Shown: positions 1 to 36,393 of the stretch, one piece after another
Numbering within the stretch: the first letter of the stretch is position 1
Layout of the letters: every line of letters starts with the position of its first letter
From: Candidatus Margulisiibacteriota bacterium
GTDB taxonomy: Bacteria > Margulisbacteria > Riflemargulisbacteria > GWF2-35-9
Assembly (NCBI GenBank): GCA_028715625.1
Contig: JAQURL010000024.1
Span: forward strand, 1-36,393
Direction: 5' to 3'
Length of the DNA stretch: 36,393 nucleotides
Notes under the pieces: model-generated
The model's database searches: none
Told to the model about the DNA's origin: nothing
The model's input: the letters and a program-made list of their open reading frames with translations, nothing else
Made by a program: the position numbers and the translations under genes

Positions 1-332
1 GTAAGATGGCTATGATCGGCGGCTATTCCAAAGTTAATCAGGATGTACCTCCCTTTATGCTGGTAGAGGGCAATCCGGCTATAATCAGAACATTAAACAC
101 TATCGGCATGGAGCGTAATAATGTGGGCAAGGATTCGGTATCCGCAGTCAAAAAGGCTTACCGGATACTGTTTCGTTCCAAAATGAACCTCAGCCAGGCT
201 ATAGAAAAAGTCCTGAGTGATGTAGAACAAACCCCGGAGGTTAGCTATCTTCTGGATTTTTTGAAGTCCGAAACGAAAAACGGGATTATGCGTACGGGCA
301 AGGATCAGGCAGAAGATAACGAAGCTGAATGA
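1..332 (+). CDS. lpxA: UDP-N-acetylglucosamine acyltransferase LpxA, C-terminal part
   Basis: Only the 3' part is in the window; the open frame enters from the left edge in phase with position 3. The visible residues carry the LpxA signature that closes the left-handed beta-helix (AMIGGYSKVNQDVPPFMLVEGNPA) and then the alpha-helical C-terminal domain typical of the family (a KAYRILFRSK-like helix and a PEV...FLKS helix). LpxA transfers a hydroxyacyl chain from acyl-ACP to UDP-GlcNAc in the cytoplasm, the first step of lipid A synthesis. The stop codon overlaps the lpxB start by 4 bases, so the two are translationally coupled in a lipid A operon. An acidic tail (EDNEAE) follows the usual end. 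Confidence 0.92.
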   Translation, partial: KMAMIGGYSKVNQDVPPFMLVEGNPAIIRTLNTIGMERNNVGKDSVSAVKKAYRILFRSKMNLSQAIEKVLSDVEQTPEVSYLLDFLKSETKNGIMRTGKDQAEDNEAE

Positions 333-1501
333 CCACTCTTCAGAAGTATAGGAATATTTTAATTATTACCGGCGAAGTTTCAGGAGACATGCAGGCCGGT
401 TATATGTTAAAAGCCCTTAAACAAAGAGATCCGTCATTGAAAGTATATGCAGTAGGCAGTGACAATCTGCAGGCTGCCGGCGCTGAAATTGTCAAAGATT
501 TAACCAAAAAATCAACAATAGGGTTTCTGGAAGCAATAAAACATGTACCATCACTTTTGCTGCTTAAAAACAAACTGGTCAAATTTCTGGACGAAAAAAA
601 AATAGATTTACTAATCTGTGTTGATTATCAGGGGTTTAATATGATCATGGCCGCAGAAGCCAGGAAACGCAAGATACATGTGGTTTACTATATTCCACCA
701 CAGGAATGGGTCTGGGGCTCAGACAAAGGTATGCAGAAGGTAGTAAATATAGTTGATAAGGTGGTTACCATTTTTAAAGCTGAATTTGACTGTTATAAAA
801 AGTTTACCAGTCAGGCGGGTTATTTTGGGCATCCTCTTGTTCAGGTAATTGAAAATTATTTTAAGGAAAATAAAAAAATAAAACCGGCTGGAACGTGCCA
901 GGTTGCGGTTTTCCCCGGCTCTCGCAAGCAGGAGATTAAATATATTTTTCCCGAAATGATCAAGATCATGAGCTATATGGCTGAAATGGATAAAAACATC
1001 AAATTTGTCATCAATTTGCCTAATGCTCATTATCAGGAAGAAATCGAACAGGGTATTAAAGCAATAAAGCAGGACATTCCCGTTTTGATAGGTAAAAATT
1101 ATCAGGTGCTCAAAGAAAGCAAGTTCGCGCTAATTACTTCCGGAACAATCTGTCTGGAAGCTTCCATAATCGGCATACCGCATGTTGTGTTGTATAAGTT
1201 CGGTAATCTGTCCTATAAAATAATCAGAAGAGTGCTGGCGAAGAAATTTAAGTTCAAGCATTATTCGCTGACTAATATTGTGGCGGGCAAGGAAGTTGTA
1301 AAAGAGTATTTGCAGCATATTAATGCTAAAGAAGTAGGAGATTTTATTCTGGATAATTTACAGGATAAGGATAAATTGGAAGTTATAAAAAATGAGCTGA
1401 AGAGTATTAAAGAAAAGTTGCAAATTGAAGGTAAAACTAATATATTAGAATCAATAGCGGAATACATTCTTGAACCAAATGGTTATTGTGCTCCGAGATA
1501 G
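329..1501 (+). CDS. lpxB: Lipid-A-disaccharide synthase LpxB
   Basis: A 390-residue GT19 glycosyltransferase, the normal family length. It condenses UDP-2,3-diacylglucosamine with lipid X to make the lipid A disaccharide at the inner face of the inner membrane. Visible motifs are the N-terminal GEVSGDMQAGYMLKAL segment, YYIPPQEWVWG near residue 125, FGHPL near 167 and the nucleotide-binding FPGSRKQEI near 194, with a C-terminal ITSGTICLEASIIGIPHVVLYK stretch matching the donor-site region. The ATG at 329 overlaps the lpxA stop. lpxA-lpxB adjacency is common in Gram-negative genomes. No internal defects are seen. Confidence 0.95.
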   Translation: MTTLQKYRNILIITGEVSGDMQAGYMLKALKQRDPSLKVYAVGSDNLQAAGAEIVKDLTKKSTIGFLEAIKHVPSLLLLKNKLVKFLDEKKIDLLICVDYQGFNMIMAAEARKRKIHVVYYIPPQEWVWGSDKGMQKVVNIVDKVVTIFKAEFDCYKKFTSQAGYFGHPLVQVIENYFKENKKIKPAGTCQVAVFPGSRKQEIKYIFPEMIKIMSYMAEMDKNIKFVINLPNAHYQEEIEQGIKAIKQDIPVLIGKNYQVLKESKFALITSGTICLEASIIGIPHVVLYKFGNLSYKIIRRVLAKKFKFKHYSLTNIVAGKEVVKEYLQHINAKEVGDFILDNLQDKDKLEVIKNELKSIKEKLQIEGKTNILESIAEYILEPNGYCAPR

Positions 1502-1540
1502 GTGATTCAAGGTTATTTTTGAAAAGGAGGAAGCTGTGCT

Positions 1541-2761
1541 GTGAATAATATCATTGTACAAAAGTACGGTGGAACGAGCGTAGGAACAACAGATAAAATA
1601 AAACGTGTGGCGGACCGCATTATATCTTTTAAAAATCAGGGTAAAAACATGGTAGTAATAGTCTCCGCTATGGGAGACACAACAGATGACCTGATTAAAC
1701 TTGCAAAAGAGATTACCCCAAATCCATCAGCAAGAGAAATGGACGCTTTGATTTCTACGGGGGAATCGATTTCCGCGGCACTTCTGGCCATGGCTATTCA
1801 TGCCAAGGGTGTTGACGCTATTTCCTTAACCGGAAGGCAGGCAGGTGTTTATACTGAAGACGCTTATAATAAAGCCCGGGTTCTGGATGTGAAGCCGGAT
1901 AGGGTCCAGCAGGAATTAAATTCGGGCAAAATTGTAATTGTTACCGGTTTTCAGGGGGTAAACAGTCTGGATGATATTACCACTATCGGCCGGGGAGGCT
2001 CGGATACTTCAGCTGTGATTATTGCCGCGGCACTTAAAGCTGAACTTTGCGAGATTTATACTGATGTTGACGGCGTTTATACCACAAATCCCAATTTAAT
2101 TAAAAACGCACGAAAATTAAAGACCATTTCTTATGATGAAATGCTGGAAATGGCCAGCCTCGGTGCTCAGGTGCTGCATCCAAGGTCTGTTGAGGGCGCC
2201 AAACACTACAAAATGGAACTGCATGTAAGATCAAGTTATAATTTTAATGAAGGAACAATAGTGAAGGAGGTTTCGCCAATGGAAATAAAGAACCCTGTTA
2301 CAGGGATAGCTTATGATGATAATACTGCAAAAATAGCAATTCAGGGTTTGCCCGACAAACCCGGTGTTGCCGGTGGTTTTTTTACCTTGCTGGCAGATAA
2401 CAAAGTTAATGTGGATATGATTATCCAGAGCAATCAGGTAGACCAGTATAATGATATTGCTTTTACAGTGTCTAAAGATGATTTTGATAAAACCATAGAA
2501 CTTACCAAGCAATATGCAAAAAAGGTAAATGCATCCAAGGTGATATTTGATAATAATATTGCCAAAATTTCTATTATTGGAGTAGGCATGATCTCACAGC
2601 CGGGAGTTGCCGCCAGAATGTTTTCCATGCTTGGAGAAAACGGGATCAATATAGACTTGATTTCCACTTCCGAGATTAAAGTTTCCTGTATTATCAATAA
2701 AAAATACACGGAAAAAGCCGTACAGGTCCTACATGACGGCTTTCAGTTAGAAAAAGAATAA
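1541..2761 (+). CDS. lysC: Aspartate kinase (monofunctional, two C-terminal ACT domains)
   Basis: This 406-residue enzyme phosphorylates L-aspartate, the first step toward lysine, threonine, methionine and diaminopimelate. The kinase domain shows KYGGTSVG at residues 7-14, STGESISAALLAMAI near 73 and GRGGSDTSAV near 150. Two ACT domains follow from about residue 260 (GLPDKPGVAGGFF and GVGMISQPGVAARMF), implying allosteric feedback. The start is GTG with AAGGAGG at 1524-1530. Length and layout match the Bacillus aspartokinase II type, where a separate beta subunit is made from an internal start; the same signal is seen here at 2279. The gene follows lpxB by 39 bases and precedes a TTG-started membrane gene by 6 bases. 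Confidence 0.95.
   Translation: MNNIIVQKYGGTSVGTTDKIKRVADRIISFKNQGKNMVVIVSAMGDTTDDLIKLAKEITPNPSAREMDALISTGESISAALLAMAIHAKGVDAISLTGRQAGVYTEDAYNKARVLDVKPDRVQQELNSGKIVIVTGFQGVNSLDDITTIGRGGSDTSAVIIAAALKAELCEIYTDVDGVYTTNPNLIKNARKLKTISYDEMLEMASLGAQVLHPRSVEGAKHYKMELHVRSSYNFNEGTIVKEVSPMEIKNPVTGIAYDDNTAKIAIQGLPDKPGVAGGFFTLLADNKVNVDMIIQSNQVDQYNDIAFTVSKDDFDKTIELTKQYAKKVNASKVIFDNNIAKISIIGVGMISQPGVAARMFSMLGENGINIDLISTSEIKVSCIINKKYTEKAVQVLHDGFQLEKE
2264..2281 (+). promoter_or_regulatory. Internal ribosome binding site and ATG for aspartokinase beta subunit
   Basis: AAGGAGG at 2264-2270 lies 8 bases before an in-frame ATG at 2279, codon 247 of the aspartokinase gene. Translation from here would give a 160-residue protein made of just the two ACT domains, the same arrangement as the alpha/beta subunits of Bacillus aspartokinase II, whose beta subunit begins at about the same residue. 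What is seen is the site; its use is inferred from that parallel. Confidence 0.7.
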
Positions 2762-2767
2762 ATTTTA

Positions 2768-3337
2768 TTGCCGGCGTACATATTAGTTCTGATGTTGGCA
2801 TATTTGCTGGGTTGTCTGCCAGGGCTGGATTACGCCTCAAAAAAAATAAATAAAAGCCGGAAGTTTATCCATTTTTCTTTGGATAACGGAGCCATGGTCA
2901 GCCAGTACCGTGAGTTTAAAGATTTCTGGCTATGCTTCGGATTTGAAGCTTTCAAATGGCTGATCTTTTTTTTCATTTTGAGTAAAATGGATTTTTTCCT
3001 TTTCTGTGTCTTTATTCTCGGCGTTGCGGTGCCTTTCTGGAATAAATTTAAACTGCGGAATTTGTCGGTTTACTTCCTTTTATATTTAATTTGGGCAAAT
3101 TTCGTTTCGTCTGTGGTCCTTTTACTTCTTTATGCTTTATTTTTAATTATAACTAAATATCGTTATAGATACGTGAATTTATTGATAGTTACAACGGCAA
3201 CGGTTTTATTTTGGGGAACACAAGTTGAAGCAATCTATTTACAGGAACTTCTGTTGTTTTTCTTTTTTCTGCTTGTGGATGTAATAGCAGGATATTTGAG
3301 CAACATCGGCAAGAAAGCAGAACCTGTTACAAAATAA
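2768..3337 (+). CDS. PlsY-like multi-pass membrane protein lacking catalytic motifs
   Basis: A 189-residue, very hydrophobic protein with about six membrane segments. Its pattern follows PlsY glycerol-3-phosphate acyltransferase: an AYLLGCLPGL opening, an EAFKWLIFFF helix where PlsY has its KG helix, GVAVPFWNKFKL where PlsY has GHxFPxFLxFKGGKG, and a YALFLIITKYRYRYVNLLIVTTATV helix pair near the end. The PlsY catalytic loops (GSGNIGATN and GGKG) are absent, so it is probably not an active acyltransferase. The start is a TTG 6 bases after the aspartokinase stop, without a clear Shine-Dalgarno, suggesting translational coupling. The family call rests on visual comparison only. Confidence 0.5.
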   Translation: MPAYILVLMLAYLLGCLPGLDYASKKINKSRKFIHFSLDNGAMVSQYREFKDFWLCFGFEAFKWLIFFFILSKMDFFLFCVFILGVAVPFWNKFKLRNLSVYFLLYLIWANFVSSVVLLLLYALFLIITKYRYRYVNLLIVTTATVLFWGTQVEAIYLQELLLFFFFLLVDVIAGYLSNIGKKAEPVTK

Positions 3338-3354
3338 GACAGATAGGGTATAAT
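3327..3354 (+). promoter_or_regulatory. Promoter of tRNA-Pro
   Basis: TTACAA (3327-3332) and TATAAT (3349-3354) are separated by 16 bases, placing a transcription start near 3361, about 12 bases before the tRNA. The -35 lies inside the end of the upstream membrane-protein gene. The -10 is a perfect consensus; the -35 is weak. Confidence 0.5.
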
Positions 3355-4880
3355 ATGTCTGCTATTTTGAGTCGGGATGTGGCGCAGTCCGGTAGCGCAC
3401 ACGCTTGGGGTGCGTGGGGTCGTGGGTTCGAATCCCGCCATCCCGACCAATCAATAAAACCCTCCCAACAGCCCACCGGGTCCCAGCCAATTTTGGCGTC
3501 AAAACGGACTGTTCCCGATTTCAACCTGAAGTTCGAGCCGATATTTTTGAGAAAAGTTAAATATTCCGAATAATTTTCAGTAATAAGCAGTTTATGCCCG
3601 CCACAGCTGGTTTTTAAAATATCCCGCATAGGTTCGAGCCAGGGAGAAGCCTCTTTCTGAAACATCTTGAGTTTTTCTGTAATCCCCACCTTTTGGTTGA
3701 TGAATTCTTTTTTCTTTTTGAGATAACTTTGTTTATCCAGACTTCCATCTAGATGCAAATCAAGCAGTCTCTCAATTTTTAGATCAATTTCTTTTTTCTG
3801 ATTCAGCAGAACATGAATAATGGATTGATTCTCCTTTGTTTCATTAAGTTGTTCCTTATCACAATGAATCAGCATTTTTTCAATCCAATCTTCACTAATG
3901 GAATATTGAACGATTATTTTTTTTAACTGTCCGGCTAACTCCTCCTCACGTAAATACTTTTCAGAACATGGCCCACGCTTACGGGTACAGCGATAGTAAT
4001 GATGGCCTTTTTGTTTTTCAGCGGTAATCGCCGCTCCGCAATTTTCACATGTCATAAAACCGATGAACGGGAATTCATGTCTGCGTTTTCGCTTTTTTTT
4101 ACCCCGCAGACGCATAACCGATTGAACCTGATCAAAAACAGCTTTGGAAATAATAGGCTCATGAATCCCTTCAAACCATTCACCGTTCCATTGAAAAGAA
4201 CCGTAATAAATGGGGTTCATGAGCAGATGTTGAATATTTGATGTATGATAGGCTGTTCCTGCTCTATTAAGGAATCCTTCTTTTGTTAAGATACGGTTTA
4301 TTTCAAAAAACGTATAATCACCGGTAGAATATAATTCATACGCTCTTTTTATATAAGGTGCTTTATCAGGGTCAGGTTCAATACCTTTTGTTTTATAATT
4401 ATGAATATATCCGATAGGGGCAAAGGTAGGCCATAGTCCACGCTTACATTTTATTCTATTACCTCTTCTAATATTTTCACTTAAATTATCTACATAATAT
4501 TTGCTCTGCCCGAAAGCCAGATTAAGCATAAATTTGCCCTGTGGAGTAGATTCAAACCAAAAGGTGGGGAATTTTAAGTCTTTGATAATTCCTGTATCGA
4601 GCAAATAAATAATTTTCCCGCCATCCACAGAGTTGCGAGCCAAACGATCAGGGTGCCAGGCCAGTATTCCTTCTGCTTCTCCCTGTTCGAACCGTAACAA
4701 CAGTTCATTAAAAACGGACCTTCCGGGTTCTTTGGCAGTTTTGGCCTCGCAGAGCGAGGCGACGATTTCCAATTTTTCTCTGGCGGCAAATTCTTTTAAT
4801 TCGCTCATTTGAGCTTCGATAGACATAACCTGTTTATCATCTGTATCAGTTGATTTACGGCAATAAATAATATATCTCAT
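3327..4880 (-). CDS. Large serine recombinase (island integrase), 3' end exchanged by integration
   Basis: The N-terminal resolvase domain has the catalytic serine in YCRKSTD (Ser10) and the DRLARN arginines. A recombinase domain follows (APIGY, LMNPIYYG), then a zinc ribbon (CENCG...YYRCTRKRGPC) and a coiled coil, the order of large serine integrases. Start: ATG at 4880 with AAGGAGGTG just upstream. The frame crosses the island border and reads antisense through tRNA-Pro, so residues after Trp477 (WRDSNPRPHAPQ...) are a chromosomal artefact. The native tail lies at 9319-9399 (minus). In an excised circle the product would be 503 residues. It should catalyse integration and, with a directionality factor, excision of the island. 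Confidence 0.93.
   Translation of the reverse strand: MRYIIYCRKSTDTDDKQVMSIEAQMSELKEFAAREKLEIVASLCEAKTAKEPGRSVFNELLLRFEQGEAEGILAWHPDRLARNSVDGGKIIYLLDTGIIKDLKFPTFWFESTPQGKFMLNLAFGQSKYYVDNLSENIRRGNRIKCKRGLWPTFAPIGYIHNYKTKGIEPDPDKAPYIKRAYELYSTGDYTFFEINRILTKEGFLNRAGTAYHTSNIQHLLMNPIYYGSFQWNGEWFEGIHEPIISKAVFDQVQSVMRLRGKKKRKRRHEFPFIGFMTCENCGAAITAEKQKGHHYYRCTRKRGPCSEKYLREEELAGQLKKIIVQYSISEDWIEKMLIHCDKEQLNETKENQSIIHVLLNQKKEIDLKIERLLDLHLDGSLDKQSYLKKKKEFINQKVGITEKLKMFQKEASPWLEPMRDILKTSCGGHKLLITENYSEYLTFLKNIGSNFRLKSGTVRFDAKIGWDPVGCWEGFIDWSGWRDSNPRPHAPQACALPDCATSRLKIADILYPICLIL
3373..3449 (+). tRNA. tRNA-Pro (anticodon GGG)
   Basis: The 77-base sequence folds as a standard tRNA. The acceptor stem is CGGGATG paired with CATCCCG; the D-arm is GCGC...GCGC with AGTCCGGTA in the loop. 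The anticodon stem CACGC/GCGTG encloses TTGGGGT, giving anticodon GGG, which reads CCC. The T-arm holds GGTTCGAAT, and discriminator A plus CCA are encoded. The 3' end is the integration site of the adjacent island: the sequence from CGACCA onward (3444) is shared with island repeats. Integration keeps the tRNA intact because the element supplies no new tRNA bases inside the gene. Confidence 0.97.
3444..3551. repeat. Island left attachment end (attL) and inverted-repeat copy 1
   Basis: Bases 3444-3497 (54 bp, starting with the tRNA's CGACCA) recur perfectly, inverted, at 4958-5011. Bases 3505-3520 recur at 4943-4957 with one base missing, and 3521-3551 recur perfectly, inverted, at 5117-5147. 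This stretch also encodes the last native codons of the recombinase before the crossover. CGACCA (3444-3449) is the sequence shared by attL, attR (9394-9399) and the relic junction (5006-5011), so the crossover lies within or next to it. Confidence 0.8.
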
Positions 4881-4942
4881 CAGTAATACACCTCCTTAAA
4901 AATAAATGCGCAAAATTTTGCTTTTGGCTGCGCTGCAAGCGC

Positions 4943-5083
4943 AATCGGAACAGTCCGGCCAAAATTGGCTGGGACCCGGTGGGCTGTTGGGAGGGTTTTA
5001 TTGATTGGTCGACTTTGTTCGAAAAAATTCGAACCGCCCTGAAGGGGCGCGGCTGGGACACTCCGCCGGGCAGCCGCGCCCTC
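4943..5083 (+). pseudogene. Inverted relic of a recombinase 3' end with an intact native junction
   Basis: Read on the plus strand, 4958-5083 encodes AKIGWDPVGCWEGFID followed by WSTLFEKIRTAL...GSRAL and a TGA. The first part equals the C-terminal region of the resident recombinase; the second part is the tail found at the other island end (9319-9399). It is therefore the unsplit 3' end of the same kind of gene, in opposite orientation. Upstream codons are damaged: compared with 3498-3520 it lacks seven bases and one further G, so no complete gene exists here. It records the attP-type junction (R end joined to L end). Confidence 0.8.
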
Positions 5084-5098
5084 TGAATTCGGTTAAGC

Positions 5099-5171
5099 AA
5101 AACTGCCAAAGAACCCCTCAAAAATATCGGCTCGAACTTCAGGTTGACCAAAAGCAAAATTTTGCGCATTT
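5099..5171 (+). pseudogene. Further scrambled recombinase fragments
   Basis: 5099-5116 matches, base for base, the recombinase codons for KTAKEP (4729-4746, other strand). It is directly followed by 5117-5147, which matches the codons for LKNIGSNFRL (3521-3551), a large internal deletion. 5148-5171 (with a central GCAAAATTTTGC palindrome) recurs inverted at 4904-4927 just ahead of the resident recombinase's Shine-Dalgarno. The region between the recombinase and the XRE gene is thus decayed recombinase DNA rather than a gene; no intact open frame there has coding support. Confidence 0.65.
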
Positions 5172-5191
5172 CGACTTGCAAGTTATGCCTC

Positions 5192-5244
5192 ACTTTGATA
5201 GCATTATATTGAAATAGTTAATAGCAATACTATGCTATCAAAGT
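5192..5244 (+). promoter_or_regulatory. Promoter and operator cluster upstream of the XRE regulator
   Basis: A 13-bp perfect inverted repeat (ACTTTGATAGCAT at 5192-5204, ATGCTATCAAAGT at 5232-5244) brackets the region. A second, shorter repeat ATAGCA/TGCTAT lies at 5221-5238. A promoter TTGAAA (5209-5214), 16 bases, TATGCT (5231-5236) has its -10 inside the operator, which fits autorepression by the XRE protein encoded 10 bases downstream. A TATAAT on the minus strand (5203-5208) could serve leftward transcription toward the recombinase. Confidence 0.6.
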
Positions 5245-5253
5245 TTTGATATT

Positions 5254-5457
5254 ATGGCAACGTCTATAGGGAACAACATAAAAAGATTGCGAACAAAAAT
5301 TAATCTAACACAAGATGAGTTAGCTAGAAAGGCTGATGTTAAATATACTACGTTAACAAAAATTGAGAGTGGTATTGTTAAGCGACCGAGTGTTCAGATA
5401 ATCGCTCAGATTGCTAAGTCTCTGAGTGTAAGTATAGAAGATATTTTGAAAGATTAG
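5254..5457 (+). CDS. Small XRE-family (Cro/CI-type) helix-turn-helix regulator
   Basis: A 67-residue protein consisting of a single HTH_3 domain: NNIKRLRTKINLTQDELARKADVKYTTLTKIESGI, with the recognition helix around TTLTKIESG (residues 31-39), and a closing SLSVSIEDILKD. It acts as a DNA-binding repressor. The inverted repeats overlapping its promoter are the obvious operators. No Shine-Dalgarno is evident and the predicted transcription start is only about 10 bases from the ATG, so the message may be nearly leaderless. Its place between the recombinase and the cargo genes suggests control of one or both. Confidence 0.9.
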   Translation: MATSIGNNIKRLRTKINLTQDELARKADVKYTTLTKIESGIVKRPSVQIIAQIAKSLSVSIEDILKD

Positions 5458-5472
5458 TTTTAGAAGTTGGGC

Positions 5473-5501
5473 TTATCTTCCAATGAAGTTAAGCATATAA
5501 T
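5473..5501 (+). promoter_or_regulatory. Probable promoter of the cargo operon
   Basis: TTATCT (5473-5478) and a perfect TATAAT (5496-5501) are spaced by 17 bases in the gap between the XRE gene and the membrane-protein gene at 5554. The -35 is weak. The downstream leader ends in AAAGGA, 8 bases before the ATG. Confidence 0.4.
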
Positions 5502-5553
5502 TTAAGTATTAGTTTATTAACGATTTTGTACGCTCAATGTAAAGGAAAACATA

Positions 5554-6972
5554 ATGGCCATATTTACACCTCGCGGGCTAAAAATCAGACTACCAGTTAA
5601 TGAAGTATTCGCTCTGATATCACGGCTATATCCAAAGGTTAATGCTTTTGAAGTCTTAAAGACAACAGAAGGGATGGAGTCAATCCCTTCGCTTATTACG
5701 TATATAATAGGTTTAATTTGTTTCTATTTAAGGTTGTCTATAATTGAAATTGGATTTTATGTTTTCTTTGCGTCAATTATAGGTTTTTTATTAACGCCTG
5801 TAATTTATAAAATTTCTGGTTTAGTTCGTTTGGGGACAGTCTATAGTTACATCTCAGGATTTGGCCTTCTACTGTTTACTATTATTGTGTCTGGTTTCAT
5901 TACAGTTGGGTGGCAAGGTTTAGCTGTTTTTTTTCTAGCGAAATTCCTTTCGGAAATTATAGAAATGGCATCAGAGGGTATACAGACAAAATTATCGAAC
6001 TCAAAAAATAATCGAATACTTACTGGGTCTGAAATAAGTTTTTTCAACGCATATAGATTACACGCTATTAGGTTGGGAGTAACGACGGATACTTATGTGT
6101 CAAAGGATGAGCTTATAAAAGAAAGTTGGTTGCCTGTTTATGAGGATTTAGTGAAAAAATGGCCAAAAATTGTAGAAAGATTTACGAATGATGAGGATTA
6201 TGAAAACAATGATGGGGAAAACATATTATCCTTGGAGATTATTAAACAACGCTGGAAAGAAGTTATAATGTATCTTAAGGTTAATAAACATATGGGAATT
6301 GCAGTAATATTAATCGAAGTAATCCCAATTAAATATCAAAAGAATGTTATTACTGTTACTTTTAAACCCAACTTAAATTATTATTATGAACTAATTTGTG
6401 ATAAGAAAAATAAAGAAATAATAGACATAACAATCAAGAAAATATTTGGAGATGAAATTACTATTGAGTTTACAAATAATAGGAATAGTAGTCATGTAGA
6501 TTATAGAGATCAGATAAAGAAGTTGGGGTGGATTGTTCATGATGGATTAGTTTCATATATTTCTGTGCATGATAAAATTTTTCATGAAGCAGCAACCTTT
6601 AAAAGTTTTATAAAAAATATTATCGGAATAAACATTAAATGGGATAAGTTGTTAGAAGAGGCAAAAAAATTAATCCCTCTATGGAATTCTATCCAATATA
6701 AGATTGAAGAGTTTAAAACATCAAATTATTCATGTTTAACAATTGATGAAAAATACTATATTGATATACTTTCACGATATGTTAAAGCTTTAAGGAAAAC
6801 CGTTGCATATTTAATTAAAAGACAACGCCTTGCGGAACGAGTACGTAAAGGCAATTTAGCTTCGGCAACATGGAGAAATTTTAGCATAAAAGAAAAGGAA
6901 TATAAGACCACGATAGAAGAATACCTTAAAATTGGTCAAGAACTTAAAGATGCTGCAGATATTATATATTGA
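5554..6972 (+). CDS. Membrane protein with a DnaX (gamma/tau) C-terminal-like domain
   Basis: A 472-residue protein of unknown function. Residues 45-135 hold about four membrane segments (for example ITYIIGLICFYL, FASIIGFLLTPVIY, GFGLLLFTIIVSGFI). Residues 226-308 resemble the C-terminal domain of bacterial DNA polymerase III gamma/tau: an IKQRWKEVIMYLK helix, VITVTFKPNL strand, a KNKEIIDITIKKIFG helix and EITIEF strand, in the DnaX order. The rest (to 472) is helical and charged and I do not recognise it. Start: ATG with AAAGGA upstream. The DNA is strikingly AT-rich. It precedes the SIR2-like gene by 74 bases, and the pair probably works together. The DnaX resemblance is a reading by eye. 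Confidence 0.7.
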   Translation: MAIFTPRGLKIRLPVNEVFALISRLYPKVNAFEVLKTTEGMESIPSLITYIIGLICFYLRLSIIEIGFYVFFASIIGFLLTPVIYKISGLVRLGTVYSYISGFGLLLFTIIVSGFITVGWQGLAVFFLAKFLSEIIEMASEGIQTKLSNSKNNRILTGSEISFFNAYRLHAIRLGVTTDTYVSKDELIKESWLPVYEDLVKKWPKIVERFTNDEDYENNDGENILSLEIIKQRWKEVIMYLKVNKHMGIAVILIEVIPIKYQKNVITVTFKPNLNYYYELICDKKNKEIIDITIKKIFGDEITIEFTNNRNSSHVDYRDQIKKLGWIVHDGLVSYISVHDKIFHEAATFKSFIKNIIGINIKWDKLLEEAKKLIPLWNSIQYKIEEFKTSNYSCLTIDEKYYIDILSRYVKALRKTVAYLIKRQRLAERVRKGNLASATWRNFSIKEKEYKTTIEEYLKIGQELKDAADIIY

Positions 6973-7046
6973 TCAAATCTTTTTTGAAGGGTTAAACAGG
7001 AAATACGTCCAGTATATTAAACTATTATTTTGCGAATTTTATAAAT

Positions 7047-8210
7047 ATGACACGAACAAAATTTAATCAAAATAAAAGCGAGCAATGGACACCTTTTGAG
7101 GCATATCAGTCGGTGCCTGTTATTTCAAGAAAATCAACGCTATACGTATTTGGTGCTGGTTCATCTAAAGACTGGGGGTCTCCTTTGGGAAATGAATTTT
7201 TTTCAAAGGCTAAAAGTATCAGTGACGGGGATGGGAAAAATACAACGTCACGACATGTAAAAGAAGCATATACCAATGTTATCAATATTTTGGCGACTTC
7301 AGGTATTGATTATAATAATGTAAATTTTGAGGAGTTATTAACTACATGTGACATAATTCTTGCCGAGAAACCGGATGACAAAAACATAGGAACACTTCGG
7401 TTTAATCTTATTAAAATGATTTTTGGTGTCTTAACTAAGTGTTTTGGAGAAGCTACCCTAGGAACTGGGGATTCTAAATTTATAGAAGAGAATCCAGTAA
7501 ATTTTAGAAATTTTTATCAGCTTTTTATAAAAAATATTATTGAAACAGAAAACCCGATATTTATTAACCTTAATTATGATATTTTGTTGGACAGTGCTGT
7601 TTTAGAAGCATACGAACCACCAATATATGAAAGAATAAGTACCAAAAGATATATTAGATATCTTTTGCCGCAAATGAAGAAACCTGGTTATTTTGATATT
7701 AATAAAACTACTATCAACCCTTCCGGACATAAAATGTATAAACCTCACGGAACAGTTAACCTGCTCTTATGCAACAAGTGTAATAAATTTATATATAGTA
7801 AAGATTCATTCATTACCATAATTGATAATAATAGAGATAGCGCTGTATGTCCTTTTTGTAACGAAAAACTTTCTTATGATAACTTGTCAATTATTCCACC
7901 CAATTATAATAAAAATATTCAAAAACAGAATTATGTGAAGGAGTTAATTGAAGATATAAGTTTAGCTGACGAAATAAACATAATTGGTTATTCTTTCCCT
8001 CCATATGACCAGGATTTTAGAAATATTTTTCTCAAAGGATTGTGCAGGAACAAAAAATTATGTTCTATTAATATTATTGATAAAGACGAGGATGAAGCAA
8101 AAGTTTTCTTAAAATATAATTTTTTACAACTATCAGGACAAAAAATAAATTTAAAATCTATTAATGGATTCCTTTGCTTTCTACAGCAGGAGGTAAAAAA
8201 TGGAAAATAA
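7047..8210 (+). CDS. SIR2-like (sirtuin-fold) NAD-binding protein
   Basis: A 387-residue protein. Sirtuin-type landmarks: the NAD-binding GAGSS at residues 36-40 with GSPLGNEF after it, NLNYDILLD near 174-182, the catalytic-type histidine in KPHG (His234), two zinc-binding pairs (CNKC at 242-245, CPFC at 268-271) and IIGYSFPPYDQDF near 312. SIR2-like proteins in bacterial defence islands usually hydrolyse NAD+ on infection and abort phage growth; that activity is known for the family and only inferred here. No clear Shine-Dalgarno precedes the ATG. Its last 11 bases overlap the RhuM gene, so those two are translationally coupled. Confidence 0.88.
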   Translation: MTRTKFNQNKSEQWTPFEAYQSVPVISRKSTLYVFGAGSSKDWGSPLGNEFFSKAKSISDGDGKNTTSRHVKEAYTNVINILATSGIDYNNVNFEELLTTCDIILAEKPDDKNIGTLRFNLIKMIFGVLTKCFGEATLGTGDSKFIEENPVNFRNFYQLFIKNIIETENPIFINLNYDILLDSAVLEAYEPPIYERISTKRYIRYLLPQMKKPGYFDINKTTINPSGHKMYKPHGTVNLLLCNKCNKFIYSKDSFITIIDNNRDSAVCPFCNEKLSYDNLSIIPPNYNKNIQKQNYVKELIEDISLADEINIIGYSFPPYDQDFRNIFLKGLCRNKKLCSINIIDKDEDEAKVFLKYNFLQLSGQKINLKSINGFLCFLQQEVKNGK

Positions 8211-9216
8211 AATAATCCTCTATCAAAACGAACAAGGAAAAGTTTCTGTGAATGTTACTTATCGTAACGAGAGTTTTTGGCTTACTCAAAAAGCTATGGC
8301 TGATTTGTTTGGTGTTGAAGTGCCAGCCATTAACAAACATCTGGCGAATATTTATGAAAGTGGTGAACTTAACCAGGACACAACTATTTCCATTTTGGAA
8401 ACAGTTCAAAAAGAAGGCAACAGAGCTGTAAAGCGGCAAATAGAATTCTACAACCTTGATGCTATTATTGCGGTGGGTTACCGTGTCAATTCTAAGCAAG
8501 CGACTCAATTCCGGATTTGGGCAACCAATACACTGAAAGAGTATATTATCAAAGGATTTTTACTCAATGATGAAATGTTGCAAAATGGCAGGCCCTTCGG
8601 GCAGGATTATTTTGATGAACTGCTTGAACGGATTAGAGAAATCCGGGCCAGTGAACGCAGAACATATCAGAAGTTAGCCGATATATTTGAGCAATGCAGT
8701 GCTGATTACTCACCACAAGCTGAAGAAACAAAATTATTTTATGCTATGGTGCAAAATAAACTTCATTTTGCGATAACTGGACAAACAGCAGCTGAAATTA
8801 TACATAATAGAGCAGACCATACAAAAACAAATATGGGATTGACCACCTGGAAAAAATCACCTCATGGGAAAATATTAAAAAGTGATATTAACATAGCTAA
8901 AAATTATTTAACTGAAAAAGAAATTGGCGACTTGAATCTTTTGGTTAACGCTTATCTTGATTTGGCTGAATTTCAAGCTAGACGTAAAACAACCATGAAC
9001 ATGAAGGACTGGCTTGAGCGCACTAATAAATTTTTAGAATCTAATAGCTTGGATGTTTTACCTGATGCTGGCAAAGTATCGCATGAACAAGCACTTGAAA
9101 AAGCTGAGATTGAATATAATTCTTTTCGTATTGATCAGGACAAAAAATATATTTCCGAATTCGACAAACATATCAAAAAATTAAAAAAATCAAAGGATGA
9201 ACCAATAGACTTATAA
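8200..9216 (+). CDS. RhuM-family protein
   Basis: A 338-residue protein of the RhuM (virulence_RhuM) family: opening ENKIILYQNEQGKVSVNV, the winged-helix-like WLTQKAMADLFGVEVPAINKHLANI, then QIEFYNLDAIIAVGYRVNS and QFRIWATNTLKEYIIKGF, followed by FYAMVQNKLHFAITGQTAAEII. The C-terminal third is charged and helical. The biochemical role of RhuM is not established; these genes are common next to restriction and other defence genes and on mobile elements. Start: ATG at 8200, Shine-Dalgarno AGGAGGT at 8187-8193, inside the end of the SIR2 gene. It is the last cargo gene before the island's right end. Confidence 0.92.
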   Translation: MENKIILYQNEQGKVSVNVTYRNESFWLTQKAMADLFGVEVPAINKHLANIYESGELNQDTTISILETVQKEGNRAVKRQIEFYNLDAIIAVGYRVNSKQATQFRIWATNTLKEYIIKGFLLNDEMLQNGRPFGQDYFDELLERIREIRASERRTYQKLADIFEQCSADYSPQAEETKLFYAMVQNKLHFAITGQTAAEIIHNRADHTKTNMGLTTWKKSPHGKILKSDINIAKNYLTEKEIGDLNLLVNAYLDLAEFQARRKTTMNMKDWLERTNKFLESNSLDVLPDAGKVSHEQALEKAEIEYNSFRIDQDKKYISEFDKHIKKLKKSKDEPIDL

Positions 9217-9312
9217 AAGGAATTTGCCGCCAGAATTGCGCGAAGCACATTGTGCACTGAGCCTGCTAAACATACAGGCAGGGGCTCACAAAATCTGGGA
9301 AATCGTCCTTTT
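9217..9312 (+). other. Hairpin-rich segment between RhuM and the island end
   Basis: No gene is supported here. AAAAGGA at the start pairs with TCCTTTT near 9305-9311, enclosing GCACATTGTGC and the nested GAGCC...GGCTC and GCCTG...CAGGC stems. The pairing suggests a structured RNA or a folded 3' untranslated region of the cargo message. I recognise no known family. Confidence 0.35.
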
Positions 9313-9399
9313 CCGAATTCAGAGGGCGCGGCTGCCCGGCGGAGTGTCCCAGCCGCGCCCCTTCAGGGCGGTTCGAATTTTTTCGAACAAAGTCGACCA
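9313..9399 (-). repeat. Island right attachment end (attR) carrying the recombinase tail codons
   Basis: 87 bp perfectly repeated, inverted, at 5006-5092. On the minus strand, 9399 down to 9319 encodes 26 residues (WSTLFEK...GSRAL) and a TGA, the native end of the recombinase gene that integration cut off. Joining 9399 to 3450, as in an excised circle, keeps the frame exactly. The segment contains an 11-bp stem (9324-9334 with 9350-9360) and a GTTCGAA/TTCGAAC hairpin near 9371-9388. It ends with CGACCA, and chromosomal sequence resumes at 9400. It also shares GGTTCGAAT with the tRNA T-arm. Confidence 0.85.
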
Positions 9400-9425
9400 T
9401 TCGATGAATGCCTAACTGAACGTCC

Positions 9426-9483
9426 TTGAGGGGGGACAACAAGTTGTCCCCCCTTCAACGCCATGCACCGCAAGGGCGCATGG
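9426..9483. repeat. Two strong hairpins just outside the island
   Basis: An 11-bp perfect stem (GGGGGGACAAC at 9430-9440, GTTGTCCCCCC at 9443-9453) with an AA loop, extended by TTGA/TCAA, is followed by CCATGC...GCATGG at 9461-9483. No T-run follows, so a factor-independent terminator is not clear-cut; a REP-like or terminator role downstream of the convergent genes is possible. The remaining bases to 9579 show nothing I recognise. Confidence 0.45.
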
Positions 9484-9579
9484 CTGCTCCCCCGAAGAAA
9501 ACTGAGTGTTGAAAACTGTACGTGAATTATGTTTATTTCAATAATAAATTATTTTTCAGGATTTGAAAGTCGAGGGGAT

Positions 9580-10017
9580 TTATTTATTATTTTCTATTGT
9601 TATTCCATCCAATTTAATAACTGTTTCTTGTGGATTTGGTGTAAGTATAAGTGTTTCCATTTTTTTTGGCTCTTCAAGTGTCATCCTAGGAATAGGCCCA
9701 ACTCCAACTTCGGGATTTAAAGCATCTGGTAGAGTTGTCGGTGGTGGTAAACCATCCAATTTTTTTAAAGCTTCATTCGCTTGCCCAATTGCACCTGCTG
9801 CTTGGGCAGCAATAGCTGCTTTTTGTAATGCATCCATACCTTTAATTACAGCACCGGCTTGAGCCATAATTATTGGTGAGTTTACAGTTTCCATAAAATT
9901 TTTCTCAACAACTACTTTGGATTTTAAGATATTTATTTCTTCCCCTGGTGTTTTATTACCTAAAGTTTTATTAACCCATGCTACAGAGTTTTTGTTATAA
10001 TAGTTTATCGATGTCAT
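9580..10017 (-). CDS. Small alanine-rich protein of unknown function
   Basis: 145 residues from the ATG at 10017, which has AGGAGGT 7 bases upstream; a longer frame to 10074 lacks such a signal. The middle (SPIIMAQAGAVIKGMDALQ, then AAIAAQAAGAIGQANEALKKL) is an alanine/glycine-rich amphipathic helix region. The C-terminal third is rich in proline (LPPPTTLPDALNPEVGVGP). There is no signal peptide or clear membrane anchor. I do not recognise the family. It lies just outside the island border, transcribed toward it. Confidence 0.65.
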   Translation of the reverse strand: MTSINYYNKNSVAWVNKTLGNKTPGEEINILKSKVVVEKNFMETVNSPIIMAQAGAVIKGMDALQKAAIAAQAAGAIGQANEALKKLDGLPPPTTLPDALNPEVGVGPIPRMTLEEPKKMETLILTPNPQETVIKLDGITIENNK

Positions 10018-10102
10018 AAAAAGGACCTCCTGAAATTTTTTAAATATATCGGAGAAACTTTTTATTAATCCCAAAATTTATGAATTGTGAAACAAGAAAT
10101 TT

Positions 10103-10342
10103 CTACCAAGCTTCGTATCGGCGTCGTTCTCTGTAGGCCCTGTCCAGGCTGGCATAGGAAGTATAGTTCTTGTCCAGGTCGTCACGGGAGATTTGTATCA
10201 GATTTTTGGTGTCCAGTTGCAGACAACTGGCAGTGTCTTTGTTAATCCAGCTGCCGAACATAATCTTTACTTTGGTTTCCTGGTGAAAAAGTTTCATGCC
10301 GTTTTTGTAGGTTTTTTTTCGTTCTGCTTTTTTTTCTGCCAT
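10103..10342 (-). CDS. Small basic protein of unknown function
   Basis: 79 residues from the ATG at 10342 (MAEKKAERKKTYKNG); an upstream ATG at 10393 is possible but adds residues without a better ribosome site. The sequence is highly basic at both ends (ending YRERRRYEAW), with a central FGSWINKDTASCLQLDTKNLIQIS that looks beta-rich. No recognised family. It lies between two other small minus-strand genes. Confidence 0.5.
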   Translation of the reverse strand: MAEKKAERKKTYKNGMKLFHQETKVKIMFGSWINKDTASCLQLDTKNLIQISRDDLDKNYTSYASLDRAYRERRRYEAW

Positions 10343-10400
10343 AATAGTTAACCCCGTAATATTAGTATAAGACCGAAGGCTTGTTGAGGACAAGAAAAAA

Positions 10401-10724
10401 TTATTCGAAGCTGTTTAAAATAGAATGTACTTTGGATTTATTATGGTCCTTTTGCACAAACCCGGACTCATCGCCGGGCAAGGAGAGCATATTGCTGTTA
10501 AAAATATTTCTTAAAGATAAAAGAAGTACCAGCGTGAAGTAAATGAGCACGGAAACAGCGACCAGCTTTAAAAATTTCAGCAGATATAACCCGGTCGCCT
10601 TAAAAAATTTTCTGGGATTAAAGTATTTTGCCCTGATGCTGACAGGGACTAAAAAAAGATAACGTAATTTAATATGCCATCTGCTAATGGTGTGATTAAA
10701 TTTTAAGAGCATTGGATTTTGCAT
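10401..10724 (-). CDS. Small single-pass membrane protein of unknown function
   Basis: 107 residues with a basic N-terminal half (SRWHIKLRYLFLVPVSIRAKYFNPRKF) and one strong membrane segment (LLKFLKLVAVSVLIYFTLVLLL, about residues 47-69), then a short hydrophilic tail. By the positive-inside rule the N-terminus is cytoplasmic. GGGG lies about 6 bases before the ATG. It is divergent from the exported-protein gene at 10865; the 140-bp gap must hold both promoters, but none stands out. No family recognised. Confidence 0.5.
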   Translation of the reverse strand: MQNPMLLKFNHTISRWHIKLRYLFLVPVSIRAKYFNPRKFFKATGLYLLKFLKLVAVSVLIYFTLVLLLSLRNIFNSNMLSLPGDESGFVQKDHNKSKVHSILNSFE

Positions 10725-10864
10725 TTTTTACCCCACTTACAATTCCAATATATACCCGAAAATATTATATTTAAACATGTTAAGAATATATTGGAAAAGA
10801 TTTCCCGGTTGATTTCTTTATAAATGAAAGCAAATTTGTTAATGTATTAACAGGGAAAATCAAT

Positions 10865-11512
10865 ATGCGGATTAAATCAGCTTTATGTGTATTACTATTA
10901 TTTTTCAGTTTTTGTTTTTCTTATGACAGACCGGTAGATTATTACAGGACCATAACCGTTACAGATTTTTTTGAGATTATTTCGCTTTATAAAAGTTATC
11001 TGGACCAGTCCAACACCAATGTACTTTATGGAACAGGCCTTTCTTTATCCGCGCTAGGACTTAGCCAGGGGTCAAATGATGTGCTGATCTCGGGTCTCAC
11101 ATATTTGGGAAATGGTTTGCTTAACCAGTTTAATATTTCCAGAAGTCCCTATAGTCAGAAGCTTGAGCAATATCGCAGGGAAGTAGTTAAGACCACTTCC
11201 CGGCAGGAAGTTGAACAGCTTTGCACCAAAGCCATGAAAGAGCTGATCGAGGATGAAAGGTTTAATAATCAGTTAACTGGCGGCCTGACTTTTTTTAACG
11301 GAGCCTTGTTTTTGACTAATCCAAACGGGAAAGGGTTGTATGTGGGAGCGCTGATGATGCTTTTCGGCGCCTATCTGGCTTTTATGGAAAAGGGCCCACT
11401 GGAAAGAATGGTGTCTGATTATGAGATTTTAGATGAAAGGAAAGTAAGTTTTAACATGGATCAAATTCAACTGCCAGGAGTAGCGTCACCAGGAATTCAG
11501 GAGAATAATTAG
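10865..11512 (+). CDS. Exported protein of unknown function
   Basis: 215 residues with a clear signal peptide (MRIKSALCVLLLFFSFCFS, cleavage before YDRPV). The mature part contains two glycine/leucine-rich hydrophobic stretches (GTGLSLSALGLSQGSNDVLI and GKGLYVGALMMLFGAYLAF), which may be membrane-associated. Start ATG has GGGAAA upstream. Its stop overlaps the convergent gene at 11509 by 4 bases. I recognise no family. Confidence 0.65.
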   Translation: MRIKSALCVLLLFFSFCFSYDRPVDYYRTITVTDFFEIISLYKSYLDQSNTNVLYGTGLSLSALGLSQGSNDVLISGLTYLGNGLLNQFNISRSPYSQKLEQYRREVVKTTSRQEVEQLCTKAMKELIEDERFNNQLTGGLTFFNGALFLTNPNGKGLYVGALMMLFGAYLAFMEKGPLERMVSDYEILDERKVSFNMDQIQLPGVASPGIQENN

Positions 11513-12108
11513 CTTGCCAGCCCATATTTATCGATGAGTGCCAGGCGTTTTTCTTCTTGTTTTAAAAGAAATTGTTTGATTTTTTCAAGCGTCAAATTTT
11601 TTTCATTAAAATAATCAGCTTTGTTTTCCCTGAACCCCAGTGTCATAATTTTACCAATGTGATTTAATAATAATTTATCGTCAAATTTTTTTAACAAAAG
11701 GCGTAACCCAAAAGCTATCATTTCTGAACCGACTCCGATATATCTGGGGATGTTTCCGTTTTTAATTCTATTCCAGGGAGAAATTTCTTTACTGCATACA
11801 TTGCGAATGTGTAAATTTATATATCCTTCCAGTTGATTGTGGCCTGACAGAGCAACATATAAATTTTCAAGGGATTTATTGTCATTATAAGTTAGAAAAT
11901 AGCGATATCTATTGATATCCCATATATGTTTGGGTTGAATAATCCCAAAACCAAACCAGGATTTAAAACTGTCTGCTAATGCATGCTGGGTGTTGCTTCC
12001 AAGATGCGTAACCTTAACCAGCTTCAAGTTTATCATTACAGGAACGTCGGTGGAATTATCCAGAACAGTTATAAAGGAATTACCATTAATTGAAATAATT
12101 TTAAACAC
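11509..12108 (-). CDS. Possible GNAT-fold acetyltransferase-like protein
   Basis: 199 residues. The segment SPWNRIKNGNIPRYIGVGSEMIAFGLRLLLK (about residues 108-138) resembles the acetyl-CoA-binding loop and helix of some GNAT proteins (EVAPWNR...Y.GVG..LIAFA), and the preceding LENLYVALSGHNQLEGYINL could be the core strands. The C-terminus is a charged helix (EKIKQFLLKQEEKRLALIDKYG). This is a suggestion from pattern only; a hypothetical protein is the safe label. No signal peptide. It lies 24 bases downstream of the FecR-domain gene and could be co-transcribed with it. Confidence 0.5.
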   Translation of the reverse strand: MFKIISINGNSFITVLDNSTDVPVMINLKLVKVTHLGSNTQHALADSFKSWFGFGIIQPKHIWDINRYRYFLTYNDNKSLENLYVALSGHNQLEGYINLHIRNVCSKEISPWNRIKNGNIPRYIGVGSEMIAFGLRLLLKKFDDKLLLNHIGKIMTLGFRENKADYFNEKNLTLEKIKQFLLKQEEKRLALIDKYGLAS

Positions 12109-12132
12109 ATAAATATATCGGAAGGCTGGGAA

Positions 12133-14058
12133 TTAAAAATCGATTTTTAAAGAAAACCTGTCCAGCGAATCTTTGTTGAAGGTTTTTCCGGGCAAAGGAC
12201 CATCTTCCTGGTGGGTTGCCATAAACTGCATGAACCAGAGCTTGAAACTGGTAGATAAACCAACGGTTTCGGAATAAGAATTCTGATAGTGGCCGAAACC
12301 TACCTCAACCTGTCCCAGCCAGGGAATATTAACCATTTTATATTGCAGGTTCATGATATAAGCCGTTTTAGTTTCATCTTGAGGTTTAGCTATTTCCAGG
12401 TCCAGCAGAAGACTTTCATTGTGCAGTATAGATGTCAAATGCAGGATTTGGTCTTTATTTGTATTATTATTGGCGTCATCTGTAAAAAAGAGATTCTCCA
12501 TGCTTATTCCCAGATTCCACCACTGTAACCAATCATAAGAAAACCCCAGGTTTACTGCAAAATTTGTTCCGGATTTCTGAAAAACAGCTGGTCTTTGTGA
12601 AAGCAGTTCGTCAAAGCCGGTATCGTAATTACCGATGTTTCGATTATTATTTAAGAAGCTATAACTGGAATTGGTTTGCAGTGTACTGTTAAATAAGCCC
12701 TTAAGAAGTAATCCTGCGCTTAAACGTTCGGTTATAGGCAGAGCTAGGCCGTAAATAAGTATCAGATAGTTGTCTTGTTCTGCTAATACATTTGAACTCA
12801 AAAACCGGGCTTTATCCTGTTGAACCAGGTAAATACCAAATGCTGATCCCCGGCCAAGATTAATTATGCCGATTGTTTTTTCGTCATGAATATTATTATC
12901 TATTCCGGCGTTAAATTCAAGCGGATCAGGCGGTACGCCTGGATTATAGCGGTAACCGCCATATCTGGTATCATTAATGAATGTATTAAATCCTTTGGTA
13001 TATTCATAGTTTAAAAAGAGGGATGTTGATTTTTTTTCGTATATTTCGGCAAGCAAGGCAGGGTTTTGCAAAAGCAGGTAACGCGGCCCGATTACTTTAT
13101 CTGTAACATCATAGAGCATTGATTTATATTCTTTTTTAGTATCTTTTGACGGCCCTGCATCTTCCGTAACCTTTAATTCAACCGGAGATTGCAGTTGTGA
13201 TAGGTTTTGAGCGCTATTCGGTACATTAGGAACTCCTGTGCCCGGGGCCGTTGGCGCTGGTGCAGACAAGCCCGACAGCGGCGTTGATGGAACGGCGGGT
13301 AATCCAGCTCCCGCAGGTGCCGGAGTGCCGGAACCCGGAAGCAGATTGTTTTGCAGCTCCTGTTGCAATTGTTGCAAAGGTTGTGTGGGCAGGGTGGTAG
13401 AATCGGCAAAGGCCTTCAAAGATTCCAGGCTTTGCGATGATAAGGGCTGAATGGCCTGAAAGACACCTGAGGGATCCACAAAAGTTTCAAAACCTTTTTC
13501 CAGAAGCATATGCACATTATTATTAAAAACATCCAGAATTCCCTCAAAAGCCGAGATATTACCGAAAGGTGCGATTACCGAAAACAAAGTACCTTTGACA
13601 GCGATTGATGCCTGGGGAGTTTCCACAGTGAAGGCTTCGTTTTCCGCAGTGCCTTTAACAATTTTTGCCCATAATTTGCCTGTAGTTATTTTGAAATGCT
13701 GCCAGATATTTTTTTCCTTGTCCTGGCCTGCAAGTATGAAGTGTGAATTTTCTTCAAGTCGTATTACATGCCCCTTGATAAGCTTGATTTCACAGGATGA
13801 TTGAGTTGTGGTTTTTATTTCATCTAATGGAAAGAACTCGGTATCCGGCTTAACTTCATCCCAGTAAGCGGAATTGGCTCTTTTAAAAAGTACAGTTCCG
13901 TTGATTGTCGCAGGTGTCGCTATAAAGGGTATAACAACCTTTTCAACTATATTGGTGGAAGGTTTATCAGTACTGATATTTCTGGTGGAAGGTAAAACAT
14001 TTGCCCCCATTGTAAGCGCAGCTAATAGCAATAATATTAAAATATATTTTTTAGTCAT
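12133..14058 (-). CDS. FecR-domain protein with a C-terminal outer-membrane beta-barrel
   Basis: 641 residues. Signal peptide MTKKYILILLLLAALTMGA; FecR-like domain about residues 60-195 (EIKTTTQSSCEIKL, LEENSHFIL, TGKLWAKIVKG, FTVETPQASIAVKGTLF, then a short repeat of the fold); a proline/alanine-rich linker about 225-285; then a C-terminal half made of alternating strands (YLLLQNPALLAEIYEKKST at its start) ending in a terminal phenylalanine (LKIDF), typical of barrel proteins. It probably sits in the outer membrane with the FecR part in the periplasm. It is divergent from the CHASE2 cyclase; FecR domains often accompany CHASE2 cyclases, which suggests shared envelope sensing. Confidence 0.8.
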   Translation of the reverse strand: MTKKYILILLLLAALTMGANVLPSTRNISTDKPSTNIVEKVVIPFIATPATINGTVLFKRANSAYWDEVKPDTEFFPLDEIKTTTQSSCEIKLIKGHVIRLEENSHFILAGQDKEKNIWQHFKITTGKLWAKIVKGTAENEAFTVETPQASIAVKGTLFSVIAPFGNISAFEGILDVFNNNVHMLLEKGFETFVDPSGVFQAIQPLSSQSLESLKAFADSTTLPTQPLQQLQQELQNNLLPGSGTPAPAGAGLPAVPSTPLSGLSAPAPTAPGTGVPNVPNSAQNLSQLQSPVELKVTEDAGPSKDTKKEYKSMLYDVTDKVIGPRYLLLQNPALLAEIYEKKSTSLFLNYEYTKGFNTFINDTRYGGYRYNPGVPPDPLEFNAGIDNNIHDEKTIGIINLGRGSAFGIYLVQQDKARFLSSNVLAEQDNYLILIYGLALPITERLSAGLLLKGLFNSTLQTNSSYSFLNNNRNIGNYDTGFDELLSQRPAVFQKSGTNFAVNLGFSYDWLQWWNLGISMENLFFTDDANNNTNKDQILHLTSILHNESLLLDLEIAKPQDETKTAYIMNLQYKMVNIPWLGQVEVGFGHYQNSYSETVGLSTSFKLWFMQFMATHQEDGPLPGKTFNKDSLDRFSLKIDF

Positions 14059-14198
14059 CTGTAATTTCTGTTTATATTCTACACTATTATGCTAAAATTT
14101 ATAAAGAATATTTAGTGTTTGAGAGACTGGAGGTAAGACAGTCCAAAAAATCATGGAATGACGTTTTACCAGGGGCAACAGGAAGCAAAAAATTAAGA

Positions 14199-16004
14199 AT
14201 GAATATTAAACGACCATTATTAATCAGCATAACGCTCGCGATTATCACCTTCGTTCTGTTTTCGTTCGATGCTTTTTCTCCGATTGATAACAAGCTTTAC
14301 GATATGCATTTCAGTAAGGCGAAAAATACAATAACCAACAGCCCCATTGTAATCCTGGCTATAGATGATTTTTCCATTGAACAGTTCAAGATTTGGCCCT
14401 GGCCCCGCTATATATATAAAGATTTAATCAATTTATTGATTAGAGAAAAGGCCAAGGTAATAGCTTTTGATGTCAGCTTTGATTCGTATACCAGTTATAA
14501 TACAGAACATGACCTGGCTTTTGGCGAGGCCATAAAAGAGGCAGGCAATGTGGTCTTAGCCAGAGAAGTGCAGATAAGGCCTGAAGGTATTTTTTTTGCC
14601 GACCCTATTAAGGAACTGAGGCAATATGCTTCAACCGCTATTGTCCACCCGCATCTGGACCAGGATTCTTTTATCAGACGCTACAATCTGCTGGTCAAAG
14701 TAAAAGACAAAGTTTTCCCTTATTTTGCCCTGGAAGTAGCAGCGAAAGGACAAAATATAACAATAAGCGATAAAACTTTAAAGCTGGGCAAGCACAAAAT
14801 ATTTTTAAACGGCAAGGAAATCCCGTTGGACAAGCAAAACAAACTGCTTATCAATTATGCCGGAGATACAGGCACATTTCCCACAATTCCTATCGCCAAA
14901 GCCCTGGAGCCGGAATTTATAAAATTAAATGCCGGCATATTTACAAACAAGATTGTCCTTATCGGCGCGACTGCCAAGTATTTGCAGGACCTTTACCCCA
15001 CACCGACTTCTTTAAAAATGCCTGGTGTGGAAATTCATGCCAACGCCATTATGACCATTTTATCGCGAAAATTTATCCATACCATTCCTCATATTTACTA
15101 CCTGCTGCTTATTCTTATTCCTTCTATCATCATTACGCTGATTTCCTGGCAACAGAAAGCAGTAAAGGGATTGGGCATACTTATCCTGATTGTTCTGGGA
15201 ATTGTGTTAACTTCCTGGCTGGCTTTTTTCAGGCATATAGTGGTTCATGTGTTTGCTCCTGTTTTCGCGGTCTTTATGTCTTATCTGTCTACTATTCTTC
15301 TCAGGTTTTTGCGGGAAGAGATAGAAAAGAAGGAAATAAAAAGCATTTTTAATCAATATGTATCACCGGCGATTGTTACCGAATTATTAACCAATAAAGA
15401 CAAGTTAAAGCTGGGCGGCGATAAAAAGGATGTAAGTATTTTTTTCTCGGATATAGTAGGCTTTACAACTTTCAGCGAAGGGCATTCCCCTGAGGAAGTT
15501 GTTGCCCAGCTGAATGAGTATCTAAATGCCATGACCGAAGTGATTATCCAGTATAACGGAACACTGGATAAATTCGTGGGAGACGCCATAATGGCTGTAT
15601 GGGGTGCACCGTTGCCGCAGGAAGATCACGCGCTCCTGGCTGTAAGATGCGGGCTTAAGCAGCTTGAGGTGTTAAGAGAGTTGCAGGCCAAATGGAAAGA
15701 AGAAGGCCGAATGGTATTGGATATCGGTATCGGCATTAATTCCGGTGAAGCAGTCGTGGGGAATATCGGCGCTGAGAAATATAAAGATTATACAGTTATC
15801 GGTGATGTTGTAAATCTGGCATCGAGACTGGAAACATACACAAGAACGGTTTCTGCCGAGCGTGGTCGGCCCTGTCAGTTTATTATCAGCGAGGCGACAA
15901 AAAACAAGGTTGATGCTTTTATAAAAACAGCCCCCCTGGGTGATATTAAAGTAAAGGGCAAGATGCAGACCGTCAGGATATGGGAAGTCCTCGGAGAAAA
16001 GTAA
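14199..16004 (+). CDS. CHASE2-domain adenylate cyclase (class III)
   Basis: 601 residues from the ATG at 14199; a GTG at 14115 in the same frame would add 28 residues. Order: N-terminal membrane helix (PLLISITLAIITFVLF), periplasmic CHASE2 sensor (LYDMHF, VILAIDDFSIEQF, WPWPR, VIAFDVSFDS), three membrane helices around residues 290-370, then the cyclase domain. FFSDIVGFT and GDAIMAVWG supply the metal aspartates, TLDKFVGD the adenine-selecting lysine, and VNLASRLE the Asn/Arg pair. It should make cAMP in response to an envelope signal. It is divergent from the FecR/barrel gene and followed by a hairpin at 16051-16079. Confidence 0.92.
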   Translation: MNIKRPLLISITLAIITFVLFSFDAFSPIDNKLYDMHFSKAKNTITNSPIVILAIDDFSIEQFKIWPWPRYIYKDLINLLIREKAKVIAFDVSFDSYTSYNTEHDLAFGEAIKEAGNVVLAREVQIRPEGIFFADPIKELRQYASTAIVHPHLDQDSFIRRYNLLVKVKDKVFPYFALEVAAKGQNITISDKTLKLGKHKIFLNGKEIPLDKQNKLLINYAGDTGTFPTIPIAKALEPEFIKLNAGIFTNKIVLIGATAKYLQDLYPTPTSLKMPGVEIHANAIMTILSRKFIHTIPHIYYLLLILIPSIIITLISWQQKAVKGLGILILIVLGIVLTSWLAFFRHIVVHVFAPVFAVFMSYLSTILLRFLREEIEKKEIKSIFNQYVSPAIVTELLTNKDKLKLGGDKKDVSIFFSDIVGFTTFSEGHSPEEVVAQLNEYLNAMTEVIIQYNGTLDKFVGDAIMAVWGAPLPQEDHALLAVRCGLKQLEVLRELQAKWKEEGRMVLDIGIGINSGEAVVGNIGAEKYKDYTVIGDVVNLASRLETYTRTVSAERGRPCQFIISEATKNKVDAFIKTAPLGDIKVKGKMQTVRIWEVLGEK

Positions 16005-16050
16005 TTTGACAAAGTGTCATTTCGACAAAAATACCAATATAGCAATGATC

Positions 16051-16079
16051 TATACCTAAACCAGTTGGTTTTAGGTATA
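16051..16079 (+). repeat. Strong hairpin downstream of the cyclase
   Basis: TATACCTAAACC pairs with GGTTTTAGGTATA (one bulge) around a 5-base loop. There is no T-run after it, so it is a weak candidate for a terminator; it may belong to the repeat element that follows. Confidence 0.4.
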
Positions 16080-16085
16080 CTCGCA

Positions 16086-16191
16086 CAAAATTGGGAATTC
16101 GGCGAGGCGTCCAAGAACCAAGGACGCAGGCGTATTCAAATATACACCGAGCACTTGGCGACGCAGACAACAAAGCCGAAAACCAGTTTTG
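16086..16191. repeat. Imperfect palindromic intergenic repeat
   Basis: The ends CAAAATTGGGAATTCGGC (16086-16103) and GCCGAAAACCAGTTTTG (16175-16191) are near-complementary. The interior contains GGCGTCCAAG, AAGGACGC and TTGGCGACGCAG. Part of it (GGCgACGCAG...AGCCGAAA) recurs in the insertion inside the cobalamin riboswitch (30918-30933), pointing to a dispersed repeat family whose outer stem varies. No gene is supported between 16005 and 16267. Confidence 0.6.
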
Positions 16192-16213
16192 AAAGAGTAT
16201 ATTAATTGAAGAA

Positions 16214-16242
16214 TTGTTCAATTGTAAATCCTAGGGTATAAT
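16214..16242 (+). promoter_or_regulatory. Promoter of the M23 peptidase gene
   Basis: TTGTTC (16214-16219), 17 bases, perfect TATAAT (16237-16242). The start would be near 16249, placing AAGGAG (16248-16253) right at the 5' end of the message and the GTG at 16268. Confidence 0.6.
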
Positions 16243-16267
16243 ATTTATAAGGAGATTTGTCTCATTA

Positions 16268-17191
16268 GTGAACAAGAAATACACATTTCTTATTATACCG
16301 CATAAGTCGGGGAAAAAACCCATTGAATTTAATTTAAACAAATGGGTAATCATTTCTACCGGTATATTGGTTACCATACTTATTCTTGTTTTTGTTGGTA
16401 CCGTTTATTATTCTGCCAAAATGGCCGATATTTCCGTAAAATATACCCAGATGGAAAGCCGCAACAGGAAGATACTTTCTCAGTTAACCGAGTATTCAGA
16501 AAAAACAGAAACTTTAAAAAATACCCTTCTTGGTTTGAAGGAAAAAGATCAGGAAATTCGTAAAATGCTGGGGTTAAGACCCAACACCAGGTTTTTTCCG
16601 TTAACTCTAAAAAAAAAGCCTCTGAATACTGATGATCCGCTGAGGTCTGCTCTTAATAATATTTTATATAACCTCAGGCTGGTTGAAGAATATTCTCAGG
16701 CGCAAAATAAAAGTTATGATAACCTTAATTCTTCTGTTGTATCCCTGAAACGTGATTTTGACCGTATGCCTTCAATCTGGCCTTTGTACGGATATATTGT
16801 GGCCGGTTTCGGTTACAGGCTGCATCCTATATTGGGTATAGTCCAGATGCATACAGGAATAGATATCCCAACATTTTGGGGCGCGCCTATTCGTGTGGCA
16901 GCATCCGGGGATGTTATTTCTGTAGGTTGGGACGGTGGCTATGGTTATGCGGCTATTGTGGATCATCATAATGGTTTCAGGACTATTTATGCGCATCTAT
17001 CCAAGTTCCTGGTAAAAAGCGGAGATTCGGTTAAGAAGGGACAATTGATTGCGCTAGCCGGTTCCACAGGATTAAGCACAGGACCCCACCTGCATTATGA
17101 AGTCAGATACAATAATACCCCCATAAATCCTACACGTTATTTAAACCTGGATATTTTTAAATACTCCAATATGCTGAGAAGAGCTATTTAA
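16268..17191 (+). CDS. M23-family peptidoglycan endopeptidase, membrane-anchored
   Basis: 307 residues. A cytoplasmic basic start is followed by one membrane helix (WVIISTGILVTILILVFVGTVYYS, residues 26-49), a periplasmic coiled coil (about 55-105) and the LytM domain from about 175. Catalytic zinc ligands are intact: HTGID (His195, Asp199) and HLHYE (His276), with YAHLS between. It should cut peptide crosslinks in peptidoglycan; coiled-coil M23 proteins act in cell separation or growth. The start is GTG with AAGGAG 14 bases upstream. It converges on dnaE with only 9 bases between the stops. Confidence 0.93.
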   Translation: MNKKYTFLIIPHKSGKKPIEFNLNKWVIISTGILVTILILVFVGTVYYSAKMADISVKYTQMESRNRKILSQLTEYSEKTETLKNTLLGLKEKDQEIRKMLGLRPNTRFFPLTLKKKPLNTDDPLRSALNNILYNLRLVEEYSQAQNKSYDNLNSSVVSLKRDFDRMPSIWPLYGYIVAGFGYRLHPILGIVQMHTGIDIPTFWGAPIRVAASGDVISVGWDGGYGYAAIVDHHNGFRTIYAHLSKFLVKSGDSVKKGQLIALAGSTGLSTGPHLHYEVRYNNTPINPTRYLNLDIFKYSNMLRRAI

Positions 17192-17200
17192 AAAAAACTA

Positions 17201-20200
17201 TTAATTCATAATTTTAACGGAATCGTTCCCAAAGGCCAGGTTTAATTCTTCCAGATGGCGTAAATTAAACCAGTACTTTTTATTCAGTAATATTTGATAA
17301 CCGTCCATTTCCAGATAAACAGGGGTATTGCCCGTATATTGCTGTAGAAGTGTTTTAACACCGTCAATCTGTTCCTGCTCGATATTGATAAATATTTTTA
17401 CCGGCATTACGCGTTGCACAAACTGATCGTCAACATTATCGATAATTATTTGCATCTGGTCATTACGGGAGTCTGCTATGCCTGAAATAAGGTAAGGTCT
17501 GTCTTCATACAAGCTGTCGGCCAGTTGTTCATATTTGTCAGGAAAAATTACAAAGGGAAGAGTTCCGGTAAGGTCTTCCACTGTACCCGTGAGCATTGTT
17601 TGTTTGTTTTTTGTAATTCTTTTTTTAAAGCTGGTAAGCAGGCCTATCATTTTGATTTTTGAGTTTTCTTCTGTTATATTCTGGATTTCTTTGAAATGAT
17701 TGCTTTTTATATGTTCAATATAATCCTGTAAGGGATGACCGGATACATACACTCCAAGCATTTCTTTCTCCAGCTTGAGCAGTTCTCTCTGTGAAAATTC
17801 TTCATTCTTCAAATTTTTATCGCGTTCTATAGTGTGAATTTCTTCTGTGGAAAACATATTCAGCTGGCCGTTTTCATTTACTTTCTGGATTTTTAAGGCT
17901 TCATTGACTGTGTCATCCAGAATGTCCAGCAGCCCTTTTCTTTTGCCAAGAACATCAAAAGCCCCGGCTTTGATAAGGCTTTCAATTACCCGTTTATTCA
18001 CAAGCCGCAGGTCTACCCTGATACAAAAATCTATCAGGGAATGAAAGATACCGTCTTTTACACGGGTATTTACAATCGACTCGATAGCGTTGCTGCCTAC
18101 ATTTTTTATGGCTTGTAATCCGAAAAGAATTTTATTGTTGATAATAAAAAAATCATTATAACTTTCGTTGATGTCCGGAGGCAGAACATCAATTCCCAGG
18201 TTTTTTGCTTCGGCAATGTATAGTGATACCTTGTCCGTATCATTAATGTTGCTGGAAATAAGTGCGGCCATAAATTCTATGGGATAATGAGTTTTTAAAT
18301 AAGCTGTTTGATAAGTTATGAATGCATAAGCAGCACTGTGCGATTTATTAAATCCGTATTCGGCAAATTTAGCCATCATCTCAAATATGGAGTTGGCTTT
18401 ATTTTCAGCAATTCCCTGAGCAACGGCACCATTGATAAATTTCTGCTGCATTTTATCCATTTCTTCTTTTTTCTTTTTACCCATGGCTTTTCTCAGAGTG
18501 TCAGCTTCACTCATGGAAAAACCGCCTACAGCAGAAGCAATTTGCATGACCTGTTCCTGATAAAGTATTGTCCCGTAGGTATCTTTTAGGATAGTTTCCA
18601 GTTCTTTTATGGGGTAGGTAACTTTTTGCCTCCCATGTTTGCGGTTTACAAAATCTTTGTCCATGCCGCTGCCCAGAGGTCCTGGTCTGTATAGTGCCAA
18701 TAGGGCAATGATGTCTTCAAAGACAGTGGGAAGTAACGATTTGAGAAGAATTTGCATACCCTGACTTTCCAGCTGAAATATTCCCATAGAATTTCCACTG
18801 CTTAGTGTTTTATAGGTATCAGGGTCATCCATATGAATATTTTCAATATCAATTTCTTTTCCTTGGCTTTGTTTGATAAGAGCAATAGTTTTGGCAATCA
18901 TTGTAAGGTTGCGTAATCCCAGGAAATCCATTTTTAAAAGGCCGACACTTTCCAAATCATCCTTGGGAAACATGGTAACCAGCTGTTCGTCTTTTTCTAT
19001 CATGGGCACGGTTTCCATCAAGGGGTCCTTGGAAATGACAACTCCTGCCGCGTGAATGCCTGTATGCCGCGCAATTCCTTCCAGCTTACAGGCTACATCA
19101 AGCAGTTCCTTAATATTGGTTTTGGCATTATAAATTTGTTTCAGCTCTGAAGACTGCTCCAGCGCCTCTTTAATGGTTAGTCCGAAAGGTACGAGTTTGG
19201 CCACCTTGTCCACTTCGCTTAAAGGCACTTCCAATACGCGACCTACGTCTCGTATGGCCATACGTGCCGCCATCCGGCCGAAAGTAATAATTTGAGCTAC
19301 ATGGTCCGTACCATATTTTTGTTTTGTATAATCAATAACACGCTGGCGATTTTCTATACAGAAATCAATATCAATATCAGGCAGACTGATACGGTCGGGA
19401 TTCAAAAATCTTTCAAAGAGCAAGTTGAACTTGAGGGGATTAATATTGGTGATTCCCAACGAATAAGCAATGATACTGCCTGCTGCGCTTCCACGCCCAG
19501 GGCCTACGCTGATACCGCTGTTTTTGGCAAAATGAATGAGGTCCGAAACAATCAAAAAATAAGAGGCAAACCCCATTTTTTTTATTACACTGAGCTCGAA
19601 ATAAAACCGTTCCTTAATCGCGTCCGTTAATGTTTTGTATCTGTTTTGCAATCCTTCCCAGGCGAGTTTTTCCAGATAACTGTCAGGTGTTTCCTTATCC
19701 GGTACCGTAAATAGAGGCAGGAAATGTTCGCCCAGAGTTAATTCCAGGTTACACTTGTCTGCAATTTCTCCTGTTACTGCCAGAGCTTCAGGCAAATCTT
19801 TGAACTCAGCATACATTTCTTCCTGACTTTTAAAATAAAATTCATTGGTTTTAAAATGAAGACGTTCGTTATCCTTCAGAGTTTTTCCGGTTTGCAGGGC
19901 CAATAAAATATCCTGGATAATGGCATCTTCTTTATTTAAATAGTGAGCATCATTGGTAATAACCAGAGGAGTTTTTGTAGCCTTGCTCAGGTCCGCCAGT
20001 TTTTTATTAACGAGCTTTTGCTCATCCAAGCCGTGGTCCTGCATTTCCAGATAAAAATCTTCTCCGAATAAATCTTTAAAGTATTGGATTTCTTTTTGCG
20101 CCTGCTCCAGATTGGAAACCAGCAGACTTCTGACTACAGGGCCGCTGATGCAACCGCTCAGGCAAACCAGACCTTCATGATATTTGCTCAGGGTTTCGTA

Positions 20201-20569
20201 ATCAATCCTCGGTTTATAAAAGAAACCCTCAAGATGGGCAATGGAAACGAGCTTTAGTAAATTTTTATAACCAGTGAGATTTTTTACCAGTAAAGTTAAG
20301 TGAGCCGGTGATTTATCCATTTTGGCGTCTTTATCCAGCCTCGTTCTCGGAGCAAGATAAACTTCACAACCGACAATCGGTTTGATTCCCATAGCTTTTG
20401 CTTTGCTGTAAAACTCTACTGCGCCATACATAACTCCATGGTCTGTCAGAGCAACAGCGGACATGCCCAGATCTTTAGCCTTGTTCAGCAGATCGGTAAT
20501 CATAATGGCACCGTCCAGCAGGCTGTATTCGGAATGCACATGCAAATGGATGAAGGTTTTTTTAGTCAT
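17201..20569 (-). CDS. dnaE: DNA polymerase III alpha subunit DnaE
   Basis: 1122 residues, within the normal DnaE1 range. PHP domain at the start (LHVHSEYSLLDGA, LTDHGVMYGAVEF), the palm with GPGRGSAAGSIIAYSLGIT and the catalytic LPDIDIDFC near residue 395, then YQEQVMQIA, GYGFNKSHSAAYAF-type fingers region, helix-hairpin-helix (LDVLPPDINES...VGSNAIESIV), an OB fold near 990 (IKMIGLLTSFKKRITKNKQTM) and a C-terminal domain. It is the chromosomal replicase; proofreading must come from elsewhere. A TATAAT lies at 20585-20590 (minus), 15 bases before the ATG, with no Shine-Dalgarno. No intein or gap is seen. Confidence 0.97.
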   Translation of the reverse strand: MTKKTFIHLHVHSEYSLLDGAIMITDLLNKAKDLGMSAVALTDHGVMYGAVEFYSKAKAMGIKPIVGCEVYLAPRTRLDKDAKMDKSPAHLTLLVKNLTGYKNLLKLVSIAHLEGFFYKPRIDYETLSKYHEGLVCLSGCISGPVVRSLLVSNLEQAQKEIQYFKDLFGEDFYLEMQDHGLDEQKLVNKKLADLSKATKTPLVITNDAHYLNKEDAIIQDILLALQTGKTLKDNERLHFKTNEFYFKSQEEMYAEFKDLPEALAVTGEIADKCNLELTLGEHFLPLFTVPDKETPDSYLEKLAWEGLQNRYKTLTDAIKERFYFELSVIKKMGFASYFLIVSDLIHFAKNSGISVGPGRGSAAGSIIAYSLGITNINPLKFNLLFERFLNPDRISLPDIDIDFCIENRQRVIDYTKQKYGTDHVAQIITFGRMAARMAIRDVGRVLEVPLSEVDKVAKLVPFGLTIKEALEQSSELKQIYNAKTNIKELLDVACKLEGIARHTGIHAAGVVISKDPLMETVPMIEKDEQLVTMFPKDDLESVGLLKMDFLGLRNLTMIAKTIALIKQSQGKEIDIENIHMDDPDTYKTLSSGNSMGIFQLESQGMQILLKSLLPTVFEDIIALLALYRPGPLGSGMDKDFVNRKHGRQKVTYPIKELETILKDTYGTILYQEQVMQIASAVGGFSMSEADTLRKAMGKKKKEEMDKMQQKFINGAVAQGIAENKANSIFEMMAKFAEYGFNKSHSAAYAFITYQTAYLKTHYPIEFMAALISSNINDTDKVSLYIAEAKNLGIDVLPPDINESYNDFFIINNKILFGLQAIKNVGSNAIESIVNTRVKDGIFHSLIDFCIRVDLRLVNKRVIESLIKAGAFDVLGKRKGLLDILDDTVNEALKIQKVNENGQLNMFSTEEIHTIERDKNLKNEEFSQRELLKLEKEMLGVYVSGHPLQDYIEHIKSNHFKEIQNITEENSKIKMIGLLTSFKKRITKNKQTMLTGTVEDLTGTLPFVIFPDKYEQLADSLYEDRPYLISGIADSRNDQMQIIIDNVDDQFVQRVMPVKIFINIEQEQIDGVKTLLQQYTGNTPVYLEMDGYQILLNKKYWFNLRHLEELNLAFGNDSVKIMN

Positions 20570-20590
20570 AATTGTACGGATTGTATTATA

Positions 20591-20947
20591 CTACAGATAT
20601 TTGGAAATGGTTTTTTCCCATTCTTCCAAATCTACAGGTTTACGTAAAATTTCATTGCAGCCGCTGTTAAATCCCTCCTGAATATTCTGTTCGCTGGCAT
20701 AACCCGTATGCCCTATAACAATTGCCTCAGGATGGATTTTTTTTATTTCAGCGGTTGCCTGCCAGCCATTCATATCCGGCATTTTGTAATCCATGATTAC
20801 CAGGTCAGGTTTTATCTGTTTGGAAATCGCTATGCCTTCTTCTCCGGAAGAAGCTTCCACTATGGAAAAATCTTTGACCTCAAGGGCAACTTTCAATATC
20901 CAGCGAATAGTAGATTCATCATCAACAATGAGGATCGTTTTTTTCAT
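20591..20947 (-). CDS. Stand-alone CheY-like response regulator receiver
   Basis: 118 residues, receiver domain only: acidic pocket DD at 9-10, phospho-acceptor Asp53 (VIMDYKMPDMNG), the conserved HT switch (IGHTG) and RKPVD lysine. There is no output domain, so it signals by protein contact or phosphotransfer. It is 14 bases downstream of the kinase-like gene and surely its partner. The start ATG follows GGGAGACT. Confidence 0.92.
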   Translation of the reverse strand: MKKTILIVDDESTIRWILKVALEVKDFSIVEASSGEEGIAISKQIKPDLVIMDYKMPDMNGWQATAEIKKIHPEAIVIGHTGYASEQNIQEGFNSGCNEILRKPVDLEEWEKTISKYL

Positions 20948-20961
20948 TAGTCTCCCTTGGG

Positions 20962-23196
20962 TTAATCAAATTTTACCTTTACCATTTTGATTCCGTCAAC
21001 ATAATCCTCTATTATAGGTTCGTTAATATGCTGGATATCCTTGATAATTTTAGCCACCCGTCTGGACTCTTCATGAATTTGCTTGGCTGTATTTTGGATT
21101 ACCTCCATCTTTGATCGCAGTTCCTGTTCATTGGAAAGGTCTATTTTTTCAAAAAGTTTTAATACAAGCTGGGACCCCATCATAATAGTGGCTACAGGGT
21201 TGTTTATCTCATGGTTCAAACCCACGCTTAATTGCGTTATAGAGAGTATTTGTTCTTTTTTTAATTGTTCTTTTTGCAGCTTTTTCAGGTCGTTAACCAT
21301 GTTATTGAAAGCGATAGCCAGTTCATAAAATTCATTTTTTTCCTTAATCAGGATTTCATGGTTCAGATCACCCTTCCCGATTATTTTTGCTCCTTCCTGC
21401 AATGCTCTCAGCGGTTTTTCAATGATCCTCAAAAAGAGAAAAGCTATCAGCAGAAAAGTAACTATAGCCAGGGTTGTAAAGAAAAAAGAATTGTACTGAG
21501 CTTTTTGCAATCCGGTGAATGCGTCCGCTTCCGGCTGCTTGACTACAATTATCATGGAAGTTATCGGTAGTTTGTCCTGAATTTCCAGATACTTGCCTTT
21601 ATTCAGTTCTTCTTTAAAGGAATCAACAAAATAGGATGAGTATATTAAACTGTAATCGGAATTATAAAGCTGAATTTCACCGTTTCTTTCAAAACTGTAA
21701 TTTTTAACCAGCTGATAGAGATTAGCAGGTTCATAAAAAGCGATAACAAAACCTGTTATTGGCCGGAGAATGCCTAAAACATACTGCATATATTTCTCAT
21801 ACTTGGGCTGTAACGGAAGTTTGAATTGGATGTCGGTCGGTTTAAAAGCTTCGGTCAACAAACCTTGATTGTTAATAATGCCGTTTTTTTTCAATTCTTC
21901 CCAGATTTCACTGGACATACTTTCTGAAATATCATTTTCTTTGATAAAGGCATTCTTTGAAATTATTCCTTTGTTGACCTGAAATTGGAGCAGGGTCAGT
22001 TCCAGATTTTTATTAGTCTGGTCAAAAGAATAACGAAACCCCTTTGCCCTGCATTCTTCAATATAAGGAGCATATTGTTCTGACTTTTCAGAGCTATAGG
22101 AGAAGTTCAGGTTATTATCGGAAATCTCAAGGGTCGGCTCACCCCGGGCATTAAAGATCAATACTTTTTTCAGTCCTTTTATTTTCTGCAAATCGTTAAA
22201 CAGGGAAATCCCCAGATAGTAAAAGGAATGCGATTCGGAAGTTTTATTAATATAGCCCCAAAGTTCCTGCTTTTTATCATCATAATAATTTATGATATCC
22301 TTTTTCAGTTGCGAGCTGATATTGAAGAACGCCGCCTTTTTAGCTGAAACCAGCTCGGCTTTTACAATAAAGATAGTCGCATAATTTACCAGTTCCAAAG
22401 AGATAATAATTATAACGGCAAGCGAAATAATCATTCTGAAAATTATTCTTTGTTTTAAATAGAGATAGGGTTTTTTGTAATGTTGAATGCTTACAAAATC
22501 AGTTTCAGTAAGAATAAACATAAGAAAAAGATTGGGGATAGAAAACAACAGTTCAGCGGCAAAACCATAATCCAGAATTGTGGAAGTGAAAAACATTGAG
22601 ATAATCTGGCTGAGCAGATAATAAATATAAAGTTTGTTCACTCCGAAATAATATTCTCTGTAAATTTCATTTGATTCTTTTCTTTTACGCAGGAATGAAC
22701 TTGCCAGACAGAAGATAATGCCGGTAAATATCCATAATCCCTTGCACAGCTTAACCAGAAGATAATTGGGTATTAACGGATGAAACCCTTCGAATATATT
22801 GGTTTTTAGCCAGAAGAAGGTAAGTGGCAAAGCAATCGCCGCATAGATAAAAGTAATGAGAGGAAAAAAGCCTTTTTTATCCAGCAATAAATTTAAATTC
22901 ACAAAAATAGCTGTAATATAAAGTAAGGCCAGAACGCCCTGTAAATAAAAGATGTTTATCTCAAAAAAGGTAATAGAAGAAATTGTTCTTATGGAAAAAT
23001 TAACCAAAGTAATTGCAAATATACTGATGAAAACATAAAAAAGGTTCTGTTGATACTGGATCAGGGCAGCATCTTTATCTTTATCCTGAACATTGATTTT
23101 TCTCAGAAAGCGAAAAAAGAAAACAAGAATGTAAACGAGAATGAAAAGTAAAAAGCTGCCTAAAATAACAGATAAGTTAAAAGCAAAAGAAAGCAT
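20962..23196 (-). CDS. Membrane sensor with HAMP and HisKA domains but no ATPase domain
   Basis: 744 residues. Around eight membrane helices occupy residues 5-290, followed by a large extracytoplasmic sensor region (to about 575), another helix (FFFTTLAIVTFLLIAFLFL), a HAMP linker (EKPLRALQEGAKIIGKGDL) and a dimerisation/phosphoacceptor segment with the H-box histidine at residue 662 (GLNHEINNPVATI). The protein ends 82 residues after that histidine; N, G1 and G2 boxes of a HATPase domain are missing and not found in the next frame before the receiver gene. It may act as a phosphatase or rely on another kinase. It forms an operon with the CheY-like gene. Confidence 0.88.
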   Translation of the reverse strand: MLSFAFNLSVILGSFLLFILVYILVFFFRFLRKINVQDKDKDAALIQYQQNLFYVFISIFAITLVNFSIRTISSITFFEINIFYLQGVLALLYITAIFVNLNLLLDKKGFFPLITFIYAAIALPLTFFWLKTNIFEGFHPLIPNYLLVKLCKGLWIFTGIIFCLASSFLRKRKESNEIYREYYFGVNKLYIYYLLSQIISMFFTSTILDYGFAAELLFSIPNLFLMFILTETDFVSIQHYKKPYLYLKQRIIFRMIISLAVIIIISLELVNYATIFIVKAELVSAKKAAFFNISSQLKKDIINYYDDKKQELWGYINKTSESHSFYYLGISLFNDLQKIKGLKKVLIFNARGEPTLEISDNNLNFSYSSEKSEQYAPYIEECRAKGFRYSFDQTNKNLELTLLQFQVNKGIISKNAFIKENDISESMSSEIWEELKKNGIINNQGLLTEAFKPTDIQFKLPLQPKYEKYMQYVLGILRPITGFVIAFYEPANLYQLVKNYSFERNGEIQLYNSDYSLIYSSYFVDSFKEELNKGKYLEIQDKLPITSMIIVVKQPEADAFTGLQKAQYNSFFFTTLAIVTFLLIAFLFLRIIEKPLRALQEGAKIIGKGDLNHEILIKEKNEFYELAIAFNNMVNDLKKLQKEQLKKEQILSITQLSVGLNHEINNPVATIMMGSQLVLKLFEKIDLSNEQELRSKMEVIQNTAKQIHEESRRVAKIIKDIQHINEPIIEDYVDGIKMVKVKFD

Positions 23197-23216
23197 ACTT
23201 CTATTTTATAAATAAT

Positions 23217-24818
23217 TTAGTGATTAATGGAAGAACTAACGGATGTTATTTTTTCAGAGTTATTATTTTCAGCAGGCTTTTTCTCCAGGGCTTTAAAGAG
23301 TATATCATAGCTGTTAGCTGCGTTCCAGGCTAGAAATCCATCCATTTTCGCGTCATAAACTGCCCTTATTTCTTCCTGAATATAAAACGGGCTGTAGTTT
23401 GGAGCCTTATAAGGGAAGGCCTGTATCCAGGGTATCGTTAAAACCTTATACTGCGGGTAACGGTTGACCAGGTTCTTAAACCGGTCTGATCCTTTTTTAT
23501 TGAAAAGATAAGGTTCACTGCCCGGCTTGGCTATTCCTTCAAACCCGTTATAAAAATGAGAAGGATAGATCATTGGGCAGATTTCATCCGTATACCGCAT
23601 AAAAGTTAAGATATTCTGTCCCAGCTGTATGTTGGTTTTTTTGTTTTCCCATAAAACTATACCGAAAATATCCGCGGAAAAACTTACCAGCGCCGGATCG
23701 GTTACGGACATAATTTGTTTCAGCAGATTATCAATGGCTTTGTAATGTGGAGCCGAGGAATATCTGGAATAAACTATATCAGTATTACCTTCAGCCGGAA
23801 AACGAACATAATCAAGCTGGATTTCATCGGCGTTCAACGCGCAGGCTATACTTGCCAGTTTTTTAAAATATTGTACTGTTTCCGGACAAAACATATCCAG
23901 CCAGGGCTGTTTGTTATTATCGCGCCAGGGCATATTTGTTTGTTTGTTCCAAAGAAGCATGCTGGGATTTTTTTGTTCAATGTAATAATCCAGAGCTACT
24001 ACAATACGAAAAGAAACATTTATGTTTTCGTCCTTGAACATTTTTATTTTTTCAGATAAATCTTTACTGTATTGTACGTTCTGTGTAACGGCGCTTTCCA
24101 TAAAGGCCTTGTAGCTCGGATATTTATGTAATACTCCATAAAAAAAACTTTTGAAATCTAACACAACAGTATCCAGATTATTTTTTTTCAAATTACGGAT
24201 TAATGCTTTGGTTTTATCCAAATTATTTATTGCGTCATAAGTAACATGTAAGCCTTTTAAGGTCGGCTTTTTCAGTTTTTGTCTTTCGGCCTTGGAAGGG
24301 TAATGTTCCTTGTGAGAGATAAACGGTATGCTGGTCGGGAGCTGAATGGTCATACCTTCTGTGGGTGCGTAATTAAATAGCTGGTTGAGGACGGACTGCG
24401 GGATACTAATGGTTAAAGGTTCCCCATCGCTTATGAACAGATTTTTTTTACAAGTATTAAACCATTGGGTTAAATCTATATTTTTCAGGGCTGTAACTTT
24501 TACTTTTTCCAGTGGATCATAATTCATGTGATACATAGGCAGATTAACATTATTACAACTGGAGACCAGTGTATAACCGATATTTTTATCCGCAGTGATT
24601 ATAAGGATAGGGATGTAGTTTTTGGGGACATTTATAATTCCGGAAATATATTCCTCATAGGAAACAGGGCCAAGATTGAGTTTTTTACAATTTTCCGAGA
24701 CAGTATTTATATCTTTGGATGTAGTTGCCAAAAATCCGGGAATGTACTGCAGCTCATTGAATTCAGCCAGACAAAAGCTCAGGGAAATAATTAAAAAAGC
24801 AAGGTATTTATTAAGCAT
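23217..24818 (-). CDS. Exported DUF4015-family (glycoside hydrolase-like) protein
   Basis: 533 residues with a signal peptide (MLNKYLAFLIISLSFCLA). From about residue 190 it matches the putative glycosyl hydrolase DUF4015 TIM barrel: KGLHVTYDAINN, LDTVVLDFKSF, VSFRIVVALD, WLDMFCPETVQYFKKLA, ADEIQLDYVRFPAEG, SFSADIFGIVLW, DEICPMIYPSHFYNGF and DGFLAWNAANSY. The Asp/Glu at strand ends fit a polysaccharide-acting enzyme in the periplasm or outside; the substrate is unknown. The N-terminal 180 residues are a separate region I do not recognise. The gene overlaps lgt by 8 bases. Confidence 0.85.
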   Translation of the reverse strand: MLNKYLAFLIISLSFCLAEFNELQYIPGFLATTSKDINTVSENCKKLNLGPVSYEEYISGIINVPKNYIPILIITADKNIGYTLVSSCNNVNLPMYHMNYDPLEKVKVTALKNIDLTQWFNTCKKNLFISDGEPLTISIPQSVLNQLFNYAPTEGMTIQLPTSIPFISHKEHYPSKAERQKLKKPTLKGLHVTYDAINNLDKTKALIRNLKKNNLDTVVLDFKSFFYGVLHKYPSYKAFMESAVTQNVQYSKDLSEKIKMFKDENINVSFRIVVALDYYIEQKNPSMLLWNKQTNMPWRDNNKQPWLDMFCPETVQYFKKLASIACALNADEIQLDYVRFPAEGNTDIVYSRYSSAPHYKAIDNLLKQIMSVTDPALVSFSADIFGIVLWENKKTNIQLGQNILTFMRYTDEICPMIYPSHFYNGFEGIAKPGSEPYLFNKKGSDRFKNLVNRYPQYKVLTIPWIQAFPYKAPNYSPFYIQEEIRAVYDAKMDGFLAWNAANSYDILFKALEKKPAENNNSEKITSVSSSINH

Positions 24819-25635
24819 TTTTTCTAAATATCGGTATCAGTACTACTCCTACTCCTAACATCACTATCGACAGGATTTGCCCATAAGAGAATACCCCAAA
24901 AAGCAGATTTTGAAAAGGGTCCGGTTCCCGCAGGAACTCCAGATAAAAACGTATTGAGGCATAACAGATAATATATATTGGGGCCAGAATATCATCTTTT
25001 TTCAGGATCTTATGACAATAAAAAAGGATCAGATACAACAGCAGCCCTTCTCCCAGCGCTTCAAATAACTGTGAGGGATAACGCAACAGATGGCTGGTAT
25101 CTGTAGGGAAATACATTCCGATAAATGACTTGGTTTGCCTGCCGAAAAGTTCCAGATTTAAAAAGTTTCCCAATCTTCCGAAAGTATAACCAAGGGGGAT
25201 AAACCTAATGATATAATTGAGTAACTTATAAAAATTCAGATTATGTTTTTTACTCACCAGATATAATCCGAAAATAAAACCGATTGCTCCTCCGTGAAAG
25301 GACAATCCGCTTATGCCCACAAACTGGCCTGAATCAAAAGGCCAGAATATTTCTAAGGGATGCACGACAAAATAATCTAAACCATAAAACAGTACATAAC
25401 CCAGACGCGCTCCTACAATTATTCCGACAACCGAATAATTAAAAAAATCGTATATATGGTCTGCATAGTCCTTTTTGTTTTCTTTTTTCGCACGATAATA
25501 AAGCAACCCCGTTACGGTTAATATAGCAAGAAGATACATCAGGCTGTACCAGCGGACGCTTAATCCCAGGAAATCAAAGGCGATGGGATTGATATAGTAA
25601 GGAATATGCTGCCAGGTCTCGATAAGCATGTGCAT
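24811..25635 (-). CDS. lgt: Prolipoprotein diacylglyceryl transferase Lgt
   Basis: 274 residues with seven membrane segments. Lgt motifs: VRWYSLMYL near 30, GARLGYVLFYG, GLSFHGGAIGF with the essential histidine, GRLGNFLNLELFGRQT (the Lgt signature) and YPSQLFEALGEG. It transfers diacylglycerol from phosphatidylglycerol to the lipobox cysteine of prolipoproteins in the inner membrane. Two nearby ATGs (25635, 25629) are possible starts. Its end overlaps the DUF4015 gene by 8 bases, so they share a transcript. Confidence 0.95.
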   Translation of the reverse strand: MHMLIETWQHIPYYINPIAFDFLGLSVRWYSLMYLLAILTVTGLLYYRAKKENKKDYADHIYDFFNYSVVGIIVGARLGYVLFYGLDYFVVHPLEIFWPFDSGQFVGISGLSFHGGAIGFIFGLYLVSKKHNLNFYKLLNYIIRFIPLGYTFGRLGNFLNLELFGRQTKSFIGMYFPTDTSHLLRYPSQLFEALGEGLLLYLILFYCHKILKKDDILAPIYIICYASIRFYLEFLREPDPFQNLLFGVFSYGQILSIVMLGVGVVLIPIFRKNA

Positions 25636-25679
25636 AGGAGTATTATAAGTTAAATCCCGCCTATCGGTCTATCCATTCA

Positions 25680-25850
25680 CGCTTCTCTCTGTCACTTCGT
25701 GACATCTCTCTCCATAAACGGAGAAAGAAACTGTACAGTTAACAACCGGGAAGGGCGATTCTCCGCTGGCGGAGAGGAGCTGGCCGACCTGTCTTGGCGA
25801 AGCCGTTAGGCGAAGACGGAAGGTCTGAGGAGAGGCGAAAAGCGTTGAAG
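25680..25850. repeat. Intergenic palindromic repeat cluster
   Basis: Holds GTCACTTCGTGAC, CTCCGCTGGCGGAG and a longer stem in which GACCTGTCTTGGCGAAG is partly complementary to the segment ending GAAGACGGAAGGTC. An open frame crosses it on the minus strand, but its translation is arginine/serine-rich repeat noise. The segment resembles dispersed repeats found between genes of many uncultivated bacteria. Between lgt and the TatD gene I see nothing else except a promoter. Confidence 0.55.
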
Positions 25851-25872
25851 CAATCCGGAAATGGGTTATAAT
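25845..25872 (+). promoter_or_regulatory. Promoter of the TatD-family gene, possibly leaderless
   Basis: TTGAAG (25845-25850), 16 bases, perfect TATAAT (25867-25872). The ATG of the next gene starts at 25879, just where transcription should begin, and there is no Shine-Dalgarno. Confidence 0.5.
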
Positions 25873-25878
25873 ATTGCC

Positions 25879-26640
25879 ATGATTGATGTTCATTGTCATT
25901 TGGACCACCCTTATCTTCTGCCTCATCTGGAGAAGATTACAAAAAATCCGTACCTGAGAATTTTAATATCATCAGGTATAAAACCTGCCTCCTGGAAAGC
26001 AAATATTGATATCCAAAAAAAGTACCCTGTAAATATCAGCCTGGGGTTTCATCCTTTTTTTATTGAAAGTGTGGCCACTGAAGAATTGGAACTTCTCAGG
26101 GAATCTATAAAAAATAATCAGGTTATAGCTGTAGGTGAGATAGGCCTGGATTATCATAAAGAACAGGCTATGTACCGGGATTACCAAAAAGAGGTGTTGC
26201 TTGGTCAGCTGAAAATCGCCGAGGAATTTCAGCTTCCGGTGATAGTTCACTGCCGCAAGGCCCATGACGATTTCTGGAAATTTATTAAAGGGTTCGATAT
26301 CAGCTGCTGGATTTTTCATTCTTTTTCAGGCAGTCAGGATGACCTGAAAAAGGCGCTCGCCATAAACGGCTACATTTCCTACGGTTTCCCGGTGGCTTAC
26401 GATAACAATGTCAAAAGGGTGGAAATGCTAAAAATTACACCACTGGATCGTATTGTTTTCGAAACTGACGCTCCTTATATGAAGCGAACCCTGGAAGACG
26501 CGCATGAAACTTCCTTCCCCTCCGATATTGAGCTCGTTTATAATACTTCGGCCAGAATTTTGGGGATGAGTTTGTCGGATTTAAAAGAACAGATTTTCAA
26601 CAATGTGAAAAGCATATGGAACAATTTAAAAGAGTTATAG
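25879..26640 (+). CDS. TatD-family metal-dependent hydrolase/DNase
   Basis: 253 residues from the ATG at 25879 (MIDVHCHLDH); an in-frame ATG at 25861 precedes the -10 box and is unlikely. All metal ligands of the TatD TIM barrel are present: DVHCHLD, GEIGLDYH, VIVHCRKA, FHSFSG and ETDAPY. TatD enzymes are magnesium-dependent DNases/amidohydrolases used in DNA or tRNA quality control. Its 3' end overlaps the next gene by 25 bases, so the two are co-translated. Confidence 0.93.
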   Translation: MIDVHCHLDHPYLLPHLEKITKNPYLRILISSGIKPASWKANIDIQKKYPVNISLGFHPFFIESVATEELELLRESIKNNQVIAVGEIGLDYHKEQAMYRDYQKEVLLGQLKIAEEFQLPVIVHCRKAHDDFWKFIKGFDISCWIFHSFSGSQDDLKKALAINGYISYGFPVAYDNNVKRVEMLKITPLDRIVFETDAPYMKRTLEDAHETSFPSDIELVYNTSARILGMSLSDLKEQIFNNVKSIWNNLKEL

Positions 26641-27344
26641 CCCTGCTTGGCAAAGAAGGATTTGAAAAAATCAAACAAACCACTGTTCTGGTGATCGGCA
26701 CCGGAGGAGTGGGTTCCTTTGCCATAGAGGCTCTGGTCAGAAGCGGAATAGGTCATCTCATCCTTATTGATAACGAAACATATGAACCAACCAATATTAA
26801 TCGTCAGTGGCCGGCAAACACAAAAAATATCGGCAAATATAAGGTTGACGTCATTGCCGCTGAATGTAAAAAAATCAATCCGGAATTTATTATAGAGACT
26901 TCTAAAGAGAAACTAACCAAAAATAATTACGAAAATGTCATACTGAGCTTGACGAAGCGTGACATTTTCGCCCTTCGTCAGGCTCTTGGCGACAGCGAGA
27001 ATTTATATGTTATAGAAGCCATAGACGATCTCAAGGTAAAATCTCTGCTCATTGAATGGCTGTATTCCAATGAAATAAAATTTATCAGCAGTATGGGCGC
27101 GGCCAATGTTACAGATATAACCAGTATCAAATATGCGGACCTTTTTAAAACTCACTACTGTGTGCTGGCCAGAATAATCAGGGATGAACTGAAAAAGAAA
27201 AATATAAGAAAAGGAATCCCTGTTGTCTATTCGGACCAGAAACGCCTGGATATACACAAAGGGCAAAAAGGCTCCATTATGCCGGTTACCGCCATCTTCG
27301 GACTATATCTGGCAAATTGGGTTATGCAGGAAATAACTAATTAA
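26616..27344 (+). CDS. tcdA: TcdA/CsdL-like ThiF-fold tRNA A37 dehydratase with an in-frame repeat insertion
   Basis: 242 residues of the E1-like ThiF fold: ATP-binding VLVIGTGGVGSFAIEALVRSG near 28-48, LILIDNETYEPTNINRQ, YVIEAIDDLKVKSLLIEW and SSMGAANVTDIT. TcdA uses ATP to dehydrate t6A to cyclic t6A at tRNA position 37. Between KLTKNNYEN and LYVIEAIDD there are about 20 extra residues (LSLTKRDIFALRQALGD and neighbours) where related proteins have only a short loop; the DNA there is a palindromic repeat (26931-27000). The reading frame is kept. The start overlaps the tatD-family gene by 25 bases. Confidence 0.88.
   Translation: MEQFKRVIALLGKEGFEKIKQTTVLVIGTGGVGSFAIEALVRSGIGHLILIDNETYEPTNINRQWPANTKNIGKYKVDVIAAECKKINPEFIIETSKEKLTKNNYENVILSLTKRDIFALRQALGDSENLYVIEAIDDLKVKSLLIEWLYSNEIKFISSMGAANVTDITSIKYADLFKTHYCVLARIIRDELKKKNIRKGIPVVYSDQKRLDIHKGQKGSIMPVTAIFGLYLANWVMQEITN
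26931..27000. repeat. Palindromic repeat inserted in frame within the TcdA-like gene
   Basis: GAAAATGTCA (26931-26940) pairs with TGACATTTTC (26960-26969), and GAGCTTGACGAAGCG (26945-26959) pairs with CGCCCTTCGTCAGGCTC (26969-26985), giving alternative hairpins. The text GTCATACTGAGC...GACGAAG is the kind of dispersed palindrome seen between genes in other bacteria. Here it lies in a coding region and adds about 20 codons. Confidence 0.7.
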
Positions 27345-27372
27345 TTGATTTCCTTTTTTATAGTAGTATAAT
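27345..27372 (+). promoter_or_regulatory. Promoter of the FprA flavoprotein gene
   Basis: TTGATT (27345-27350), 16 bases, perfect TATAAT (27367-27372). It lies directly after the TcdA-like stop; the GTG start at 27411 has AGAAAGAGGTG ahead of it. Confidence 0.6.
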
Positions 27373-27410
27373 TTTTGTACATTTATAAAATATTTAGAAA
27401 GAGGTGTTTT

Positions 27411-28601
27411 GTGAGTTTCAAAATTAAAAACAATGTCAGCTGGACCGGCAAGATCGACTGGGAAGTAAAGAAATTTCACGGCAATGAATACTCCATCAAC
27501 AAAGGAACTTCTTATAACTCCTACCTGATACGGGAAGAAAAAACAGTGCTTATCGATACTGTCTGGAAACCTTTTGCCAAAGAGTTTATAGCCAACCTTT
27601 CCAGACTTGTGGATTTGAAAAAAATCGATTATGTGATTGCCAATCATGCCGAGACAGATCATAGCGGAGCTTTGCCGGATCTGATGAAATTGATTCCGAA
27701 TGTACCGATTTATTGTACAGCTAATGGAATAAAATCCTTAAAAGGCCATTATCATCAGGACTGGAACTTCAAATCCGTTAAAACCGGAGACAAGCTGAGT
27801 ATCGGCAATGGCAAGGAACTGGTTTTTATCGAAGCTCCCATGCTGCACTGGCCGGATACCATGTTCTCATACCTTACAGGAGATAATATACTGTTCAGCA
27901 ATGATGCCTTTGGCCAGCATTATGCCTCGGAATTCATGTATAACGATATGGTTGATCAGAACGAACTTTATACAGAAGCTATAAAATATTATGCCAATAT
28001 CCTGACACCTTTCAGCGCGCTGGTGGATAAAAAGATCAAGGAAGTTGTGGGGCTGAATGTACCAGTAGATATGATTTGCCCCAGTCATGGAATAATCTGG
28101 CGCCAGGATCCCTTACAGATTGTAAAAAAATATTTGGAGTGGGCAGCTGCCTACCAGGAAAACCAGCTGGCTGTCATTTATGACACCATGTGGAGCGGTA
28201 CACGGATAATGGCCGAGCAGATAGCCGCGGGCATTAAAGATGCAGACCCGAAAGTACAGATTAAAACTTTCAATATTTCTAACTCTGATAAAAACGATGT
28301 CATAACCGAGATTTTTAAATCCAAAGCCATTTTATTGGGTTCGCCGACAATTAATAAAGGAATTCTTACTGCCATGGCCTCGTTGCTGGAAGAAATAAAA
28401 GGACTGGGCTTTAAAAACAAAAAAGCTGCTGCCTTCGGTTGCTATGGTTGGAGCGGAGAATCCGTGAAACTGCTGACTGAAGGTCTGAAAACGGCAGGAT
28501 TTGAGCTTATCAATGATGGGCTGAAAACCCTCTGGAACCCGGATGACGCAGCGCAGGAAAGCTGCAGGGAATTCGGCAAACAGGTTGCTGCGAAGCTTTA
28601 A
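27411..28601 (+). CDS. FprA-type diiron flavoprotein (A-type flavoprotein)
   Basis: 396 residues from the GTG at 27411, chosen for its GAGGTG site; an upstream ATG at 27375 overlaps the promoter. The N-terminal metallo-beta-lactamase-like domain carries the diiron ligands: NHAETDHSG, the histidine in MLHWPD, SNDAFGQH and PSHGIIW. The C-terminal flavodoxin domain starts near residue 250 (LAVIYDTMWSGTRIMAEQI) and binds FMN. FprA proteins reduce O2 to water or NO to N2O in the cytoplasm of anaerobes, fed by rubredoxin or a similar donor. No rubredoxin gene is adjacent. It converges on the unknown gene at 28598 with a 4-base overlap. Confidence 0.95.
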   Translation: MSFKIKNNVSWTGKIDWEVKKFHGNEYSINKGTSYNSYLIREEKTVLIDTVWKPFAKEFIANLSRLVDLKKIDYVIANHAETDHSGALPDLMKLIPNVPIYCTANGIKSLKGHYHQDWNFKSVKTGDKLSIGNGKELVFIEAPMLHWPDTMFSYLTGDNILFSNDAFGQHYASEFMYNDMVDQNELYTEAIKYYANILTPFSALVDKKIKEVVGLNVPVDMICPSHGIIWRQDPLQIVKKYLEWAAAYQENQLAVIYDTMWSGTRIMAEQIAAGIKDADPKVQIKTFNISNSDKNDVITEIFKSKAILLGSPTINKGILTAMASLLEEIKGLGFKNKKAAAFGCYGWSGESVKLLTEGLKTAGFELINDGLKTLWNPDDAAQESCREFGKQVAAKL

Positions 28602-30061
28602 ATTTTCCCCGGCAGCATTCGAGCGTAGGCAGCGGCAATGATTTTGCCCATGGTCACAAAGGGCATTTTCGAAGTAGTCAGGGTTTTATGGATATGCAAG
28701 TCCGTATAGGTTAAATAGGGGTTAAATAACGAATCCCCGAATTTTTCATTATAACCCAGAGGAATAATGTCCGCGTGTACAGGAATACTTGGCAAGTCAG
28801 GGTGCAGCGCGTAGAGAGTAAGCAAATTGTTTATGTGAGTTTTTTCCAGTACTTTAACCAGCACCCAGTCATTTCCTCCGGAAAAAAATTCATCTCCCAG
28901 ATATGCCACATGCCTGTTTGCCAGAGAAAGCGCGTTAGAAAAGACACTATAGATATTGTTGTTAATTTGTTTTAAAAGATTTTCCAGATAACTGAAATAG
29001 GGTATTTTTTTATGGTTCCCCAATAAATGATTACTGCCTCGTCCTTTATCAACGCCTTTCAGGTTTGTATCTATTGAAGTTTTACCACCCTGGATCACTG
29101 CTAATTTTTCCAGAACACCTGCTTCCGAATATTTATAAACCATCTTCGTGAAGAATTGGGTGCGCAAATCGTTCCTGTCTTCTATTTCGATATTTGTTCC
29201 GGGTATTTGGATAATTCCTCTACTGGGGAACAGTGCAGGATTTAATTTAAAAGAAGGCACCGGCTTGATGGTGATTTGTCTGCAATCCTCAGCGCTGCTG
29301 CGATAATCTATATAGGGGTCCTTTTCTTTGCCGGTATAATTGCCATACAGGTCTTTTTGTTCCTGTATTAAAGGAATAAATTCCCTCACCAGACCGCTTA
29401 ATATCGGATCGATAATTTTAATAATTTCAGAAGGTATCAGCGTTTCTTTGCCATATTCGGTATCTTCTGTAAGCTCACCCTGTTCATTGAAATAGAAAAG
29501 TTGAGCTGTTCCCCTGGTATAAACGCTAGCTCCATATAATACCGGCAACAAATTATGCTGAGTTGCATATTCGTATAGAGCGTCGCTTATAAGCCTTGTT
29601 TGTTTCAAATCAGCTGCGGAAAGAACGCCAAAAAGAAATCCTCTGGCAATGATATTAAAAAGTTGCGCTGTTCTGGATTTATACAGCTGATCAATAGGTT
29701 CTATGGAAGGTGCCGGAATAAGCGACCCGTCTTTGTCCGCCGCGATTATCGACGGGAAAACCAATATAGATAAAATTTTCAGGAAATTTTTCCAGTCGGT
29801 AATCTTTAATCTACCGGCATATTGAGCCAGGATAATATCCAGTTTATTTACAGGCGCATTCTGATCTGTTCCGAACTGTTCTCTCCAGGGCATGGTTTGC
29901 AAAGCCTGATAGCCGGCAGGGTAGTCTGCTTTTTTTTCGTCTGTAATAATCGGCGCGGGCGCATTTACCGTTTCAGCAGAAGCGTAACTTATGATTTTTT
30001 TCATTTGTTTGATCATTGCTTGAATATATCGCTCAAAAATTGTCCGGCTCCCATAAAACAT
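28598..30061 (-). CDS. Protein of unknown function
   Basis: 487 residues from the longest start; ATGs at 30016 and 30004 (MKKIISYASAE) are equally possible because none has a good Shine-Dalgarno. Hydrophobic patches (FLKILSILVFPSIIAA, LFNIIARGFLFGVLSAADL) are short and the protein is probably soluble. Features seen are a GIIQIPGTNIEIEDRNDLRTQFF stretch, a GNDWVLVKVLEK strand region and a PVHADIIPLGYNEKFG segment. I do not recognise a family. It is divergent from the nucleotidyltransferase-like gene, with 44 bases between them, and the two may be functionally linked. Confidence 0.7.
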   Translation of the reverse strand: MFYGSRTIFERYIQAMIKQMKKIISYASAETVNAPAPIITDEKKADYPAGYQALQTMPWREQFGTDQNAPVNKLDIILAQYAGRLKITDWKNFLKILSILVFPSIIAADKDGSLIPAPSIEPIDQLYKSRTAQLFNIIARGFLFGVLSAADLKQTRLISDALYEYATQHNLLPVLYGASVYTRGTAQLFYFNEQGELTEDTEYGKETLIPSEIIKIIDPILSGLVREFIPLIQEQKDLYGNYTGKEKDPYIDYRSSAEDCRQITIKPVPSFKLNPALFPSRGIIQIPGTNIEIEDRNDLRTQFFTKMVYKYSEAGVLEKLAVIQGGKTSIDTNLKGVDKGRGSNHLLGNHKKIPYFSYLENLLKQINNNIYSVFSNALSLANRHVAYLGDEFFSGGNDWVLVKVLEKTHINNLLTLYALHPDLPSIPVHADIIPLGYNEKFGDSLFNPYLTYTDLHIHKTLTTSKMPFVTMGKIIAAAYARMLPGKI

Positions 30062-30105
30062 ATTAAATTTTTTGAGCCTAAATATATATTTCCCGATATA
30101 TTATT

Positions 30106-30807
30106 ATGAGATCAAAAATAACCTCTTTGCCAGCGGAAATCACCCGTAGTCTCTTTGATAATTCACATTATTATTTGTCAGCTCTGGCTGATCCTGAGTT
30201 GACTGATGTTTTAAAAAGAAGATATCAGGCCTTCATGGAGTCAGGAGTAAAACAGTTACTGGATAATGTGGCAAAGCGCAACAGGGAAATTCAGGTAATT
30301 TTTATTAACCTTATAGGTAGCTACTCTGTTTATCGTGATTATGGAGATATTGATATTTCAGTCGGCATATTGGGAGGCAAATTGTCCCCGGAAACAATTT
30401 TTTTGAATATAAAAAAAGAGAATAATGAAGTAATAAAGCAGCAAATCGAGATTTTCTACCATGATCTGGACACCGTAGCTCCTGAGGATTACTACAGGTT
30501 TTTATTTTCCAAAGTTGTAGTTTATGGGAAAATGCCGGGTTTATTTGAGGATCAGTTGCTGGAAAAATTAGAGGCTGAAAAATTTTACGCTATCTCGCAA
30601 TACGATAAATTTATAGCGACAGATCCCAGGAAAGCTTTGCACAGATTGCTTTCCGCGTTCAGGCATTTGTATAAAATTTGCGAATATCAGGACTTAATTC
30701 TGCCCCCCAAATTTTTTTCAGGTCTAAAAAATTTGTATGAGATGGAAAAACGTGGCAACTATGATACGTGGCAGATACAGGGAATTAAAAGAGACCTATT
30801 TCAATAA
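30106..30807 (+). CDS. Nucleotidyltransferase-like protein
   Basis: 233 residues. IGSYSVYRDYGDIDISV (about residues 72-88) resembles the GS...DxD active-site pattern of minimal nucleotidyltransferases (GS then Asp-Ile-Asp). A helical C-terminal half follows (DPRKALHRLLSAFRHLYKI), as in two-domain enzymes with a HEPN-like bundle. The product and substrate are unknown. The start ATG has no Shine-Dalgarno, with an AT-rich TATATT just upstream. The stop is followed within 15 bases by the promoter of the cobalamin riboswitch. Confidence 0.55.
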   Translation: MRSKITSLPAEITRSLFDNSHYYLSALADPELTDVLKRRYQAFMESGVKQLLDNVAKRNREIQVIFINLIGSYSVYRDYGDIDISVGILGGKLSPETIFLNIKKENNEVIKQQIEIFYHDLDTVAPEDYYRFLFSKVVVYGKMPGLFEDQLLEKLEAEKFYAISQYDKFIATDPRKALHRLLSAFRHLYKICEYQDLILPPKFFSGLKNLYEMEKRGNYDTWQIQGIKRDLFQ

Positions 30808-30827
30808 AAAAAGAACACTGTTATAAT
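30799..30827 (+). promoter_or_regulatory. Promoter of the cobalamin-regulated operon
   Basis: Perfect TATAAT at 30822-30827 with a weak TTTCAA (30799-30804) 17 bases upstream; transcription would start near 30834, right at the first riboswitch stem (30835). Confidence 0.5.
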
Positions 30828-30834
30828 CTGTCTA

Positions 30835-31025
30835 ACTTTAATTGGGAAAGCAGGGTGCGTATCCTAGCAGGATACTGAACTCGACGAAAAATGTCTTCTC
30901 GATGAGCGAGAGACGAAGGCAACGCAGCCGAAAGACATTTTTTCTAAGAGTTAATTCCCTCACTGGCCCGCAGCCGTATAGTCGGAATGCCGATTAAAGA
31001 AATCCAAAGCTCGAGGAGATGGCAA
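30835..31025 (+). promoter_or_regulatory. Cobalamin riboswitch carrying a repeat insertion in loop L5
   Basis: Conserved parts occur in order: CTTTAAT (30835-30841) pairing with ATTAAAG (30983-30989) as the core stem; GGGAAAG (30844-30850); AGGGTGCG (30852-30859) and AATTCCCT (30953-30960), the two halves of P5/L5; ACTGGCCCGCAGCCGTATAG; GGAATGCCG; and a B12-box-like AAAGCTCGAGGAGATGGC (31006-31023). The Shine-Dalgarno AGGAGA (31014-31019) is inside that box, so cobalamin binding should block translation of the receptor. About 93 bases (30860-30952) that do not belong to the consensus split L5. The compact form is closest to class II cobalamin riboswitches. Confidence 0.85.
30860..30952. repeat. 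Palindromic element inserted in the riboswitch
   Basis: GTATCCT/AGGATAC forms a short hairpin at its left edge (30859-30875). Then AACTC (30878-30882) pairs with GAGTT (30948-30952), enclosing AAAATGTCTT paired with AAGACATTTT. The interior GGCAACGCAGCCGAAA (30918-30933) matches part of the repeat at 16086-16191. Removing it rejoins a normal GGGTGCGAATTCCC P5 hairpin. Confidence 0.7.
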
Positions 31026-33227
31026 ATGTTTAGAAAAAAATCCCAAAGAATTGTTAATTTTTTTATGCCCGATTGGTTTTCTGGATTTTTATTTAGTCAT
31101 TGCGAGCGAAGCGTGGCAATCTACGCTCCTAGATATGGGGATTGCCGCGTCGCTAAAGCTCCTCGCAATGACTTGATAGTAATTAGAAAACCTATCAACA
31201 TAAATAGTAGATTTATATATAGATTAACAACTATCCTTTGCTTAACTTTTTTAGTGTCTCAATCTTTGGCAAATACAGCTACTGTTAATGTTACTGAAAA
31301 TCAGCCTTTGCAGATCTATGTTATGGACAAACGTCTGGATTATGAAAGTCAATATGTTTACAGCAAAGCTGCTGACACTGAGATCATAGACAAAGAAAAA
31401 ATAGCGGACCTCAGGGCTGACAGCGTACCTGATATTTTACGAAATGTGAGCGGATTCAGTTTGGACTATATGGGCATAGGCAACAAATACAATCTGAACC
31501 TGCGCGGTTATTCTTCCAAGCCCGGAGTTTTGGTGCTGGTTGACGGAGTGCCCCAAAATGACATAAATAATGACTCTATACTCTGGGAAAGTATTCCGAT
31601 CGATAATATAGAAAGAATAGAGATAATCAGGGGCGGCAGTTCGGCAATCTACGGAGCCGGAGCTGTGGGCGGAGTTATTAATATTGTAACTCAAAAACCG
31701 ACTGATAAATTATCAGGCAAAGCTTTGGCCGGTTATAATGAGAAGAATTCTTATTGGTATGATCTAAGGTTTTCTTTGCCTCTTAACCTGGTCCCGGTTT
31801 ATCTGGAAACCGATACCAGACTGGAGACTGATAAGGGCTTTCGGGCAAACTCCGCTGCCGACAGTCTTTACAGAAACTATTCTGTAACATATAAACCGCT
31901 GAAGCAAACGGTTTTGGCTTATTCATACAAAGAAGGGTTTGCCAACAGCCTGTTGCCGGGCCCCTTGACCTATGATGAATATCTCAATTCACCCAATATC
32001 AGTCATTATGACGATAAAGAAAATTACAAAGAAAAAAACCAGGAAAATATTTTTACCTATAAACAGCAGTTGGCCCCGTTTAATCTGGTATACACAGCTT
32101 ATGCCAAAAAACGGGAACAGCTTTCCAGAAACGACCAGAACTGGTTTGCCAGTACTGCCAATATGCAAAAAAATGGCCAGGTAGTACAGGCGGAATATCC
32201 GCTGGACTTTCCGGGCACCAGTCATCGTCTGATATTCGGACTGGAAAACATTGAAGATTGTCTTATTAATAATGATACTTACAATGTGCCTACAGCTACA
32301 TTTAAAGCCAGGACCTCAGCAGCGTTTCTCTCTGACCAGATTAATTTCGGTGATGTTTTGCTTATGGAGGGTGACCTGCGTCAGGACAATATACATTATG
32401 AATATACCAATCTATTTATAGGGTTCGATTCTTTCTGGAACTCACTTTATGAGTCCGGTGAAAAGAATTTTTCCAGCTTAAGTCCGGCTTTGGGGGCAAC
32501 CCTTTTTCCCAACTCTTCATTCAGCCCCTATATAAATTATAATCGTTCTTTTAAAACTATGCCTTTTGAAGATTTCGCGGTTTTTTCACCGTCTTATAAT
32601 GCCAACACTTCCATTAATCCGCAGATCAATGAAACCGTAGAAACCGGTCTGGCCCTGGATATATTCGACGGCCTGCATCTCAAGTTCAATCAGTATTGGA
32701 GCCGTGTAGTAGATGAGATTTTATTTAATGATTTTACCAAGAAAAATGAAAATTTTAATACCAGACATTATGGTTATTCAATAAAAATGGAATTTCAGCT
32801 TGCGGATGTCATCTGTCAGCTGGGATATGAAAAGGACCAGGGTGTTCTGGAAAGCTCCGCGCTGTCTACCACAAAAAATAATATGCAGGCCGGCGACACG
32901 CTACCCAATATTCCCGATTATGTGCTGCACGCCAACTTGAAGTATTACATTACCAAAGAATGGACAGCCACTCTTTTAGGCAAGTACGTAGGTGCTTGTT
33001 ATGCTGTTAACGATTTCAGCCAAACAGGCAGAATGCTGCAACCTTATTCGCTTTTTGATTTAATCATCAATTATCGACAGGGAGGTTTTTCTCTTTTTTT
33101 AAAAGTTGAAAACCTCACAGACACCAAATACAGCGCTTATTCGGTTTACGGTGTAAGTTCCGGCAATCAGCATTTTTATCCCGGAACGCCGCGTAACATT
33201 CAGTGGGGAGCCGGTCTTGAGTTTTAA
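31026..33227 (+). CDS. btuB: TonB-dependent outer-membrane receptor (BtuB-like)
   Basis: 733 residues from the ATG at 31026, the first codon after AGGAGA at 31014-31019; the ATG at 30987 lies inside the riboswitch consensus. A hydrophobic signal core (FIYRLTTILCLTFLVSQSLA, residues 63-82) follows an unusually long N-terminal part containing a repeat (31095-31173). The plug domain is clear (SVPDILRNVSGF, LNLRGYSSKPGVLVLVDGVPQN, IERIEIIRGGSSAIYGAGAVGGVINI), then a 22-strand-type barrel ending in F. The cobalamin riboswitch and following BtuF-like gene indicate uptake of vitamin B12 or related corrinoids, powered by TonB. Confidence 0.9.
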   Translation: MFRKKSQRIVNFFMPDWFSGFLFSHCERSVAIYAPRYGDCRVAKAPRNDLIVIRKPININSRFIYRLTTILCLTFLVSQSLANTATVNVTENQPLQIYVMDKRLDYESQYVYSKAADTEIIDKEKIADLRADSVPDILRNVSGFSLDYMGIGNKYNLNLRGYSSKPGVLVLVDGVPQNDINNDSILWESIPIDNIERIEIIRGGSSAIYGAGAVGGVINIVTQKPTDKLSGKALAGYNEKNSYWYDLRFSLPLNLVPVYLETDTRLETDKGFRANSAADSLYRNYSVTYKPLKQTVLAYSYKEGFANSLLPGPLTYDEYLNSPNISHYDDKENYKEKNQENIFTYKQQLAPFNLVYTAYAKKREQLSRNDQNWFASTANMQKNGQVVQAEYPLDFPGTSHRLIFGLENIEDCLINNDTYNVPTATFKARTSAAFLSDQINFGDVLLMEGDLRQDNIHYEYTNLFIGFDSFWNSLYESGEKNFSSLSPALGATLFPNSSFSPYINYNRSFKTMPFEDFAVFSPSYNANTSINPQINETVETGLALDIFDGLHLKFNQYWSRVVDEILFNDFTKKNENFNTRHYGYSIKMEFQLADVICQLGYEKDQGVLESSALSTTKNNMQAGDTLPNIPDYVLHANLKYYITKEWTATLLGKYVGACYAVNDFSQTGRMLQPYSLFDLIINYRQGGFSLFLKVENLTDTKYSAYSVYGVSSGNQHFYPGTPRNIQWGAGLEF
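31095..31173. repeat. Palindromic repeat inserted in frame within the receptor's N-terminus
   Basis: The perfect 12-bp ends AGTCATTGCGAG (31095-31106) and CTCGCAATGACT (31162-31173) flank a partly symmetric interior (GCGTGGCAATC, GGATTGCCGCGTCGC). This is the widely seen intergenic palindrome with CATTGCGAGCGAAGCG...CGCAATGAC. It encodes residues 24-50 of the receptor (SHCERSVAI...KAPRNDL) ahead of the signal-peptide core. Confidence 0.85.
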
Positions 33228-34083
33228 TTTATTTGGACGTCATCCCGACCGAAGTGGAGATATCTTTAGTAGCACCCTCAGAGATTATTTCGGACAGCCT
33301 GTAGTTTGGATGTCTGTGCTTTTCTTTCTTCTTTCCTTCGCTTTCCCTATGCGCCTAATTTCCACTGCCCCCAGTATAACGGAAACCGTCTATCTGCTCG
33401 GCGCGCAAAAAAACCTGGTCGCTGTGAGCAAATATTGCGACTATCCTCCGGAGGCCAAAAGTCTCCCCAATATTGGTGGTTATTATGATTTCAACCAGGA
33501 AGAAATTCTCTGGTTAAAACCGGATAGGGTCCTGTTATTAAAAGACGCAGACCTGTTAAAAAATTTTTTAAGACAGCAGCGCATTGCTTATACGTCTTTT
33601 GATAATGAATCCGTTGAAGGTATTTATGACCTGATACTGAAAACAGGTGAGTTAACAGGCACAAAGTCCGCGGCCAAAAAGGAAGTGGCAAAATTAAAAG
33701 CAAAGATGGCAGAATACAAAGAACGTTTCAAAAACAGACCTGTGCGCAAAATTCTGGTAATACTGGAACAGGTCATAAAGAATAAACAGGTTGAATCCGT
33801 TTATATACTGGGTAGAGAAAAATTTTATGCTGACCTAATAAAAGTTTTGAAATTTGAAAATGTATATAAAGGCAGACAAAAATATCCGTTAATTTCCAAA
33901 GAAGGTCTCTTATATTTTAATCCGGACCTGATACTGGTGCTGGAAAACGGCGACAAACAGACATACAAGAGTTTACCGGTTAAAGCCGTAAAAGAAAATC
34001 ATATTTATTTCTTTAAAAATGAAGTGATGAAACGCCCGGGACCCAGATTTACTGAAATTATTGAGAAGCTATCTGAATTGTGA
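33217..34083 (+). CDS. btuF: BtuF-like periplasmic corrinoid-binding protein
   Basis: 288 residues from a TTG at 33217 that has GGGGAG 6 bases upstream and overlaps the receptor stop by 11 bases; an ATG at 33310 would start right at the hydrophobic core (MSVLFFLLSFAFP). The mature part is a class III substrate-binding protein: RLISTAPSITETVYLLGAQKNLVAVSKYCDYPPEA, NIGGYYDFNQEEILWLKPDRVLL, and a long linking helix (AKKEVAKLKAKMAEYKERF). It should deliver corrinoid from the receptor to a BtuCD transporter, which is not in the window. A dispersed repeat occupies codons 8 to 27. Confidence 0.85.
   Translation: MSFNLFGRHPDRSGDIFSSTLRDYFGQPVVWMSVLFFLLSFAFPMRLISTAPSITETVYLLGAQKNLVAVSKYCDYPPEAKSLPNIGGYYDFNQEEILWLKPDRVLLLKDADLLKNFLRQQRIAYTSFDNESVEGIYDLILKTGELTGTKSAAKKEVAKLKAKMAEYKERFKNRPVRKILVILEQVIKNKQVESVYILGREKFYADLIKVLKFENVYKGRQKYPLISKEGLLYFNPDLILVLENGDKQTYKSLPVKAVKENHIYFFKNEVMKRPGPRFTEIIEKLSEL
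33238..33296. repeat. Partial dispersed repeat at the start of the BtuF-like gene
   Basis: CGTCATCCCGACCGAAGTGGAG opens it and AGAGATTATTTCGG closes it; the ends are weakly complementary (CCGAA...TTCGG). It resembles a common intergenic palindrome of the CGTCATCCCGACCGAAG type, truncated on its right side. It is translated in frame before the signal-peptide core. Confidence 0.5.
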
Positions 34084-34446
34084 TTAATTCGAAGCGGCAG
34101 GTATTATGACTTTATGAACTTTTCCATTTGATCCTACACGAAAATGTACATCCTGAGGATTTTCTGAAGCCATTATGGATTTATTGCCATTGTAAGGAAA
34201 ATAAACACAGTTTCCGCTAAGTTTTACTCGCAGATCAGTTATGTTCGGGTCAAATCCTTCCAGCAGATCGGCCAGGTGGTACATATAGCCTTTGTTTAAA
34301 GATAAACCGTCTTTAACCTTAATGGAAACAGGCGCTTCCGCTTCTTCTTCGGCAGGTAGATTGTCGGTTTTTTCAGTAGCGTTAAAAAAACCGTTGATGA
34401 TATCGTCTACATCTATTTTAAAATCATTTTGACTTGAACTCATCAT
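34084..34446 (-). CDS. Small acidic protein of unknown function
   Basis: 120 residues. The N-terminal part is acidic and likely disordered (DNLPAEEEAEAPVSIKV). The C-terminal part (YMYHLADLLEGFDPNITDLRVKLSGNCVYFPYNG, then DVHFRVGSNGKVHKVIIP) looks like a small mixed alpha/beta domain. No signal peptide or membrane segment. A TATAAT-like sequence lies almost touching the ATGATG start on the minus strand, and no Shine-Dalgarno is visible. It ends directly against the BtuF-like stop. Family not recognised. Confidence 0.6.
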   Translation of the reverse strand: MMSSSQNDFKIDVDDIINGFFNATEKTDNLPAEEEAEAPVSIKVKDGLSLNKGYMYHLADLLEGFDPNITDLRVKLSGNCVYFPYNGNKSIMASENPQDVHFRVGSNGKVHKVIIPAASN

Positions 34447-34473
34447 AATTATATTATGTCCTTAATATTAAAA

Positions 34474-34503
34474 TTGCAAACTAGTTGTATTTTGCCCTAT
34501 AAA
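34474..34503 (+). promoter_or_regulatory. Promoter of the iron-sulfur flavoprotein gene
   Basis: TTGCAA (34474-34479), 18 bases, TATAAA (34498-34503), in the 88-bp divergent gap before the ATG at 34535. Confidence 0.4.
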
Positions 34504-34534
34504 ATATTTTTTAAACATCGAAATGGAGGATTAT

Positions 34535-35110
34535 ATGAAAGCAGTCGCGTTTAACGGTAGTTCCAGAGCGGAAGGTAATACAAATTTATTAATAAAAAGA
34601 GTATTTGCTGTATTAAAGCAGGAAGGCGTGGAAACCGAGACAGTTTCTTTGGCCGGCGAAGTTCTGAGTGGTTGTGTGGGTTGCTATAAATGTATGGAAG
34701 CTAAAAACGGTAAATGCGCTATAGCTTCTGACAAAATGAATTCTTATATTGATAAAATCAGGCACGCCGATGTTGTACTGCTTGGTTCTCCCACTTATTT
34801 CGCGGATGTCAGCGCCAACATGAAAGCGCTTATCGAAAGGGCCGGCATGGTTGCCCGGGCCAATAATAATTTTTATAAACATAAAATCGGCGCTTCGGTT
34901 GTGGCGGTACGCAGGGCAGGGGCCATCCATGCTTTTGAAACGCTGAACAACTTCTATTTAATTTCCGAGATGATTATCGTGGGTTCCAGCTATTGGAATA
35001 TCGGCTCAGGCCGCACTCCGGGCCAGGTCCTGGAAGATGAAGAAGGCATGAAGACCATGGATACTCTGGGGCAGAATATCGTCTGGCTGCTGAAGAAAAT
35101 CCAAAAATGA
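34535..35110 (+). CDS. Iron-sulfur flavoprotein / NADPH-dependent FMN reductase family
   Basis: 191 residues from the ATG at 34535, preceded by GGAGGA (34525-34530). Flavodoxin-like fold: FNGSSRAEGNTNLLIKRV binds FMN phosphate, and GSPTYFADVSANMKALIERAG is the second FMN loop. GCVGCYKCMEAKNGKC gives the CX2CX2CX7C pattern of iron-sulfur flavoproteins, which carry a 4Fe-4S cluster and act in electron transfer in anaerobes. It stands alone, with its own promoter. Together with FprA it supports an anaerobic, redox-flexible host. Confidence 0.9.
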   Translation: MKAVAFNGSSRAEGNTNLLIKRVFAVLKQEGVETETVSLAGEVLSGCVGCYKCMEAKNGKCAIASDKMNSYIDKIRHADVVLLGSPTYFADVSANMKALIERAGMVARANNNFYKHKIGASVVAVRRAGAIHAFETLNNFYLISEMIIVGSSYWNIGSGRTPGQVLEDEEGMKTMDTLGQNIVWLLKKIQK

Positions 35111-35179
35111 GATAATAGTTCACTGAAAAAGTCAAAAAAACCCCGCTGTTAGTGATTTTCTATTCATACATAAATTTAT

Positions 35180-35220
35180 TTGACGTATATACTTTTTCTT
35201 ACTATAATATTAACGTTAAT
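35180..35220 (+). promoter_or_regulatory. Promoter and operator-like palindrome of the comM gene
   Basis: TTGACG (35180-35185), 17 bases, perfect TATAAT (35203-35208): the best promoter in the window. A perfect 12-bp palindrome ATTAACGTTAAT (35209-35220) covers the start site, and its half ACGTTAAT is repeated at 35243-35250 against the ATG. The overlap with the start site suggests a repressor site. Confidence 0.6.
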
Positions 35221-35250
35221 TAAATAAACAGGAAGACTTGAGACGTTAAT

Positions 35251-36393
35251 ATGCTCAGCAAAACATACAGCGCTACTTTTTATGGAATAGATGCCTTGCC
35301 CGTGGAGATCGAGGTGGACAGCCGCAACGGCCTGGCCGGCCAGACCATAGTTGGTTTGCCCGATACTGCCGTTAAGGAAAGCAAGGAAAGAGTGCTGTCT
35401 GCTATCAAAAACTCCGGTTATGAAATACCCATTAACAAATATCTCATCATTAATCTGGCCCCCGCGCATATCAAAAAGTTCGGTTGTCACTATGACCTGC
35501 CTATAGCTTTGGGCATCCTCAGCAGCACGCAGCAGATTAAGACGCAGCACGCCGAGCGTATTTTATTCGCCGGAGAACTGGGCCTGGACGGCACAATCAA
35601 ACCTGTTACCGGAGCCTTGCTTCTGGCCATTCTGGCTAAAGAAAAAAATTATGAGTATTTATTTGTGGCCAGAAAGAATGCCAAAGAGGCCGGCCTTATC
35701 CGGCACGTTAATATTGTTCCTGTAGATTCTTTGCAGGATGTTGTGAGCAAGCTGGAAAATCCCGCGGCCCATTGTCTGCACGAGAGGGAGTTAACTACTG
35801 AGGGAAATATTATTTTTCAGGAAGATTTCAAAGATGTCAAAGGTCAGTTGTTTGCTAAAAGAGCTCTGGAAATCGCGGCCAGCGGCGGGCATAATGTATT
35901 TTTATTCGGTCCGCCCGGTTGTGGCAAAAGCATGTTGTCCAAAAGAGTTTCTTCTATCCTGCCGGACCTGAGTGAAGATGAAAAAATTGAAGTTGTAAAG
36001 ATTTACAGCATAGCGGGCAAAATAAAGGATGGCATCATCAACTGTTCGCAGCGGCCTTATCGCTCTCCCCATCATACAATCAGTTATGCCGGTCTGATAG
36101 GCGGCACGTCTCTGGCCCGTCCCGGTGAGGTGAGCCTGGCTCATCAGGGTGTACTTTTTCTGGATGAAATCCCCGAATTTAACAAATATGTGCTGGAAGC
36201 CCTCAGGCAACCCATGGAAGACGGCGTTGTGCATGTTTCCAGAGCGCTGAACTCATTTAGTTACCCGGCTTCCTTTATTATGATTGCCAGCGCTAATCCC
36301 TGTCCCTGTGGCTATAGTCAGCATCCTGTTAAAATTTGTACCTGTTCCGATTTTAAAAAGAAAACGTATCTGCAAAAAATTTCCGGACCGCTT
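35251..36393 (+). CDS. comM: ComM/YifB-family Mg-chelatase-like AAA+ ATPase, N-terminal part
   Basis: 381 codons are visible and the frame runs off the right edge. The N-terminal ChlI-like domain reads VEIEVDSRNGLAGQTIVGLPD, INLAPAHIKK and YDLPIALGIL, with FAGELGLDGTIKPV. The AAA+ domain has Walker A GPPGCGKSM near residue 225, RPYRSPHHTISYAGLIGG, Walker B VLFLDEIPEF near 303, and IASANPCPCGY. ComM is a hexameric helicase that promotes branch migration during natural transformation. The start is the ATG at 35251; AGGAAG lies about 16 bases upstream, which is far. It is followed, off the edge, by the usual C-terminal domain. Confidence 0.95.
   Translation, partial: MLSKTYSATFYGIDALPVEIEVDSRNGLAGQTIVGLPDTAVKESKERVLSAIKNSGYEIPINKYLIINLAPAHIKKFGCHYDLPIALGILSSTQQIKTQHAERILFAGELGLDGTIKPVTGALLLAILAKEKNYEYLFVARKNAKEAGLIRHVNIVPVDSLQDVVSKLENPAAHCLHERELTTEGNIIFQEDFKDVKGQLFAKRALEIAASGGHNVFLFGPPGCGKSMLSKRVSSILPDLSEDEKIEVVKIYSIAGKIKDGIINCSQRPYRSPHHTISYAGLIGGTSLARPGEVSLAHQGVLFLDEIPEFNKYVLEALRQPMEDGVVHVSRALNSFSYPASFIMIASANPCPCGYSQHPVKICTCSDFKKKTYLQKISGPL

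What the first reader, a model, noticed from the sequence alone, without database searches (positions are those of the whole stretch)
6229..6477. DnaX (gamma/tau) C-terminal-like domain in a membrane protein
Residues 226-308 follow the helix-strand-helix-strand pattern of the DnaX C-terminal domain (RWKEVIMYLK, VITVTFKP, NKEIIDITIKKIFG, EITIEF), but there is no AAA+ clamp-loader part and the protein begins with four membrane helices. In gamma/tau the C-terminal region contacts the replicative polymerase, so a mobile-element copy might bind host or phage replication proteins as a sensor or decoy. The role is inference.
Basis: inference. Interest (0 to 1): 0.66.

Follow-up and report, generated by a model that had tools for sequence, protein, structure and literature searches.

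The report
Membrane protein carrying clamp-loader tail domain
A gene on a small mobile element, next to a probable NAD-destroying defence gene, joins a little-known membrane protein to a real copy of the tail domain of the bacterial replication clamp loader, so it may tether or sense the replication machinery at the membrane; the homology is shown, the function is inferred.

Summary
Residues 224-307 of the 472-aa ORF (5554-6972, +) are a true homologue of the C-terminal domain of DnaX (gamma/tau). A profile built from DnaX proteins alone scores 59 bits (best of 1,000 shuffles: 7.8). The host's own DnaX C-terminus is 31-33% identical. A confident model (pLDDT about 95) has the DnaA-domain-I/tau/DciA fold. 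There is no AAA+ part.

The protein is a three-part mosaic. Residues 1-213 equal a complete stand-alone membrane protein (212-234 aa) in six genomes, mostly of different phyla. Residues 321-464 match a separate 154-aa protein in one Bacteroidota genome. No second fused copy was found in about 1,570 genomes.

The DnaX domain keeps its core but has lost the near-invariant F-H-K motif (now Y-Y-Y) and the C-terminal tail of DnaX, so a plain polymerase decoy is less likely. The gene lies 74 bases upstream of a SIR2-type gene with intact catalytic residues, then RhuM, beside a serine recombinase. Best reading: a membrane-anchored sensor or adaptor that uses a remodelled DnaX domain to bind a replication protein, probably coupled to the SIR2 effector. 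The coupling is inference.

The parts
5554..6192 (+). N-terminal module (residues 1-213), predicted membrane helices, start motif TPRGLKIRL...RLYPK; equals complete stand-alone proteins of other bacteria
   Evidence: 38-64% identity over the module to stand-alone proteins in L092, L142, L094, L137, L128, L168; no significant Pfam, NCBIfam or PHROG family; AlphaFold2 pTM 0.73, no PDB match
6223..6474 (+). DnaX_C-type (tau C-terminal) domain, residues 224-307; F-H-K motif replaced by Y276-Y278
6499..6972 (+). C-terminal module (residues 316-472), four long helices in the model; relative is a separate 154-aa protein in a Bacteroidota genome
   Evidence: E 1.6e-9, 27% identity over 321-464; ORF in L166/L167; model
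7047..8210 (+). SIR2-domain protein, 387 aa; catalytic-type N176, D178, H234 present; proposed effector partner
   Evidence: PF13289 25.3 bits against cut-off 24.5; residues invariant in five proteins; 74-base gap
8200..9216 (+). RhuM family protein, overlaps the SIR2 gene by 11 bases
   Evidence: PF13310 E 7e-109; PADLOC PDC-S05 E 1.7e-148
5254..5457 (+). Cro/C1-type helix-turn-helix regulator
   Evidence: PF01381 E 7e-14
3327..4880 (-). Large serine recombinase
   Evidence: Resolvase, Recombinase and Zn-ribbon domains; its 3' end reads antisense through tRNA-Pro
3373..3449 (+). tRNA-Pro(GGG), probable integration site
   Evidence: ARAGORN; integration site inferred from the position
4997..5092 (.). 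96-base repeat, inverted copy at 9313-9408, 97% identical, flanking the HTH / DnaX_C / SIR2 / RhuM block
9313..9408 (.). Partner copy of the 96-base inverted repeat

Best explanation
The gene encodes a membrane-anchored adaptor or sensor. N-terminal helices hold it in the membrane. Its cytoplasmic part is a DnaX/tau-type C-terminal domain followed by a four-helix module. The DnaX domain (KH-like fold shared with DnaA domain I, tau domain V and DciA) most likely binds a replication protein, either host DnaB or Pol III alpha or a phage counterpart, with a surface remodelled relative to host DnaX. The SIR2 gene 74 bases downstream, with intact NADase-type residues, most likely supplies the effector: when the bait is engaged or disturbed, SIR2 would be activated and deplete NAD+. 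Shown: domain homology, predicted fold, modular architecture, gene order, SIR2 residues. Inferred: membrane topology, binding partner, coupling to SIR2, defence role.
For: Homology and fold of the domain. Fusion of three separately occurring parts. Same-strand SIR2 neighbour with invariant N/D/H, then RhuM overlapping by 11 bases with a PADLOC candidate-defence match. No terminator-like site in the 74-base gap. Serine recombinase and inverted repeats. DnaA N-terminal domain, tau C-terminal domain and the DciA DANL domain are recognised as structurally related (PMC9825169).
Against: Only one instance of the fusion is known. The SIR2 relatives seen on plasmids do not lie beside a DnaX_C protein, so the pairing is not shown to be conserved. 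The stand-alone N-modules have no shared neighbour and no obvious defence context. The interaction hallmarks of DnaX, F-H-K and the C-terminal tail, are lost.
Confidence: 0.35

Rival explanations
1. Replisome decoy or inhibitor: the membrane-bound DnaX domain competes with tau for Pol III alpha (or DnaB) and slows host or phage replication, without needing SIR2.
For: True DnaX domain; nearest tree rows are DnaX of the host's own class, 31-33% identity to the own DnaX; a membrane anchor would sequester its target.
Against: F-H-K motif replaced and C-terminal tail absent; in E. coli that tail is the alpha-binding site (title cited in PMC4703070). Low overall identity.
Confidence: 0.2
2. Generic interaction domain: the DnaX_C fold serves self-association or binding to the element's own proteins, with no link to replication.
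For: Closest solved fold is DnaA domain I bound to another protein (4tps), a general protein-binding fold; the surface motif of DnaX is gone while the core is kept.
Against: In every other ORF examined the domain sits in a DnaX-type protein, so a replication partner is the simpler expectation.
Confidence: 0.25
3. The membrane gene and the SIR2 gene are independent cargo of the element and merely adjacent.
For: SIR2 relatives on plasmids stand alone; stand-alone N-modules have no SIR2 neighbour.
Against: Same strand, 74-base gap, no terminator-like site in the gap; similar low G+C of C-module and SIR2, 29 and 30%.
Confidence: 0.4
4. Recent, unselected read-through fusion of three cargo genes with no function of its own.
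For: Single instance; stepwise G+C of 34, 23 and 29% along the ORF; N-module relatives stop at the junction.
Against: Open frame of 472 codons; the DnaX core is well kept and gives a confident model.
Confidence: 0.12
5. Not a DnaX domain: chance resemblance, or a DnaA domain I / DciA-type domain.
For: Foldseek ranks DnaA domain I first, and the alignment profile finds DnaA chains before DnaX in the PDB.
Against: DnaX-only profile 59 bits against 7.8 for the best of 1,000 shuffles; Pfam lists DnaX_C and not DnaA_N; NCBIfam lists only DnaX models.
Confidence: 0.03

Closest known systems
DnaX (DNA polymerase III gamma/tau), C-terminal domain PF20964
   Same: Sequence and predicted fold of the domain: W234, L253, E255, P258, F270, N286, K287, G299 kept
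   Different: No AAA+ clamp-loader part; F-H-K motif and C-terminal tail lost; membrane module in front, helical module behind
DnaA domain I / DciA DANL domain
   Same: Overall KH-like fold (4tps probability 1.00, TM 0.79 by target length)
   Different: Sequence groups with DnaX_C; no DnaA_N match reported
SIR2-based defence systems (for example DSR2)
   Same: SIR2 gene with intact catalytic-type residues beside the gene
   Different: Here the SIR2 protein is a separate 387-aa protein with a zinc ribbon next to a membrane/DnaX_C protein; from my own knowledge no described system has that partner
Uncharacterised stand-alone membrane proteins (L092, L142, L094, L137, L128, L168)
   Same: 38-64% identity over residues 1-213
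   Different: They end where the DnaX domain begins here

Membership tests
DnaX gamma/tau (whole protein) | AAA+ clamp-loader ATPase with Walker A | tested here: not met
   No AAA+ family in Pfam or NCBIfam scans and no Walker A motif in the ORF, while nearly all other matched ORFs have one
DnaX C-terminal domain (PF20964) | Profile match | tested here: met
   59.0 bits with a DnaX-only profile; Pfam E 2.1e-5, but 24.9 bits is just under the curated cut-off of 26.2
DnaX C-terminal domain (PF20964) | Fold | tested here: met
   Model pLDDT 93-98; nearest folds DnaA domain I and the E. coli tau chain 5fku_E
DnaX C-terminal domain (PF20964) | Near-invariant F-H-K motif | tested here: not met
   F 74/76, H 68/76, K 48/76 in DnaX; Y-Y-Y here
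DnaX C-terminal domain (PF20964) | Short C-terminal tail motif of the FGG-[IV] type after the domain | tested here: not met
   Strict pattern in 47 of 76 DnaX; absent here, where a 160-residue helical region follows
DnaX C-terminal domain (PF20964) | Binding to Pol III alpha | not testable with these tools
   Needs binding assays or complex prediction
DnaA domain I (DnaA_N) | Sequence profile match | tested here: not met
   Not among Pfam hits reported at E up to 10; the DnaX-derived profile reaches DnaA chains only at E 0.01-0.04
SIR2_2 domain protein (neighbour gene) | SIR2 profile and catalytic N/H | tested here: met
   25.3 bits against cut-off 24.5; N176, D178, H234 invariant in five proteins
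SIR2-based anti-phage system | Phage resistance through NAD+ depletion with a dedicated sensor | not testable with these tools
   Needs an experiment

The most novel reading that the evidence does not exclude
A two-gene defence system in which a membrane-tethered copy of the clamp-loader tau domain acts as bait for phage or host replication proteins and triggers a SIR2 NADase: replisome status read out by a domain taken from the replisome itself.
Probability: 0.15. Interest if true: 0.78.

Novelty: new variant of a known kind. Interest (0 to 1): 0.5.

Why it matters
In the genomes searched, and apart from this gene, the DnaX C-terminal domain was seen only inside DnaX-type ORFs. A copy cut loose from the clamp loader, anchored in the membrane and placed beside a SIR2 gene is a concrete, testable case of a replisome domain reused on a mobile element, possibly for sensing replication. 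The work also defines two uncharacterised modules, a stand-alone membrane protein found in several phyla and a four-helix protein, that have no entry in the family libraries searched.

Tried and rejected
Chance match: rejected. Capture from the host's own DnaX: own-class DnaX are the nearest rows in both trees, in a group with support 97/92 when few Bacillota are sampled and without starred support once they are added; Bacillota DnaX also score as well (39.5 and 37.5 bits against 37.5 and 35.4), so the donor is unresolved. Homologues of the fusion: none in plasmids or phages, IMG/VR or about 1,570 genomes. The pattern scan of 84,980 genomes found five N-modules, none fused. The CBASS-phospholipase hits to the C-module at E 1 were dismissed as noise. 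A full-length mixed alignment misplaced the DnaX rows onto W203 of the N-module, so the two halves were modelled separately. The N-module fold search gave no usable match.

Full report
Observation. The ORF 5554-6972 (+) encodes 472 aa, and residues 226-308 are exactly 6229-6477. Pfam names one credible family in it, DnaX_C, over residues 224-307 (E 2.8e-4; isolated segment E 2.1e-5, 24.9 bits against a cut-off of 26.2). NCBIfam's DnaX models agree (E 9e-7 and 3e-4). The genome's own DnaX C-terminus matches at E 3.8e-9 with 33% identity. To remove circularity I built a profile from 47 DnaX C-terminal domains without the window: it scores the window protein at 59.0 bits over 224-307, while the best of 1,000 shuffled versions scores 7.8. 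No AAA+ domain is present.

Fold. With 38 DnaX rows as alignment, AlphaFold2 models the domain at block pLDDT 93-98, in the order helices, strand, strand, helices, strand. Foldseek against the PDB gives B. subtilis DnaA domain I in the SirA complex first (4tps, probability 1.00, TM 0.79 normalised by the target), then the E. coli replicative polymerase complex chain E (5fku, probability 0.94), with a DciA domain (7ykm), the DnaA N-terminal domain (2e0g) and the tau domain (2aya) further down. E-values are weak (0.006 and above); the query also carried the helical module. These proteins form a recognised structural group: the DciA DANL domain is described as structurally homologous to the DnaA N-terminal domain and the tau C-terminal domain (PMC9825169). 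By sequence the window domain belongs with DnaX_C; DnaA_N was not reported.

Architecture. A degenerate DNA pattern from the N-terminus, tried first on the window and then scanned in a looser form over 84,980 genomes, returned 97 stretches, of which five encode relatives of residues 1-213 at 38-64% identity: L092, L142 (Paceibacterota), L094 (Dadabacteria), L137 (Bacteroidota), L128 (Planctomycetales). A sixth came from a genome of the phylum sampled around Pseudalkalibacillus, that is Bacillota (L168). In all six the protein stops where the DnaX domain starts here. The module has no significant Pfam, NCBIfam or PHROG family, is modelled as long, largely hydrophobic helices plus a short tail, and has no PDB neighbour. 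Residues 321-464 match a stand-alone 154-aa protein in a genome of the phylum sampled around L137 (Bacteroidota) at E 1.6e-9; the model gives four long helices. The protein is therefore a mosaic of three parts. G+C changes along it: 34% (N-module), 23% (DnaX_C), 29% (C-module), against 37-40% for lpxB and dnaE in the window. No other fused protein was found in about 1,570 genomes, plasmids and phages or IMG/VR. These searches have limited reach: the large collections were scanned with short patterns, and the genomes were samples of a few phyla. Apart from the window, all DnaX_C matches examined lie in DnaX-type ORFs; a few are contig-edge or shorter ORFs without a visible Walker A motif.

What changed in the domain. 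Against 76 DnaX domains the window keeps W234 (76/76), L253, E255, P258, F270, N286, K287 and G299, but replaces F-H-K (74/76, 68/76, 48/76) by Y276-Y277-Y278, and the FGG-[IV] type C-terminal tail by the helical module. In E. coli the unstructured tau C-terminus is the site that binds alpha (title of Jergic 2007, listed in PMC4703070), while the globular part makes a second contact with the polymerase fingers; the same paper notes that the E. coli and Taq tau C-terminal domains bind the polymerase in different ways. A plain mimic of tau for Pol III alpha is thus not what the sequence best suggests; a remodelled binding surface is.

Origin. In trees of the domain the nearest rows are DnaX of the window's own class. 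With Bacillota added there is no starred support, and a Bacillota DnaX scores as high as the own-class ones (39.5 bits). The donor lineage is unresolved.

Setting. Upstream on the same strand lies a Cro/C1-type regulator (5254-5457). Downstream after 74 bases comes a SIR2-domain gene (7047-8210), then RhuM (8200-9216), a PADLOC candidate-defence family. The SIR2 protein has GAGSS, N176-Y-D178, H234-G235 and cysteine pairs, largely shared with four plasmid-borne relatives. Those relatives are not beside a DnaX_C gene, so a conserved pairing is not shown. A large serine recombinase (3327-4880, -) runs into tRNA-Pro (3373-3449), and a 96-base inverted repeat flanks the block.

Mechanism. Best-supported reading: a membrane-anchored adaptor or sensor whose DnaX-type domain binds a replication protein and which probably works with the SIR2 effector. 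Shown: homology, predicted fold, mosaic structure, neighbours, SIR2 residues. Inferred: topology, partner, coupling, defence. Rivals are a decoy for the replisome, a generic interaction domain, independent cargo genes, and an unselected fusion; some of these are compatible with one another, so their probabilities are not exclusive.

Noticed in passing
window 17201-20569 (-): A dnaE-type Pol III alpha gene, the natural partner of tau, lies about 8 kb from the element carrying the DnaX-domain protein; probably coincidence.
   Followed up: no
window 4997-5092 and 9313-9408: A 96-base inverted repeat (97% identical) with a GC-rich hairpin and a tRNA-T-arm-like GGTTCGAA...CGACCA stretch flanks the HTH/DnaX_C/SIR2/RhuM block.
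   Followed up: partly
window 3444-3551 and 4943-5147: Pieces of the region at and after the tRNA-Pro 3' end (54 and 31 bases, 100% identical) recur inverted just upstream of the recombinase start, so the recombinase gene sits between inverted repeats.
   Followed up: partly
L092:2576-3220, L142:3031-3669, L094:2829-3533, L137:1355-1999, L128:3752-4396, L168:1498-2136: An uncharacterised 212-234-aa membrane protein family (start motif TPRGLKIRL, RLYPK) scattered over several phyla, without a Pfam entry and without conserved neighbours.
   Followed up: partly
L167:5375-9487: The stand-alone relative of the C-module lies in a run of small ORFs, one with an HNH-like cysteine pattern (read by eye), that resembles a variable cargo island.
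   Followed up: no
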